A DNA stretch of 64,000 bases from Adlercreutzia faecimuris. GTDB lineage: Bacteria > Actinomycetota > Coriobacteriia > Coriobacteriales > Eggerthellaceae. The stretch lies in contig NZ_JAJMLW010000004.1 of assembly GCF_022669055.1 (NCBI RefSeq), positions 124,001-188,000 of the forward strand, in the 5' to 3' direction. This document shows positions 1 to 64,000 of the stretch, piece by piece. The first letter of the stretch is position 1. Every line of letters begins with the position of its first letter. Both the position numbers and the translations under genes were made by a program. Under the pieces are notes generated by a model that saw nothing but the letters and a program-made list of their open reading frames with translations, searched no databases and was not told the origin of the DNA.

Positions 1-128
1 AAGGCGAAGGGGCGGTCGAACGTCGCGGGCGTTGCCAGCACGCGCTCGCCGAACGGCGTGCACCAGTCGAGGTTGCGGCCGAAGAACATGCGGCCCTTAT
101 CATCGGTGAATCTGACGCTTGTGCACAT
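1..128 (-). CDS. bsh: Choloylglycine hydrolase family protein (probable bile salt hydrolase), 5' end only
   Basis: Only the first 42 codons lie in the window; the gene runs off the left edge. The start ATG at 128 is preceded by an AAAGGAG-type ribosome site. The protein begins MCTSVRFTDDKGRMFFGRNL and continues DWC. Cys2 is the N-terminal nucleophile exposed after Met removal in this Ntn-hydrolase family, and Arg18, Asn19 and Asp21 fall at the same positions as in characterised bile salt hydrolases. The family splits the amide bond of glycine- or taurine-conjugated bile acids, or of penicillin V; the MCT..R..D start followed by FGRNLDW fits bile salt hydrolases best. The enzyme acts in the cytoplasm. 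Substrate class cannot be settled from 42 residues. Confidence 0.88.
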   Translation of the reverse strand, partial: MCTSVRFTDDKGRMFFGRNLDWCTPFGERVLATPATFDRPFA

Positions 129-171
129 GGGAAGAGCTCCTTTCCGGTGGATTCGCGCTCTATGGCGATGC

Positions 172-201
172 CGAATAGATGGCGTTTGTATGCTGTGTCA
201 A
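172..201 (-). promoter_or_regulatory. Probable sigma-A-type promoter of the bile salt hydrolase gene
   Basis: On the minus strand a perfect TTGACA (201 to 196) is followed after 18 bases by TATTCG (177 to 172), about 44 bases before the ATG. It lies in the most AT-rich stretch of the left end. Confidence 0.5.
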
Positions 202-479
202 TATATATTCTACATAGCTACTAAAAAAACATGCAAAAACGAACGTATGACGGTATTAAACGCGAAATCGTAGGATTAACAGGTGGGCATAATGCTAAGG
301 TACCTCTTTCGAGGATGGTTTTCGCCAGACCGAAGGAGGATGTTGACCTTATGCGCGCGCATACAGAATATGTCGCGGAAGACCGTGCCTGCCGTCGTGC
401 CGAGCTGCTGTTGAAAAGTCGTAAGCAAAGACGCGGGGCGGGCGCATCGGGGGGAATCGACGTCCTGGTCGCGTGCCCC

Positions 480-510
480 CCCCCCGACGCTCGGCGCGAG
501 CGTCGGGGGG
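480..510. repeat. Perfect 14-bp hairpin upstream of the wbp cluster
   Basis: CCCCCCGACGCTCG (480-493) pairs perfectly with CGAGCGTCGGGGGG (497-510) around a GCG loop. There is no T-run on either side, so it is not a classical intrinsic terminator. It sits 60 bases before wbpA and could affect the leader of that transcript. Confidence 0.75.
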
Positions 511-570
511 CGGGTACCTGGTCAGCTGCTGAAAAGCCGGGCCTAGCCCGACGGCGTACCGGGAAAAGCC

Positions 571-1887
571 ATGCTTGTCGATTCTGTTAAAACCCGCATA
601 GCGTCCCGCGAGCTCAGATGCGCAGTGGTGGGCATGGGGTATGTGGGCCTCCCCTTGGCGGTGCAGATCGCCCGCGCTGGGTTCGTCACGGTCGGCATTG
701 ACGTCGATCAGGGGAAGGCCGAGCAGCTTGCCGCGGGCAAGAGCCACATCGAGGATGTGTCAGGAGACGATCTTCTGCAGCTTGCCCGGCAGGGGCTCCT
801 GCGCTTCGCCGGTGACTTCTCTCCCGTCGCCGATTGCGACTTCGTCGCGCTGTGCGTTCCCACTCCGCTCGACGGGCTCCGCAAGCCCGACCTGTCCTGT
901 GTTGCGAGCGCGGCGCGCTCCGTCGCCCCCTTCTTGAGGGAGGGCGCGATGGTGTCGCTGGAGTCGACGGTGTACCCGGGCGCGACCGAGGAGCTGGTGG
1001 CTCCCCTTATCGAGAGGGGCTCCGGCCTTGCGTGCGGAACCCAGTTCCTGCTGGGCTGCAGCCCCGAGCGCATCGATCCGGGAAATGCCGCCTTCGGCGT
1101 GGCCAACACGCCAAAGGTGGTCGGCGCCATCGGACAGGAGGCCCTCGACTGCATCTCGGCGGTATACGATGCCGTGCTGGACGGCGGCGTGGTGCGGGTT
1201 TCCGGCCCCGCCGTCGCCGAGACGGAGAAGCTGCTGGAGAACGTGTACCGGAGCGTGAACATCGGGCTTGTGAACGAGATGGCCATGCTCTGCGAGCGCC
1301 TGGGCATCGATGTGTGGGAGGTCATCGAGGCGGCCAAGACCAAGCCCTACGGCTTCGCCCCCTTCTATCCCGGCCCCGGGGTAGGCGGCCATTGCATCGC
1401 GGTCGATCCCGCGTATCTCGCTTGGAGGGCGCGCGAGTGCGGCTTCTCGGCCTCGCTGATCGAGGAGTCCTGCCGCGTCAACGACCGGATGCCGTCGTAT
1501 TGCGCCGACCGCGCGGTGCGGCTGCTGCAGGGTCGGGGCGTGCCGCCGGCGGGGGCGCAGGTGCTCGTTCTGGGCGTTGCCTACAAGCCGGATATCGGAG
1601 ATTGCCGGGAAAGCCCCGCGCTGCGCGTCATCGAATGCCTGGAGGGGCGCGGCGTCTCGGTCTCCTACTTCGATTCGCACGTTGCGTCCTGCGTTTGCGG
1701 CGGCGTGGAGAAACGCTCGCTTCCGGCGCTTTCGGCGGATGCGCTGGAGGACGCCGACCTGGTCATGGTGACCTGCGGCCATGGCGGAATCGACTACGAC
1801 TTCGTGCGAGCTCACGCGAAGGCGGTCTTCGACACGCAGAACGCCTTACGCGATGTCGCCTGCCGCGATAACGTGATCGCGCTCTAG
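571..1887 (+). CDS. wbpA: UDP-N-acetyl-D-glucosamine 6-dehydrogenase (nucleotide-sugar dehydrogenase)
   Basis: A 438-residue member of the UDP-glucose/UDP-GlcNAc/UDP-ManNAc dehydrogenase family, which oxidises C6 of a UDP-sugar to the carboxylate with two NAD+. The NAD-binding GMGYVGLPLA lies at residues 21-30, ESTVYPGATEE at 131-141, SPERIDPGN at 164-172, and the catalytic Cys275 in PGVGGHCIAVDP. The C-terminal sugar-binding domain (about 320-438) is complete and length is normal. SPERIDPG...NTPKVVG resembles the GlcNAc/ManNAc enzymes (WbpA/WecC) more than UDP-glucose enzymes. It heads a five-gene run with wbpB, wbpD and wbpE, the expected partners for UDP-GlcNAc(3NAc)A synthesis. The ATG at 571 has only a weak GGGAAAAG ribosome site; no better start precedes the GxGxxG motif. 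Confidence 0.9.
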   Translation: MLVDSVKTRIASRELRCAVVGMGYVGLPLAVQIARAGFVTVGIDVDQGKAEQLAAGKSHIEDVSGDDLLQLARQGLLRFAGDFSPVADCDFVALCVPTPLDGLRKPDLSCVASAARSVAPFLREGAMVSLESTVYPGATEELVAPLIERGSGLACGTQFLLGCSPERIDPGNAAFGVANTPKVVGAIGQEALDCISAVYDAVLDGGVVRVSGPAVAETEKLLENVYRSVNIGLVNEMAMLCERLGIDVWEVIEAAKTKPYGFAPFYPGPGVGGHCIAVDPAYLAWRARECGFSASLIEESCRVNDRMPSYCADRAVRLLQGRGVPPAGAQVLVLGVAYKPDIGDCRESPALRVIECLEGRGVSVSYFDSHVASCVCGGVEKRSLPALSADALEDADLVMVTCGHGGIDYDFVRAHAKAVFDTQNALRDVACRDNVIAL

Positions 1888-1915
1888 CGCCCGCGTGGAC
1901 GAGAGGGGAAAACGA

Positions 1916-2992
1916 GTGAAGTATGCGCTCATCGGATGCGGCCGCATCGCGGCAAGCCATCTGCGAGCCGCCTTGAAAAACGGCCTCGACGTGGTTGCCC
2001 TGTGCGACGTGCGGGAGGGGCAGATCGAGCGGCTGGCCGGCGCCGTGGGATGCGAGGCCCTTTCCGCGGCTGAGCGCTATGCGGACTACCGAACCATGCT
2101 GCGCGACCATCCCGAGCTGGACGTGGTGGCCATTGCCACCGAAAGCGGCAAGCACGCCCGCATCGCGCTCGACTGCATCGATGCGGGAAAGAACCTCATC
2201 ATCGAGAAGCCCGTCGCCCTCTCCATGGCCGATGCCGACGAGATCGTGCGGCGCGCCGCCTCGCGCGGGGCGACCGTCGCGGTCTGCCATCAGAACCGCT
2301 TCAATGCCGCTGTGCGGCGTCTGCGCGAGGCGGTTGAGGGCGGGAGCCTCGGCACGCTGTCCCACGGCAGCGTCAGCGTGCGGTGGAGCCGGTCTGAGGA
2401 CTACTATCGCCAAGCGCCCTGGCGGGGCACCTGGGAGCAAGACGGCGGCACGCTGATGAACCAGTGCATTCACGGCATCGACCTGCTTCGCTGGATGATG
2501 GGCGACGATGTCGTGGAGGTGTACGGCGTTACCAGGAACCGCCTTCACGGCTTTATCGAAGGCGAGGACGTCGGCGCTGCGGTGCTCGCGTTCTCCAGCG
2601 GGGCCGTGGGCGTCATCGAGGGAACGTGCAATGTGTACCCGTGCAACTTGGAGGAGACGCTCGGCCTTTTCGGCGAGAAGGGCACCGTCAAGCTGGGCGG
2701 CTTGGCGGTGAACCGCATCGAGACGTGGCGGGTGGAGGGGTGCGCGCTTGACGATGCGGCCGCGCTGGACGAAGACGTGCGCAACGAGTACGGCAGCGGG
2801 CACTGCCTGCTCTACGCCGACGTGATCGACGCCATCGAGAGCGGCCGCCGTCCCTTGGTCGATGCCGTGGCCGGGCGCAACGCCCTCGAGGTGGTGCTGG
2901 CGATCTACAAGAGCCAGAAAACGGGCCGGCCGGTCAAGCTTCCCCTCCTGGATTTCTCGAGCACCGATATGGGGGAGGGGCCGCGTGGCTAG
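1916..2992 (+). CDS. wbpB: Gfo/Idh/MocA family oxidoreductase, probable UDP-2-acetamido-2-deoxyglucuronate 3-dehydrogenase
   Basis: A 358-residue NAD(P)-dependent oxidoreductase. In the WbpA-B-E-D pathway this step oxidises the 3-hydroxyl of UDP-GlcNAcA to the 3-keto sugar. The Rossmann motif GCGRIA is at residues 7-12 and the family EKP motif at 97-99; the C-terminal domain fills the remainder. I place the start at GTG 1916 because GAGAGGGGA lies about 7 bases upstream and the protein then begins directly at the first beta strand (MKYALIGCG); an in-frame GTG at 1895 would add seven poorly conserved residues. It ends inside wbpD (8-base overlap), showing translational coupling. Assignment to the 3-dehydrogenase step rests on its neighbours. 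Confidence 0.85.
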   Translation: MKYALIGCGRIAASHLRAALKNGLDVVALCDVREGQIERLAGAVGCEALSAAERYADYRTMLRDHPELDVVAIATESGKHARIALDCIDAGKNLIIEKPVALSMADADEIVRRAASRGATVAVCHQNRFNAAVRRLREAVEGGSLGTLSHGSVSVRWSRSEDYYRQAPWRGTWEQDGGTLMNQCIHGIDLLRWMMGDDVVEVYGVTRNRLHGFIEGEDVGAAVLAFSSGAVGVIEGTCNVYPCNLEETLGLFGEKGTVKLGGLAVNRIETWRVEGCALDDAAALDEDVRNEYGSGHCLLYADVIDAIESGRRPLVDAVAGRNALEVVLAIYKSQKTGRPVKLPLLDFSSTDMGEGPRG

Positions 2993-3566
2993 CTTCTTCG
3001 CGCATGAGACCGCCTGCGTTGACGAGGGGGCGTCCGTCGGCGAGGGCACTGCGATCTGGCATTTCTGCCACATTCAGAGCGGCGCGCGCATTGGGCGCGA
3101 CTGCGTCTTGGGCCAAAACGTCAACGTGGGCCCTGGCGCCGTCGTCGGCAATGCCGTAAGGATCCAGAACAACGTGTCGGTTTACGAGGGAGTGGAGCTG
3201 GCCGACTACGTGTTCTGCGGGCCCTCGTGCGTCTTTACCAACGACATGGCGCCACGGTCGAAGTACCCGAAGGACCCGACGCGGCGGGGCGTGGGCCGCG
3301 TGCGCACGTTCGTGGGCGAGGGGGCCTCCCTCGGCGCCAACGCCACGATCGTCTGCGGGCACGTGATAGGGGAGTGGGCGCTTGTGGGAGCCGGTTCCGT
3401 GGTGACTCGCGATGTGCCCGCGCACGCGCTTGTGGTGGGCGTTCCCGCCCGGCAGGTGGGATGGGTCTGCGAATGCGGGGAAACCCTGGGCGAGTCGCTG
3501 CGATGCGATGCGTGCGGGCGCGCTTACGCCGCTTCCGATGCTGGCCTGCGGGAGGTCGCGCCATGA
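2985..3566 (+). CDS. wbpD: Left-handed beta-helix N-acetyltransferase, probable UDP-3-amino sugar acetyltransferase with a C-terminal zinc ribbon
   Basis: A 193-residue hexapeptide-repeat acetyltransferase. The pathway role is transfer of acetyl from acetyl-CoA to the 3-amino group made by WbpE. Isoleucine/valine-rich hexapeptide turns run from about residue 10 to 155 (for example IGRDCVLGQNVNVGPGAVVG). The last 35 residues carry CEC...CDAC, a pattern of four cysteines that looks like a small zinc ribbon, found in some WbpD relatives. The GTG start at 2985 sits over the wbpB stop, with GGGGGAGGGG just upstream; the end overlaps the wbpE ATG by four bases. Confidence 0.85.
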   Translation: MASFFAHETACVDEGASVGEGTAIWHFCHIQSGARIGRDCVLGQNVNVGPGAVVGNAVRIQNNVSVYEGVELADYVFCGPSCVFTNDMAPRSKYPKDPTRRGVGRVRTFVGEGASLGANATIVCGHVIGEWALVGAGSVVTRDVPAHALVVGVPARQVGWVCECGETLGESLRCDACGRAYAASDAGLREVAP

Positions 3567-4753
3567 TGCCGTTTCGCGACGTGCGCGCCCAGTACGAGGC
3601 TTTGAGGGCCCCGCTCGACAGGGCGGTGGCGGCCGTGATGGGCGAGGGACGCTACATCGGGGGGCCTCGAGTGCGCGATTTGGAAGAGCGCCTCGCCGAC
3701 TACGTCGGCGCGCGCCATTGCGTCACGTGCGCCAACGGCACCGATGCGCTCTCGCTGGCCCTCATGGCGTGGGGGATCGGGCCGGGTGATGCGGTGCTCG
3801 TTCCCGACTTCACGTTCTTCGCGACGGCGGAGGCCGTGGCGAGGGTGGGGGCGGTCCCGGTGTTCGTCGACGTGGATTCCCTCACCTGCAACATATCCCC
3901 TGCCTCCTTGGAGAAGGCGGCGAGCGCTGCCGAGGCGCAGGTGGACGCGCGGCTCGCGGCTGTGGTGGCGGTGGACTTGTTCGGGCTTCCGGCCGATTAC
4001 CCCGCTTTGCGCGCGGTGTGCGAGCGGCGCGGGCTGTTGCTGCTCGAGGACGGCGCGCAAGGGTTTGGCGGCGCCGTCGGCTCGCGGCAGGTGGGGTCGC
4101 TCGGCGATATCTCCACGACGAGCTTCTTTCCCAGCAAGCCCCTGAGCTGCATGGGCGATGGCGGGGCGGTATTTACCGACAACGACGATTGGGCCGCCCT
4201 GATTCGCAGCCTGGCAGCCCATGGGGCCGGCGCGTCGAAGTACGAGAACGCTCGGATCGGCATGAACAGTCGCCTCGACGCCCTTCAGGCTGCGGTGCTC
4301 TTGGTCAAGATGGATGCGTTCGAGCGCGAGCTCGATGCCGCTCGGGAGGCGGCCGGCCGGTATGGGAGGGCGCTCGGGGAGGTCGGCTTGGGTCTGCCCG
4401 TCGTTCCCGATGGGTTCGAAAGCGCCTGGGCGCAGTATACCGTCCGGCTTCCGGAACGCGTCGATCGGGAAGCGTTCCGCTCCTGCTTGGCCGACCTGGG
4501 CGTTCCCACGCAGGCGTATTACCCGCAGCCCCTGCACAGTCAGGCGGCTTGGGACGAGAAGGTCGTCTGCTTCGGCTCGCCCGAGACGGAGCGCCTGTGC
4601 CGCACGGTCGTCAGCTTGCCCATGGGGCCTTACCTGTCGGATGCCGACCAGCGATGCGTGATCGACGCCGTGGGGAATGCGCTGCAGGCGATCGAGGGGG
4701 CCAGCCCCCGTCGTCGAAGCTGCGCGAGAGTTGAGGATGGGGGTCTGCTGTGA
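3563..4753 (+). CDS. wbpE: DegT/DnrJ/EryC1 PLP-dependent sugar aminotransferase
   Basis: A 396-residue fold-type I aminotransferase that aminates the 3-keto sugar produced by WbpB, normally using glutamate. The PLP Schiff-base lysine is Lys192 in SFFPSKPLSCMGDGGA; NGTDALSLAL (58-67) and EDGAQGFGG (162-170) are the other family signatures. The start ATG at 3563 overlaps the wbpD stop (ATGA) with GGAGGT six bases before it; a second ATG follows at once. The stop overlaps the GTG of the next gene. The last 20 residues are poorly conserved. With wbpA, B and D it completes the route to UDP-GlcNAc(3NAc)A. A C2 epimerase of the WbpI type is not next to it. Confidence 0.9.
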   Translation: MMPFRDVRAQYEALRAPLDRAVAAVMGEGRYIGGPRVRDLEERLADYVGARHCVTCANGTDALSLALMAWGIGPGDAVLVPDFTFFATAEAVARVGAVPVFVDVDSLTCNISPASLEKAASAAEAQVDARLAAVVAVDLFGLPADYPALRAVCERRGLLLLEDGAQGFGGAVGSRQVGSLGDISTTSFFPSKPLSCMGDGGAVFTDNDDWAALIRSLAAHGAGASKYENARIGMNSRLDALQAAVLLVKMDAFERELDAAREAAGRYGRALGEVGLGLPVVPDGFESAWAQYTVRLPERVDREAFRSCLADLGVPTQAYYPQPLHSQAAWDEKVVCFGSPETERLCRTVVSLPMGPYLSDADQRCVIDAVGNALQAIEGASPRRRSCARVEDGGLL

Positions 4754-5877
4754 AGATCGCGCTGGTCATAAGCTGCAAGATGCGGTTCGGGGGCGCTGAG
4801 AGGAGGCTCGTCAGGGTTCTCAACGAGGCGGGGAAGAGGCACGAGGTGTTCTTTCTCGTGAGAGGCTGCTCGCGCGCCTTCTTGGACGAGTCGCTGAGCC
4901 TTGCCAATTGCGACGTGTCGCATATCTCGAGGATAATCGCCGTAGAGGACGGCTCCCGGATACGCGGCAGCCTCAAGGCATTGAGAAGGCTGAGAGGGCT
5001 GGACGTCGACGTCGTCCACGTGTACGGCGCGAGCAGGTTCAATGCCGCGCTCACGGCCTGGGCGCATGCCGTGGGGAAGAGGGTTCTGTTCTCGATGGTG
5101 GATTGCGTGACCTTCTACGACAGCATGGGATTTATCGAGGAGAAAACGTCGGCGTCTCTCCTGAGCGGGAGGCTGCTCGATTTTATCTTGCGTCGCGTTG
5201 ACGTTCTGGACGTTCTCTGCCCGGAGCAGCTGAGCTTCTATTCGCAGAAGGTGCGGAGGGGCTGCTTGGTCGGAAGCACCCCGGGGACCTTCACCGACCT
5301 GGAGGCATACCGCCCGCAGCCCAAGGAGAGGCTCTTCGTCTTCATTGCCGCCCGGCTGAACAAGCAGAAGAACCCGCAGCTCATGGTCGATGCCGTGAAG
5401 ATGTGCCAAGACGCCTTGAGGGCCAGCGGCTACAAGGTGCTCATATGCGGCTGCGGCTGGGAGGAGGAGCGCATCCGCGGGCAGATCGAGGATCTCCGCC
5501 TTGATGACATCGTGACGATGCCGGGTTATGTGAGCCCTCGCGAGGTCCTGCCGAAGGCCGAGGTGCTTTGCGCGCTTCAGAAGGGTACCAACTATCCGTC
5601 GCAGACGATCGCGGAGGCCGTCGCCTCGGGGTGCTTCGTGATCGCGACTGATGTCGGCGAGACCCGGCGGATGCTCGATCCGTCCTTTTCCAGCCTGGTC
5701 GATCCGTTTGCGGCTGAGCTGTCAAGGGCGATGGAGTCCTATATTCTCTTGGCGGAGGATCAGAAGCACCGCTGCTTTGCCGATGCGCGCGGGTATGCCG
5801 AGCGGCATTTCTCGATCGCCCCTTCGCGAGAGTACTTTCTGGGCCTCTACGAAAGCTGCCAGCCGGGCGCGCGCTAG
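4750..5877 (+). CDS. GT4-family (GT-B fold) glycosyltransferase
   Basis: A 375-residue retaining glycosyltransferase of the GT-B fold. The N-terminal acceptor domain begins with MKIALVISCK followed by FGGAERRL, a GGAE loop typical of GT4 enzymes. The C-terminal donor domain shows LFVFIAARLNKQKNPQLMVD (about 195-214) and the EAVASGCFVIATDVGE segment with the E-x7-E pattern. No signal peptide or membrane segment is seen, so it probably works at the inner membrane face on a lipid-linked or cell-wall glycan. It starts at GTG 4750 over the wbpE stop and closes the cluster, so the diacetamido-uronic acid is its most likely donor (inference). Its base composition looks lower in GC than the housekeeping genes to its right. 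Confidence 0.85.
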   Translation: MKIALVISCKMRFGGAERRLVRVLNEAGKRHEVFFLVRGCSRAFLDESLSLANCDVSHISRIIAVEDGSRIRGSLKALRRLRGLDVDVVHVYGASRFNAALTAWAHAVGKRVLFSMVDCVTFYDSMGFIEEKTSASLLSGRLLDFILRRVDVLDVLCPEQLSFYSQKVRRGCLVGSTPGTFTDLEAYRPQPKERLFVFIAARLNKQKNPQLMVDAVKMCQDALRASGYKVLICGCGWEEERIRGQIEDLRLDDIVTMPGYVSPREVLPKAEVLCALQKGTNYPSQTIAEAVASGCFVIATDVGETRRMLDPSFSSLVDPFAAELSRAMESYILLAEDQKHRCFADARGYAERHFSIAPSREYFLGLYESCQPGAR

Positions 5878-5947
5878 GGTTGCGCCGTGAGGCGGGCGAC
5901 GGCGGCGACCTGCGGCTTCGCACGCTCGTGTGGTTGCCGTCGCCGAT

Positions 5948-5973
5948 CCGGGCATGGCGCTCGCCGTGCCCGG
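5948..5973 (+). terminator. Hairpin after the glycan cluster (possible terminator)
   Basis: CCGGGCATGGC (5948-5958) pairs with GCCGTGCCCGG (5963-5973), one T-G wobble, four-base loop. There is no following T-run. It is the strongest hairpin between the glycosyltransferase and pyrH; a second, longer-range 9-bp pair joins 5895-5903 with 5936-5944. Confidence 0.45.
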
Positions 5974-6108
5974 CGGGGGCGCTGCCGGGCGCTGGGCGCG
6001 AGGGAGGCCCTACGCTTTCCGCAGTTTCTGGGGCGTGGTTCAGCGGTCGGCCGGTTTCCGTTAGAATGTTCGGTTAGGGTTTACGCTTCTTGACGAAGGG
6101 ATGGATTC

Positions 6109-6825
6109 ATGGCCGACGGATACAAGTACGACCGGGTGCTGCTGAAGCTCTCGGGCGAGGCGCTGGCGGGCGACCTGGGCTACGGCATCGACCCGAAGGT
6201 GGTCGACGACCTGGCCGAGCAGATCGCCGAGATCGTGCGCGACGGCGTGCAGCTGGCGGTGGTCGTGGGCGGCGGCAACATCTTCCGCGGCCTGGCCGGA
6301 TCGGCCGAGGGCATGGATCGTGCCCAGGCCGACTACATCGGCATGCTGGCCACGGTCATGAACTCCCTGGCGCTTCAGGACTCCTTCGAGCGCCACGGCG
6401 TCATATCGCGCGTGCAGAGCGCCATCAACATGCAGGAGGTGTCGGAGCCCTACATCCGCCGCCGCGCCATCCGCCACCTGGAGAAGGGCCGCGTGGTCAT
6501 CCTGGCGGCCGGCACCGGCAACCCCTACTTCACCACCGACACCACCGCCGCGCTGCGCGCCTGCGAGCTGGACGTGGACTGCCTGATGAAGGCCACCAAG
6601 GTGGACGGCGTCTACGACTCCGACCCCAAGACCAACCCCGACGCCCAGCGCTTCGACCGCATCACCTACCTGGAGGTGCTCAACCGCGGCCTCAACGTCA
6701 TGGACGCCACGGCCACGTCGCTGTGCATGGACAACGCCGTGCCCATGATCGTCTTCGACCTGACCAAGCCCGGTAACATTTCGCGGGCGCTCAAGGGCGA
6801 GGCCGTGGGAACCACGGTAGAATAG
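6109..6825 (+). CDS. pyrH: Uridylate (UMP) kinase
   Basis: A 238-residue cytoplasmic amino-acid-kinase-fold enzyme converting UMP to UDP with ATP, the normal bacterial length. [10 protein letters not shown] (residues 9-18) and [10 protein letters not shown] are the phosphate-binding segments; [19 protein letters not shown] is the conserved nucleotide region. GAAGGGA lies seven bases before the ATG; a TAGAAT at 6062-6067 may be its -10 box. It begins the run pyrH-frr-uppS-cdsA-dxr. The usual upstream partners rpsB and tsf are not here; the glycan cluster takes their place. Confidence 0.97.
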
Positions 6826-6944
6826 GGCAACGCGCCCGGTGGCGCCCCGGCCCCGTGCCGTGAGCCGCCGCACGAGAGATGAAAGCGCCGGCCGGGAGGG
6901 GCCGACACGAGACGCGCCGGAGGCGCCCAGGGAAAGGAACCACG

Positions 6945-7502
6945 ATGGTTGACGAGATTCTGATGCAGGCCGAGGAGCGCATGGAGAAGGCCCTGTCCTC
7001 GTTGCGCGACAACTTCTCCTCCGTGCGCACCGGCCGCGCCAACGCCATGGTGCTCGATCGCATCAAGGTCGACTACTACGGCGTCCCCACCCCCATCAAC
7101 CAGATGGCCGGCGTGAAGACGCCCGAGGCGCACCTGCTGGTCATCGAGCCCTGGGACAAGAGCATGCTGCGCGCCATCGAGCACGCCATCCAGGAGAGCG
7201 ACCTGGGCGTGACCCCCAACAACGACGGCTCGGTCATTCGCCTGCCGTTCCCGGCGCTCACCGAGGAGCGTCGCCGCGAGCTGGTGAAGCAGTGCAAGAC
7301 CTTTGCCGAGGAGTGCCGCGTGGCCGTGCGCAACGCCCGCCGCGACGCCAACGCCGCGGTGGAGAAGGCCATCAAGAACGACAACCTGCCCGAGGACGAG
7401 GCCAAGCGCGCCGAGGCCGAGATCCAGAAGATCACCGACAAGTACATCGCCGACGTCGACGCCTCCTTCAAGAAGAAGGAGGCCGAGGTCATGGAGATCT
7501 AG
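6945..7502 (+). CDS. frr: Ribosome recycling factor
   Basis: A 185-residue protein of standard length that, with EF-G, splits the post-termination ribosome. The family helices are evident (AEERMEKALSSLRDNFSSVR, RTGRANAMVLDRIKVDYYG, then LPFPALTEERRRELVK). The start is ATG 6945, with AAAGGA about seven bases upstream and the expected M-V-D-E-I-L opening; the open frame continues upstream to 6879 but that part is GC-rich leader. It lies 119 bases after pyrH. Confidence 0.97.
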   Translation: MVDEILMQAEERMEKALSSLRDNFSSVRTGRANAMVLDRIKVDYYGVPTPINQMAGVKTPEAHLLVIEPWDKSMLRAIEHAIQESDLGVTPNNDGSVIRLPFPALTEERRRELVKQCKTFAEECRVAVRNARRDANAAVEKAIKNDNLPEDEAKRAEAEIQKITDKYIADVDASFKKKEAEVMEI

Positions 7503-7506
7503 TTGC

Positions 7507-7532
7507 TTCGTCCGTCCTTTCGGACGGACGAA
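7507..7532 (+). terminator. Perfect 11-bp hairpin between frr and uppS
   Basis: TTCGTCCGTCC (7507-7517) and GGACGGACGAA (7522-7532) form an 11-bp stem with a TTTC loop, five bases after the frr stop. No T-run follows, so it may be a partial terminator or a stabiliser of the frr 3' end inside the operon. Confidence 0.55.
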
Positions 7533-7562
7533 CTAGTGGTGCGAACGACCTGTGAGGTCATC

Positions 7563-8342
7563 ATGAACAAACCGCTCGATTACATATTCCCCGCGCCCCC
7601 GTCCGATGTGGATTTGGGGGCGCTCGACGTTGACCGCATCCCCGAGCACATCGCCGTCATCATGGACGGCAACGGGCGCTGGGCGAAGAAGCGCGCGCTC
7701 AACCGGCTGCGCGGCCACAAGGCCGGCATCGAGGCGGTGCGCGAGACCATCCGCTGCGCGTCTGACCTGGGGGTGCGCTACCTCACCATCTACTCGTTCT
7801 CGACCGAGAACTGGAAGCGGCCCGAGGACGAGGTCGTCGGGCTGATGGATCTGTTCGCCAAGACCATGCTGGCCGAGGTGGACGGGCTGCACGAGGAGCA
7901 CGTGCGCGTGATGACCATCGGCGATCTGAGCGTGCTGCCCGCCGAGACCCGCGAGGCGTTCGACGAGGCGTGGGAGAAGACGCGCGACAACGACGGCATG
8001 ACGCTGGTGGTGGCCGTGAACTACGGCTCGCGCCAGGAGATCCTGCGCGCGTGCGAGCATTGCATGCGCGAGGCGGTCCTGGTGGCCGAGGAGACCGGCG
8101 AGGTGATCGTCCCCACCGAGGAGCTGTTCGAGCGCGGGCTGTACACCTGCGGCATCCCCGACCCCGACCTGCTCATCCGCACGAGCGGCGAGATGCGCCT
8201 GTCCAACTTCCTGCTGTGGCAGATCGCCTATTCCGAGTTCGTGGTCACCGACGTGCTGTGGCCCGACTTCGACCGCTACGAGCTTCTGCGCTGCCTGCTG
8301 GAATACCAGGGGCGCGACCGTCGGTTCGGGGCGGTGAAGTAG
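7563..8342 (+). CDS. uppS: Isoprenyl transferase (undecaprenyl diphosphate synthase)
   Basis: A 259-residue cis-prenyltransferase that extends farnesyl diphosphate with isopentenyl diphosphate to the C55 lipid carrier of cell-wall synthesis. IAVIMDGNGRWAKKR carries the catalytic Asp and the diphosphate-binding Gly-Asn-Gly-Arg; later come YSFSTENW and the C-terminal IRTSGEMRLSNFLLWQ with the conserved Arg and Ser. The start is ATG 7563 with TGAGGT upstream. Adjacent to cdsA and dxr, as in many bacteria, so lipid carrier and isoprenoid precursor genes are together. Confidence 0.96.
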   Translation: MNKPLDYIFPAPPSDVDLGALDVDRIPEHIAVIMDGNGRWAKKRALNRLRGHKAGIEAVRETIRCASDLGVRYLTIYSFSTENWKRPEDEVVGLMDLFAKTMLAEVDGLHEEHVRVMTIGDLSVLPAETREAFDEAWEKTRDNDGMTLVVAVNYGSRQEILRACEHCMREAVLVAEETGEVIVPTEELFERGLYTCGIPDPDLLIRTSGEMRLSNFLLWQIAYSEFVVTDVLWPDFDRYELLRCLLEYQGRDRRFGAVK

Positions 8343-9407
8343 GTGCCGTCCGACGAGGAGAGACGGGAGGCAGCCTCGGCGACGCCGGCGCCGGGGCGCG
8401 ACGCGGCCGTGCCCGGGGAGCCCGGCGCGCCCGATGCCGCCGATCCCGCGCGTCCGCCTGCGTGGCGCCGGCCCACCACCGTCGAGCAGCTGGAGAGCCA
8501 GCGCCAGAGCAAGGCGGAGCGCGCGGCCAAGCGCCAGAAGATGAAGCAGGCGGCGCTCGACAAGACGCCGAAAAAGCTCAAGAACCCCTCCGACATCCAG
8601 GTGCGGTTCCGCACGGGGCTCGTGTACACGGTGGTCACGGTCGTCTGCGTGCTGGCGGGCAACATCCCCATGCTGCTTATGCTGATGGCAGTCGCTGGCA
8701 TCTGCGCGGGCGAGTTCTTCTACATGCTGCGCTCGGACGCGAAGCTGCCCAACGAGATGCTCGGCATCGTGGCGGCCGTGCTCTACCCGCCGAGCGTCTA
8801 CTTCTACGGGCTCACCGGCGCCTTCCTGGTGAACCTGGCGCTTCTGCTGGCGCTGCTCGTCTGGTACGTGTTCTGGACGCGCGCCCGCATCCCTGACGTG
8901 GGCGTCAGCTTCTTCGGCGCGGCGTACACGGGGCTTCTGCTGTGCGGCCTGGTGGTCATCCGCCAGTCGCTCGGCAACCCGTGGGGCGGGGTGCTGGTGC
9001 TGCTGATCTTCCTGAGCGTGTGGGCCAACGACTCCTTCGCGTACCTGGTGGGATGCCGGTTCGGCAAGCACAAGCTGGCGCCGCGGACGAGCCCGAACAA
9101 GAGCTGGGAGGGTTTCCTGGCCGGCCTGGTGGGATCGATGGCGTTCTGGTGCGTGATGACGCTGGTGCCCGGCGTGACCATGGGCATTCCCATGGCGCTG
9201 CTGTTCGGCCTGATCTGCGGGCTGATGTCGGTACTGGGAGATTTGGCTGAGAGCCGCATCAAGCGCAACTCGGGCTTCAAGGATTCCGGCACCATCATGC
9301 CGGGGCATGGCGGGCTGCTCGACCGCTGCGACTCGCTGTTCCTGGCCGCCGTGACGTCGGCCATCTTGCTCGTGGCAGGGGGGTGCATTCCGTATGTCAT
9401 CATGTGA
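8343..9407 (+). CDS. cdsA: Phosphatidate cytidylyltransferase
   Basis: A 354-residue integral membrane enzyme making CDP-diacylglycerol from phosphatidate and CTP. The C-terminal family signature is complete: ESRIKRNSGFKDSGTIMPGH followed by GGLLDRCDS, with the metal-binding aspartates. About eight hydrophobic segments run from residue 95. The first 85 residues are an unusually long charged cytoplasmic extension rich in Ala, Pro, Lys and Arg. The start GTG follows the uppS stop with no gap and has only a weak ribosome site, consistent with translational coupling. The 3' end overlaps dxr by 14 bases. Confidence 0.95.
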   Translation: MPSDEERREAASATPAPGRDAAVPGEPGAPDAADPARPPAWRRPTTVEQLESQRQSKAERAAKRQKMKQAALDKTPKKLKNPSDIQVRFRTGLVYTVVTVVCVLAGNIPMLLMLMAVAGICAGEFFYMLRSDAKLPNEMLGIVAAVLYPPSVYFYGLTGAFLVNLALLLALLVWYVFWTRARIPDVGVSFFGAAYTGLLLCGLVVIRQSLGNPWGGVLVLLIFLSVWANDSFAYLVGCRFGKHKLAPRTSPNKSWEGFLAGLVGSMAFWCVMTLVPGVTMGIPMALLFGLICGLMSVLGDLAESRIKRNSGFKDSGTIMPGHGGLLDRCDSLFLAAVTSAILLVAGGCIPYVIM

Positions 9408-10716
9408 CGAGGGCGTGCAGACGTCGGTGCGCGGTGCGCGGGACGCGAGCGGCGCGGGCGTGAGCGCGGCGGCGCGGGGCGCGCGGCGGCGAGTCGTGGT
9501 GCTGGGGTCGACGGGATCCATCGGCACGCAGACGCTGGACGTGATCGCGCAGCACGCCGACAGGCTGGAGGCCGTGGGCCTGGCCGTGTTCGGCAGCGTG
9601 GACGCGCTCGGCCGCCAGGCTCGCGAGTTCGGCGTGCGCCACCTGGCCGTGGGCGACGAGCGGCTGGCGGGCGACGCGCGCTGCGACGATCTGGCGGCGT
9701 GGTGCGCCGCCGCGCCGGAGGGCACCTTCGGCACGGGGGGCGCGGCCGTGGTCGACCTGGTGCGGCTGCCCGAGGTCGACGTGGTGGTGAACGCCCTGGT
9801 GGGCGAGGCCGGCATGCGCGCCAGCTACGAGGCGCTCGCGGCCGGCAAGGTGCTGGCGCTGGCGAACAAGGAGTCGCTGGTGGTGGCCGGCGACCTCATC
9901 ATGCCGCTGGCCGCCGAGCTGGACGCGCGGCGCCGCGCCGAGGGGCTGGCCCCGGCATTCGGCCCCGCCGGTGCGCTCATGCCCATCGACTCGGAGCACG
10001 GCGCCATCTACCAGTGCCTGCTGGGCGAGGACCCGCGCGAGGTGACGAGGCTCTGGGTCACCGCGTCGGGCGGCCCCTTCCGCGGGCGCACGCGCGACGA
10101 GCTGTCCGCCATCACGCCGGCCCAGGCCCTCGCGCACCCCACGTGGAACATGGGGGCGAAGATATCCATCGACTCCTCCACGCTGATGAACAAGGGGCTC
10201 GAGGTGATCGAGGCGCACCACCTGTTCGCCATGCCCTACGACCAGATCGAGGTGGTGGTGCAGCCCCAGAGCGCCATCCACTCCATGGTGGAGTTCGCCG
10301 ACGGCAGCGTGAAGGCGCATCTCGGCACCACCGACATGCGCATCCCCATCCAGTTCGCGCTGTCCTACCCCGAGCGGTGGGGCGCGCCGGTGCGCCCGAT
10401 GGATTTCCGCACGCTGGGAACCCTGGAGTTCGCGGCGCCGGATGTCGACACGTTCCGCTGCCTGGCGCTCGCGCGCCACGCCGGTGCGGTGGGGGGCACG
10501 CTGCCCTGCGCCATGAACGCCGCCAACGAGGTGGCCGTGGCCGCGTTCCTGGCGGAAGAGTGCCCCTACCTGGGCATCGCCGCCTGCGTCGAGGCGGTCA
10601 TGGACGCCCACGAGCGCGAGGGCGTCCAGCGCGTCGAGGGCCTCGACCAGCTGGAGGCCGTGGATGCGTGGTCTCGCGAGGCTGCCCGCGCCTGGGTGCG
10701 CGCGCACGGCGCCTAG
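9394..10716 (+). CDS. dxr: 1-deoxy-D-xylulose 5-phosphate reductoisomerase
   Basis: A 440-residue NADPH enzyme of the MEP isoprenoid pathway, forming 2-C-methylerythritol 4-phosphate. VVVLGSTGSIGTQTLDVI (about 32-49) binds NADPH; ANKESLVVAG, IDSEHGAIYQCL and WVTASGGPFRG are catalytic and metal-binding signatures. It is longer than the usual 390 or so residues because of an N-terminal extension of about 30 residues (start ATG 9394, with AGGGGGG ten bases upstream) and a short insert near residue 185. ispG of the same pathway lies further right at 16340. Confidence 0.96.
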   Translation: MSSCDEGVQTSVRGARDASGAGVSAAARGARRRVVVLGSTGSIGTQTLDVIAQHADRLEAVGLAVFGSVDALGRQAREFGVRHLAVGDERLAGDARCDDLAAWCAAAPEGTFGTGGAAVVDLVRLPEVDVVVNALVGEAGMRASYEALAAGKVLALANKESLVVAGDLIMPLAAELDARRRAEGLAPAFGPAGALMPIDSEHGAIYQCLLGEDPREVTRLWVTASGGPFRGRTRDELSAITPAQALAHPTWNMGAKISIDSSTLMNKGLEVIEAHHLFAMPYDQIEVVVQPQSAIHSMVEFADGSVKAHLGTTDMRIPIQFALSYPERWGAPVRPMDFRTLGTLEFAAPDVDTFRCLALARHAGAVGGTLPCAMNAANEVAVAAFLAEECPYLGIAACVEAVMDAHEREGVQRVEGLDQLEAVDAWSREAARAWVRAHGA

Positions 10717-10726
10717 CGACGCGCGA

Positions 10727-10760
10727 GGGGGGGGCCGGCGACGGGCGTTGCCGCCCCCCT
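10727..10760. terminator. Bidirectional terminator-like hairpin between dxr and the adhesin gene
   Basis: Between the two convergent stops, GGGGGG (10729-10734) pairs with CCCCCC (10754-10759), and inner CGGC (10736-10739) with GCCG (10750-10753). No long T-run is present. Confidence 0.45.
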
Positions 10761-10764
10761 GCTT

Positions 10765-13700
10765 CTAGCGGCGGCGCATCTTCGCGGCGGCGGGGACGGC
10801 CAGGGCGCAGGCGCCTGCGGCGGCGAAGGCGAGCAGCGCGACGGCCAGGCTGTCACCGGTCTTCGCCAGGGGACTCGCCGGCGGCGGGGGCGGCGCAGGC
10901 TCGTCGTCCGGCTCCTCCGGCGGGGACGGGGGCTCCTCGCGGTCGGTCACCGCGACGGTCTGCTCGGCGCAGTCCAGGTCGCATTCCTCGGCCACCAGGT
11001 CGTCGCCGTCGAAGAGGAAGGCGACGGCCACGAGGCTGCGCCCCGCCAGCTCGGTCGCGTCCAGGTCGTAGGCGACCTGCGTCTCCAGGTCGGGCCCGTC
11101 GGCCACCACGCGGGCCGTGCCGTGGGCCACGCAGCAGCCCATGGCCGCGTTGTAGGCCCGCATCCCCCGCAGGGGCTGCGCGTCCGGGTCGGCGAAGTCG
11201 TCGCCGACGAGGATCGGCAGCGCGTCGGCTCGGTCGAGCAGCATCCCCGCGATGACGTACTCGCGTCCGGGCACCACGTCGCGGGCGATGACGCGGTCGA
11301 CCACGCGCACTCCCTCTTCGGGCGCGACAGACTTGTCGCCGTCCGCGTCGTCGCGGGCCCGCGTCATGATCGTGCTCGGCACGACGCGCACCGTCTGGCC
11401 CTCGTCGGCGATGTCGGCGTGGGACGCTAGCGGCACGCCCTCGCGGCACAGCTCCTCGAAGGCCACGACCTCGCGCCCGGCCAGGGCGGACGCGTCGAAG
11501 GCGAAGGTCAGCTCCACCGTGCCGTCGGGCGCCTCGGGCGTGAAGGCGACCTCGGCGGCCACCGGCGCCCCCGCGGCGCCGACGAGCGGCCCCTCGTCGG
11601 ATCCGTCCTCACCGCGCAGGTGCAGCGTCCCGCGGATCACGTACTCGCGGTCGGGAATGAGCCCCTCGTAGGCCACGGTGTCGGTCAGGTGCGCCTCGCG
11701 CTCGGCCACGACGCGCTTGTCGCCGTCGAGCGCGTCGGCGGCCTGCGTGGTGAGCGCGGGCCGCTCGACCGTCACCGTCTGGCTCTCGTCGGCGATGTCG
11801 GCATCGGTGGCCACGGCCGCGTCGCCGCGGTAGAGCGTCTCGAAGGCGACGAGCTCGGTGCCGGCCGGCAGGGCGCTGCCGTCGAAGGCGAACGTGACGG
11901 TGGCGCTCCCGTGGCCGGCATCGGGGACAAAGGAGGTCTCGGCCGTCACGGGCGCGCCGCCCTGGGCGATGGGCTCGCCGGTGGCGCGGTTCATGAGCAC
12001 GCCGCGGACGGCGTATTCCGCGCCGGGGACGAGGTTGGCGAAGGCGATGGTGTCGCTCACGGACGCGGCCGGGTCGGCTACGAGGGACTTGCGCCCATCG
12101 GCGGTGGCGGTGGCGACGCTGCTCACCGAGGGCTCGACGAGGCGCACGGTCTGCCCGAAGTCGTCAAGCTCCTCGTGGCTGGCGACGAGGCGCCCGTCCT
12201 GGTCGTAGAGGAGCTCAAAGGCCACGAAGCTGGTCGTGTCGGTGTCGAGGGCGTTGAAGCGGTAGGTCAGGTCGACGAACCCGCGCCGCGCAGCGGGGGA
12301 GAACGCACGCTCGGCGGTGAGGGGCCCGCTCGAGGTGGCGGCCGGTTCGCCGGTCTCGGAGTCCATGAGGGTGCCGACCACCCGATAGGCGGCGCCGGGC
12401 GTGAGGTTGGCGTACTCCACGCGGTCGACGATGGTCGCGTCGGCGTCCGCGATGAGCAGCTTGTCGCCGTCGAGGCCGTCGGATGCCGTGGTGGCCAGGT
12501 AGGGGGTGCCGTCGTCGGGCTCGCCATCGTCGATGGTGCCCAGGCGCACGGTGTAGGAGTCGCGGCTGACGACGATGCCGGGGATGGTCACCAGGACGAG
12601 CCCCTCGTTGGCCTTGCAGGGTAGCTCCTCGAGGGTGTAGGTGTCGTAGGGGAGCGCACCGCGGGCGTCGTCGGGGGCGGTGCCGGCCCCGAACCAGACG
12701 CCGGCGCCCGCGTCAGACGCCCCGGCGCCGGCGGCGTCGTTGGCGTTGGTGCGCTGGGTGTGCGGGCTCCACGAGGCATGGGTGCTCGCGTAGCCGTTCG
12801 CGTCGGTCACCAGGATGTGGGCCTCGCCGGTCGTTTGGCTGACCAGGCGGAACGGCACGCCGGCCAGGCGCTCCATGGTGCCCTCGCGTACCTTGACGAA
12901 CTCGAGGTCGCCGCGCTTGACGTTGTTCGCGAAGGCCGCACCGCCCGCGAAGGGGTCGACGACGACGCCGGGCGCGGCGATGGAGAACGAGCGCGGCGCG
13001 CCGTCGGTGAGGAAGTAGCCGTCGCCGGGCATGACCTCGCGGATGGAGTAGTCGCCGAAGGGCAGCAGGTCGGCGCCGGTCTGGGCCGCGCCGTCCTGCG
13101 TGGTGAGGCGCTTGACCACCTGGCCGGGCCCGTAGCTGACGCCGTCCACGACCACGGCGCGGTCGCTCGCGTTGCTGATCTCGAAGGTGGCGTCCAGCGT
13201 GGCGCCGCCCAAGGGCTCGCCGAGGCCGGACTCGCGGTCGCGCTTCTCGACGCGCACGCCGCCGCGGATGACCTGCTCGGCGACGGTGGGCGCGCGGTAG
13301 GCCGTCACCTCCTGCGTCCCGCCGTCCCCGGTGACCTGCCGCACGTGGACGGTGGGGTCGGGCAGGTAGCCGGCCGGCGCTCTCGTCTCGCTGATGAGGA
13401 GGGTGCCGAGCGGCAGGACGGGCGCGCCGCCTCCGTCGCGGAAGAAGTCGTCGCCGCCCACCCGGTGGGCGTCATCGGGGACGATGCGGCCGTCGGCGTC
13501 GGTGCGCAGCACCCATGTGCGCAGGGGCGCGCCGGACGCCTCGGCCTCTGCCGCGGTGGCGTGGTGCCCCGCGTAGAAGCGGAAGGAGAACTCCGCGCCG
13601 GCGAGGGATCCGGATCCCTGGGCGACGGGCGTGCTGGAGTCGGCGTCGGCCTTGGCGAGCCAGAGCGCGGCAGGGTCGTACTGAGGCTGGTCGTAGACGC

Positions 13701-14667
13701 GCCCGCCGCCGACCGATGCCGTCTGGCCGGGCGCCACCTCCACCTCGTAGACGGTGGGGTCGAGGACGAAGCCGGGCGGGCTCGCGACCTCCTGCACGTA
13801 GTAGGTGCCGGGCGTCAGCTCGCCGGAGGAGGCGTGGCCCGCGGCGTCGGTGACGAGCGTGGCCACGGCGTTCCCGCCGGCGTCGGTCACCGCGTAGAAG
13901 GCCCCTTCCAGCTGGTAGCAGCCGTTGTTCGCGGATATCCCCTCGGCCGCGCTCGCCTTGTCCAGGGCGAGCCAGCCCACGTTGTCGAACGTGAGGATGA
14001 TCTGGTTGCCCGCGCCGGTGGCCAGCGCGTAGGCGTTGAAGGTGTCTGGCACGCGCCAGCCGTTGGCGTAGATCTTGCCGGCGGTGGTGTTGTCGAAGTC
14101 CGGCACGGTCTCGGTGGAGGTGAGCTGGCCGGTGAGGTTGTCGCGCGCCCAGCGCTTGAAGTCGGCGTTGCACCCGTAGGTGGCCTTGTTGAAGTCGTAG
14201 GAGTAGCGGTCGCTCACCATGATGTGGAGGCAGACCACGTAGCGGTCGTAGGTCATGGGCGTGCCGTCGTACCAGGCAGAGGGCCAGATGCCGGGGTCGA
14301 AGCCGTAGCTGCCGGGGCCGAAGTAGAGCAGCGCGCGCAGGTGCTGGCGCTCGGCGTCGTACCACTCGGCGTTGCCGACGTAGCCGATCATGAGGTCCTG
14401 CTTCTCGTAGGCCCCCGCGGCGGGGGTCTGCTTCGCCGGCTGCGCGCAGATGGCGGGCGCGCCGTTGACGGTCATGCGGCCGGTCGAGTAGCCGGCGTAG
14501 GGGATCTGGCCGTTCACCTCCAGGTACGCCTGGTCGGAGGCGAAGGCGCGCCGGTCGGGCGGCGAGCACAGGGCGAGGGGGATGAGGCCCGCGACCAGCA
14601 GGGCGGCCGTCAGCATCTTGACGGCGCGGGTCACGGCCCGCTTGAGCGGGATGGGGGCGGATGGCAC
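10765..14667 (-). CDS. VaFE-repeat, sortase-anchored surface protein (adhesin or pilin-like)
   Basis: A 1300-residue cell-wall protein. Residues 1-43 are a signal peptide (Lys-Arg start, LTAALLVAGLIPLALC core). Residues about 45-240 form a Cys-containing head domain (ICAQPAKQTPAAGAY) resembling thioester adhesin heads, but I could not locate the partner Gln. Then come SpaA/Cna-B-type prealbumin domains (about 250-700) and four VaFE repeats (about 722-1235), each with a DGDK start and an ATE/VAFE-type end (FVAFELLY, LVAFETLY, VVAFEELC, then degenerate LVAVAFLF). A Pro/Glu-rich spacer leads to the sorting signal LAKTG (1267-1271), a hydrophobic helix and KMRRR. It has its own AAAGGAG ribosome site and lies opposite to the housekeeping genes that flank it. 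A sortase is encoded at 44203. Confidence 0.9.
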   Translation of the reverse strand: MPSAPIPLKRAVTRAVKMLTAALLVAGLIPLALCSPPDRRAFASDQAYLEVNGQIPYAGYSTGRMTVNGAPAICAQPAKQTPAAGAYEKQDLMIGYVGNAEWYDAERQHLRALLYFGPGSYGFDPGIWPSAWYDGTPMTYDRYVVCLHIMVSDRYSYDFNKATYGCNADFKRWARDNLTGQLTSTETVPDFDNTTAGKIYANGWRVPDTFNAYALATGAGNQIILTFDNVGWLALDKASAAEGISANNGCYQLEGAFYAVTDAGGNAVATLVTDAAGHASSGELTPGTYYVQEVASPPGFVLDPTVYEVEVAPGQTASVGGGRVYDQPQYDPAALWLAKADADSSTPVAQGSGSLAGAEFSFRFYAGHHATAAEAEASGAPLRTWVLRTDADGRIVPDDAHRVGGDDFFRDGGGAPVLPLGTLLISETRAPAGYLPDPTVHVRQVTGDGGTQEVTAYRAPTVAEQVIRGGVRVEKRDRESGLGEPLGGATLDATFEISNASDRAVVVDGVSYGPGQVVKRLTTQDGAAQTGADLLPFGDYSIREVMPGDGYFLTDGAPRSFSIAAPGVVVDPFAGGAAFANNVKRGDLEFVKVREGTMERLAGVPFRLVSQTTGEAHILVTDANGYASTHASWSPHTQRTNANDAAGAGASDAGAGVWFGAGTAPDDARGALPYDTYTLEELPCKANEGLVLVTIPGIVVSRDSYTVRLGTIDDGEPDDGTPYLATTASDGLDGDKLLIADADATIVDRVEYANLTPGAAYRVVGTLMDSETGEPAATSSGPLTAERAFSPAARRGFVDLTYRFNALDTDTTSFVAFELLYDQDGRLVASHEELDDFGQTVRLVEPSVSSVATATADGRKSLVADPAASVSDTIAFANLVPGAEYAVRGVLMNRATGEPIAQGGAPVTAETSFVPDAGHGSATVTFAFDGSALPAGTELVAFETLYRGDAAVATDADIADESQTVTVERPALTTQAADALDGDKRVVAEREAHLTDTVAYEGLIPDREYVIRGTLHLRGEDGSDEGPLVGAAGAPVAAEVAFTPEAPDGTVELTFAFDASALAGREVVAFEELCREGVPLASHADIADEGQTVRVVPSTIMTRARDDADGDKSVAPEEGVRVVDRVIARDVVPGREYVIAGMLLDRADALPILVGDDFADPDAQPLRGMRAYNAAMGCCVAHGTARVVADGPDLETQVAYDLDATELAGRSLVAVAFLFDGDDLVAEECDLDCAEQTVAVTDREEPPSPPEEPDDEPAPPPPPASPLAKTGDSLAVALLAFAAAGACALAVPAAAKMRRR

Positions 14668-14804
14668 GGTGGGCTCCTTTCTCCGGGTGTCGGCAGTTGC
14701 TGCGTCCCGGGCATCCTAGGCGCCCCCAATGACGGGACGGCACCGCAGCGGCGCTTCGGCTGCCACCGCCCCGCAGCGCGCCGCCGGCGTCCCCCGCCCC
14801 CGCG

Positions 14805-14904
14805 GCGAGGGAGCGCAACGCCGCCCCACGCCACGCGACGAGGGGGCGCGACGCTGCCCCGCGTTGAGCGGCGAGGAGGGCGCGTCGCCGCCCCGCACCA
14901 CGCG
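14805..14904. repeat. Three degenerate 32-34-bp tandem repeats
   Basis: Units at 14805-14836, 14837-14870 and 14871-14904 share the pattern GMGAGG-G-GCG...GCYGCCCCRC. They are diverged and lack any coding sense. Confidence 0.5.
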
Positions 14905-15039
14905 CGCGTCCCGGGAGCGCCGCCCCCGCCGCGTGCGTGCGCCTCACGCGCGGCGCCCCCACTCCTCGGAAGCGCGCCAGCCCCCTCCTTTCCCTCATGG
15001 GTTTTCTGTTGGAAAGCGGGAGGTAGCGGGCGGGTTTCC

Positions 15040-15045
15040 TATAAT
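15040..15045 (+). promoter_or_regulatory. -10 box (TATAAT) of a probable rseP promoter
   Basis: A perfect TATAAT lies 103 bases before the rseP ATG. No good -35 box sits at 16-18 bases; TTGGAA at 15009 is too far (25 bases). A new promoter here is reasonable because the adhesin gene separates rseP from dxr. Confidence 0.5.
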
Positions 15046-15147
15046 GGCCGTCAAGAGAACCGGGGCGAGGCAACGCCCCGACCCGCCGCGCGCCTGCGGC
15101 CCCCTGCGTATCCCCCGCGCGGCTTCCGCGCTTCTGAGAGGAATCGA

Positions 15148-16278
15148 ATGGATCTCCTGTTCACCATCTTATGCGCCGTCATCGTCATCGGCTTCCTCGT
15201 GTTCATCCACGAGGGCGGCCACTACCTGGCGGCCCGCGCCTTCGGCGTGCGCGTCACCGAGTTCATGCTGGGCCTGCCCGGCCCCAGCGTCGGCTTCACC
15301 CGGGGAGGCACGCGCTTCGGCGTGACCGCGGTGCCGCTGGGCGGCTACGCCCGCGTGTGCGGCATGGAGCCCGGCGAGATGCAGCCGCACCTGAAGGAGG
15401 CGCTCGCCGCGCTGTACCGGCGCGGCACGGCCGAGATGGAGGACATCGCGGCCGACTGCAGCATCACCGACGACGAGGCCTACGAGGCCCTGGAGGAGCT
15501 GGTCGAGTGGGGAAGCTGCAGCGGCCCCACGAAGAAGGACCCCTACAACACCTACCGCGCGCCCGCCGTGGAGCCCACGCGCCGGCAGCGCCGCGCCGCC
15601 GAGGCCGCCGGCGAGCCCGCGCCCGCGTCCTACGCGCTGGGCGAGGCGCGCCCGGTCGACGACGCGCAGGTGCTCTTCGACTCCGAGTACCGCCAGCAGT
15701 ACCGCAGCCTGCCGTTCTGGAAGCGCTCGGTCATCCTGGTGGCGGGCGTGGCGGTGAACCTGCTGTTCGCCGTGCTGGTGTTCGTGGTGCTGTTCTCGGT
15801 CATCGGGTTCGACGTGCAGAACACCGAGACGGGCGAGATCTTCCATTACAACGCGACGCCCTGGCAGTCCATCACGGTGGGCTTCAGCTACATCGGCATG
15901 GTGATCCAGGCGGTCGCGGGGCTGTTCAACCCGGCCACCGCCGCCCAGACGGTGTCGGATTCCACGTCCATCGTGGGCATCGCCGTGCTGTCGAAGCAGG
16001 CGGTGGAGGCGGGCGCGTTCATGGCGCTGCAGTTCATGGCGATGATCTCGGTGTCGCTGGGCATCATGAACCTCATCCCCATCCCGCCGCTGGACGGTGG
16101 CCGCTTCGTGGTCGAGGTGTTCCAGAAGGCCACGCGGAAGGTGGTGTCGCCCAAGGCCATGGGGTACATGTCCATGGCGGGGATGGCGTTGTTCCTGGGG
16201 TTCTTCGCGATCATGCTCAACCAGGACATCCAGAACCTCATCGCGGGCACTGGCGTCTTCGGCCCGCCGAGCTCGTAG
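15148..16278 (+). CDS. rseP: Site-2 protease family zinc metalloprotease (RseP-like, PDZ domain not visible)
   Basis: A 376-residue intramembrane metalloprotease. Zinc ligands are His21 and His25 in HEGGH within the first membrane helix, with the third ligand Asp316 in NLIPIPPLDGGR. Four membrane segments are predicted (about 5-25, 195-220, 285-315, 335-360). The region between the first and second helices normally holds one or two PDZ domains; here residues about 75-130 instead look like a compact helical, winged-helix-like module rich in Glu, Leu and Asp, followed by a charged linker (130-190). No GxxxGD-I..I.G PDZ signature is seen. ATG 15148 follows GAGAGGAA. It is followed by ispG and proS, the usual neighbours of rseP. 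Confidence 0.9.
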   Translation: MDLLFTILCAVIVIGFLVFIHEGGHYLAARAFGVRVTEFMLGLPGPSVGFTRGGTRFGVTAVPLGGYARVCGMEPGEMQPHLKEALAALYRRGTAEMEDIAADCSITDDEAYEALEELVEWGSCSGPTKKDPYNTYRAPAVEPTRRQRRAAEAAGEPAPASYALGEARPVDDAQVLFDSEYRQQYRSLPFWKRSVILVAGVAVNLLFAVLVFVVLFSVIGFDVQNTETGEIFHYNATPWQSITVGFSYIGMVIQAVAGLFNPATAAQTVSDSTSIVGIAVLSKQAVEAGAFMALQFMAMISVSLGIMNLIPIPPLDGGRFVVEVFQKATRKVVSPKAMGYMSMAGMALFLGFFAIMLNQDIQNLIAGTGVFGPPSS

Positions 16279-16339
16279 GGGCGGCGTAGCTTATATATGG
16301 GTAGGCGCTGAGGCGCCCTGTCGGCGGGAAGGAGCGGGT

Positions 16340-17407
16340 ATGGTGCGAGAGGAGCGGCCCTGCCAGGGCACGCGGCAGGTGATGGTGGGCGACGTGCCGA
16401 TGGGCGGCGGCGCGCCGGTGGTGGTGCAGTCGATGCTCAACGCGCCGGCCAAGGACGTGGGGGCCAACCTCGCGCAGATCGCCGCGCTGGCCGAGGCCGG
16501 CTGCGAGGTGGTGCGCATGGCCATCCCGCACCGCGACTGCCTGGACGCCTTCGCGGCCGTGTGCGCCGCGTCCCCGCTGCCGGTGGTGGCCGACATCCAC
16601 TTCGACGCGCAGATCGCCATCGAGGCCGCGCGCCGCGGCGCCGCCAAGCTGCGCATCAACCCCGGCAACATCGGCGGCCTGGAGGCCACCGACGCCGTCA
16701 TCGAGGCTGCGCGCGAGGCCGGCATCCCCATCCGCATCGGCGTGAACGCCGGCTCGCTCGACTCCGCCCTGGCGGCTCGCGACGACCTCACGCTGCCGCA
16801 GAAGCTCGCGGCCAGCGCGGCCGACTACGTGCGCCACTTCGAGGAGCGCGGTTTCCACGACATCGTGGTGTCGGCCAAGGCCCACGACGTGCAGGCCACC
16901 ATCGACACCTACCGCCTGCTGGCCGCCGATATCCCCACGGTGCCGCTGCACATCGGCGTGACCGAGGCGGGCACCGCCTTCCAGGGCATCATCAAGTCGG
17001 CCTGCGGCCTGGGCGTCCTGTTGGAGCAGGGCATCGGCGACACCCTGCGCATCTCGCTCACCGACGACCCCGTGACCGAGGTGCGCGCCTGCTGGACGCT
17101 GCTGGGCGCGCTCAACCTGCGTCGCCGTACCCCCGAGCTCATCAGCTGCCCCACCTGCGGGCGCTGCCAGGTGAACCTCATCGGCCTGGCCCAGGAGGTC
17201 GAGCAGCGCCTGGCGTCGGTGGCCTCGCCGGTGAAGGTGGCCGTCATGGGATGCGTGGTGAACGGCCCGGGAGAGGCCGCCGATGCCGATATCGGGGTGG
17301 CTTGCGGGGCGGGAACCGGCGTGGTTTTCTCCCATGGTAAAATCGTTCGGAAAGTAAGCGAGTCAGAGATCGTGGACGCACTCATGGAGGAGATTGAGCA
17401 ACTATGA
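16340..17407 (+). CDS. ispG: (E)-4-hydroxy-3-methylbut-2-enyl-diphosphate synthase
   Basis: A 355-residue [4Fe-4S] enzyme of the MEP pathway, converting MEcPP to HMBPP. It opens with the TIM-barrel signature (VVVQSMLNAPAKD), and the C-terminal cluster domain has CPTCGRCQVN plus MGCVVNGPGEA, supplying the three cysteine ligands, with the catalytic Glu in the latter loop. Start ATG 16340 has GGAAGGAG upstream; the open frame to the left belongs to the rseP region. The stop overlaps the proS ATG (ATGA). Confidence 0.96.
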   Translation: MVREERPCQGTRQVMVGDVPMGGGAPVVVQSMLNAPAKDVGANLAQIAALAEAGCEVVRMAIPHRDCLDAFAAVCAASPLPVVADIHFDAQIAIEAARRGAAKLRINPGNIGGLEATDAVIEAAREAGIPIRIGVNAGSLDSALAARDDLTLPQKLAASAADYVRHFEERGFHDIVVSAKAHDVQATIDTYRLLAADIPTVPLHIGVTEAGTAFQGIIKSACGLGVLLEQGIGDTLRISLTDDPVTEVRACWTLLGALNLRRRTPELISCPTCGRCQVNLIGLAQEVEQRLASVASPVKVAVMGCVVNGPGEAADADIGVACGAGTGVVFSHGKIVRKVSESEIVDALMEEIEQL

Positions 17408-19158
17408 CGAACACCGTGCTGCGCATGAGCCAGCTGTACGCCCCCACGCTGAAGGAGGATCCGGCCGACGCCGAGATCGCCAGCCACCGCCTGCTTTTGC
17501 GCGCGGGCATGATCCGCAAGACGGCCTCGGGCGTGTACACGTTCCTGCCGCTGGGCTACCGCGTGCTCTCGAAGATCGAGGGCATCGTGCGCGAGGAGAT
17601 GGACGCCACCGGCGCCCAGGAGATCATGATGCCGGCGCTCCAGCCCGCCGAGCTGTGGCATGAGAGCGGCCGCTGGGACGACTACGGCCCCGAGCTGATG
17701 CGCCTGGTCGACCGCCACGACCACGGCTTCTGCCTCGGGCCCACCCACGAGGAGCTCATCACCGCGCTCGTGCGCAACGAGCTGCGCTCCTACAAGCAGC
17801 TGCCCTGCTCGCTCTACCAGATTCAGGTGAAGTTCCGCGACGAGATCCGCCCGCGCTTCGGCCTTCTGCGCAGCCGCGAGTTCATCATGAAGGACGCCTA
17901 CAGCTTCCACGCCGACCAGGCGTCGCTGCAGAAGACCTACGACGACATGAGCGTCGCCTACGGCAACATCTGCGAGCGCTGCGGCCTGGAGTACCGCCCC
18001 GTCGAGGCCGACTCCGGCCAGATCGGCGGCAAGGTGACCACCGAGTTCATGGCGCTCGCCGAGGCCGGCGAGGCCGAGCTGGTCTACTGCACCTGCGGCT
18101 ACGCGGCCAACACCGAGGCCGGCGCGTGCCTGGCGCGCCCCACCTGCTATGAGGTGCCCGCGCTGGAGAAGATCAGCACGCCCGGCGTGCACACCATCGA
18201 GGAGCTGGCCCAGTTCCTGGACATCCCCGAGTCGTCCACGGTCAAGGCGCTTTCCGGCAGGGGCGACGACGGCGTGCTCACCGTCATGTTCGTTCCCGGC
18301 GACCACGAGCTCAACGAGATCAAGGCCGGCCGCGCGGTGCCCGGCTTCGCCCTGCTCACCGACGAGGAGATGGAGGCCGCCGGCCTGCACAAGGGCTCGA
18401 TGGGCCCGGTGGGCCTGCCCGAGGGCACGCGCGTCGTGGCCGACGCGAGCCTGCAGGCGGTGCCCCAGTGGGTGGTCGGCGCCAACGAGGACGGCTTCCA
18501 CTACGTGGGCGCGCGCCTGGGCGAGGACTTCAAGGTCGACACGTGGGACGACCTGTGCATCGTGAAGCCAGGCGACAGCTGCCCTGACTGCGGGCTGCCC
18601 CTGGAGGGCGCGCGCGGCATCGAGGTGTCGCAGGTGTTCCAGCTGGGCGACAAGTACTCGGTGGCCATGGGCGCCACCTTCGCGGACGAGAACGGCGAGG
18701 AGAAGCCCTTCATCATGGGCTGCTACGGCGTGGGCGTGAGCCGCACGCTGGCCGCCGTGGTGGAGCAGCACAACGACGAGCACGGCATCATGTGGCCGCT
18801 GTCCGTGGCGCCGGCGCACGTGTGCGTCATCCCGCTGACGGTCGGCGACGAGCTGGTGCAGCCGGCCGCCGAGCGCGTGGCCCGCGAGCTGGCGGCCCTG
18901 GGGCTCGAGGTGGTCATCGACGACCGCGACGAGCGTGCCGGCGTGAAGTTCGCCGACGCCGACCTCATCGGCTGGCCGCTGCAGATCGTCGTGGGCAAGC
19001 GCGGCCTGGCCGAGGGCAACGTCGAGGTGAAGCTGCGCCGCACCGGCGAGAAGAAGAGCGTGCCTCTGGCCACGCTGGCCGAGATGATGACCTTCGCGCG
19101 CCGCAATGCGAAGAAGTCGAAGGCCGGCGTCGGCACCTTCGACATGCTGTTCGCGTAG
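17404..19158 (+). CDS. proS: Prolyl-tRNA synthetase (bacterial type, with editing domain)
   Basis: A 584-residue class II aminoacyl-tRNA synthetase. Motif 1 and 2 regions are in residues 20-200 (TASGVYTFLPLGYRVLSKIE, RDEIRPRFGLLRSREFIMKD), the YbaK-type editing insertion spans about 225-390, and motif 3 (GCYGVGVSRTLAAVVEQ) is near 440. The C-terminal anticodon-binding domain ends at 575. It is translationally coupled to ispG by a four-base overlap, a common pairing. A tRNA-Pro gene is present at 56774. Confidence 0.97.
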   Translation: MTNTVLRMSQLYAPTLKEDPADAEIASHRLLLRAGMIRKTASGVYTFLPLGYRVLSKIEGIVREEMDATGAQEIMMPALQPAELWHESGRWDDYGPELMRLVDRHDHGFCLGPTHEELITALVRNELRSYKQLPCSLYQIQVKFRDEIRPRFGLLRSREFIMKDAYSFHADQASLQKTYDDMSVAYGNICERCGLEYRPVEADSGQIGGKVTTEFMALAEAGEAELVYCTCGYAANTEAGACLARPTCYEVPALEKISTPGVHTIEELAQFLDIPESSTVKALSGRGDDGVLTVMFVPGDHELNEIKAGRAVPGFALLTDEEMEAAGLHKGSMGPVGLPEGTRVVADASLQAVPQWVVGANEDGFHYVGARLGEDFKVDTWDDLCIVKPGDSCPDCGLPLEGARGIEVSQVFQLGDKYSVAMGATFADENGEEKPFIMGCYGVGVSRTLAAVVEQHNDEHGIMWPLSVAPAHVCVIPLTVGDELVQPAAERVARELAALGLEVVIDDRDERAGVKFADADLIGWPLQIVVGKRGLAEGNVEVKLRRTGEKKSVPLATLAEMMTFARRNAKKSKAGVGTFDMLFA

Positions 19159-19824
19159 ATGGAACAGGCGCCCCTGGGCGTGCTGTTCGACTTGGACGGC
19201 ACGCTGATCGACACGCACGACATCATACTGGCGTCGTTTCGCCACACCACGCGCACGGTGCTCGGTCGCGAGATACCCGACGAGGTGCTGATGCAGAAGG
19301 TGGGCCAGCCGCTCGTCACCCAGATGTGGGACTTCACGGACGACCAGGAGGTGCACGACCGGCTGGTGGACGAGTACCGCGCGCACAACGACGTGATCCA
19401 CGACGAGCGCGTGGCCCTGTTCCCCGGCGTGGCCGAGGCCCTGGCGGGCCTGGCGGCGATGGGCTGCCCGATGGGGGTGGTGACCTCCAAGCGCAGCGGG
19501 CTCGCTCGGCGCGCGCTGGAGCTGACGGGCGTCGCCGGGCGCTTCGCCTTCGTGCTGGGGCCGGACGAGTGCCCAGCGCACAAGCCCGACCCCGCGCCGG
19601 TGGCCCAGGGCTGCGCCGAGCTGGGCCTGACGCCGGCGCGCTGCCTGTACGTGGGCGACAGCCCCTTCGACATCCAAGCCGGCAACGGCGCCGGCTGCGC
19701 CACGGCGGCGGCCCTGTGGGGCATGTTCCCGCCCGAGGTGCTGGCCGCCGAGGGGCCGACCTTCACGCTGGAGTCGATGGCCGAGCTGCCGGCGCTGGCG
19801 CGGCGCCTGGCCGCGGGGCGCTAG
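19159..19824 (+). CDS. HAD-superfamily hydrolase (phosphoglycolate phosphatase/PpaX-like)
   Basis: A 221-residue haloacid dehalogenase phosphatase. Motif I DLDGTLID gives the nucleophile and acid aspartates (residues 12-19), motif II is the Thr/Ser of VVTSKRS, motif III is the Lys of HKPDP, and motif IV is GDSPFDI. The helical cap between residues 20 and 85 places it in the Gph/PpaX group, which dephosphorylates phosphoglycolate or pyrophosphate. The ATG follows the proS stop without a gap, so it is co-translated with proS. The exact substrate cannot be read from the sequence. Confidence 0.88.
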   Translation: MEQAPLGVLFDLDGTLIDTHDIILASFRHTTRTVLGREIPDEVLMQKVGQPLVTQMWDFTDDQEVHDRLVDEYRAHNDVIHDERVALFPGVAEALAGLAAMGCPMGVVTSKRSGLARRALELTGVAGRFAFVLGPDECPAHKPDPAPVAQGCAELGLTPARCLYVGDSPFDIQAGNGAGCATAAALWGMFPPEVLAAEGPTFTLESMAELPALARRLAAGR

Positions 19825-19990
19825 GGCGGGGGGGCGCCGAGCCGCCGGAAACGCGATGCCCCTGGCTCAACGAAGCCGTAACATCGTCGCCGCGGGGCCC
19901 TGGCCCGGCGCGTTTGGGCGCATCATGGGCCTAGAGCGAACGGGGCGCCGGCCTGCGGGCGGGCGCGACAGACGAGTACGGAGGCCCATC

Positions 19991-20392
19991 ATGTCGAGCA
20001 TCACCGACGGTTTCAAGGACGTGTTCATGGCGGGCATCGGGGCGATGGCCCTGGGCGCCGAGAAGTCGAAGGAGCTGGTCGACCAGCTCATCGAGAAGGG
20101 CGAGCTGACCGTCGACCAGGGCCAGGCCATCAGCGCCGACCTGATCGATCGTGCTACCCAGACGGCTGGTAAGACGGCCGTGAGCGTGCGCGACGACCTG
20201 ATCGCCGCGCATCTGGCGACGCTGAGCAAGGACGAGCGCGACGCCTTCGCCGCCAAGGTGGCCGAGATGGCCGCCGCCGCGAACGAGAAGGACGCCGCGA
20301 TGAACGCCCAGGCCGACGAGGTGGAGGCCGTCATCTCCGACGAGGTGGTCGCCGACGCCGATGCGAAGGCGGGCGTCCCGCCCATTGAGTAG
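19991..20392 (+). CDS. Phasin-like small helical protein
   Basis: A 133-residue, strongly helical protein with an Ala/Glu/Asp-rich tail. The segment LVDQLIEKGELTVDQGQAIS (about 30-49) matches the start of the polyhydroxyalkanoate granule-associated/phasin family, but the Lys/Ala repeats of true granule proteins are absent, so the function is unknown. Start ATG 19991 has CGGAGGC six bases upstream. It stands alone, followed by a strong terminator. No PHA synthase is in the window. Confidence 0.65.
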   Translation: MSSITDGFKDVFMAGIGAMALGAEKSKELVDQLIEKGELTVDQGQAISADLIDRATQTAGKTAVSVRDDLIAAHLATLSKDERDAFAAKVAEMAAAANEKDAAMNAQADEVEAVISDEVVADADAKAGVPPIE

Positions 20393-20438
20393 CGGCCCGC
20401 CAGCGGCCGCCGACGACCGCGCGACAACCGGAAACCCC

Positions 20439-20470
20439 GAGGGGCGGCGGCTTCGGCCGCCGCCCCTCTT
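20439..20470 (+). terminator. Strong hairpin terminator with UUCG loop
   Basis: GAGGGGCGGCGGC (20439-20451) pairs perfectly with GCCGCCGCCCCTC (20456-20468) around a TTCG tetraloop, then TT. It closes the phasin-like gene. Confidence 0.8.
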
Positions 20471-20516
20471 GCGTGAACGGCCTGGTCAGAGGGCTGCTAC
20501 CAATAGTTGCCCCAAA

Positions 20517-20577
20517 TTCCAACTGGAAGTGGTCGCCGGGCGGCGCTGCCACGGGTAGGGTGGTCTTCCGCTAAGAT
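20517..20577 (+). promoter_or_regulatory. Operator-like palindrome and -10 box before the first XRE gene
   Basis: TTCCA (20517-20521) and TGGAA (20524-20528) form a palindrome with a 2-base centre, inside a wider AGTTG...CAACT pair (20505-20524). TAAGAT at 20572-20577 is a plausible -10 box 28 bases before the ATG. No clear -35 box. Confidence 0.35.
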
Positions 20578-20604
20578 GGGACGCATCGAGGAGAAAGGGC
20601 CATC

Positions 20605-21567
20605 ATGAACGTGGAGATCGCGGAGCGCCTGGCGGCGCGCCGGAAGCAGGCCGGGCTGTCGCAGGAGGCGTTGGCCGAGAAGCTGGGGGTGTCGCGCCAG
20701 GCCGTGTCGAAGTGGGAGCGGTCGGAGTCGTCGCCCGACACGGACAACCTGATCGCGCTCGCGCGGCTCTACGGCGTGTCGCTCGACGAGCTGCTCTACG
20801 TGGACGACGCCATCGCCGACGACGTGGCCTTCGAGGCGGAGGATCGCGCGGGCGGCCGGGCGGCCGCGGGTGCGAGGACGAGTGCGTCGGGCGGCTCGGA
20901 CGCTCCGGGCGACCCGGACGCGCCCGCCGACCCGGCCGCCGACGCGGCGCCCGGCGACGCGAGCGGCAAGGGCAAGGTGCGCATCACCCCCGCCGGCATC
21001 CACGTCGAGGACGGCCCCGACTACGTCCACGTGTCGTGGCGCGAGGGCGTGCACGTGGTGGACGGCGCCAAGGGCGAGGAGGTTCGCGTCGGCTGGGACG
21101 GCGTCCACGTCCGCGGCCACGACGCTGCCGGCCACGTCTTCGACCACGAGGGCCCGGGCGACCCCTTCGACTGGCACACGGCCAGCACCTTCCGCCAGGC
21201 GTGGCTGCGCTTCCCCTTCTGGCTGGTGGCCATCCTGGCCTACCTGCTGCTCGGCATCTTCCAGGACGCCTGGGGCCCGGCCCTGTTCCTGTTCTTCACC
21301 GTCCCCGTCTACTACGTGCTCGGCGTCGCCATCGACGAGCGGCGCATCGCCCCGGCTGTCTGCGCGCTCTACCCGCTGGGCGTGACGGCGTGGTTCCTCT
21401 GGATGGCCTTCATCAACAACGCCTGGCATCCGGCCTGGGCCATCTTCCTCACCATCCCCATTGTGGAGTGCCTGACGGTGTACTGCTCGAAGGCGTGGCA
21501 GCGTCGCAAGCGGGCGCGGGCCGTGCACGACGGCGTCATTGACGTGGAGGGCGAGGCGGGGGAGTAG
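20605..21567 (+). CDS. XRE-family transcriptional regulator with C-terminal membrane domain (paralogue 1)
   Basis: A 320-residue protein. Residues 1-65 are a Cro/CI-type helix-turn-helix (GLSQEALAEKLGVSRQAVSK, then WERSESSPD). A Gly/Asp/Ala-rich linker spans about 75-120, a weakly conserved beta-rich segment about 120-190 (IHVEDGPDYVHVSW), and three to four hydrophobic segments about 200-305. A DNA-binding domain held at the membrane suggests sensing of envelope conditions (inference). The first 75 residues closely match those of the protein at 23223, marking them as paralogues; the two flank rlmB-yacP. ATG 20605 follows AGGAGAAAGGG. Confidence 0.85.
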   Translation: MNVEIAERLAARRKQAGLSQEALAEKLGVSRQAVSKWERSESSPDTDNLIALARLYGVSLDELLYVDDAIADDVAFEAEDRAGGRAAAGARTSASGGSDAPGDPDAPADPAADAAPGDASGKGKVRITPAGIHVEDGPDYVHVSWREGVHVVDGAKGEEVRVGWDGVHVRGHDAAGHVFDHEGPGDPFDWHTASTFRQAWLRFPFWLVAILAYLLLGIFQDAWGPALFLFFTVPVYYVLGVAIDERRIAPAVCALYPLGVTAWFLWMAFINNAWHPAWAIFLTIPIVECLTVYCSKAWQRRKRARAVHDGVIDVEGEAGE

Positions 21568-21735
21568 GCCGCCCGCCCGCCGGGCGCATCCCGCATCTGC
21601 GGTCGTGCCCCCGCCCGCCTTGTGCCTCGGTTGGGCTTTCGGGGGAGATGGCGCGCGGGCACGGGGGCCGTGCTACACTAGCCGGCGACTGATTGGCCGG
21701 CACTTCGCCCGGCACCCCGACCGAAAGCGAGCCCC

Positions 21736-22506
21736 ATGGCCGACTACATCGAAGGCAAGCGCCCCGTGGTGGAGGCGCTGCGCACGCAGATGCCGATCAA
21801 GTGCGTCCTCGTGGCGGACAACGTGCAGCGCGACAGCCTCGTCAACGACATCCTGCGCAAGGCCAAGCAGCGCGACATCCCCGTGAAGACCATCTCGCGC
21901 AAGCGGCTCGACGAGATATCGGAGCGCGGCAGCCACCAGGGCGTCATGGCCGAGGCCCTGCCCTTCGACTACGTGAACGGCACCGCCATCCTCAAGGCCG
22001 CCGAGGCCAGCGCCGAGGCCCACGACGGGCGGGCGCTCGTGGTGGTGCTCGACCACATCACCGACGCCGGCAACCTGGGCGCCATCGCGCGCTCGGCCGA
22101 GAGCGTGGGGGCCGCCGGCATCGTCATCCCCAACAAGCGCGCCGCGCGCGTGACCGCCGCCACCTACAAGAGCTCGGCGGGCGCCATCGCGCACATCCCC
22201 GTGGCCCAGGTGGCCAACATCGCGAGCACCCTCGACCGCCTGAAGGAGGCGGGCTTCTGGGTGGCCGCCGCCACCGAGCACGCCGCCGACTACATCTGGG
22301 ACGCCAACCTCAAGGGCAAGATCGCGCTCGTCCTGGGCAACGAGGGCGAGGGCGTGTCGCGCCTGGTGCTGGAGCACTGCGACTTCGGCGTGAAGCTGCC
22401 CCAGGTGGGGGCCGTCTCGTCGCTCAACGTGGCCCAGGCGTCCACCGCCTGCATGTACGAGTGGCTGCGCCAGAACCGCACGGCCGCCGAGGGCCTGCGG
22501 GGCTAG
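21736..22506 (+). CDS. rlmB: 23S rRNA (guanosine-2'-O)-methyltransferase, TrmH/SpoU family
   Basis: A 256-residue SPOUT methyltransferase using S-adenosylmethionine to 2'-O-methylate a guanosine of 23S rRNA. The N-terminal substrate-binding domain (1-80) begins with IEGKRPVVEAL. SPOUT motif 1 is DHITDAGNLGAIARSAES (around 105-122), motif 2 LVLGNEGEGVS (about 195-205) and motif 3 SSLNVAQASTACMYEW, forming the trefoil knot. A TACACT at 21674-21679 may be its -10 box. It is six bases from the NYN-domain gene, the usual rlmB-yacP pair. Confidence 0.93.
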   Translation: MADYIEGKRPVVEALRTQMPIKCVLVADNVQRDSLVNDILRKAKQRDIPVKTISRKRLDEISERGSHQGVMAEALPFDYVNGTAILKAAEASAEAHDGRALVVVLDHITDAGNLGAIARSAESVGAAGIVIPNKRAARVTAATYKSSAGAIAHIPVAQVANIASTLDRLKEAGFWVAAATEHAADYIWDANLKGKIALVLGNEGEGVSRLVLEHCDFGVKLPQVGAVSSLNVAQASTACMYEWLRQNRTAAEGLRG

Positions 22507-22512
22507 CCCGTC

Positions 22513-23049
22513 ATGGCGCGGCCGCGGAAGAAGCTGCTCATCGTCGACGGGTACAACGTGCTGCGGTCGGGCAGCCGCTACCGGCCCATCGACGACCCCG
22601 ATTACACCGACGACGCCTTCAACAAGGCGCGCGAGACCCTCATCAACGACGTGGTGAACTACGCCGGGCGCGACACGCGTGCCATCATCGTGTTCGACGG
22701 CGGCCAGAACGCGTTCTCGGAGGGCGGGGTCGAGAAGGTGGGCGGCGTGCAGATCATGTTCTCGCCGGCCGGGCAGTCGGCCGACAAGGTGATCGAGAAG
22801 CTGGCCCACGACGCGCGCGAGCGCATGATCGAGACCATGGTGGTCACCTCCGACGCCACCATCCAGGACACCGTCTTCGGCGGCGGCGTCGACCGCATGA
22901 GCGCCGACGGGTTCTCCCACGAGGTGGGGGAGTACTACCTGAGCGCGCGCCTGGACGAGACGCCCGCCGTGGCCGAGAAGCGCACCCTCGCCGACCGCAT
23001 ATCCCCCGAGGCTCGAGCCAAGCTCAAGGCCCTCCGCGACGGGCGGTAG
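22513..23049 (+). CDS. yacP: NYN-domain ribonuclease (YacP/Rae1-like)
   Basis: A 178-residue PIN-like endonuclease of the YacP group. LLIVDGYNVLRSG (9-21) carries the first acidic metal ligand, VFDGG the second, and VTSDATIQDTVFGGG the third. Relatives cleave translated mRNAs on the ribosome (Rae1 in Bacillus), but that role here is only by family. It follows rlmB by six bases and is thus very likely co-transcribed. Confidence 0.88.
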   Translation: MARPRKKLLIVDGYNVLRSGSRYRPIDDPDYTDDAFNKARETLINDVVNYAGRDTRAIIVFDGGQNAFSEGGVEKVGGVQIMFSPAGQSADKVIEKLAHDARERMIETMVVTSDATIQDTVFGGGVDRMSADGFSHEVGEYYLSARLDETPAVAEKRTLADRISPEARAKLKALRDGR

Positions 23050-23097
23050 GCGGCGTCCTTGCCCCTCTTTTGCAGAAAACCGCAGGTGGGGATGGGG

Positions 23098-23147
23098 GGC
23101 AACCGATGGTTGCCGGGGAATGATGAGTGAAATGACCACCTTAGGTG
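23098..23147 (+). promoter_or_regulatory. Two operator-like palindromes upstream of the second XRE gene
   Basis: GGCAACC (23098-23104) and GGTTGCC (23108-23114) form a perfect palindrome around GAT; CACCT-T-AGGTG follows at 23137-23147. Both are 75-125 bases before the ATG of a self-evident DNA-binding protein, so autoregulation is plausible. Confidence 0.45.
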
Positions 23148-23222
23148 CTGGTGCAACCGCGGGCGCACCCCTAGGCTGAAAGGCGAATCATGACAGGACA
23201 GAAGCCACGAAGGGAACATGCC

Positions 23223-24107
23223 ATGAACGTCGAGATCGCCCAGCGCCTGGCCGAGTTGCGTCGTGCGCGGGGCTTCAGCCAAGAGGGCCTGGCAGCCGAG
23301 CTGGGGTTGTCGCGCCAGGCCGTGTCGAAGTGGGAGCGGGCCGAGTCGGCGCCCGACATGGGCAACCTGATGGCCCTGGCCGACCTGTACGGGGTGACCA
23401 TCGACGAGCTCCTGCGCGTGGACGCGGACATCGCCGACGACGTGCGCTTCGAGTGCCAGGATCGCCGCGACTCGACGGAGGCGCGCGCCGAGCAGGCGGC
23501 CGAGGCCGCCCAGGACGCCGCGGCGCGTGCCGAGAGCGCGGCGGCCTCGGCCGAGGCGGGGTCGGCGGCGGCGCGCGAGGCAGCCGCCCGGGTGGACGCC
23601 GCGCCCGTGAGCCCGGCGGGCGCCTACGAGTGGCGCGCGCCCGAGGCGCCCGTGCCCGCGCCCGCAAGTGCGGGGGTCGTGCCGCCCGCCGGCGCGACGC
23701 AGACCGGCGCCGCCGGGTTCGCGCCCGAGGCGGGCGCCGGGTTCGCGGGGCAGCCCGCGCCCGGGGCCGCGGTGCCCCCGCCCTGGGGGACGGTGCCGCC
23801 CGCCGCGCCGCCGCAGGCGCCCGGGCCGGTGCCCGGCGCCGTGCCACCCGTGGCGCCGCTGCCGAAGAGCCCCCTGCGGTCGTTCCCGTACCCGCTTCTG
23901 TGCGTGGTGCTGTTCCTGCTCGGCGGGTTCACCGTGGGCTTCGGCTACACGTGGCCCATCTTCCTCACCATCCCGTTCTGGTACTGGGTGGTGAGCACCG
24001 TGGAGGCCGACCCCGAGTACCAGGCCCACCGCGAGGAGCGCTACCGCGCCGCGCAGCGGACGGCCGTCCAGCCGCCGGCGGGGACGGTCCCGCCGCAGGA
24101 TCGCTAG
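23223..24107 (+). CDS. XRE-family transcriptional regulator with C-terminal membrane segments (paralogue 2)
   Basis: A 294-residue paralogue of the protein at 20605. The helix-turn-helix occupies residues 1-65 (GFSQEGLAAELGLSRQAVSK). A long Ala-rich, then Pro/Gly-rich linker (about 80-215) separates it from two membrane helices (SFPYPLLCVVLFLLGGF, then WPIFLTIPFWYWVVS) and a charged tail. I chose ATG 23223 because it gives the same MNVEIA start as the paralogue and has AAGGGA upstream; an in-frame ATG at 23190 would add 11 residues. Ten bases separate it from the DUF4097 gene, so the two are an operon. Confidence 0.85.
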   Translation: MNVEIAQRLAELRRARGFSQEGLAAELGLSRQAVSKWERAESAPDMGNLMALADLYGVTIDELLRVDADIADDVRFECQDRRDSTEARAEQAAEAAQDAAARAESAAASAEAGSAAAREAAARVDAAPVSPAGAYEWRAPEAPVPAPASAGVVPPAGATQTGAAGFAPEAGAGFAGQPAPGAAVPPPWGTVPPAAPPQAPGPVPGAVPPVAPLPKSPLRSFPYPLLCVVLFLLGGFTVGFGYTWPIFLTIPFWYWVVSTVEADPEYQAHREERYRAAQRTAVQPPAGTVPPQDR

Positions 24108-24116
24108 GAGGGCGTC

Positions 24117-25007
24117 ATGAGGCTTCTGCCGAGCACCTGGGTCAAGGTGGCCCTCATCATCGTGCTGTGCCTGGCCGTGGTGGGCGGCCTGGCGGGCGGC
24201 TGCGCCGCGCTGGGCAACGCCTGGAAGGCCGCGTGGGCGCCCCTGCAGGGTCGCGCGTCCGGGGCGGCCCCCGCCGATGCGGCGCTCGCCCCCGGCGGCG
24301 GCGCCTTCGCGGCGGCGGACGTGGACAGCCTGGACGTGTCGTGGGCGGCCGGCCACGTCACCATCGAGGTGGTGGGAGACGGCGAGGACGTGGAGCTGGT
24401 GGAGACCTACGTCGGCGCCGGCCGCCAGCCCGCCACCGTCGCCTACCTCGACGGCCGCACGCTGGTGGTGGACTACGGCATGACGGACAGCCTGTGGGGC
24501 TGCGCCAGCGCCGGGAAGAAGGACTTGGCGATCCGGGTGCCGGCGTCGCTGGCCGAGCGGCTCGACCTGGTGGCGCTGGCCGCCGCGTCGGGCGAGTACG
24601 AGATCGGCGGCATCCGCTGCGACCGGCTGCTGCTGGAGCTGGCGTCGGGGCGCGTCGCGGCCCACGACGTGGCGGCGCGCGAGCTGGACGCCGAGGTGGC
24701 GAGCGGCACCATGGAGCTGGGCGTGGCCGTGAGCGAGCGCGCCGGGTTCGACATCGCGTCGGGCAGCGTGGAGGCGCGGATGGGCGAGGGCGCGCCCGCG
24801 CGGGTGAACGCGTCGCTCGCCAGCGGGAGCCTGCGGCTGCTCGTGCCCGCGGACACGGGGTTCACCGCCGCGGTGGACAAGCTCTCCGGCAGCTTCGAGA
24901 CCTCCTTCCCGTGCACGACCGAGGGCGACACGCATATATATGGTGACGGCGCGATGCGCGTGGACGCGAACCTCACGAGCGGAAAGATCGTGATAGCCGA
25001 GGCCTAG
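24117..25007 (+). CDS. DUF4097-type beta-repeat exported protein
   Basis: A 296-residue protein with one N-terminal membrane segment (VALIIVLCLAVVGGLAGGCA, residues 11-30). The Ala-Gly-Gly-Cys is close to, but not, a canonical lipobox, so a membrane anchor is likelier than a lipoprotein. Residues about 75-295 show the DUF4097 pattern of short beta strands each ending in A/S-SG (AAASGEY, ELASGRV, EVASGTM, DIASGSV, SLASGSL), probably a beta helix on the outer side. Such proteins often sit with PspC/XRE-type regulators in envelope-stress loci. Its gene follows the second XRE regulator by ten bases. Confidence 0.82.
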   Translation: MRLLPSTWVKVALIIVLCLAVVGGLAGGCAALGNAWKAAWAPLQGRASGAAPADAALAPGGGAFAAADVDSLDVSWAAGHVTIEVVGDGEDVELVETYVGAGRQPATVAYLDGRTLVVDYGMTDSLWGCASAGKKDLAIRVPASLAERLDLVALAAASGEYEIGGIRCDRLLLELASGRVAAHDVAARELDAEVASGTMELGVAVSERAGFDIASGSVEARMGEGAPARVNASLASGSLRLLVPADTGFTAAVDKLSGSFETSFPCTTEGDTHIYGDGAMRVDANLTSGKIVIAEA

Positions 25008-25078
25008 GAAGGAGCCCAGCGTAGGGGTCATTTCCCCTTGAAAGCACAAAGAATTTCCATAGCTGGTTAAAATTTTCC

Positions 25079-25107
25079 TTGACTTCCCACTGTACGCGTC
25101 ATATCTT
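25079..25107 (+). promoter_or_regulatory. rpoBC promoter
   Basis: TTGACT (25079-25084) and TATCTT (25102-25107) are separated by exactly 17 bases, in an AT-rich island 56 bases before the rpoB GTG. It is the best sigma-A-type promoter in the window. Confidence 0.8.
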
Positions 25108-25108
25108 A

Positions 25109-25136
25109 GCAAATTGCAGCTTTTTTGCAGATTTGC
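25109..25136 (+). promoter_or_regulatory. Stem-loop in the rpoB leader
   Basis: GCAAAT-TGCA (25109-25118) pairs with TGCA-g-ATTTGC (25126-25136) with one bulged G and a GCTTTTT loop. It begins almost at the expected transcription start, so it would form the 5' end of the rpoBC mRNA. Confidence 0.5.
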
Positions 25137-25162
25137 GATGCGCGTGAAGGAGGAACAGCCTC

Positions 25163-28693
<3,531 letters not shown>

Positions 28694-28694
28694 G

Positions 28695-33101
<4,407 letters not shown>

Positions 33102-33118
33102 TCGGCCGAGGGACTATG

Positions 33119-33150
33119 AGAGGGGCGGGCCGCGGCTCGCCCCTCTTCGT
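33119..33150 (+). terminator. rpoBC terminator
   Basis: AGAGGGGCGGGC (33119-33130) pairs with GCTCGCCCCTCT (33135-33146), one G-T pair, CGCG loop, followed by TCGTT. It lies 17 bases after the rpoC stop. Confidence 0.75.
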
Positions 33151-33220
33151 TGGGGCGCCGGGGGCGCCCGGCCCGTTCGACGTGCCGGATCCGCCGGATC
33201 CGCCGAGAAAGGCAGGGGAG

Positions 33221-33697
33221 ATGTCCTGCAAGACGTACGTTCCCGAGGGGGAGGCCGCGCCTGCGTCGCAGGTGGGCGCCACCTTGGAGGCCCTGGCGGC
33301 CACCATCGCCGCCCGGCGCGAGGCGGGGGAGGAGAGCTATACCCACCGCCTGCTGACCGCGGACGTGGACGCGGTGCTGAAGAAGGTCATGGAGGAGGCG
33401 GGCGAGGTGGCGCTCGCGGCCAAGGACGCCGACACCGCGCTCTACTTCGCCGGGGAGTCCGCCGACGTGGCCCCCGACACCTCGGCCGCCGCGCGGCTGG
33501 CCGAGGCGGCCAGCCAGTCGGTCGACCACCTGCGCTACGAGGCCGCCGACGTGGCCTACCACCTGCTGGTGGTGCTGGAGCGCTTCGGCATCGGCCTGGA
33601 CGAGTTCGCGGCCGAGCTGAACAACCGCATGACCGAGGACGAGCGCCCCGCCGGCGCCGTCCGCCTGTACGATGATTACGTGAGAAGGGGGAAGTGA
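33221..33697 (+). CDS. hisE: Phosphoribosyl-ATP pyrophosphatase-like protein (HisE family)
   Basis: A 158-residue member of the HisE/MazG-like all-alpha pyrophosphohydrolases, which remove pyrophosphate from phosphoribosyl-ATP in histidine synthesis. ESYTHRLLTADVDAVLKKVM then EEAGEVALAAKD and YEAADVAYHLLVVLERFGI carry the acidic metal-binding residues. It is longer than the usual 90-110 residues: an N-terminal extension of about 40 and a 30-residue insert (about 70-100) between the two metal-binding helices. ATG 33221 has AAAGGC upstream. It lies two bases from glmM, with no other his gene near, so a pathway role in histidine synthesis needs the rest of the genome. Confidence 0.85.
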   Translation: MSCKTYVPEGEAAPASQVGATLEALAATIAARREAGEESYTHRLLTADVDAVLKKVMEEAGEVALAAKDADTALYFAGESADVAPDTSAAARLAEAASQSVDHLRYEAADVAYHLLVVLERFGIGLDEFAAELNNRMTEDERPAGAVRLYDDYVRRGK

Positions 33698-33698
33698 C

Positions 33699-35066
33699 AT
33701 GCCCAGACTGTTCGGAACCGACGGCGTCCGCGGCGTCGCCAACACGGAGCTGACCTGCGAGCTCGCCTACCGCCTGGGCCAGGCCGCGGCGGTCTTCCTG
33801 GGAGAGTCCGTCGTGGTGGGCAAGGACACCCGCCTGTCCGGCGACATGCTGGAGTCGGCCCTGGTAGCCGGCATTACCAGCGCCGGCGGCACGGCGCTTC
33901 TGGCCGGCGTCATCCCCACGCCGGGCGTGGCCCTGCTCACGCGCGCCCTGGGCGCCAGCGGCGGCGTGGTCATCTCGGCCTCGCACAACCCGCCGGAGTA
34001 CAACGGCATCAAGCTGTTCGACGCCGCCGGCTTCAAGCTGCCCGACGAGGTGGAGGACCACATCGAGGGCTTCGTCCGCGGCGGCGGCCTGGAGGGCCTG
34101 GTGGAGCGCTCGAAGGTGACGGGCGAGAACGTCGTCATGCCGTCGGGCGCCGCGCTCGGCGTGGCCATCCCGCTCGACGAGGCCTGCGAGATCTACATCA
34201 ACCACGCGGTGAACAGCATCCGCGACCAGGGGATCGACTTCTCCGGCATGACCATCGCGCTTGACGCGGGCCACGGGGCGAGCGCGCTCACGAGCGCCGA
34301 GGCCCTGCGCCGCCTGGGCGCCGAGGTCATCGCCATCAACGAGGACTTCGACGGCACCGACATCAACGTGGAGTGCGGGTCGACCCACCTGGCGCCGCTC
34401 GCCGCCCTCATGGAGGAGAGCGGGGCCGACGTGGGCATCGCGCACGACGGCGACGCCGACCGCGTGATGATGATGGCGCCGGGCGGCATCGAGATCGACG
34501 GCGACGTGATCGAGGCCGTGTGCGCGCTCGACATGAAGGAGCGCGGCGTGCTGCCGGGCAACACCGCGGTGTCCACGGTCATGTGCAACCTGGGCTTCGT
34601 CCACGCCATGCGCGACGCCGGCATCGACGTGGTGCAGACCAAGGTGGGCGACCGCTACGTGCTCGAGGAGATGCGCGACAAGGGCTACGCCATCGGCGGC
34701 GAGCAGTCGGGCCACATGATCCTGCTCGAGCACAACTCGACGGGCGACGGCCTCATGACCGCCTGCCAGTTCCTGGCCGCCGTGAAGCGCACCGGCAAGC
34801 CGGTGGCCGAGGCCGCGGCCGTCATGACGCGCTTCCCGCAGGTGCTCATCAACGTGCGCGTGCGCGACAAGCACACCGCCGCCGAGAACCCGGCCATCAA
34901 GGCCGCCGTGGCCGCCGCCGAGGAGGCCCTGGGCGACAACGGCCGCGTGCTCCTGCGCCCGAGCGGCACCGAGCCGGTCATCCGCGTGATGGTGGAGGCC
35001 CTCGATGCCGAGCAGGCCGAGGCCGAGGCCCAGAAGCTGGCCGAGGTAGTGGAGCGCGAAGGCTAG
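33699..35066 (+). CDS. glmM: Phosphoglucosamine mutase
   Basis: A 455-residue phosphohexomutase converting glucosamine 6-phosphate to glucosamine 1-phosphate for UDP-GlcNAc and cell-wall synthesis. FGTDGVRGVAN opens the protein, the phospho-serine is Ser95 in ISASHNPPEYNGIK, the metal loop is DGDADR, the sugar-binding loop GEQSGH, and the phosphate-binding loop RPSGTEP near the end. It is complete and of normal length. UDP-GlcNAc made through this enzyme is also the starting sugar of the WbpA pathway at the left end. Confidence 0.97.
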   Translation: MPRLFGTDGVRGVANTELTCELAYRLGQAAAVFLGESVVVGKDTRLSGDMLESALVAGITSAGGTALLAGVIPTPGVALLTRALGASGGVVISASHNPPEYNGIKLFDAAGFKLPDEVEDHIEGFVRGGGLEGLVERSKVTGENVVMPSGAALGVAIPLDEACEIYINHAVNSIRDQGIDFSGMTIALDAGHGASALTSAEALRRLGAEVIAINEDFDGTDINVECGSTHLAPLAALMEESGADVGIAHDGDADRVMMMAPGGIEIDGDVIEAVCALDMKERGVLPGNTAVSTVMCNLGFVHAMRDAGIDVVQTKVGDRYVLEEMRDKGYAIGGEQSGHMILLEHNSTGDGLMTACQFLAAVKRTGKPVAEAAAVMTRFPQVLINVRVRDKHTAAENPAIKAAVAAAEEALGDNGRVLLRPSGTEPVIRVMVEALDAEQAEAEAQKLAEVVEREG

Positions 35067-35116
35067 CGAAGCCGGGGCGTGCGTGGCGTGCGAGGGGGTG
35101 CCCCGCGTGCCGAGCC

Positions 35117-35152
35117 CGAGGGGGCGCCAAGTGGCGCCCCCTCGTTGTTTTT
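35117..35152 (+). terminator. glmM terminator
   Basis: CGAGGGGGCGCC (35117-35128) pairs with GGCGCCCCCTCG (35133-35144), loop AAGT, followed by TTGTTTTT. A textbook intrinsic terminator 50 bases after the stop. Confidence 0.88.
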
Positions 35153-35199
35153 CGCGAGAGCGCGCCGCGCGGGGCGCTGCGATGCCTCCGTTCTCCTCG

Positions 35200-35344
35200 C
35201 GTGGACAAAAAACGGCGATCTCGCAGGTTTTTGGCGGCTCAGGGGAGGAGTGGCGCGTTGCCGCTTTGCATTTCCCCAGGTCAGAAGCTTGGGCCTTGAA
35301 AAGCCCTGCGCACGGGCCCGCGAGATCGCCGTTTTTTGTCCACG
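35200..35344. repeat. 145-bp inverted-repeat element, copy A
   Basis: Perfect 25-bp ends in inverted orientation (35200-35224 and 35320-35344), core GTGGACAAAAAACGGCGATC, around a 95-base interior. The same end sequence occurs twice more at 56506 and 56647-56671. The interior lacks a gene; its inner flanks show partial likeness, in reverse order, to those of the copy at 56506. Confidence 0.85.
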
Positions 35345-35346
35345 TG

Positions 35347-35404
35347 GATGCGAGATCGCCGAATTTCGTCCATCTTCCTGGACAAAAACCCGCGATTTCG
35401 CATC
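35347..35404. repeat. Imperfect palindrome with 26-base arms and 6-base loop, copy A
   Basis: Arms 35347-35372 and 35379-35404, loop TCTTCC. Arms are variants of the neighbouring end repeat (GCGAGATCGCCG...GTCCA and TGGACAAAAACCCGCGAT). It is two bases from the 145-bp element; the 56449 locus has the same arrangement in mirror order. Confidence 0.8.
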
Positions 35405-35410
35405 CAGCCC

Positions 35411-35497
35411 CGCCGGGGGGCGCCTGCCGGAAGGCCCAGCCTCCTCCGCGGGCCGCCGGGGGACGCCTGCTGGAAGGCCCAGTCCCCTCCACGCGCC
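35411..35497. repeat. 43-bp tandem duplication
   Basis: Two direct copies, 35411-35453 and 35454-35497, share CGCCTGC-GGAAGGCCCAG and a CCTCC tail with a few substitutions. Confidence 0.8.
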
Positions 35498-35567
35498 AAC
35501 GCTCCCCAGAGAGTTTTCGAGGCAGCGGCCCTCCTCCATCTCCGCGTCCGCCTGTTCGCCGCTTCCC

Positions 35568-35646
35568 GCTCTCCCGCAGGCCTCCTTCCCGTTCCCCGTG
35601 GTTGGCGCTCTCCTGCCGGCCCCCTTCCCGTTCCCCCGTGGTTGGG
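35568..35646. repeat. 39-bp tandem duplication
   Basis: Two direct copies, about 35568-35606 and 35607-35646, share GCTCTCC-GC-GGCC and CCTTCCCGTTCCCC then GTGGTTGG. Confidence 0.75.
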
Positions 35647-35673
35647 AATGAGGGGTATTCCCTGATGGATGGC

Positions 35674-35679
35674 TATAAT
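35674..35679 (+). promoter_or_regulatory. -10 box (TATAAT) of the molybdoenzyme operon
   Basis: A perfect TATAAT 34 bases before the ATG at 35713, with AGGGGAG as the ribosome site between. No convincing -35 box at normal spacing, so an activator may be needed. Confidence 0.55.
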
Positions 35680-35712
35680 CGGAGGAGAGAGACGGAGAGA
35701 GGGGAGCAGGGC

Positions 35713-38145
35713 ATGGGTGATCTGGCGAAGCTGGCGGCGCTGGGGCGCGCGGGCGCGGCGTGCGGGATGGATGCGGGCGGGCTACTCGTGCCGCTCGGCG
35801 CAGGCGGCCCGATCGCGCCGCTTGGCGCGGGGCGAGGCGGTGGCGCGAGCGCCGCGGCCGTCGACCCGACGGCGCCTGTGCGCGAGGTGCGCCACGCGTG
35901 GTGCCAGATGTGCGGGCCGGCCAAGACCAACTGCTCGACGCTCTGCACGCTCGAGAACGGCCGCTGGACCCGCGTCGAGGGCAACCCGAACGCGCTCAAC
36001 AACGGGCGCCACGGCACGTGCTCGCTCTGCGCCAAGGGCAACGCGGCGCCGCAGATCCTCTACGACCCGCACCGCATCCTCTACCCGATGCGCCGTGTCG
36101 GCGCGAAGGGCGAGGGCCGCTTCGTCCGCTGCACCTGGGACGAGGCGCTCGCCGCCATCGCCGCCCGCCTGGGCTCCCTGTGCGACCAGTACGGGCCTGC
36201 CTGCTACGGCGTGCTCTCGCCCCAGGCCTATCCGGTGCTGCGCACCGTCGGGCGGCGCTTCCTCAACGTGATCGGCAGCCCCAACTACCTGCACAGCGGC
36301 ATCTGCGCTCTGCAGCGGCGCGCCAGCAAGACGGTGACCATCGGCGGCGCCGTGTGCCCGCCGGCGCAGCTCGACAAGACGCGGCTCCTGGTGGTGTGGG
36401 GCGCCAACCCCGAGAACTCGGCCGTCAACCAGGGCGCGGTGCGCGACCGCCTCGACGCGCTGGCCGGCGGCACGACGGTGGTGGACATCCGCCCGCTCAT
36501 GGATCCGCTCGCGTCGAAGGCCGATATCTGGCTGCCCGTGCGTCCCGGCACCGACGGCGCGCTCGCGCTCGCGTTCCTCCACGTCATCATCGGCGAGGGG
36601 CTCTACGACCGCGCCTTCGTGGAGGAGTGGTGCCTGGGCTTCGATAAGCTGGCCGACCACGTGCGCACCTTCCCGCCCGAGTGGGCGGCCCCCATCACGG
36701 GCATCGCCGCCGACGACATCCGCCGCGTGGCGCGGATGATGGGCACGATGGCGCCGATGGGCATCCTCTACGGCAACGGCATTGGCGACCAGGCGGTCGA
36801 CGGCCACTGGGCCTGCGCGTCCATCTGCCTCATCGAGGCCATCACCGGCAACCTCGACGTGCCGGGCGGGGGCGGCGCGCCGGTGCCGCCGGGCAAGCCG
36901 CTCGTGCGCGTGGCGCCCATCGACGCGCTGACCGAGCGGCTGCCCTTCTCGGACGAGGACCGCGCGAACGGCTGGTGCGCCGGCGTGTCGGCGCTGGTGG
37001 CGCCCGAGACGCCGCGCTGGTACCAGTCGCCCGCCACCTGGGAGTCGGGGCCGAACTCCGCCTACTTCCGCGCGCTCATGGGCGTGGCGAACGACGAGCC
37101 GGGGCACCTGCGCGCCGTGCTCGGCCAGGCGTCCAACCCCTTCGGCGCCACGCGCCAGCCCGCGCGCGTGGCCGAGGCGCTGCGCAAGCTCGACCTGTAC
37201 GTGGTGCACGACACGCGGTGGAACCCGTCGTGCGACTTCGCCGACTTCGTGCTGCCGGCCTGCACCCACTACGAGTGCTCGCAGCAGATCGGCACGAAGA
37301 ACGGGCCCGAGGGCACCTTCGTCGCCGTGACCCAGGCGCTGGCCGCGCCGATGGGGGAGTCACGGTCGGATTGGGACCTGTACCTGGGGCTGGCCGGCGC
37401 GCTGGGGCTGGGCGCCGACTTCTGGGAGGGCGACATGGACGCGTGCCTGCGCGAGCAGCTGGCAGGGTCGGGCCTCACGCTGGAGGAGCTGCGCGCGGCG
37501 CCGGCCGGCGTGTTCGTCGAGCGTCCCGCCGACGCCCGCCCGCCCGAGCCCGCGCGCTGCGACTACGCGCGGCTGTTCGCGAGCCTGCCCGAGGGCAAGG
37601 TGCAGTGCGCCAACGCGTGGATCGGCGGGCGCGTCGACAACCGCGACGAGGAGCCGCTCGGATGCCTGCCGGTCTACGTCGGCCCGCCCGAGGGCCTGGC
37701 CGAGACGCCCGATTTGGCGCGGGACTACCCGCTCGTGCTGTCCGACGTGCACGCCTACCGCCTGTGCAACCACAGCTACTACACCGACACGCCGGCGCTC
37801 CACGCGCTGCAGCCGACGCCGTGGGTGAAGATCAACCCGGCCACGGCGGCGCGCTACGGCATCGCCGACGGCGACTGGGTGCGCGTCGAGTCGCCCCACG
37901 GATGCGTGCGGCTGGTGGCCGAGTACTTCGAGGGCGTGGCGCCCGACGTGCTCATGACGCGCCGCGGCTGGTGGCGCGCGACCACGCCGGACGACGCGGC
38001 CGAGCGCGCCCGCTTCGCGTGGCAGAGCGACTCGTCAGTGCTCTACGACACCGACGAGCGCCGCTTCGACCGCTTCCACTCGGCCATGGCCAAGCAGACC
38101 CTCGTGCGCATAGCCCGCTGGGAGGAAGGGGACGACGATGAGTAG
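35713..38145 (+). CDS. DMSO-reductase-family molybdopterin oxidoreductase, no Tat signal
   Basis: An 810-residue Mo/W-bisPGD enzyme. Residues 1-58 are a Gly/Ala/Leu-rich extension with no twin-arginine motif, so it looks cytoplasmic. The Fe-S domain has Cys64, 67, 74, 78, 103 and 106; the last is in CAKG, the family position, but the first cysteines are spaced C-x2-C-x6-C-x3-C, not C-x2-C-x3-C. Cofactor-binding regions follow (LLVVWGANPENSAV, VVDIRPLMDPLASKADIWLP, then IRPGTD-like VRPGTDGALALAF), and the C-terminal molydopterin-dinucleotide domain begins near 620 (VNP-like INPATAARYGIADGDWVRVE). It overlaps by eight bases the ferredoxin-TorD fusion that is its likely electron partner and chaperone. 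Substrate unknown. Confidence 0.88.
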   Translation: MGDLAKLAALGRAGAACGMDAGGLLVPLGAGGPIAPLGAGRGGGASAAAVDPTAPVREVRHAWCQMCGPAKTNCSTLCTLENGRWTRVEGNPNALNNGRHGTCSLCAKGNAAPQILYDPHRILYPMRRVGAKGEGRFVRCTWDEALAAIAARLGSLCDQYGPACYGVLSPQAYPVLRTVGRRFLNVIGSPNYLHSGICALQRRASKTVTIGGAVCPPAQLDKTRLLVVWGANPENSAVNQGAVRDRLDALAGGTTVVDIRPLMDPLASKADIWLPVRPGTDGALALAFLHVIIGEGLYDRAFVEEWCLGFDKLADHVRTFPPEWAAPITGIAADDIRRVARMMGTMAPMGILYGNGIGDQAVDGHWACASICLIEAITGNLDVPGGGGAPVPPGKPLVRVAPIDALTERLPFSDEDRANGWCAGVSALVAPETPRWYQSPATWESGPNSAYFRALMGVANDEPGHLRAVLGQASNPFGATRQPARVAEALRKLDLYVVHDTRWNPSCDFADFVLPACTHYECSQQIGTKNGPEGTFVAVTQALAAPMGESRSDWDLYLGLAGALGLGADFWEGDMDACLREQLAGSGLTLEELRAAPAGVFVERPADARPPEPARCDYARLFASLPEGKVQCANAWIGGRVDNRDEEPLGCLPVYVGPPEGLAETPDLARDYPLVLSDVHAYRLCNHSYYTDTPALHALQPTPWVKINPATAARYGIADGDWVRVESPHGCVRLVAEYFEGVAPDVLMTRRGWWRATTPDDAAERARFAWQSDSSVLYDTDERRFDRFHSAMAKQTLVRIARWEEGDDDE

Positions 38146-39643
38146 GGAAGGGAAGGTGCGCGTGGAAGGCGGGATGATGGCCGGTGCGGTGGCGCGGGCC
38201 GCGGGCGCGGCCGCTGAGGCGGCGGCCGGCGCGGCGCGCGGGGTCGCGGGCGTTGCGGGCGCCGACGCGGGCGCGGGCGCTGTGGGCGCGGATGCCGCGG
38301 GTGCGGACACGTCGGGCGCGCCGAATGCGGGTGCCGCGGGTGCAGATGCCGCGAGCGCGGGCGCCACGAGTGCGAGGCGGTTCCGCATCACGTTCGACGG
38401 CGCGCGCTGCGTGAAGTGCTGGGCGTGCGAGGTGACGTGCCGGCAGTGGAGCGGGATCCCCGCCGACCGTCCGTCGCGCCGGCGCGTGCGCGAGGTGACG
38501 AGCGGGACGTTCCCGCAGGTGAGGCGCACGTTCGTATCCGAGGGCTGCCGTCACTGCGCGGACGCGCCCTGCGTGGCGGCCTGCGCGGCTGGCGCGCTCG
38601 CGCAGCGGGCCGACGGGCGGGTGACGCTGGACGCGGCGCGCTGCGTCGGCTGCCGCGCCTGCGCTCGGGCCTGCGCCTTCGACGTGCCGCGCTTCGCAGG
38701 CGGCGTGATGGACAAGTGCGACGGCTGCTGGTCTGCCGGCGTGCCCGACGGCGCGACGCCCCACTGTGTGGCGACGTGCCCCACCGGCGCGCTGGGCTTC
38801 GAGTCCGTTCCCGCGGGCGCCCCGGAAGCCGCGGTGGGGGACGGCGTCGCCCGCACGGCCGCGCCCGCATCCGAGGGGGAGGGCGCCGAAGCTGCTGAGG
38901 GCGCCCCCGCGCAGCCCGGCGCTCGCGCGTGCTCGCCTTCGGCTGCCTGCACGAGTGCCGCGGAGGGCGCGGCTGCCGAGCGCGGCGGCGTGCCGGCTGC
39001 CAACGCCCCGTCCGCGCAGCCCGGCGCCGCCGCGCCTGCGCCCGTCGACCCCGCGCAGCTCGCGGATGCGTGCTCGCTGCTGGCGGCGCTCGTGATGCGC
39101 GAGGCGCCGGCAGGGCTCCTGGCGGCGTTGCGCGACGACCCCGACGCAGCGCCGGCGACCCTCGTCCCCTATGCGCGCTCGCTCGCGGGCGCCGACCTCG
39201 GCCAGGAGGCCGAGGCCCTGGCCGTCGACTTCGCCACCGTGCTCCTGGGGATGTCGCCGCACCCGGTGTTCCCCTACGAGTCGACCTACGCCGATGCCGA
39301 CCGGCTGCTCATGCGCCCCGTGCGCGACGAGGTGGTCGCCGCCTACGCGGCCGCCGGCTTCGCCGCCGACCCGGCGCTGCGCCTGCCGGAGGACCACCTC
39401 GCCTTCGAGCTCGCCTTCGTCGCGCACCTCGCGCGCCGCGAGGCTGCCGCCCGCGCGGCCGGCGATGCGCCGGCGGCCCGGCAGGCCGGCGCCCAGCGCG
39501 CCGCCTTCGCCCGCGATCACCTCGCCTGGGCCCCGCGCTTCGCTGCCGACTGGCAGCGCGCGAGCGCGTCGCCCTTCTACCGCGCCGTCGCCCGGCTCCT
39601 CGCCGAAACGGCCCATCTGGCCGCCGCCCCGGCGAACGGGTAG
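38138..39643 (+). CDS. Fusion of a four-cluster ferredoxin subunit with a TorD-family molybdoenzyme chaperone
   Basis: A 501-residue protein in three parts. Residues about 13-80 are Ala/Gly-rich and low in complexity. Residues 82-225 are a DmsB/PhsB-type ferredoxin with four [4Fe-4S] sets: Cys91/94/97/101, Cys137/140/145/149, Cys169/172/175/179 and Cys194/197/210/214. After an Ala/Pro-rich linker (225-305), residues 305-495 match the TorD/DmsD chaperone family, including FPYESTYAD and LPEDHLAFELAFVAHL. Chaperones of this family bind a molybdoenzyme precursor during cofactor loading; ferredoxin subunits carry electrons to it. The two are normally separate genes. ATG 38138 has GGAAGGGG upstream and overlaps the catalytic gene. 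Confidence 0.88.
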   Translation: MSREGKVRVEGGMMAGAVARAAGAAAEAAAGAARGVAGVAGADAGAGAVGADAAGADTSGAPNAGAAGADAASAGATSARRFRITFDGARCVKCWACEVTCRQWSGIPADRPSRRRVREVTSGTFPQVRRTFVSEGCRHCADAPCVAACAAGALAQRADGRVTLDAARCVGCRACARACAFDVPRFAGGVMDKCDGCWSAGVPDGATPHCVATCPTGALGFESVPAGAPEAAVGDGVARTAAPASEGEGAEAAEGAPAQPGARACSPSAACTSAAEGAAAERGGVPAANAPSAQPGAAAPAPVDPAQLADACSLLAALVMREAPAGLLAALRDDPDAAPATLVPYARSLAGADLGQEAEALAVDFATVLLGMSPHPVFPYESTYADADRLLMRPVRDEVVAAYAAAGFAADPALRLPEDHLAFELAFVAHLARREAAARAAGDAPAARQAGAQRAAFARDHLAWAPRFAADWQRASASPFYRAVARLLAETAHLAAAPANG

Positions 39644-39664
39644 TCCCGACGCGGCGCTTCCTGT

Positions 39665-39766
39665 CGCAAAACCGCGGTTTTTGTGCAGGCTTATGACCAG
39701 GTAAAACAACACGTTTCACCTGGTCATAGGCTGTTTTTCACCATGCACAGAAATGGCGGCTTTGCG
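39665..39766. repeat. 102-bp two-tier hairpin between convergent genes
   Basis: Inner stem 39692-39707 with 39713-39728, 15 of 16 pairs (TATGACCAGGT and ACCTGGTCATA). Outer stem 39665-39687 with 39744-39766, 19 of 23 Watson-Crick pairs plus two G-T. An unpaired TTTTT-containing bulge lies on the right side. It may terminate both the ferredoxin-TorD gene and the permease gene, though its size is much larger than needed. Confidence 0.8.
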
Positions 39767-39767
39767 G

Positions 39768-40520
39768 CTATTCCTCAGCCTCATCGGCGTCTTCGCGGGC
39801 GCGGCGGCGCAGGGCGGCGGCGAGGAGGGCGGCGCCGGCCGCGAGCCAGGCCGCGAAGACGGCCCCGACCGCCGGCCAGCCCTCGGCGGGCGCCTCGTCG
39901 GTGACGAGCCAGATCATCACGGCGGTCGCGGCCTCGAGCGGCAGGGCGGCGGCCAGCGGCGCCACGGCGCGGTCGAGCTCGGCCACCTGCGACGGCAGCG
40001 CGAGGACGACCAGCACGAGGCTCCAGATGCCCGTCTGGGCGTAGGCGCGCAGGGTGACGCCGAGCGCGGTGACCACCAGCAGGAACGGCAGGCTCGTCGC
40101 CGTGACGGCCAGGGTCGCGGGCGCCCAGCAGCCGAGGGGCGCGCCGATGGCGATGAGACACGCCAGGACGGTCAGCGCCGTAAAGGCGAGCGCGGCCGCC
40201 ACCTTGGACGCCACCATGGCCCCGAGGGAGATGCCGGCGCGGAAGAGCGTCGGGCAGGCCCCGTGCTCGCGTTCCTCCACCAGCAGGAACAGGACGACCG
40301 AGCCGCCGCCCATCAGCGCGGGCACGACGGTGGCGGAGGCGAGCAGGAAGCGCCGCAGTCGCTCATCGGCCAGGAGGGAGCCGTCGGCCCACTGCGCTAT
40401 GAGCCAGCACAGCGCGACGCCGAGCCCGGCCACCACCACGAAGGCCGGTGTGCGCAGGGCGCAGCCGATGTCGCGCAGGATCAGGGCGCCCAGGGCGCGC
40501 AGCGGCTCGACCTCCCTCAT
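39768..40520 (-). CDS. ABC-2-type permease, six membrane segments
   Basis: A 250-residue membrane protein, with an Arg-rich Asp/Glu tail. About six helices are seen: residues 25-45, 58-80, 100-125, 135-155, 160-180 and 218-240. The EEREHGACPTLFRAGISL loop after the second helix is the ABC-2 permease hallmark (EKE..T...L). No ATPase gene is next to it on the same strand; the nearest is at 42154 on the opposite strand. I placed the start at the ATG ending at 40520, with GAGAGGA upstream; the open frame extends far further but only as a shadow of the LytTR gene. Substrate unknown. Confidence 0.8.
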   Translation of the reverse strand: MREVEPLRALGALILRDIGCALRTPAFVVVAGLGVALCWLIAQWADGSLLADERLRRFLLASATVVPALMGGGSVVLFLLVEEREHGACPTLFRAGISLGAMVASKVAAALAFTALTVLACLIAIGAPLGCWAPATLAVTATSLPFLLVVTALGVTLRAYAQTGIWSLVLVVLALPSQVAELDRAVAPLAAALPLEAATAVMIWLVTDEAPAEGWPAVGAVFAAWLAAGAALLAAALRRRAREDADEAEE

Positions 40521-40556
40521 CCCCGTCCTCTCATCCGTGGGCCCAAGTCCCCACAT

Positions 40557-40562
40557 TATAAT
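40557..40562 (+). promoter_or_regulatory. -10 box (TATAAT) of the LytTR gene
   Basis: A perfect TATAAT (in CACATTATAATAGG), 94 bases before the ATG at 40656 in the divergent spacer. Confidence 0.5.
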
Positions 40563-40655
40563 AGGGCGCGGTCGGAAGCGCGCCGGCCGCCGCGGGGACG
40601 GCCCCGTGCGGATCGGGCGCGGGATACGGGACGCCGGCCGGAAGGGGCGCGTTTC

Positions 40656-41678
40656 ATGGAGGCACGGCAAGATCAGGCGGCGGCTGCGGAAGGCGCCGCG
40701 GCGGGAGGTGGCAGCGCGCCGGCGCGCGGGCAGGCCGGCTCCACGGCCCTGCCGACGGAGTACGCCTCGGCGGCCGACCTGGTGCGCGGCGAGCTGGGCG
40801 CCGGGCGCAGCGTGCACCTGGAATGCTCGCGCGCCGCCATGCGCGCCGCGCGCGAGGCCGTGCAGGAGGTCGCCGGCGCGCGCCGCGCCGCCTTCTACCT
40901 GGAGGACGACGGCGGCTTCGACCGCGACACCGTCCGCTCGTACCTGCGCTTCTTCGCGCGCCTGGCCGGCGACGGCGCCGCGGCGGCCGAGGCGATCGAC
41001 CACTTCGGCCTGCGCGGGCGCGCGGGCGCCCTCGTGTCCAAGCTCACGGCCGAGGAGCGGGTGCTGCTCAGCTTCGCGCGGATGAGCCTGTTCGACCCCG
41101 AGGTGTGCTTCTGCGAGCGCCCGCTCTTGGAGCTGGGCCCCGACGCGCGCCAGGTGGTCCTCGGCTGGATCGGCGCCCGCAGCGAGGCGGGCACCCTCTT
41201 CGTCACCTGCGGCCAGCCGCTGCGCGAGGCCCTGCTCATGCCCGGCCGCGCCTTCTGGGAGGAAGAGGGCCGCTTCCTGGCCGCCGAGGTGGACGACGCC
41301 GACGACGACGCGGAGCCCGCCTTCGAGGGCGACGAGGTGCGCGTCTGCAAGATCGCCGCCAAGGCCGGCGACGTGACGCTGCTGCTCGACCCGCGTGAGA
41401 TCGACTTCATCGAGAGCGCCAACCGCGTCAACTACGCGAGCGTCCGCGGCGAGCTGTACCCCACGGCCCTCACCATGGACGAGCTGGAGGGCGAGCTCGA
41501 GCGCTTCGGGTTCTTCCGCTGCCACCGCTCCTACATCGTCAACGTCCAGAAGGTGGCGAAGGTGGAGCGCTACACCCGCAACACCTACAACCTGGTGCTG
41601 TCCGACGCGCGCCATTCCTCGCTGCCGCTGTCGAAGGGCCGCGCCGAGGAGATGCGCGACCGCTTCCGCTGGAAGTAG
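40656..41678 (+). CDS. LytTR-family transcriptional regulator with a degenerate ABC-ATPase-like N-terminal domain
   Basis: A 340-residue protein. Residues about 240-340 are a LytTR DNA-binding domain (IDFIESANRVNYASVRGELY, FFRCHRSYIVNVQKV, YNLVLSD..H.SLPLSKG). Residues about 35-215 resemble the second half of an ABC ATPase: LTAEERVLLSFARMSLFDPE (about 130-149) mimics the signature-helix region, CFCERPLLELGP stands where Walker B and the D-loop would be, and TLFVTCGQPLREALLMPGRAF mimics the H-loop and the strands after it. There is no Walker A, and the catalytic Glu context is altered, so no ATP hydrolysis is expected. A regulator built from an ABC domain next to ABC exporter genes suggests control of that exporter. 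ATG 40656 has GAAGGGG upstream. Confidence 0.82.
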   Translation: MEARQDQAAAAEGAAAGGGSAPARGQAGSTALPTEYASAADLVRGELGAGRSVHLECSRAAMRAAREAVQEVAGARRAAFYLEDDGGFDRDTVRSYLRFFARLAGDGAAAAEAIDHFGLRGRAGALVSKLTAEERVLLSFARMSLFDPEVCFCERPLLELGPDARQVVLGWIGARSEAGTLFVTCGQPLREALLMPGRAFWEEEGRFLAAEVDDADDDAEPAFEGDEVRVCKIAAKAGDVTLLLDPREIDFIESANRVNYASVRGELYPTALTMDELEGELERFGFFRCHRSYIVNVQKVAKVERYTRNTYNLVLSDARHSSLPLSKGRAEEMRDRFRWK

Positions 41679-41681
41679 GGC

Positions 41682-41809
41682 CCCGGAGGACGGGAGGGGC
41701 GGGAGGGGTTCGCGCGCAGTTTCACAGCGACTGGAACAGCCCAGTGGTCTGTTCCACCAAGCGAGGACTGTTTGAGCACGAACTCCTCCCGCCCCTCCCG
41801 CCCTCCGGG
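41682..41809. repeat. 128-bp near-perfect long hairpin after the LytTR gene
   Basis: CCCGGAGG-a-CGGGAGGGGC and GGGAGGGGTTCG (41682-41712) pair with CGAACTCCTCCC and GCCCCTCCCG-c-CCTCCGGG (41779-41809), one mismatch and one G-T in 31. An apical TGGAACAG/CTGTTCCA stem (41732-41739, 41749-41756) sits on top. It starts four bases after the stop. The rest of the spacer to 41988 shows nothing else. Confidence 0.82.
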
Positions 41810-41988
41810 CGCTCGTCGCGTCCGGTCGCCGCCATGCTCCACTCGTGCGCCGCCCTGCTCCTCTCGTGCGGGCGGCGCTCCTCTCGTGCCGATGTCGTTG
41901 CAGGTCACGGGTTTGCCGGGGATCATGGGCGTCGTCAAGTCAGCCGGCGCCGCCCCCAAGGCGCCCCGCACGAGAGAGAAGCATCACC

Positions 41989-42141
41989 ATGGTAACCACC
42001 CACGCCCTGAGCATCCTCATCCTGCTCCTCACGGTCGCCTTCCTCATCCTGCTCGCGTCCCATGTGCACCACGACCTCATGCTGCGGCAGCTCCGCGCGC
42101 GGCTCGACGAGCTCGAGCCCGCTCCCGCGCCCGCCGAGTAG
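41989..42141 (+). CDS. Small single-pass membrane protein (50 residues)
   Basis: A 50-residue protein with one hydrophobic helix (LSILILLLTVAFLILLASHV, residues 7-26), a short amphipathic stretch (DLMLRQLRARLDELE) and a Pro/Ala tail. ATG 41989 follows GAGAGAAG; 12 bases separate its stop from the ABC ATPase gene, so it is probably the first gene of that operon. I do not recognise a family. Accessory or regulatory subunit of the exporter is a guess based only on position. Confidence 0.65.
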   Translation: MVTTHALSILILLLTVAFLILLASHVHHDLMLRQLRARLDELEPAPAPAE

Positions 42142-42153
42142 GGGAGGCGCGCC

Positions 42154-42999
42154 ATGACCGGAGCCATCCTCTCCATGGACGCGGTGAGCCTGTCGTTCAA
42201 GGACAAGCGCGTCCTGGACAACCTCACCTTCTCCATCCCGCGCGGGCAGACCTTCGGGTTCCTCGGACCGTCGGGCGCGGGCAAGACCACCACCATCAAG
42301 CTGCTCACCCGCCAGCTCGCGAAGGACGCCGGGCGCATCAGCCTGCTCGGGCGCCCCATCGAGCGTGCCAGCGCGGCCGACTACGAGCGCATCGGCATCC
42401 TGTCGGACACGAGCGCGCTGTACGACCGCATGTCCATCGCCGACAACCTGCGGTTCTACGCCCGCCTGCGCGGCGTGAGCCACGGCCGCGTGCCCTACCT
42501 GCTCGAGCGCATGGGGCTGACCGACTCGGCCAAGACGCTCATCAAGAACTGCTCGAAGGGCATGCGCCAGCGGGCGGCCCTGGCGGCGTCGCTCGTGCAC
42601 CAGCCCGAGCTGCTGTTCCTCGACGAGCCCACGAGCGGCCTGGACCCGGCGGCCCGCGCCGAGGTGCACAAGATGCTCGGCGAGCTGCGCGACCGCGGCA
42701 CCACGGTGTTCCTCACCACCCACGACATGGCCGAGGCCGAGGCGGTGTGCGACCGGGTGGCCATCCTGAACGACGGCGCCATCGTGGCCTGCGATGACCC
42801 CGAGGAGCTGAAGTTGCGCTATGCTCGCAACCGCGTCGTCATCCGCACGCGCACGCGCGGCACCTTTGAGGTGGCCAAGGACGCGGCCGGCGCCGACCTC
42901 ATCGACGATCTGATGCGCGCCGGCGAGCTGGTGTCCATCCATTCTGACGAGCCCAACCTGGAGGAAGTGTTCCTCGAGGTGACCGGAAGGGAGTTCTAA
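42154..42999 (+). CDS. ABC transporter ATP-binding protein (exporter type)
   Basis: A 281-residue ATPase of the drug/lantibiotic-exporter (CcmA/NatA-like) group. Walker A is GPSGAGKTTT (38-47), the signature is a variant CSKGMRQR, Walker B LLFLDEPTSGLD and the H-loop FLTTHD. The C-terminal 70 residues form the extension typical of ABC-2 systems (NLEEVFLEVTGREF). It is followed after one base by its permease. It hydrolyses ATP to drive export; substrate unknown. Confidence 0.93.
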   Translation: MTGAILSMDAVSLSFKDKRVLDNLTFSIPRGQTFGFLGPSGAGKTTTIKLLTRQLAKDAGRISLLGRPIERASAADYERIGILSDTSALYDRMSIADNLRFYARLRGVSHGRVPYLLERMGLTDSAKTLIKNCSKGMRQRAALAASLVHQPELLFLDEPTSGLDPAARAEVHKMLGELRDRGTTVFLTTHDMAEAEAVCDRVAILNDGAIVACDDPEELKLRYARNRVVIRTRTRGTFEVAKDAAGADLIDDLMRAGELVSIHSDEPNLEEVFLEVTGREF

Positions 43000-43000
43000 C

Positions 43001-43750
43001 ATGGCGGCCTCGCTGCGCAAGCTGGGCGCGCTCCTGGACAAGGACGCGCGTGACCTGCTCAAGAACCCGACGATGGTGGTGGCCGTCATCCTGCCGGCGG
43101 CCATGATCCTGCTGTACCACTTCGTCTACCGCGAGCCGCTCGCCGTCGCCGACGGCGACCCGGCGGTGCGCGTGCTCATCGACGGCCTCTTCCTGGCCAG
43201 CGCGCTGTGCCTGAGCGTGGGGATGGTGGTGTCCATGACGCTGATCTACGGCATCGCCGAGGAGAAGGAGAAGCATACCCTGCGCACCCTCATGTTGGCC
43301 AACGTGAGCGCCGGCCAGGTGGCGCTGGCGAAGGGCATCGTGTGCCTGGCGACGACGCTGGTGGTGGGCGCGCTGTGTTTCGCGCTGACGGGCGTCGGCT
43401 GGGGGATGTTCCCCGCCTTCATCGCGCTGACGGCCCTGGGGGCTGTGCCGGTCATCCTGCTGGGGCTGGTGCTGGGGCTCGCCTCGCGCGACCAGATGAC
43501 GGCCGGCCTGTACGGCACGCCCATCCTGCTGCTGTGCCTGGTGCCGATGTTCGCGCCCATCGCCCCGGAGGCCGAGGCCGTGGCGGCCTACACGCCGCTC
43601 GGCGGGGTGTGCGAGCTGCTGCGCCTTCTGCTGGAGGGCAGCCTGACGCCGGAGGCGGCCGCCCTGCCGCTGGCCGTGACGGCCGCCTGGATAGCCGTGG
43701 GCGCCGTGGCGTTCAAGCTCCTCTACCGCAGGCTCGCGCAGGACAACTAG
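43001..43750 (+). CDS. ABC-2-type permease
   Basis: A 249-residue membrane protein with six hydrophobic segments. The cytoplasmic loop after the second helix, EEKEKHTLRTLMLANVSAG, is the ABC-2 hallmark (E-K-E-x-x-T...L). It starts one base after the ATPase stop and is its partner. The first 20 residues are cytosolic and basic. It is only distantly similar to the permease at 39768. Confidence 0.9.
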   Translation: MAASLRKLGALLDKDARDLLKNPTMVVAVILPAAMILLYHFVYREPLAVADGDPAVRVLIDGLFLASALCLSVGMVVSMTLIYGIAEEKEKHTLRTLMLANVSAGQVALAKGIVCLATTLVVGALCFALTGVGWGMFPAFIALTALGAVPVILLGLVLGLASRDQMTAGLYGTPILLLCLVPMFAPIAPEAEAVAAYTPLGGVCELLRLLLEGSLTPEAAALPLAVTAAWIAVGAVAFKLLYRRLAQDN

Positions 43751-43794
43751 CGCGGCCGGCGCGCCGCTCGCCTGGGGCGCCGGCGGGGCGTTCC

Positions 43795-43823
43795 TTGTGC
43801 GGGCGAGTGGTTCGCGGTATCAT
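43795..43823 (+). promoter_or_regulatory. Promoter of the 38-residue membrane protein gene
   Basis: TTGTGC (43795-43800) and TATCAT (43818-43823) with 17 bases between, 62 bases before the ATG at 43885. Confidence 0.6.
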
Positions 43824-43884
43824 GATCGGACTGTTATCCGCGATTCCCGGCGCCCCGGCGCCTTCCGAGACAAGGGGTATCCCC

Positions 43885-44001
43885 ATGGATCTGTTCGGCT
43901 TCACCGTTCCCATGTCGGCGATCTGGATCATCGTCGCCATCATCGTGCTCGTCATCGTGGCGTTCATCGCCAAGGGCTTCATCGACGAGATGAAGAAGTA
44001 G
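43885..44001 (+). CDS. Small single-pass membrane protein (38 residues)
   Basis: A 38-residue protein: MDLFGFTVPMSA, a very hydrophobic helix (IWIIVAIIVLVIVAFIAKGF), and DEMKK. It has its own promoter (43795), AAGGGG seven bases before the ATG, and a terminator after it, so it is a monocistronic gene and not a chance frame. Resembles bacterial one-helix regulators of membrane complexes in size only; no family recognised. Confidence 0.7.
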   Translation: MDLFGFTVPMSAIWIIVAIIVLVIVAFIAKGFIDEMKK

Positions 44002-44076
44002 CATCGCCGACGCGGGCCCGCGGCGCCTGGCGCGCCCTGCCGCCCGATGGTGAAAATTGCGTAAACCACGCACTTC

Positions 44077-44100
44077 ACGCCCCCGTCATCGGGGGCGTTC
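44077..44100 (+). terminator. Terminator after the 38-residue protein gene
   Basis: ACGCCCCCG (44077-44085) pairs with CGGGGGCGT (44090-44098), loop TCAT, then TCCCTATT. TATTAT at 44103 may be the -10 box of the sortase transcript. Confidence 0.7.
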
Positions 44101-44202
44101 CCTATTATGGTGGGGTGTTAGCAAGGCAGGCGGCGGCGCGGGGGAGCGCGGCCGCGAGGCGGGCCCGGCGAGAGGGGGCCCGCGGAGGGAAAGGACGGTG
44201 CC

Positions 44203-45141
44203 GTGGCAAGAGGTCACCGCAACGACGCAGCGCTCGACGATGTGTCCCGCGAGGCCACCAAGGCTCGCGCCCGGCAGAGGCGCCGCGGCCCCTGGCGCGT
44301 GGTGTTCTGGCTGGCGCTGGTGGTGCTCGTCGGGTCGCTCAGCGTGCTCGGCTACCTCATCTACACCTACTGGAACGGGCAGCGGGCCTACGACGACATC
44401 GTCGAGGTGGCCTTCGAGGAGCCGGCCGACCCGCGGGCGGCCACCCTGGCCGACTTCCAGGTGGACTGGGACGCCCTGCGCGCCATCAACCCCGAGGTCG
44501 TGGCCTGGGTCTACATCCCCGGCACGCCCATCAACTACCCCGTGGCCCACAAGCCCGGCGACGACCAGTACTACCTCAAGCACAACTTCGCCAACTCCAC
44601 CACCGGCGAGTTCGGCGCGGAATACGGCTGCGTGATGCTGTCGGGCGAGAACAACGGCGACTTCACCGACGAGGTCAACATCATCTACGGGCACAACATG
44701 CGCAACGGCTCGATGTTCGCCTTCTTCAACCAGATGAAGGACAACGAGGTGTTCAACGAGCACCGCACCGTGTACCTGCTGACGCCCGAGGGCAACTACC
44801 TGCTCAAGTCGTTCGCGCTCGACCACGTGCCCGGCTCGAGCACCGACATCGTCATCCCCAACTTCGAGACCCCCGAGGAGCTGACGGCCTACGTCCAGGA
44901 CCGCATCGCGCAGTCCATCGTGACGCCCCTCCCGCCGGCGCCGGCCGCGGCCGACATCACCAAGGTCTTCGCCTTCAGCACCTGCGACGGGGCCAACAAC
45001 AAGAACCGCTACATCACCTTCTGCTACGTCGACGAGTTCCTGCCGCTGTCGGTGGCCCAGGCGGCGCCCGGGTTCGCCCCCGAGGTGAGCGGCGACGACG
45101 TGGCCGCCGCCAACGACGCCTCGGCGGAGCGCGTGTCGTGA
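44203..45141 (+). CDS. srtB: Class B-like sortase
   Basis: A 312-residue membrane-anchored transpeptidase. The N-terminus is basic, with one membrane helix (WRVVFWLALVVLVGSLSVLG, 31-50). Catalytic residues: His164 in YGHNM, Cys261 in FSTCDG, Arg269 in NKNRYITF. The NINYPV-like PINYPVAHKPGDDQYYLKHN segment and the HNM context are characteristic of class B enzymes. Sortases cut an LPxTG-type motif and link the protein to the wall; the only substrate-like protein in the window is at 10765 (LAKTG). GTG 44203 has AAAGGA upstream. The last codon overlaps the purF start (GTGA), so a surface enzyme is translationally coupled to purine synthesis. Confidence 0.92.
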   Translation: MARGHRNDAALDDVSREATKARARQRRRGPWRVVFWLALVVLVGSLSVLGYLIYTYWNGQRAYDDIVEVAFEEPADPRAATLADFQVDWDALRAINPEVVAWVYIPGTPINYPVAHKPGDDQYYLKHNFANSTTGEFGAEYGCVMLSGENNGDFTDEVNIIYGHNMRNGSMFAFFNQMKDNEVFNEHRTVYLLTPEGNYLLKSFALDHVPGSSTDIVIPNFETPEELTAYVQDRIAQSIVTPLPPAPAAADITKVFAFSTCDGANNKNRYITFCYVDEFLPLSVAQAAPGFAPEVSGDDVAAANDASAERVS

Positions 45142-46619
45142 GCGACGTCTGGGAGGGCATGGGCGCGCCCGAGTGCCTGGAGGAGGAATGCGGCGTCTTC
45201 GGCGTCTTCGCCCCCGGCGAGGACGTGGCCCGCATGACCTGCTTCGGCCTGCAGGCGCTGCAGCACCGCGGGCAGGAAAGCGCCGGCATCGCCGTGGGCG
45301 ACGGCGAGACCGTCGTGGTGGCCAAGGACCTGGGCCTGGTCACGCAGGTCTTCGACGAGGCCGCCCTGGCGGCGCTGCCCGGCGAGGTGGCCGTCGGCCA
45401 CGTGCGCTACTCCACGAGCGGCGGATCGGCGTCCTGGGAGGCCGCGCAGCCGCACATCTCGGCCATCGACGACGTGCTCATCGCGCTGGCCCACAACGGG
45501 ACGCTGGTCAACACCAACGCCATCCGCGCCCAGCTGGTGGGGGAGGGCGTGCCGTTCCGGTCGGCCACCGACAGCGAGGTGGCCGCCAAGGCCATCGGCT
45601 ACGCGACGCGCCAGACCCACCACCTGCGCGAGGGCATCCGCTACGCCATGGAGACGCTCGAGGGCGCCTACGCCATGGTGCTGGCCAGCCCCGACTCGCT
45701 CTACGCCTTCCGCGACCCCCACGGCATCCGCCCGCTGTGCCTGGGCGAGCTGCCCGACGGCCGCGGCTGGGTGGTGTCGTCGGAGACGTGCGGGCTCGAC
45801 ATCGTCGGCGCCCGCTACGCGCGCGACGTGGCCCCCGGCGAGGTGGTGCGCATCAACGCCGACGGCATCACCTCCGAGCAGGCGGTGCCCGCGCGCGAGC
45901 CGGCGGCCTGCATCTTCGAGTACGTCTACTTCGCGCGGCCCGATTCCATCATCGACGGCCAGAGCGTCTACCAGGCGCGCCGGTCGATGGGCCGCATCCT
46001 CGCCCGCGAGGCGCCTGTCGAGGCCGACCTGGTGCTCGGCGTGCCCGACTCGGGTGTGCCGGCGGCGCTCGGCTACGCGACCGAGAGCGGCATCGCCTTC
46101 ACCGACGGCATCGTGAAGAACCGCTATGTGGGTCGCACCTTCATCCAGCCCACCCAGGAGATGCGCCAGCTGGGCATCCGGCTCAAGCTCAACCCGCTGC
46201 CCGAGGTGATCGCCGGCCGGCGGCTGGTGGTGATCGACGACTCCATCGTGCGCGGCAACACGTCGCGCAAGCTCGTGTCAATGCTGCGCGACGCGGGCGC
46301 GGCCGAGGTGCACCTGCGCATCGTGAGCCCCGAGGTGACGTGGCCGTGCTTCTACGGCATCGACACCGACACGCGCGACCAGCTCATCGCGGCGAACATG
46401 ACGCTTGACGAGATGAACGCGTGGATCGGCTCGGACTCGCTGGCGTTCATCAGCCTGGAGGGCCTGCGCGAGGCCGTGGCCGACGTGCGCCACCCGGGCT
46501 TCTGCGAGGCGTGCTTCACCGGCGACTACCCCGTGGCCATCCCGGCCGCGGTGGCCAAGAGGAGCTTCCTCACGCGCAGGGAGCAGGAGGCGGGCGCCGC
46601 CGAGGCGCGCCGCGGGTAA
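45138..46619 (+). CDS. purF: Amidophosphoribosyltransferase
   Basis: A 493-residue enzyme forming phosphoribosylamine from PRPP and glutamine, first step of purine synthesis. The N-terminal glutaminase nucleophile is Cys18 (EEECGVFGVFA) after a short propeptide; ALQHRGQESAGIA follows. The PRPP loop is VVIDDSIVRGNTS. Cysteines in the C-terminal FCEACFTGDYP fit the Fe-S, Bacillus-type enzyme. I use GTG 45138, overlapping the sortase stop, with GGAG upstream; ATG 45159 is an alternative giving a propeptide shorter by seven. purM follows after 60 bases. Confidence 0.96.
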   Translation: MSDVWEGMGAPECLEEECGVFGVFAPGEDVARMTCFGLQALQHRGQESAGIAVGDGETVVVAKDLGLVTQVFDEAALAALPGEVAVGHVRYSTSGGSASWEAAQPHISAIDDVLIALAHNGTLVNTNAIRAQLVGEGVPFRSATDSEVAAKAIGYATRQTHHLREGIRYAMETLEGAYAMVLASPDSLYAFRDPHGIRPLCLGELPDGRGWVVSSETCGLDIVGARYARDVAPGEVVRINADGITSEQAVPAREPAACIFEYVYFARPDSIIDGQSVYQARRSMGRILAREAPVEADLVLGVPDSGVPAALGYATESGIAFTDGIVKNRYVGRTFIQPTQEMRQLGIRLKLNPLPEVIAGRRLVVIDDSIVRGNTSRKLVSMLRDAGAAEVHLRIVSPEVTWPCFYGIDTDTRDQLIAANMTLDEMNAWIGSDSLAFISLEGLREAVADVRHPGFCEACFTGDYPVAIPAAVAKRSFLTRREQEAGAAEARRG

Positions 46620-46679
46620 CGACGAGGCGAGGCCGCCGCGCGCGGCCCGGGGAAGAACTGACAGGGAAGGGAAGATACG

Positions 46680-47756
46680 ATGGCTGACGAGCAGGTAACC
46701 TACGCCCAGGCCGGCGTGGACATCGAGGAGGGCGCCCGCGCGGTGGACGCCATCAAGGGCGTGGTGCACAGCACCTACCGCCCCGAGGTCGTGGGCGACA
46801 TCGGCGGCTTCGGCGGGCTGTTCTCGCTGGCCGCGGCCAAGGAGATGGACGACCCGCTGCTGGTGAGCGGCACCGACGGCGTGGGCACCAAGCTCAAGCT
46901 GGCCCAGCTGGTGGGCAAGCACGACACCGTGGGCATCGACCTGGTGGCCATGTGCGCCAACGACATCCTGGCCACGGGCGCCGAGCCGCTGTTCTTCCTG
47001 GACTACGTGGCCGTGGGCAAGCTGGACGCCGAGGCCATGGCGAAGATCGTCGGCGGCATCGGCGAGGGCTGCCGCCAGGCCGGCTGCGCGCTCATCGGCG
47101 GCGAGATGGCCGAGCACCCCGGCGTGATGGACCCGGACGACTACGACCTGTCCGGCTTCTGCGTGGGCCTGGTCGACCGTCCGAAGATGCTCGACCCCCA
47201 GGCGGTGCGCGAGGGCGACGTGCTGGTGGGCCTGGCCTCGAGCGGGCTGCACTCCAACGGCTACTCGCTGGCGCGCAAGGTGTGTGTCGAGGGGCTCACG
47301 GCCGAGGAGGCCCAGGCGCCCGTCGAGGCGCTCGGCGGCCAGTCGGTGGCTGACGCGCTGCTCACGCCGACTCGCATCTACGTGAAGCCGGTGCGCGCCG
47401 TGATGGAGGGCTGCCCGGGCGCCGTGCGGGCGCTCGCCCACATCACCGGCGGCGGCATCACCGAGAACCTCAACCGCGCGCTGCCCGCCGGCTGCGACGC
47501 GGTGGTGGAGCTGGGCACCTGGCCCGTGCCGCCCGTGGTGCGCTACGTCTGCGACGCCGCGCACCTCGCCGAGGACGAGGCGCTCAAGACCTTCAACATG
47601 GGCCTGGGCCTGGTGCTCATCGTCGACCCGGAGCGCGTCGACGAGGTGTGCGCCGCGCTGGCCGCCGCCGGCGAGGCGCCCCGGCGCGTGGGCCGCGTGA
47701 CCGCCGGCACCGGCGTGGTGCGCTACGAGAACGAGGGGAGCCTCTATGGCGCCTAG
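46680..47756 (+). CDS. purM: Phosphoribosylformylglycinamidine cyclo-ligase (AIR synthetase)
   Basis: A 358-residue ATP-dependent enzyme closing FGAM to AIR, the fifth purine step. The signatures YAQAGVDIEEG, VSGTDGVGTKLKLA, DLVAMCANDILATGAEPLFF and ITGGGITENLNRALP are all present. ATG 46680 has AAGGGAAG upstream. The stop overlaps purN by 11 bases. Confidence 0.97.
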   Translation: MADEQVTYAQAGVDIEEGARAVDAIKGVVHSTYRPEVVGDIGGFGGLFSLAAAKEMDDPLLVSGTDGVGTKLKLAQLVGKHDTVGIDLVAMCANDILATGAEPLFFLDYVAVGKLDAEAMAKIVGGIGEGCRQAGCALIGGEMAEHPGVMDPDDYDLSGFCVGLVDRPKMLDPQAVREGDVLVGLASSGLHSNGYSLARKVCVEGLTAEEAQAPVEALGGQSVADALLTPTRIYVKPVRAVMEGCPGAVRALAHITGGGITENLNRALPAGCDAVVELGTWPVPPVVRYVCDAAHLAEDEALKTFNMGLGLVLIVDPERVDEVCAALAAAGEAPRRVGRVTAGTGVVRYENEGSLYGA

Positions 47757-48360
47757 CTTGAGGATCGGCGTGCTGCTGTCGGGCAGCGGCACCAACCTGC
47801 AGGCCATCATCGACGCGGTGGCCGACGGGCTGCCGGTGGAGGTGGCGCACGTCGTGTCGTCGCGGCCCGATGCCTACGGCATCGAGCGCGCGCGGGCGGC
47901 GGGCATCCCCGTGACGGTGCTCAACCGCGAGGTGTACGCCGACGCGCAGGCCGCCGACGCGCTCATCGCGCGCACCCTGCGCGACGCCGGCGCCGAGTAC
48001 GTCGTCATGGCCGGCTACATGCGCAAGCTCACGCCGGTGATGCTCGACGCCTTCCCCGACCGCGTGCTCAACCTGCACCCGGCGCTGCTGCCCTCGTTCA
48101 AGGGGGCCCACGCCATCGCGGACGCCTTCGATGCCGGCGTGAAGGTGACGGGCGTCACCGTGCACCTGGCCAACGAGGACTACGACAAGGGGCCCATCGT
48201 GGCCCAGGAGCCGGTGCGGGTCCAGGAGGGCTGGTCGCTCGACGACCTGGAGGCCGCCATCCACGAGGTGGAGCACCGCCTGTACCCGGCCGTCCTGCGC
48301 GTTATCGCCGAGGGGCGCCTCGAGCTCGGCGCCGATCGCAAGGTGCGCATCGCGGAATAG
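47746..48360 (+). CDS. purN: Phosphoribosylglycinamide formyltransferase
   Basis: A 204-residue enzyme transferring formyl from 10-formyltetrahydrofolate to GAR. LSGSGTNLQAIID binds the phosphate; the catalytic Asn/His/Asp are in VLNLHPALLPSFKGAHAI and VHLANEDYDKGPIV. Overlaps purM by 11 bases and ends the operon at a terminator. Confidence 0.96.
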   Translation: MAPSLRIGVLLSGSGTNLQAIIDAVADGLPVEVAHVVSSRPDAYGIERARAAGIPVTVLNREVYADAQAADALIARTLRDAGAEYVVMAGYMRKLTPVMLDAFPDRVLNLHPALLPSFKGAHAIADAFDAGVKVTGVTVHLANEDYDKGPIVAQEPVRVQEGWSLDDLEAAIHEVEHRLYPAVLRVIAEGRLELGADRKVRIAE

Positions 48361-48398
48361 CGCGAGGTGTGGGGCGGCGCGCCCATCCCGCGCTCACC

Positions 48399-48436
48399 GA
48401 GGGGCCGCCTTCGCCGAGGCGGCCCCTCTCCTTTTG
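48399..48436 (+). terminator. purFMN terminator
   Basis: GAGGGGCCGCCT (48399-48410) pairs with AGGCGGCCCCTC (48417-48428), loop TCGCCG, then TCCTTTTG. Confidence 0.87.
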
Positions 48437-48463
48437 TTGCCGCCTTGTTTATTCTCGATAGAC

Positions 48464-48469
48464 TATAAT
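48464..48469 (+). promoter_or_regulatory. -10 box (TATAAT) of the XdhC-family gene
   Basis: Perfect TATAAT 52 bases before the ATG. TTGCCG (48437) is 21 bases upstream and TTGTTT (48445) 13 bases, neither ideal as -35. Confidence 0.55.
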
Positions 48470-48520
48470 TGATGATGGAGAATTCCCCAGAGGCGCCGCG
48501 GCGCCGGAAGGAGGCGGGCC

Positions 48521-49510
48521 ATGGAGCGGGCCACCCTGGAGCGCATCATCGACGACCTGGAGGCCGGGCGCACGCCGGCGCTGGCGACGGGGGACTTCCC
48601 CGCCTTCTCGGCCGAGGCCGCGGCGGGCAACCCGCACGTGGGCCCCGAGGCGCTCGACGCCATCGCGGCCAGCCTGACGGCGGCCGACATCCCCACCTTC
48701 CAGCGGGCGCTGCGGGCGCTGGACGAGGGCGACCTGGCGTGGCTCGGGTTCAAGGTGGTGTTCGACCCCGCGGCAGCCGTGGGCAACGTCGACAACGAGG
48801 TGACCAAGAAGTACGGCGAGCAGGGCTCGGCCGACGGCGAGCCACTCGTGTTCTTCTGCAATGACGCCAAGGAGATCGTCGCCGCGCGCGAGCCGTCGCC
48901 CCGCGACGTGTTCCAGATGAAGGACGTCACCCGCGGGCCGTCCATGCACAACGAGCAGTTCGATGGGCTCACCTGGGTGAGCGTGCCCCTGTTCGACCAG
49001 GTGCGCGTCGTGCTGCTGGGCGCGTCGGATGCCGCGGCCGAGGTGGCGGCGCTCGCCGACCACGTGGGCTTCGTCGTGACGGCCGTCGACTACGACCCCG
49101 CCTACCTCAACGAGGACCGCTTCCCCGCGGCCGAGCGCGTCCTGCTCCACGGCGGCAACTTCGACGAGCTGGCCAACTTGCCCGGGCATCCCGGCGACTA
49201 CGTGTGCGTGCTCACGCGCGGGCACATGTTCGACCCCGAGGCCTGCGTGTGGGCCGTCCAGAACGGCGCGCACTACATCGGGATGATGGGTTGCGCGGGT
49301 AAGAACTCCACGGTGCATGACCTGGTCATCGACGCGGGGCTCACCGAGGCGGACTGGGATCGCATCAAGCGCCCCATCGGCTTGAAGTTCGGCGCCAAGA
49401 CCCCCGCCGAGCTGGCCATCGCCATCGTCGCCGAGCTGGTGGACGTCCGCTACCGCGCCCGCTACGGCGAGGAGGCCCGCGCCCGCCATGAGGCCAGCCT
49501 GGGCCGCTAA
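48521..49510 (+). CDS. XdhC/CoxI-family molybdenum-enzyme maturation protein
   Basis: A 329-residue member of the XdhC/CoxI family. These proteins bind molybdenum cofactor, help sulfurate it and insert it into xanthine-dehydrogenase-type enzymes. The C-terminal Rossmann-like half is clear: VRVVLLGASDAAAEVAALAD (about 166-185), DYVCVLTRGHMFDPEACVWA, ALxxGAxYIGMMG-type YIGMMGCAGK, and PIGLKFGAKTPAELAIAIVA. The N-terminal half is less conserved. It has a very good ribosome site (GGAAGGAGG, spacing six) and stands alone; no xanthine-dehydrogenase-type enzyme is in the window, only DMSO-reductase-type ones. Confidence 0.85.
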   Translation: MERATLERIIDDLEAGRTPALATGDFPAFSAEAAAGNPHVGPEALDAIAASLTAADIPTFQRALRALDEGDLAWLGFKVVFDPAAAVGNVDNEVTKKYGEQGSADGEPLVFFCNDAKEIVAAREPSPRDVFQMKDVTRGPSMHNEQFDGLTWVSVPLFDQVRVVLLGASDAAAEVAALADHVGFVVTAVDYDPAYLNEDRFPAAERVLLHGGNFDELANLPGHPGDYVCVLTRGHMFDPEACVWAVQNGAHYIGMMGCAGKNSTVHDLVIDAGLTEADWDRIKRPIGLKFGAKTPAELAIAIVAELVDVRYRARYGEEARARHEASLGR

Positions 49511-49524
49511 GCCGCCTGTCACGC

Positions 49525-49554
49525 CAGGGCCCCAGCCGGACGGCCGGGGCCCTG
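49525..49554. terminator. Bidirectional hairpin between convergent genes
   Basis: CAGGGCCCC (49525-49533) pairs with GGGGCCCTG (49546-49554). No T-run. Confidence 0.5.
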
Positions 49555-49637
49555 CTACGCGGCGCGGTGCCAGCGGCACGTCGTGGGCTCGACGGCGCCG
49601 CTCGTGACGGCGCTGTCGAGCGATTGCGAGCGCGGCG

Positions 49638-50645
49638 CTAGCGCACCTTGATGAAGGCCATGGCCACCAGGGCCACGAGCGCCAGAGGCACGCACAGCAC
49701 CAGCGACGCCATGAGCCAGCCCATGTCCATCATCATGGCGCCGAACAGGGGCGACCCGATGGTGGGCGCCAGGTTCTGCGAGATCTGCATGACCGACATG
49801 CCCATGGCCACGGCCAGCGCCCCGCCGCCGCGCTTATCCATGATCTCGGGCGTCATAGGGCGGGTGCCCGACGCCACCAGGCCGCCCATGCAGCCGAAGA
49901 CGATCACCGACACCCACACGAGCGCGATGCTGCCCATGAAGGCGATGGCCAGCGTGGCCGCGCACAGGCCGAACGCCACCATCACGAAGGGCTTGCGGTG
50001 CCCCAGCCGGTCGTAGAGGATGCCCATGATGGGCATGATGACGATGGTGAGGATGGGCATGATGGACGTGATCTGGCCCGCCGCCGCGTTGGTGAGGCCC
50101 ATGCCGTTCTGCAGGTACATGGGGTAGTAGCTCATGAACACGCCGTTGCAGATGAAGTTGAAGCAGAAGAACGCGATGCAGAGTAGCCAGATCTCCTTGT
50201 TCTTGAGGTAGCCCAGGCCGCGCATGAAGAAGCCCTTCTGCGCCTCGACGCTCTGCTCGGCCGTCTCGGCGGCCGACTGGGCCGGGGCGCGGAACAGGGC
50301 CAGTACCAGCACGAACACCACGACGGCGCAGATGACGCACATCCACCAGGCGCCGCGCCAGCCGAAGGCGTCGGCCACGGGCGGCACGATGAGCATCGAC
50401 ACGGTGGAGCCCAGCGGCATCCAGGTGCACCAGATGGCCAGCGGCAGCGCGCGGCTGCCCTCGGGGAACCACATGGACAGGGCCGTGGGCGCCGCCACGC
50501 CGATGAAGGCGATGCCGCAGCCCTTGATGGCGCGGCTGAGGAACAGCAGCGCGACGGAGTCGGTCATGGCGCCGATGAGCGAGCCTACGCCGATGCAGGC
50601 CACCGACACCAGGATGGCCGTCTTCTCGCCCATCTTGCCGCACAT
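49638..50645 (-). pseudogene. MFS transporter, N-terminally truncated
   Basis: The readable protein from the ATG at 50645 (336 residues) begins MCGKMGEKTAILVSVACIG, which is the cytoplasmic loop between the second and third helices of a 12-helix major facilitator (motif A region G-x-x-x-D/E-K-x-x). Ten helices follow, including FICNGVFMSYYPMYLQNG and a second motif-A-like loop DRLGHRKPFVM. The first two helices (about 60 residues) are missing: upstream the frame is Gly/Ala/Pro-rich noise, with no ribosome site. An intact N-terminus is not found in another frame nearby. A 165-bp inverted-repeat element lies 134 bases upstream of the break. Original substrate unknown (the set of C-terminal helices resembles oxalate/formate-type carriers only loosely). 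Confidence 0.75.
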
Positions 50646-50778
50646 CCTTCGACCCCCTACCGCCGCGCCGCCGGCCCCGGGCGCTCCCGCTGCCCCCGGC
50701 GCGCCCAAGCCCCCGGTCGCGCAGCCGGCGGCTGCGCGGGGCGTTCTGCGGCGCTCGCGGACACTTTTCACGTCTCCG

Positions 50779-50943
50779 ATGGCAAGATAGCGAGGTTTGG
50801 CATACTGCGGAGACGCCGCAGGCGGCGTTTTAGCATCAAGCATCGCCTGCGACTCGCTAAAACCCCAGGTCGCCACAAGGCGAGGTCTGCGAAGGCCTCG
50901 CCTTTTCGTCTTGAGAGTATGCCAAACCTCGCTATCTTGCCAT
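50779..50943. mobile_element. 165-bp element with perfect 28-bp terminal inverted repeats (MITE-like)
   Basis: The ends (50779-50806 and 50916-50943) are perfect inverted copies; core GGCAAGATAGCGAGGTTTGG. The 109-base interior folds into three further stems: ACGCCG/CGGCGT (50813-50828), GTTTTAGC/GCTAAAAC (50827-50834, 50856-50863) and AAGGCGAGG/CCTCGCCTT (50877-50885, 50896-50904), the last followed by TTTT. It has no gene. The element could be a miniature inverted-repeat transposable element or a structured RNA. A two-base AT flanks both ends but is part of the palindrome, so a target duplication cannot be claimed. Confidence 0.75.
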
Positions 50944-51021
50944 GCGAGCGCGCTCGGCTGTCCGCGCCCCAGGCCTTCGGCCGGGGCGCCTTTGCTTCTG
51001 CCGGCGGGCGGGGGCGGCGGC

Positions 51022-51030
51022 TGGTATGCT
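51022..51030 (+). promoter_or_regulatory. Extended -10 promoter of purH
   Basis: TGG-TATGCT, an extended -10 motif, 42 bases before the purH ATG. Confidence 0.5.
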
Positions 51031-51071
51031 TAGCGGGTAGGGATTCCCGGAAGGAAAGGATGTAAGACCAT

Positions 51072-52640
51072 ATGAGCGATCCTCAAGTTAAGCGCGTGCT
51101 GATGTCGGTGACCGACAAGACCGGCATCGTCGACTTCGCGCGCGCCCTCGTCGACGAGTTCGGCGCGGAGGTCATCTCCACCGGCGGCACCGCGCGCGCC
51201 ATCGCCGAGGCGGGCGTGCCCGTCACCCCCATCGACGACGTGACCCAGTTCCCCGAGATGATGGACGGCCGCGTGAAGACGCTGCACCCCAAGGTGCACG
51301 GCGGCCTGCTCGCCAAGCGCGACAACCCCGACCACATGGCCCAGGCGGCCGAGCACGGCATCGAGATGATCGACATGGTGGTCGTGAACCTCTACGCCTT
51401 CGAGAAGACGGTCGAGTCGGGCGCCGACTTCGGCACCTGCATCGAGAACATCGACATCGGCGGGCCCTCCATGCTGCGCTCCGCCGCCAAGAACTTCGAG
51501 TCGGTGGCCGTGGTGACCGAGCCGGCCAGCTACGACGCCATCCTCGACGAGATGCGCGCCAACGGCGGCGCCACCACGCGCGACACCCGCGCGAAGCTCG
51601 CGCTCAAGGTGTTCCAGACCACCGCGGCCTACGACGGCGCCATCGCCGCCTGGATGGGCACCCAGCTCGACGGCGCGGCGCAGTTCCCCGACGAGCTTTC
51701 CGTGCGCCTGACCAAGCGCCAGGACCTGCGCTATGGCGAGAACCCGCACCAGAGCGCCGCCTTCTACGCGCGCGACGACTACCAGGGCGCCGAGCACTCG
51801 CTCGCCCACGCCACCCAGCACCAGGGCAAGGAGCTGTCCTACAACAACTACCTCGACCTCGATGCGGCGTGGAGCGCCGTGCGCGAGTACGAGGGGCCGG
51901 CCTGCGTCATCGTCAAGCACCTCACGCCCTGCGGCGTGTGCGAGGACGCCGACGTCACCACCGCCTACAAGCGCGCCCACGAGTGCGACCCGGTGAGCGC
52001 CTACGGCGGCGTCATGGCGTTCAACCGCCCCGTCACCTCCGACACCGTGGTGGCCATCTTCGACAACAAGCAGTTCGTCGAGGCCATCATCGCGCCGGAG
52101 TTCTCCGGCGACGCGCTGGAGATGTACAAGGCGAAGAAGAACGCGCGCCTGCTGTCCACGGGCGGCGTCAACCCGGCCGGCGGCGAGGTGGAGTTCCGCT
52201 CCGTCGAGGGCGGCCTTCTGTGCCAGGACTCCGACGCGGTGGCCGAGGACGTGGCCTCCTTCACGTGCCCGACGGCTCGCAAGCCCACCGACGAGGAGAT
52301 GGCCGAGCTCGTCTTCGCGTGGAAGGCGTGCAAGTCGGTGAAGTCCAACGCCATCCTCATCGCCAAGGACCACGCGTCGGTGGGCGCCGGCGGCGGCCAG
52401 CCCAACCGCGTGAACTCCGCGCGCATCGCCGTGGAGCAGGCCGGCGAGAAGGCCCGCGGCGCCGTGGCGGCGTCGGATGCGTTCTTCCCGTTCCGCGACG
52501 GCTTCGACGTGCTGGCCCAGGCCGGCGTGACCGCCATCATCCAGCCCGGCGGCTCCATCCGCGATGACGAGGTGGTCGCCGCGGCCGACGAGCAGGGCGT
52601 GGCCATGGTGTTCACCGGCCATCGCCACTTCCGCCACTAG
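51072..52640 (+). CDS. purH: Bifunctional AICAR transformylase/IMP cyclohydrolase
   Basis: A 522-residue enzyme for the last two purine steps. The N-terminal cyclohydrolase (MGS-like) domain runs to about 195 (VISTGGTARAIAEAGVPVTP, MDGRVKTLHPKVHGGLLA). The transformylase follows (RYGENPHQSAAFY, CVIVKHLTPCGVC with the catalytic Lys-His, and NAILIAKDHASVGAGGGQPN). ATG 51072 has AGGAAAGGA 11 bases upstream. It is separated from purFMN by the XdhC gene and the broken transporter. Confidence 0.97.
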   Translation: MSDPQVKRVLMSVTDKTGIVDFARALVDEFGAEVISTGGTARAIAEAGVPVTPIDDVTQFPEMMDGRVKTLHPKVHGGLLAKRDNPDHMAQAAEHGIEMIDMVVVNLYAFEKTVESGADFGTCIENIDIGGPSMLRSAAKNFESVAVVTEPASYDAILDEMRANGGATTRDTRAKLALKVFQTTAAYDGAIAAWMGTQLDGAAQFPDELSVRLTKRQDLRYGENPHQSAAFYARDDYQGAEHSLAHATQHQGKELSYNNYLDLDAAWSAVREYEGPACVIVKHLTPCGVCEDADVTTAYKRAHECDPVSAYGGVMAFNRPVTSDTVVAIFDNKQFVEAIIAPEFSGDALEMYKAKKNARLLSTGGVNPAGGEVEFRSVEGGLLCQDSDAVAEDVASFTCPTARKPTDEEMAELVFAWKACKSVKSNAILIAKDHASVGAGGGQPNRVNSARIAVEQAGEKARGAVAASDAFFPFRDGFDVLAQAGVTAIIQPGGSIRDDEVVAAADEQGVAMVFTGHRHFRH

Positions 52641-52664
52641 ACGCGCAGCGCGCAGCCCGCGACC

Positions 52665-52700
52665 GAAGCGCCCCGCCCCAGCCGGCGGGGCGCTTCGCGT
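52665..52700 (+). terminator. purH terminator
   Basis: GAAGCGCCCCGCC (52665-52677) pairs perfectly with GGCGGGGCGCTTC (52684-52696). Confidence 0.75.
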
Positions 52701-52787
52701 TGGGGGAGGGCGATCGCGCGCAGCAACAAGCGGGCAACGGCGGCCGGAAAAGGCAGTGGTGGTTTCGCGAATAAGTTAGGCGCGGGG

Positions 52788-52793
52788 TATACT
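52788..52793 (+). promoter_or_regulatory. -10 box (TATACT) of the ATP-grasp/flippase operon
   Basis: TATACT 55 bases before the ATG at 52848; no clear -35 box. Confidence 0.45.
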
Positions 52794-52847
52794 TATGCGC
52801 GTCGGCCGCCCGCGGGGCGGGTGTCTAGCCTGAAAAGAGTTGCGCCC

Positions 52848-54017
52848 ATGATCATCCTCGACGCGCCCTACGCCTCTGGCCCCCTCGTGCAGTGGCTCGC
52901 GCAGTCGCAGCACCCGGTGCTCGCCAACGACTTCTCCCGGGCGCTCTCTGCCGACGCCGACGCGCCCCTCAACCTGGTGGGCGACGCCGAGGCCGTCCGC
53001 CGCCTCGACGCCGGCGAGCGCGTCTACACCAACTCCGAGAACGCGCTGGCCTGGATCCTCGAGCACTGCTCCAACGCTACGCTCACCGGCGCCATCCGCC
53101 TGTTCAAGGACAAGGCGGCCCTGCGCGAGAAGCTGGCGCCCCTCAACCCGGGGCTGTTCTTCGCCACCCTCGACCGCCGCGAGCTCGAGGCCGTCAACGT
53201 GGACGACCTGCCGCTGCCGGTGGTGCTCAAGCCGGCGGTGGGCTTCTGCTCGATGGGTGTCTACGTCATCGAGGAGCGCGACGACTGGGCGGATGCCGTG
53301 GCCGACATCGCCCGGCACGAGGACGAGTGGCATGCGCGCTACCCCGACAGCGTCGTCGGCGCCGATGCCTACCTCGTCGAGGGCTACCTCGAGGGCACCG
53401 AGTACGCGCTCGACGCCTACTTCGACGAGGACGGCCGCGCCCACGTGCTCAACGTCCTGCGCCACGACTTCGCCGGGCCGGAGGACACCTCCGACCGGAT
53501 GTACCTCACCGACGCGGCCATCGTCGCCGAGATGGCGCCGCGCCTCACCGCGTGGCTCGACCAGGTGAACGACCTGGTGGGCGCCCGGTCCATCCCCGTC
53601 CACGTGGAGCTGCGCGTCGACGGCGACGCCATCGCCCCCATCGAGTTCAACCCCCTGCGCTTCGCGGGGCTCGGCGGCACCGACGTGGCCTACTACGGCG
53701 TGGGCCTGCGCACCTACCAAGCGTTCCTGGAGGACGAGCCCGTCGACCTGGCCGCGCTCTACGGCGCCCGCCCCCACGACGTGTTCTCCATGTCGCTGCT
53801 CAACCCGGCGCCCGACGCCGATCTGACGCGTCCCTTCGACTACGACGCCCTGGCCGCGCGCTTCACCGACGTGCTGGCGCTCGTGCCCTTCGACGCGGAC
53901 GCGGTGGGCTCCTACGGGTTCCTCTTCCTGCGCACCGACGACGCCACGGCGGCCGAGCGCGACTGGCTGCTCCACGCCGACCTGGAGGCCTTCGCCGGCG
54001 AGGGGGAGGCCCGATGA
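52848..54017 (+). CDS. ATP-grasp domain protein
   Basis: A 389-residue protein of the ATP-grasp fold, which joins a carboxylate to an amine or thiol through an acyl phosphate. Seen are LFKDKAALREKL (about 85-96), the ATP-binding lysine in LPLPVVLKPAVGFCSMGVYV (about 123-142), AYLVEGYLEGTEYALDAYFD and the metal-binding IPVHVELRVDG...IEFNPLRFAGLG end. Partner amino acid or peptide is not evident. ATG 52848 has only AAAGAG as ribosome site. It overlaps by four bases the membrane protein that follows, so they probably act together. Confidence 0.82.
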   Translation: MIILDAPYASGPLVQWLAQSQHPVLANDFSRALSADADAPLNLVGDAEAVRRLDAGERVYTNSENALAWILEHCSNATLTGAIRLFKDKAALREKLAPLNPGLFFATLDRRELEAVNVDDLPLPVVLKPAVGFCSMGVYVIEERDDWADAVADIARHEDEWHARYPDSVVGADAYLVEGYLEGTEYALDAYFDEDGRAHVLNVLRHDFAGPEDTSDRMYLTDAAIVAEMAPRLTAWLDQVNDLVGARSIPVHVELRVDGDAIAPIEFNPLRFAGLGGTDVAYYGVGLRTYQAFLEDEPVDLAALYGARPHDVFSMSLLNPAPDADLTRPFDYDALAARFTDVLALVPFDADAVGSYGFLFLRTDDATAAERDWLLHADLEAFAGEGEAR

Positions 54018-55297
54018 GCGCCGCCTCGCCCAAGAAGGTCCCCACCCCCGCCGAGCAGAGCGTCAAGGCCAGCTCGCGCGGCAGCCTGAGCAAGATCCTC
54101 GCTGGCGGCGTGCTCGTCATCGTGCTGGCCGTCATCTTCCTGCGCGGCGACCAGCTGGTCGAGCTGGCCGACACGGTGCGCAAGGGCGCGCCCGTCTTCC
54201 TGGTGCTGGCTGTCGTGTCGCAGCTGGCCAAGTACTTCTCGCAGGGCTGGGCCTACATCTACTGCTTCCACGCCGTGAGCGAGGACTTCAGGTTCCGCGA
54301 GTCCATCAAGCTCGTCTTCGGCACCTTCTTCATGAACACCGTGGCCCCCTCGCTCAACCTGGCGGGCATGACGCTGGTGGTGGACGACGCCGCCAAGCGC
54401 GGCATTCCCGCGGGGCGTGCCACCAGCGCGGCGCTGCTCATGCAGGTCACCATCGACACGGGCTTCGTGGTCATCATGCTCATCGGGTTCGGCCTGCTCA
54501 GCCTGACCGTGGGCCTGCAGCCGGGCTGGCTTCTGGTGGGGCTTCTGGCCGTGCTGCTGGTGAGCGTGCTGGTGACGGTGATGATCGTGGGCGGCAAGCG
54601 TCCCGAGCTGGTCATCCGCGTGCTGACGCCCATCGAGCGTTTGGTCGACCGCATCCTGCGCAAGTTCAAGAAGGGCCCCATCGACGGCTGGGCCGACCGC
54701 ACCGTGCGGTCGTTCTCCGAGGCGTCGGGGCTCATCGTGCAGAACCCCAAGAAGACGGCCGCCGCCTTCGGGTTCTCCATCCTGGCCAGCACCTTCGAGC
54801 TGGGCTGCTTCGCCCTGACCGGCGTGGCCTTCGGCGTGCAGGCCATCGAGCCCCTCGTCTGCGGCTACGTGGTGGCCACCCTGTTCGCCATGATCTCGTT
54901 CACGCCCCAGGGCGTCGGCGTGGTGGAGGCGGCGGTGCTGGTGGCGTTCACCCTGTTCGGCATCAGCCAGGCCACGGGTATCGCGGTCATCATGGTGTAC
55001 CGCGGCATCGTCTTCTGGCTGCCGTTCCTCGTCGGCGCCATCCTCATCCAGCGCACCAAGGCGTTCAAGGCCAAGGGCGTGGCCTACAAGAAGCCCTCGC
55101 CCGCCCAGGAGCGCGCCGCCCAGGCGGATGCGCTCGAGAGCGCGGAGGCGAGCGGCGCTGCGGACGGGAAGCCCGCGAAGCCTTCGCCGGCGGCCGGGCC
55201 GCGTGCGGACGATGCCGTGGGCGCCGATGCGGAGGGTGCCCCTCCTGCGGATGACGCGGCGGCCGCGCCGCCGCCCGAGGGGGAGGTCGCGCGATAG
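54014..55297 (+). CDS. Flippase-like membrane protein (lysylphosphatidylglycerol synthase TM/UPF0104 family)
   Basis: A 427-residue integral membrane protein of the PF03706-type family (as judged by layout). About eight helices run from residue 25 to 345, with the family features FFMNTVAPSLNLAG (about 103-116) and SFTPQGVGVVEAAVLVAF (about 295-312). The last 70 residues are a cytoplasmic Ala/Pro/Asp-rich tail. Relatives flip or transfer amino acids to membrane lipids. Coupling to an ATP-grasp gene (ATGA overlap, GGGGGAGG ribosome site) hints at synthesis and export of a modified lipid or peptide; that is inference. Confidence 0.83.
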   Translation: MSAASPKKVPTPAEQSVKASSRGSLSKILAGGVLVIVLAVIFLRGDQLVELADTVRKGAPVFLVLAVVSQLAKYFSQGWAYIYCFHAVSEDFRFRESIKLVFGTFFMNTVAPSLNLAGMTLVVDDAAKRGIPAGRATSAALLMQVTIDTGFVVIMLIGFGLLSLTVGLQPGWLLVGLLAVLLVSVLVTVMIVGGKRPELVIRVLTPIERLVDRILRKFKKGPIDGWADRTVRSFSEASGLIVQNPKKTAAAFGFSILASTFELGCFALTGVAFGVQAIEPLVCGYVVATLFAMISFTPQGVGVVEAAVLVAFTLFGISQATGIAVIMVYRGIVFWLPFLVGAILIQRTKAFKAKGVAYKKPSPAQERAAQADALESAEASGAADGKPAKPSPAAGPRADDAVGADAEGAPPADDAAAAPPPEGEVAR

Positions 55298-55309
55298 CCT
55301 GTCAAGCCG

Positions 55310-55340
55310 AAGGGCCCGCCGTCGACGGCGGGCCCTTTTC
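55310..55340. terminator. Strong terminator between convergent flippase and methyltransferase genes
   Basis: AAGGGCCCGCC (55310-55320) pairs with GGCGGGCCCTT (55327-55337), loop GTCGAC, then TTC. Confidence 0.87.
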
Positions 55341-55358
55341 GTGCGCAGCCGGATGCCC

Positions 55359-56237
55359 CTAGGCCTCCCAGGCGAGGAACGCCCAGGTGGTGACGCGGGG
55401 GTCGCGCAGGTGCCAGGCGCCCTCGGGCACGCCCTTCTTGTCGGGCAGCCCGGCGCGCTCGTTGGGGACGAGCTGGTCGTCGAGCCACGCGTCCATGCGC
55501 GCGATGGCGGCCTCGAGTCGGGCCGGCGCGACGGGGCCGGCGGCGTGGCGCACCATGGCGGCGTAGTCGTCGCGGGCCGCCTCCGGCGTGGCGTAGGTGA
55601 CGTCGCGCTCGCTGGCGATGTAGGCCACCTCGGGGCGCAGCCCGTGGTAGACGAGGATGTTGAAGGCGAACTGGAAGTCCTCGCCCGCCTGGCGGGGCAG
55701 GCCCGCGGCCCGCAGCGCCCGGCCGTCCACCCGTGGCGAGTCGTCGGCGGTGAGCGTCACGCAGACGCGCCGGCGCGCCACGGCGGTGAGCTTGAGCAGC
55801 GAGTCCTCCAGGTCGCTCGTGGCGATGGAGCGCGACGCCACGCACACGTCGCGGCTGCCCGGCGCCACGCCGTGGGCGGCCCAGTCGTCCTCCCAGCTCA
55901 TCTGCACGGCCTCGATGCCGGCGATGCCCTGCTCGGCGGCGAGGCCTTCCATGACGTCGAGCATGCCGGCCGAGAAGTCGGCCGCGAGCACCGGGTGCCC
56001 GGCGGAGGCCAGGGGCAGCGCGAGCGCGCCCGTGCCGCAGCCCATGTCGAGGACGGACTCGCCGGGGCGCACGGCCGCCAGCTCCAGGAAGCGCGTCACG
56101 TAGGGGCTCGGGGCGTCCTTGGTCGCGAAGGTCTTGGAGCGCTCGTCCCAGAACGCCGCGTCGTCGGGCGCGCGCCGGGTGCGCTGGCGCTCCTTCCAGG
56201 CGTCGTTCCAGGAGGAGGAGAAGGCGTCGGCGGTCAT
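55359..56237 (-). CDS. Class I SAM-dependent methyltransferase
   Basis: A 292-residue protein with a Rossmann-like methyltransferase domain. Motif I is VLDMGCGTGALALPLA (about 63-78), followed by ADFSAGMLDVMEG (motif II). An N-terminal helical lead (WNDAWKERQRTRRAPDDAAF, about 10-29) and the C-terminal WHLRDPRVTTWAFLAWEA are family features of methyltransferases often annotated near cobalamin or metal genes in anaerobes, but none is nearby. AAGGAGG lies five bases before the ATG. TATACT (56332 to 56327, minus strand) may be the -10 box. Substrate unknown. Confidence 0.85.
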   Translation of the reverse strand: MTADAFSSSWNDAWKERQRTRRAPDDAAFWDERSKTFATKDAPSPYVTRFLELAAVRPGESVLDMGCGTGALALPLASAGHPVLAADFSAGMLDVMEGLAAEQGIAGIEAVQMSWEDDWAAHGVAPGSRDVCVASRSIATSDLEDSLLKLTAVARRRVCVTLTADDSPRVDGRALRAAGLPRQAGEDFQFAFNILVYHGLRPEVAYIASERDVTYATPEAARDDYAAMVRHAAGPVAPARLEAAIARMDAWLDDQLVPNERAGLPDKKGVPEGAWHLRDPRVTTWAFLAWEA

Positions 56238-56448
56238 GGGGCCTCCTTCGGGCGAGGGCGTCGTCCCGCCGCCCGGCGCGCGGCCTTCCGCGATCCGGCG
56301 GCGGGGGAGGGGTATATTCTCGGTTCAGTATAACCCGAATTGCGCCAGAGGAGCGGATGCGGCCAGGTTCGCGTGACGGGTGGTTCCGGCTACGGCCCGG
56401 TTCGCGTGCCAGGCTGCCCTGGTCGCGGCCCGGCGGGGCGGTGGATAC

Positions 56449-56500
56449 GCGACATCTCGCCTTTTTGTCCAGAATCTTGGACAAAAAGGCGAGATGTCGC
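56449..56500. repeat. Perfect palindrome with 23-bp arms and 6-base loop, copy B
   Basis: Arms 56449-56471 and 56478-56500 are perfect inverted copies (core TGGACAAAAAGGCGAGATGT), loop GAATCT. Same geometry and related sequence as 35347-35404. Confidence 0.87.
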
Positions 56501-56505
56501 ATGGG

Positions 56506-56671
56506 CGTGGACAAAAAACGGCGATCTCGCAGCCTTGCGCGTCCCTTTGGAAGAAGGAGCGCGCGCATGCTTCGGGAATCTCCTGGTGAGAATTATTCTT
56601 CAGTTGAATAATCGAGGCGTCCGCCGCCAAACGGCGCGATTTCGCTGCGAGATCGCCGTTTTTTGTCCACG
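56506..56671. repeat. 166-bp inverted-repeat element, copy B
   Basis: Perfect 28-bp inverted ends (56506-56533 and 56644-56671), core GTGGACAAAAAACGGCGATC, identical over 25-27 bases to the ends of 35200-35344. The 110-base interior has a central ATTATTC/GAATAAT hairpin (about 56591-56611). No gene. Lies 45 bases before the tRNA-Pro -35 box. Confidence 0.85.
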
Positions 56672-56715
56672 GCGCGCGCCACCGGGCTGCTCGCGTGCCG
56701 CCGGCAAGTTCGTCG

Positions 56716-56743
56716 TTGCCAATTCGGGCGGGTGTGGTATCAT
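56716..56743 (+). promoter_or_regulatory. tRNA-Pro promoter
   Basis: TTGCCA (56716-56721), 16 bases, then TATCAT (56738-56743) preceded by TGG as an extended -10; 30 bases before the tRNA. Confidence 0.7.
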
Positions 56744-56773
56744 AGCGTCCGCTGTCGATGCGACGGCGTTTTT

Positions 56774-56850
56774 CGGGATGTGGCTCAGCTTGGTAGAGCG
56801 CTGCGTTCGGGACGCAGAGGCCGCAGGTTCAAATCCTGTCATCCCGACCA
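56774..56850 (+). tRNA. tRNA-Pro (anticodon CGG)
   Basis: A 77-base cloverleaf including encoded CCA. Acceptor stem CGGGATG/CATCCCG, D-arm GGCTCAGCTTGGTAGAGC, anticodon stem CTGCG/CGCAG with loop TTCGGGA (anticodon CGG, G37 as usual for proline), T-arm GCAGG-TTCAAAT-CCTGT. It reads CCG codons, very common in this GC-rich sequence. Confidence 0.97.
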
Positions 56851-56858
56851 CTAACTCA

Positions 56859-56890
56859 AGGAGCCGCCCCCGGGCGGCTCCTCTCATTTC
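56859..56890 (+). terminator. tRNA-Pro terminator
   Basis: AGGAGCCGCC (56859-56868) pairs with GGCGGCTCCT (56873-56882), followed by CTCATTT. Confidence 0.82.
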
Positions 56891-57029
56891 CCCACGTCTT
56901 TCGAGCCTGTTGCGGTTTGCTGACGGGTGGGGCGATGGCCCGGCTGCGGGGGAGCGCGGCGCTAGAGTGGGGGAGAGCGGCGCCGCGATTCGGGCGCCGC
57001 GCGACCGCATTCGAGGAAAGGCGCCTGCC

Positions 57030-57293
57030 ATGACCATGGACATCCCCCTGAGCCGCCAGGACGAGCAGCTCGACCGCGCGCATGCCGAAGAGAAGCGCGA
57101 GCATCGCGACGACATCCAGCGTGATGAGCGCTACGCCCACGCCGATGAGGGCTATCACCAGATGAAGGAGGCCAAGGAGGTGCGCGATGCGCGCCTCGGC
57201 CACGAGGAGAAGGCCGAGCGCCGCCAGGCCGATGTGCGCGACGCCGCGCTCACCGAGGAGGCCAACGCCGTCCTCGACCCCCAGAACCAGTAG
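57030..57293 (+). CDS. Small highly charged hypothetical protein (87 residues)
   Basis: An 87-residue protein made of about 45 percent Glu, Asp, Arg, Lys and His, with a predicted continuous helix (EEKREHRDDIQRDERYAHAD, then KEAKEVRDARLGHEEKAERR). No membrane segment or known motif. ATG 57030 has GAGGAAAG ten bases upstream. Codon use fits real genes (third-position G/C), but the function is unknown. Confidence 0.6.
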   Translation: MTMDIPLSRQDEQLDRAHAEEKREHRDDIQRDERYAHADEGYHQMKEAKEVRDARLGHEEKAERRQADVRDAALTEEANAVLDPQNQ

Positions 57294-57463
57294 CGCGGGC
57301 TGGGGCGCAACGCGGTGCGCAGGAGTCGGTGCATCGGCCAGGCGCGCCGCGGCGCCCGCTTTCTCGCCCTGCGCCTGCCCCTGCGCCCCGCCCCTCCGCC
57401 TCGTCGCGGCGTCCGTCTTGCCGTGCGGTATGATGGGCGTCGGATGACGAGGGGGGAGGGCCC

Positions 57464-58024
57464 ATGGATGATCTGCTGACCTTTGAGACGCGGGCCGCGT
57501 TCCGCGAGTGGCTTGCGGAGAACGGCACGTCGAGCGGGGGCGTGTGGCTGCGGTTCGGGAAGGCGGGCGGGCCGGCTACCCTGAAGGCCGCCGAGGCGCT
57601 GGAAGAGGCGCTCTGCTTCGGTTGGATCGACGGCCAGATGCGCAAGATCGACGAGGACTCCTACCGGAAGTACTTCGCCCCGCGCCGCCCGGGCAGCAAG
57701 TGGTCGGACAAGAACAAGGCCCTCGTCGCCGACCTGGAGGCGCGCGGCCTCATGACCGACGCCGGGCGCGCCAAGGTGGACGAGGCCCACCGCAACGGCC
57801 AGTGGGATGCCCCGCGGCCCGCCGCCATCACCGACGACCAGGTGGAGGCCGTGGCCGCCCTGCTGGAGGGCCACGAGCCCGCCTGCGCCAACTTCCGCGC
57901 CATGGCGCCCTCGGCGCGCAAGACCTACGCCCGCGCCTACTTCGACGCCAAGACCGACGCCGGCCGGGCGCGGCGGCTGGCGTGGATGACCGAGCGCCTC
58001 GACCAGAACCTCAAGCCGATGTAG
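57464..58024 (+). CDS. YdeI/OmpD-associated family protein
   Basis: A 186-residue protein of the YdeI-like family. Signatures are LTFETRAAFREWLAENG (5-21), EALCFGWIDGQMRKIDEDSY (about 49-68), the FAPRRPGSKWSDKN loop (about 71-84), and the C-terminal APSARKTYARAYFDAKTDAG with RRLAW. Members are linked to stress resistance and bacteriocin or peptide protection in enterobacteria, but the biochemical role is not settled. GAGGGGGGAGGG precedes the ATG. Confidence 0.85.
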   Translation: MDDLLTFETRAAFREWLAENGTSSGGVWLRFGKAGGPATLKAAEALEEALCFGWIDGQMRKIDEDSYRKYFAPRRPGSKWSDKNKALVADLEARGLMTDAGRAKVDEAHRNGQWDAPRPAAITDDQVEAVAALLEGHEPACANFRAMAPSARKTYARAYFDAKTDAGRARRLAWMTERLDQNLKPM

Positions 58025-58055
58025 ACGCGACCCCTCGTCGGTGAGGGGCCGCGCC

Positions 58056-58655
58056 TTGCGGGACGCCCTCCGGCGGGCGGCCGGCGGGAAGACGCCGCGT
58101 AAGCGGGCGCCGCGCAACCCGGCGGCCCGGCGGCAGGAGATCATCGACGCGGCGGCGGACCTCATATCCCGCGAGGGGACGGCGCGCGTGACCAACCGCC
58201 GGGTGGCGGAGCGCGCCGGGGTGCCGCTCGGATCCACCACCCAGTACTTCAAGAGCATCGACGAGCTGCGCCGGGCGGGGCTCGCCGAGCTCTCGCGGCG
58301 GATCGAGCGCGAGTACGACGAGGTGTTCGAGGTCGTGGCGGAGGGCTCCCGCGATGCCCGCGGGAGCGAGGCCTTGGCCGATGCCATCAGCGAGTACCTC
58401 TCGGATCCCGTGCGCGTGGGCGCCGACGCGGCGCTGTGTGCGGCCGCCGTCGAGGATCCGGAGGTGCGGGACATCACGCGCGCGGGCTTCGACGCGTTCC
58501 TCGGGCGGTGCGCGCCCCTCATGGACGTCGAGCGCGCGAAGATCCTCTTCGCCTTCACCGAGGGCGCCGTCCTGAACTCCTGCTACATGGGTGTCCCCTA
58601 CGACCGCCAGACCATTCGCCTGGCGGTTGCCCTCATCCTCGGCGACGCCCGCTAG
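58056..58655 (+). CDS. TetR-family transcriptional regulator
   Basis: A 199-residue regulator. The helix-turn-helix is at about 25-70 (RRQEIIDAAADLISREGTAR, then VTNRRVAERAGVPLGSTTQY), followed by a helical ligand domain of the usual size. No ATG is available; I chose TTG 58056 because GAGGGG lies seven bases before it. GTG 58041 is an alternative adding five residues but without a ribosome site and inside a small CCCCTC/GAGGGG stem. Target genes unknown; the YdeI-like gene just upstream is a candidate. Confidence 0.85.
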   Translation: MRDALRRAAGGKTPRKRAPRNPAARRQEIIDAAADLISREGTARVTNRRVAERAGVPLGSTTQYFKSIDELRRAGLAELSRRIEREYDEVFEVVAEGSRDARGSEALADAISEYLSDPVRVGADAALCAAAVEDPEVRDITRAGFDAFLGRCAPLMDVERAKILFAFTEGAVLNSCYMGVPYDRQTIRLAVALILGDAR

Positions 58656-59011
58656 CCGCTAGCCGCCGGTCGCGTCCGGCGTCCTCGCCTTCCGGTCGCG
58701 CCTGAGCCCCTCGGCGCTCCGTCTGCCGCCCGTGGGCCGCCCCCCCGACGCCCGCGAGCCACATGTGCCGCCCGGCGCCCCGCGGGTTGGCGGCTTGGCT
58801 TATTTGTTTCCCCATGAGAATATAGCCAAGGAGAAAGGTTTCGTAGAGGGCCTCTGATCTGGTAAAACGCAGGGACATCACCCATAGTTGGCGAGGAGAT
58901 CCATCTTCTGGAAACCTGAAATCACTCTAACTTTCGCCCATTACGGACGTTTCGACGCCCATCCCCTTCTCGGTAGAGTCGTTCGCGTAGGAACGACCAC
59001 GAGGGGGACTC
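58656..59011. other. Spacer before the DmsABC-like operon
   Basis: No gene seen. The middle (58795-58960) is AT-richer than its surroundings and has a TTGGCT...AGCCAA pair (58795-58800, 58824-58829). TAGAGT at 58974-58979 is a weak -10 candidate, 33 bases before the ATG. Regulation of the operon is likely to be read here. Confidence 0.5.
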
Positions 59012-59890
59012 ATGGGGAACTCAAATCTGGACGCCGTGCTCGCCGAGGCAGACGATCGCGTGGCTTGCGCGCTCGCCGCCGCAACCGAGGATCCGGCGCC
59101 CGCCTCGCTGGAGGAGGCCGTCGAGAAGGTGACCGCCTGCGTCACCGCCAACCACGCCAACACCCTGCCGCTTCTTGCCTGCCTGCGCGCGGTGCCCGAG
59201 CCCGTGCCCTACCGCGCGGCCGCCGACGCCGTCGACGCGCTGCCGGTGATGGCGCTCACCACCCAGAACGCCTACGTGCTGTTCGACCTGCTCGTGCGGG
59301 CGGGCGGCGTGGCTGCCATCCCCGTCGAGGAGCCGGCCCCCGCGGCCGCGTCCGAGACCGGTGTGCCGGCAGTCGCCGTTCCCGCTGCCGAGGCCCCGGT
59401 CGCCTCCGCTGCGGCCACCAAGGCCACCAAGTCCGCCAAGGCCCCGGCCGCTGCCGTCCTCGTCCCCGCAGATGCCCCCGCATCTGCGGACGCTGCCAAT
59501 CCCCCGGCCTTCCCGGCCGCTGCCAGCACCGCCCCCGTCACGGACTCCCTCCCCGACCAGCCGGTTGACCACCTGCTCGTCGTTACCGAGGCGGGGCGCG
59601 CGGTGCTCGGCGCCTTCGAGCCTACTCGTCGCTTCGCGGCCCTCATCGAGCAGGAGCCGGCGGGCTACGCCGATGCCTATGCGCGCGTGCTCGACCTGTG
59701 CGCGCGTTCCGCAGGCGCCTCGCGCGCCGATATCGAGGAGGTCCTGGCCGGGCACCCGGCCCTCTTCTCCCCGAAGCAGATCTACCCCAACTACTTCATC
59801 TCGAAGCTCGAGACCGTCGACGGTATCTCTTGGGACGGCTGCTGGCACGTTACCGAGTCGGGGTTGCGCATGCGCGCCCTGGTCGGCTAG
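59012..59890 (+). CDS. Uncharacterised two-domain protein heading the molybdoenzyme operon
   Basis: A 292-residue protein I do not recognise. Residues 1-95 form a compact helical domain (LEEAVEKVTACVTANHANTL, ALPVMALTTQNAYVLFDLLV). Residues about 96-185 are a flexible Ala/Pro/Val/Thr-rich linker. Residues about 187-292 form a second helical, winged-helix-like domain (LLVVTEAGRAVLGAFEPTRR, ARVLDLCARSAGASRADIEE, HVTESGLRMRAL). No signal peptide or cysteine motif. It is 58 bases before the catalytic subunit, in the same direction, with GAGGGGGA before the ATG. Assembly factor or regulator of the enzyme are possible by position only. Confidence 0.75.
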   Translation: MGNSNLDAVLAEADDRVACALAAATEDPAPASLEEAVEKVTACVTANHANTLPLLACLRAVPEPVPYRAAADAVDALPVMALTTQNAYVLFDLLVRAGGVAAIPVEEPAPAAASETGVPAVAVPAAEAPVASAAATKATKSAKAPAAAVLVPADAPASADAANPPAFPAAASTAPVTDSLPDQPVDHLLVVTEAGRAVLGAFEPTRRFAALIEQEPAGYADAYARVLDLCARSAGASRADIEEVLAGHPALFSPKQIYPNYFISKLETVDGISWDGCWHVTESGLRMRALVG

Positions 59891-59948
59891 CGCCCGCCTC
59901 CGCCCAATGGAATACGAAGCAGGAAGAGAGTCAAGAGGAGGGAGCTCA

Positions 59949-62657
59949 ATGAGCCATTCCAGCATGACACGCCGGGGATTCCTAAAGTCCACGGCAGCCA
60001 TGGGGGCCGTGGCCGCGCTCGGAATCAGCGCAGCCGGCAGCCTCGTCGAGGCGGATCCCGCCCATGCGGCGACCGCAGGGGAGGAGAAGGTCTACAAGAC
60101 CTCGTGCCGCGCCTGCATCGCCAATTGCGCGGTGCTCGCCCATGTGCGTGACGGCCGCGTCATCAAGATCGAGGGCAACCCGGAAAGCCCCATGTCCCAA
60201 GGCGGCGTGTGCGCCAAGGGCCTGGCCGGCATCCAGGCGCTCTACCACCCCAACCGCAACAAGTACCCCATGCGCCGCGTGGGCGAGCGCGGCGGCAACC
60301 AGTGGGAGCGCATCAGCTGGGAGGACGCCATCACCGAGGTGGCCACCAAGATCAACGAGATGTCCGACAAGTACGGCTCGGAGTCCATCTCGGTGTCCAC
60401 GGGCGGCGGCGGAAACCCGCACTTCTCCAACATCAAGCGCTTTGGCGAGGCCATCAACACCCCCAACGTGTGGGAGCCCGGCTGCGCCCAGTGCTACCTG
60501 CCCCGCATGGGCGCGGCGCTTCTGGCCTACGGCCGCGGCAAGCCCAACAACCTGTCCTTCTCCGATTCCAACGGCTGGGACTACTACTACACCGACAGCC
60601 CGGTGACCTCGCTCGTGCTGTGGGGCACCGACCCCTCCAACTCCTCGGTGGCCACGGGCGGTCGCGCCCTGGCCGAGCTGCGCGCCCGGCCGCAGGGTCT
60701 CAAGACGGTCGTCATCGACCCGCGCTACACCCTCGATGCCGCCAAGGCCGACGTGTGGCTGCCCATCCGCCCCGGCACCGACGTGGCCCTGCTGCTCACC
60801 TGGACCAAGTGGATTCTCGACAACGAGAAGTACGACGAGGAGTTCTGCCGCTCTTGGACGAACATGCCCTACCTCATCAACCCCGAGACGCGCCTTACCC
60901 TCAAGGCGACCGAGGCGGGCCTGGAGGGCACCGACGCCGACTACGTAATCTGGGATCCGGCCGCGAACGCGCCGGTAGTCGTCCAGTACCCGATGAACGA
61001 GGGTGTGGCCGCCCCGCTGTTCGGCACCTACGAGGTCAATGGCATGCAGTGCCCCACCGGCGGCGAGCTGCTCAAGCAGTCCGTCGAGGAGTGGACGCTC
61101 GAGAAGGGCGCGGAGGTCTGCTGGCTCGACGCCGACCAGATCGAGCGTGCGCTTGAGATCTACACCGACCCCGAGGGTCAGTCCGGCATCATGCAGGGCG
61201 TCGCCATCGACCAGTACGCCCAGTCGCAGCAGAGCGCCCTGGGCGCCCTCAACCTCGAGTTTCTCATGGGCAACGTGGAGAAGCCGGGCACCATGCTGCA
61301 GAGCTTCGCGCCCGCTCCCTGCAAGGACCAGCTGGGCAACACCCCGCGCCTGCTCTCTAAGGACAAGGTCATGAAGCGTGCCGGCTACCTGGAGCACAAG
61401 GGCCTCATCTGCTGGGACATGGCGTTCATCCCCGGCATCTTCGACATGATGCGCGACGGCGACCCCTATCAGATCCACATGTGGATCGAGCGCTCGGGCA
61501 ACAAGCACGTGGTGCTGGGCAACTCGTCGTGCCTCGATGAGATCACGCCGAACGTCGACTACATCGTGCACGCCTTCATGTACCCGACCGCCTTCTCGGT
61601 CCTGTGCGCCGACCTCATCCTGCCCACCACCGAGTGGCTTGAGACCAACCTGCCCATCCCGCAGCTCAACACCATCGTCATGCGCCAGGCGGTCACCCAT
61701 CTGTTCGAGACGGTGGAGGAGGGCATCATCTGGACGAACATCGTCCAGAAGTGCGCCGAGCTGGGCAACGAGCACGCTGCCAAGGCCTTCGACGCCGACG
61801 CCTGCATGACCACCCCGTTCTACAAGAACGAGTACGAGAAGCAGCTCCAGCATCTCAACAAGCTGGACATGACCTGGGAAGAGGCCTGCGAGCAGGGCGT
61901 CATCAAGTGGGCCGAGGAGGACGAGTACCGCACCTACGGCGTCTACCTCAAGCCCGATCCCGCCACCGGCCTGCCCAAGGGCTTCGGCACCCCGTCCAAG
62001 AAGCTCGAGGTGTACTGCGAGTCCAACATCATCCTGGGCCGCACCGGCGCCCCCTGGGCCCAGTGCGCGGAGGAGAAGCCGCTCGTGCTGCCCCCGGCGT
62101 CCGAGGACTACGAGCCCCTGGCCTACTACATGGAGCCCGCCGAGTCGCCCCTGACCGACACTGAGTACCCGCTGGTGCTGACGGAGGGCCGCCTGCCCAT
62201 GTACCACCACGGCACGCTGCGCAACATCCCCTACCTGCGCGAGATCTACCCCGTGCCCGAGATGTGGATCCACCCCGAGGACGCCGAGAAGTACGGCATC
62301 ACCGACGGCGAGTGGGTCAACATCGAGAGCCGCCGCGGCAAGACCCACGGCAAGGCGCGTGTGACCACGGGCATCGCCAAGGGCGTCGTCTACCAGGAGC
62401 GCTTCTGGGCTCCCGAGCTGCTGGACTCCGACGACCCGGCCCAGGCCTACAAGGTGATGAACGTCAACGTGCTCACCAAGAACGACGCTCCCTACAACCC
62501 GGAGTACGGCACCTACACACTGCGCGGCTTCCAGGTGAAGGTGAGCCCCAGCGACGATGAGATTCTCAAGAGCGTGTGGATCGAGCCCGAGCAGTTCAAC
62601 GCTTGGATGCCCGCTCCCAGCGATCCGACCGAGGATGTGTATGACTATGGCGCGTAA
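59949..62657 (+). CDS. Tat-exported DMSO-reductase-family molybdopterin oxidoreductase, catalytic subunit
   Basis: A 902-residue Mo/W-bisPGD enzyme. The Tat signal is MTRRGFLKS with a hydrophobic core, ending near residue 40 (PAHAA). The [4Fe-4S] ligands Cys53, 56, 60 and 88 follow C-x2-C-x3-C-x27-C exactly. Cys179 or Cys182 (PGCAQCYLPR) is at the usual place of the Mo ligand. Cofactor-binding segments include LVLWGTDPSNSSV, VIDPRYTLDAAKADVWLP and IRPGTDVALLLTW; the dinucleotide domain starts near 735. It acts outside the membrane with the ferredoxin and anchor that follow. Such enzymes in Eggerthellaceae reduce sulfoxides, N-oxides or dehydroxylate catechols; the substrate here cannot be told. 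Confidence 0.93.
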   Translation: MSHSSMTRRGFLKSTAAMGAVAALGISAAGSLVEADPAHAATAGEEKVYKTSCRACIANCAVLAHVRDGRVIKIEGNPESPMSQGGVCAKGLAGIQALYHPNRNKYPMRRVGERGGNQWERISWEDAITEVATKINEMSDKYGSESISVSTGGGGNPHFSNIKRFGEAINTPNVWEPGCAQCYLPRMGAALLAYGRGKPNNLSFSDSNGWDYYYTDSPVTSLVLWGTDPSNSSVATGGRALAELRARPQGLKTVVIDPRYTLDAAKADVWLPIRPGTDVALLLTWTKWILDNEKYDEEFCRSWTNMPYLINPETRLTLKATEAGLEGTDADYVIWDPAANAPVVVQYPMNEGVAAPLFGTYEVNGMQCPTGGELLKQSVEEWTLEKGAEVCWLDADQIERALEIYTDPEGQSGIMQGVAIDQYAQSQQSALGALNLEFLMGNVEKPGTMLQSFAPAPCKDQLGNTPRLLSKDKVMKRAGYLEHKGLICWDMAFIPGIFDMMRDGDPYQIHMWIERSGNKHVVLGNSSCLDEITPNVDYIVHAFMYPTAFSVLCADLILPTTEWLETNLPIPQLNTIVMRQAVTHLFETVEEGIIWTNIVQKCAELGNEHAAKAFDADACMTTPFYKNEYEKQLQHLNKLDMTWEEACEQGVIKWAEEDEYRTYGVYLKPDPATGLPKGFGTPSKKLEVYCESNIILGRTGAPWAQCAEEKPLVLPPASEDYEPLAYYMEPAESPLTDTEYPLVLTEGRLPMYHHGTLRNIPYLREIYPVPEMWIHPEDAEKYGITDGEWVNIESRRGKTHGKARVTTGIAKGVVYQERFWAPELLDSDDPAQAYKVMNVNVLTKNDAPYNPEYGTYTLRGFQVKVSPSDDEILKSVWIEPEQFNAWMPAPSDPTEDVYDYGA

Positions 62658-63273
62658 CTGCATTGTGGTGAACCTCGACCGCTGCACCGGATGCTTCGGC
62701 TGCGAGGTCGCCTGCAAGATGGAAAACGACGTGGCCCTGGGCCAGCGCTGGTCGAAGGTGTTCACCGTGGGCCCGGTGGGGGAGTACCCCGACATGACCC
62801 GCTACGCCCTGCCGACCATGTGCCAGCAGTGCGAGGATGCCCCGTGCGTGTCGGTGTGCCCCACCGGTGCGAGCTATCGCGACAAGGACAACGTGGTGCT
62901 GGTGAACAAAGAGCAGTGCATCGGCTGCAAGTACTGCATGATGGCGTGCCCCTACGGCGTGCGCTCGTGGAACGCCGACGAGGGCTGCGTCGAGAAGTGC
63001 ACCCTCTGCGGCCAGCTCACCTCCCAGGGCAAGCAGCCCGCCTGCGTGAAGAGCTGCGCGGCCGGCGCCCGCTTCTACGGCGATTTGGACGACCCCGAGT
63101 CGGCTGTGTCCAAGGAGCTGGCGAAGTACGACGAGAAGGACATCCACGTCCTGCGCGATGCGGGGAACAAGCCCGCCACCCGCTACATCATGACCGATAT
63201 GATCGGCACGTGGTACGACCGCGTCGAGCCGCGCGGCGGCCACCAGACGGCGGCCTACCCGGTCGAGGATTAG
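62641..63273 (+). CDS. DmsB-type four-cluster ferredoxin subunit
   Basis: A 210-residue electron-transfer subunit with four [4Fe-4S] sets: CTGCFGCEVAC near the N-terminus, CQQCEDAPCVSVCPTGA, CIGCKYCMMACPYGV and CTLC...CVKSCAAGA. It passes electrons from the membrane anchor to the catalytic subunit. Several in-frame ATGs are near (62635, 62641, 62647); 62641 has GAGG at the right distance. It overlaps the catalytic gene by 17 bases. No signal of its own, as expected for a subunit exported as a complex. Confidence 0.93.
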   Translation: MTMARNCIVVNLDRCTGCFGCEVACKMENDVALGQRWSKVFTVGPVGEYPDMTRYALPTMCQQCEDAPCVSVCPTGASYRDKDNVVLVNKEQCIGCKYCMMACPYGVRSWNADEGCVEKCTLCGQLTSQGKQPACVKSCAAGARFYGDLDDPESAVSKELAKYDEKDIHVLRDAGNKPATRYIMTDMIGTWYDRVEPRGGHQTAAYPVED

Positions 63274-63289
63274 AAGAGAGGAGACCGAC

Positions 63290-64000
63290 GTGGAGATCCA
63301 ATGGTCCCTTGTCCTTTTCACCTGCCTGTCGGGCGCGGGCGCGTGGCTGCTTGCCTGCGCCGGCCTTGACGCCTTCCGCGGGCTGACGCGGAAGGCGACG
63401 GCGCCGGCTGTCGTGGCCGCCCTCGTGCTCATCGTGGTCGGCGGCCTGGCCTCGGCCACGCACCTGACCCACGTCGACCGCATCATGGCGGTCCTGGCGC
63501 ACCCGGCCCCCGGCATCTTCCTGGAGGCGCTGCTGCTGGGCATCGACGTGATCGTCGGCGTGGTGTTCCTGGCGCTGGTCAAGCGCGAGGGCTCCGAGGC
63601 GGCCCGCAAGGCCCTCGGCGCCATCGCGGTGGTCATGGCCGCGGTGTTCAGCTTCTCGTGCGGGTCGTCCTACATGATGGCGTCCCAGCTGGCATGGAAC
63701 ACCGTCGCCCTGCCCCTGGGCTACCTGGGCACCGCCGCCGCCACCGGCACGGCGCTGTGGTACCTGCTGTGCGCCGCGCTCAAGGAGGACGGCCCGGCCC
63801 TGGCCTTCGCCGCCCAGGAGACCCTGGTCGGCGGCGTGGCCGCGCTGGTGCTGGCCCTGGCCTTCGGCTTCGCCTCGGGTGCGGCCATGGGCGCTGACGC
63901 CCTCACCTTCTGGGTGGGCGTGGTGCTGTGCGGCGGCGTGGTGCCCGCGGGCTGCGGCCTCATGGGCATGAAGAAGTCCGAGAGCGCGCTTCAGCTGGCC
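63290..64000 (+). CDS. DmsC-type membrane anchor subunit, 3' end beyond the window
   Basis: The first 237 codons are open to the right edge, with no stop. At least seven hydrophobic segments are visible, beginning MEIQWSLVLFTCLSGAGAWL, typical of the DmsC quinol-oxidising anchor (about 270-290 residues). GTG 63290 has AGAGAGGAG six bases upstream and lies 16 bases after the ferredoxin stop. With the two genes before it, it forms a DmsABC-like respiratory reductase taking electrons from menaquinol. Confidence 0.88.
   Translation, partial: MEIQWSLVLFTCLSGAGAWLLACAGLDAFRGLTRKATAPAVVAALVLIVVGGLASATHLTHVDRIMAVLAHPAPGIFLEALLLGIDVIVGVVFLALVKREGSEAARKALGAIAVVMAAVFSFSCGSSYMMASQLAWNTVALPLGYLGTAAATGTALWYLLCAALKEDGPALAFAAQETLVGGVAALVLALAFGFASGAAMGADALTFWVGVVLCGGVVPAGCGLMGMKKSESALQLA

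Follow-up and report, generated by a model that had tools for sequence, protein, structure and literature searches.

BIME-1/RIP of E. coli and the Correia elements of Neisseria are intergenic units of ~100-150 bp in which inverted repeats surround an IHF-binding middle. In invertible promoters and DNA invertons, a short segment bounded by inverted repeats is oriented differently in different relatives. REPINs consist of short inverted repeats around a variable spacer, exist in many intergenic copies, and are linked to a gene family, the RAYTs, that is thought to act in trans (Bertels and Rainey 2011, PMC3116915). The EDxHD homing endonuclease I-Bth0305I reportedly forms a dimer on a target site almost 60 bp long (PMC3943268).

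The elements described here resemble REPINs in their short inverted repeats, variable spacer, high-copy intergenic distribution and linked gene family. They differ from REPINs in that the linked enzyme appears to be an EDxHD/DUF559-like nuclease and not a Y1 HUH transposase. In addition, their arms are not REP hairpins, the spacing of the arms is helically phased, a core is common to the arm families, and old sites seem to be updated in place. We estimate a probability of roughly 0.6 that they serve a chromosomal EDxHD-type nuclease family as its scattered DNA sites, REPIN-like in character, a reading that draws on sequence comparison.

Inverted-repeat elements in the window and the genome

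We analyzed a window of 64,000 nucleotides (C4:124001-188000) from an Eggerthellaceae-type genome of 2.79 Mb in 6 contigs. An initial annotation of the window had described a 145-bp unit with perfect 25-bp inverted ends, followed by a palindrome with 26-base arms (copy A), and the same two parts in reverse order at a second place (copy B). The long inverted repeat of copy A was borne out, with perfect 25-bp arms at 35200-35224 (+ strand) and 35320-35344 (- strand) and a total length of 145 bp. Its small palindrome is present at 35347-35404 but is imperfect, with 5 mismatches in 26 bases between the arms at 35347-35372 (-) and 35379-35404 (+). Copy B does have the opposite order. It starts with a small palindrome (56449-56500) whose perfect 23-bp arms occupy 56449-56471 (-, outer) and 56478-56500 (+, inner), and continues with a long repeat (56506-56671) whose perfect 28-bp arms occupy 56506-56533 (+) and 56644-56671 (-). 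The 20-bp end core GTGGACAAAAAACGGCGATC occurs in the four exact copies that had been annotated (35201+, 35324-, 56507+ and 56651-), one of them within the right arm of copy A, while shuffled sequences are expected to contain 0. Both copies are intergenic, also as annotated.

The long arms of copy A belong to a genome-wide family that we call arm family i (GTGGACAAAAANNSGCGATCTCGCA). Searching the whole genome for this arm with ≤3 mismatches gave 44 matches, against 0 in a reversed-pattern control; the family is thus not limited to copies A and B and occupies ~17 loci, all intergenic. The two-part layout, for which the initial annotation had no name, resolves into a long inverted repeat with additional copies of its own arm. 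At every family i locus a pair of inverted arms is accompanied by a third copy, which lies outside one of the pair at an offset of exactly 30 bp; at about half of the loci a fourth copy is also present and forms a small palindrome with the third. The two halves of the small palindrome of copy A are these third and fourth arms, and in copy B the inner arm of the palindrome has the 30-bp offset from the long repeat. The elements are oriented arbitrarily relative to genes. Three compact arm-i elements (L031, L038 and L042) have a further small palindrome in place of the core interior, giving five arm copies. At L032, L042 and L043, tandem arms translate in frame as MRDRxFLST peptides and can therefore give rise to false open reading frames or lengthen real ones. 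An apparent CRISPR array, with repeated IHAALASGD-type translations, lies between two close arm-i elements on another contig (L040:1958-2862, G000:C3).

Besides family i, at least two further arm families are abundant in the genome: family ii (CATATCCATTTYGKCGAGTTTYCCGAGG, 20 loci) and family iii (CAGAAAATGCGACTTATCACA, ~13 loci). Family iii, a sister family whose nuclease is the closest paralog, has the same 30-bp third-arm offset. A third element in the window carries arms of yet another family (ATGGCAAGATAGCGAGGTTTGGCATACT) at 50779-50806 (+) and 50916-50943 (-), with an inverted-repeat score of 28, and inspection of its interior revealed a core-like sequence, AAAACCCCAGGTCG, at 50859-50872 (+). 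The window also contains a 128-bp inverted repeat without a core, with G-rich 31-bp arms (41682-41809).

The core CGTTTCCSCAGGTCA is spread through the order, and several different arm families usually enclose it. The interior of most family i copies contains it as CGTTTCCCCAGGTCAG; copy A has CATTTCCCCAGGTCAG at 35269-35284 (+), one mismatch from that sequence. Copy B has no recognizable core within 3 mismatches, and some other copies also lack a clear one. With ≤2 mismatches, we counted 47 cores in this genome, 60 in G001 (a genome of the same genus) and 29 in G006, and reversed controls gave ~0. Most of the core sites that we examined in these genomes are bounded by long perfect inverted repeats whose arms have other sequences. 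The breadth of the system is visible from the core and not from the arm, because exact arm i is absent from the other genomes among 138 of the family; a scan of named genomes with arm i gave no match either. Scanned with the 17-base core, named genomes gave mostly chance matches in other phyla, which we used as a negative control. Outside Coriobacteriia, 69 of the 70 chance 17-mer matches had no long inverted repeat, and the sole exception was an uncultured MAG with arms of the G001 type.

Other settings of the core were found elsewhere in the order. At five loci from other families (L226, L208, L230, L083 and L213) it lies within arrays of short direct and inverted motifs (GACTACACG, CACTCTTCGGTCGG, CTGGCTACCACC and TTACTCCCCAT), often followed by a ATAGAGTGGGAATAAG-like motif. 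In one genus (L219, L220 and L222) a core variant, CGTTTCCGCAGGTCAG, immediately follows a tRNA gene or a stop codon and is not enclosed in long arms. Like BIME-1/RIP and Correia elements, the elements are short intergenic units with inverted repeats around a middle segment. Their core appears unlike the IHF consensus. They further differ in that their arms vary from species to species and from one family to another within a genome, and in having a linked nuclease.

A putative nuclease gene family beside the elements

Two close pairs of elements were found to enclose homologous genes. The genome has eight paralogs of this gene, and an inverted-repeat element with its own arms lies near all eight. 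Arm ii stands on both sides of L254 and arm iii on both sides of L253; L255 is flanked on each side by a sequence resembling arm i, complete with the third arm at 30 bp, and the arm adjoining L260 is that of the third element in the window. The arm at the nuclease that adjoins arm i has diverged (TGGTCAGAAAACGCCGATCTCACA), and family i is therefore matched to its precise enzyme by similarity. Across the order, we found an element within 600 bp at 49 of 66 nuclease loci (three of the 66 being overlapping duplicates) and none within that distance at the other 17 at the threshold used. Elements number 1.21 per kb within 250 bp of the nuclease, 0.77 per kb from 250 to 500 bp, and 0-0.16 per kb beyond 500 bp. 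We regard the association of element and nuclease as close to certain, and the arms are probably the nuclease's own sites.

The encoded protein of ~320 aa has invariant SPxE, DLxW, EY, H, D, RR and T motifs. The residues of its catalytic pattern (SPxE179, D224, H242 and D251) are invariant in all eight paralogs. Each of the eight also matches the Pfam REase MTES_1575/DUF559 families, with a best E value of 5e-5 that is below the curated cut-off, and the match to the EDxHD homing endonuclease structure PDB 3r3p is weak (E 0.55). We therefore assign the protein provisionally to the EDxHD-type (Vsr / I-Bth0305I / DUF559-like) nucleases, an assignment that is weak at the profile level. The E-D-x-H-D residue pattern is the same by alignment as that of the EDxHD homing endonucleases. 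The genes differ from theirs in being chromosomal, multi-paralog and flanked by their own elements instead of intron-borne, and the profile similarity is weak. The gene is present in 242 of the 274 genomes of the order that we examined, one named example being the hypothetical protein WP_320677929.1 of Collinsella aerofaciens. Collections of phages, plasmids and viral contigs contained none except for one Collinsella record. At the nuclease loci of G101, G084, G086, G094 and G110, several copies have a single in-frame stop, which suggests gene turnover.

The initial annotation had compared the elements to a REP/REPIN- or MITE-like family and had pointed to a RAYT/TnpA-type gene as the partner to look for. 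The comparison holds in outline, in that this is an interspersed intergenic family of inverted repeats; membership among REP/REPINs does not, since the linked gene encodes a nuclease and not a RAYT. We rejected a RAYT partner: the sole Y1/RAYT-type gene of the genome (L045, G000:C3:465961-466293, 284 aa) is flanked by its own unrelated inverted repeats (GGACAACGGGGACG...GTAGG), a separate REP-like system. A true REPIN/RAYT family would account for the paired inverted repeats with a variable middle and for the presence of one Y1 gene. Given the repeats of that gene, and arms that are not self-palindromic (by inspection, GTGGACAAAAANNSGCGATCTCGCA has no REP-type internal stem and no GTAG), we consider such a family extremely unlikely.

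The elements might instead be MITE-like, moved by a transposase yet to be named, with the nuclease genes as passengers. Perfect terminal inverted repeats, a length of ~100-200 bp, intergenic position and multiple copies are all features shared with MITEs. Yet in none of the families examined do the arms enclose a transposase; the gene inside or next to the elements is a nuclease, and in every family tested it is the paralog of the matching arm type. No target-site duplication is evident at the 20 family-ii copies. Old copies at orthologous sites also carry updated arms, as described below. Together these observations make a MITE-like origin improbable.

Helical phasing, arm coupling and apparent evolution in place

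The distances between the two arms of an element fall into discrete steps. In family i they follow one register (94, 104-105, 116-117, 127, 137-138, 147 and 157-158), in family ii they are 127-130, 140 and 149-151, and in family iii 91, 112-114, 125-126, 133-135, 145 and 155. With all 80 elements (7 families) taken together, the best-fitting period was 10.65 bp (p≤0.0005; range 10.5-10.65 bp), and it was 10.6 when each distance was counted once. The two arms of an element are thus on the same helical face. Steps of ~10.6 bp indicate that the element acts as duplex DNA, and the phasing points to DNA bent into a loop by proteins rather than an RNA stem-loop.

The variable positions in the middle of the arm are the same within one element more often than between elements, significantly so in 5 of 7 families. 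The p values for six families are 0.008, 0.17, 1e-4, 0.011, 5e-5 and 0.004; coupling was not significant in family ii (p=0.17), and the small family G6e gave no signal. In family G1c the mid-arm differs between elements and is identical in both arms of most elements. At two compared orthologous sites (L157/L244 and L144/L238), the core has opposite orientations in the two species. Arm coupling and core flips fit recombination between the two arms, and repair of quasi-palindromes could be an alternative source of the coupling. The flips are, in this species-level comparison, reminiscent of invertons. The elements differ from those in that no serine or tyrosine invertase is seen beside them, their orientation is not tied to a gene, and many sites have the same arms.

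A structured RNA, with the inverted arms as the stem of a transcript and the core as its conserved loop, would explain the strong predicted hairpins and the co-variation of arms within elements. A single-stranded loop offers no obvious explanation for length steps of ~10.6 bp, however, and the core changes orientation at orthologous loci. We rejected a known RNA family, as Rfam covariance models matched only tRNAs. A structured RNA is accordingly very unlikely.

We compared element sites with G001, whose stretches were chosen for containing cores except where they are orthologous to the window. Four family-ii sites are comparable (L143, L144, L157 and L158), and all four hold an element at the same place in G001, where the arm is TGGCCATTTGCTTCGAAATTCCGAGG. 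One of these family-ii sites has a local arm variant, CATTTCGT, in both species, suggesting that the element there evolved in place. G001 also has a counterpart of the window's third element (50779-50943) at the same site, with a different but related arm. The initial annotation had proposed looking for empty sites in relatives. At site B, that of copy B, the G001 sequence is contiguous and contains no element, an empty site located with less than single-base precision. Site A, that of copy A, has no element there either, but the G001 sequence ends at that point in a contig break. At L032, the G001 element belongs to another family and is ~260 bp away. With site B empty in the relative, family i would be the youngest family. 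Old sites, by this comparison, apparently keep their position with updated arms, and most appear to be inherited vertically.

The nuclease genes were compared in the same way. In a tree of 34 nucleases, those of the two species form the pairs L254/L273, L260/L281, L259/L269, L257/L265, L256+L258/L261 and L253+L255/L277, with support of 99-100, and most of the paired loci are syntenic. The orthologous nucleases L254/L273 and L260/L281 adjoin different arms. The arm next to L273 is the very one found in place of arm ii at dispersed G001 sites, and L281 adjoins the arm type of the G001 site orthologous to the third element of the window. These arms at orthologous dispersed sites show that arms and nuclease co-evolve. 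Similar arms accompany the sister genes L253 and L255, and protein identity correlates with arm similarity across 14 nucleases (Mantel r=0.53, p=5e-5). The nucleases diverge faster than their neighbors, with 44-57% amino acid identity in three pairs versus flanks that are 84-91% identical in nucleotides. We did not take dN/dS as proof, as synonymous sites are near saturation and the flanking reading frames are partly antisense.

Domesticated nucleases with a host function would be another reading, in which the elements serve the chromosome as sites of looping, nucleoid organization or regulation, and co-evolution arises from some conflict without selfish movement. The synteny of element sites and nuclease loci between the two species agrees with this, as do a helical phasing suited to a looped complex and the arbitrary orientation of elements to genes. 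Against it stand the rapid change of the nucleases relative to their neighbors, the nuclease copies with in-frame stops, and the absence of family i sites in the relative. We regard a host function as unlikely.

A model for nuclease-linked sites

Under our preferred reading, that the elements are dispersed sites of the nuclease family, a nuclease oligomer would bind both inverted arms, with the DNA bent as a loop over the core, to which a shared factor may bind. The nuclease would then cut or nick the variable middle of the arms, and rejoining would invert the interior and correct one arm to the other. An element might occasionally be copied in trans to new intergenic sites, as in REPINs, while the nuclease genes and most old sites would pass vertically. 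A new paralog, such as that from the L253/L255 duplication, would pair with a new arm family, i, which would have gained sites absent in the relative. We put cutting or recombination, and spread in trans, at about even odds.

A literature search found no description of a nuclease paired with dispersed sites, an absence that is not proof of novelty. We lean toward an undescribed class of selfish or semi-selfish system across Coriobacteriales, in which each of several paralogous EDxHD nucleases would have its own scattered set of helically phased inverted-repeat sites, co-evolving with it in place and undergoing self-recombination. If so, it would be a second, independently evolved answer to the role that RAYTs play for REPINs, from a different enzyme superfamily. 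Nuclease genes now annotated as hypothetical, present in 242 of 274 genomes, would gain a concrete biochemical target. The dozens of co-diverged pairs of arm and nuclease would offer a naturally occurring training set from which to learn a DNA-recognition code.
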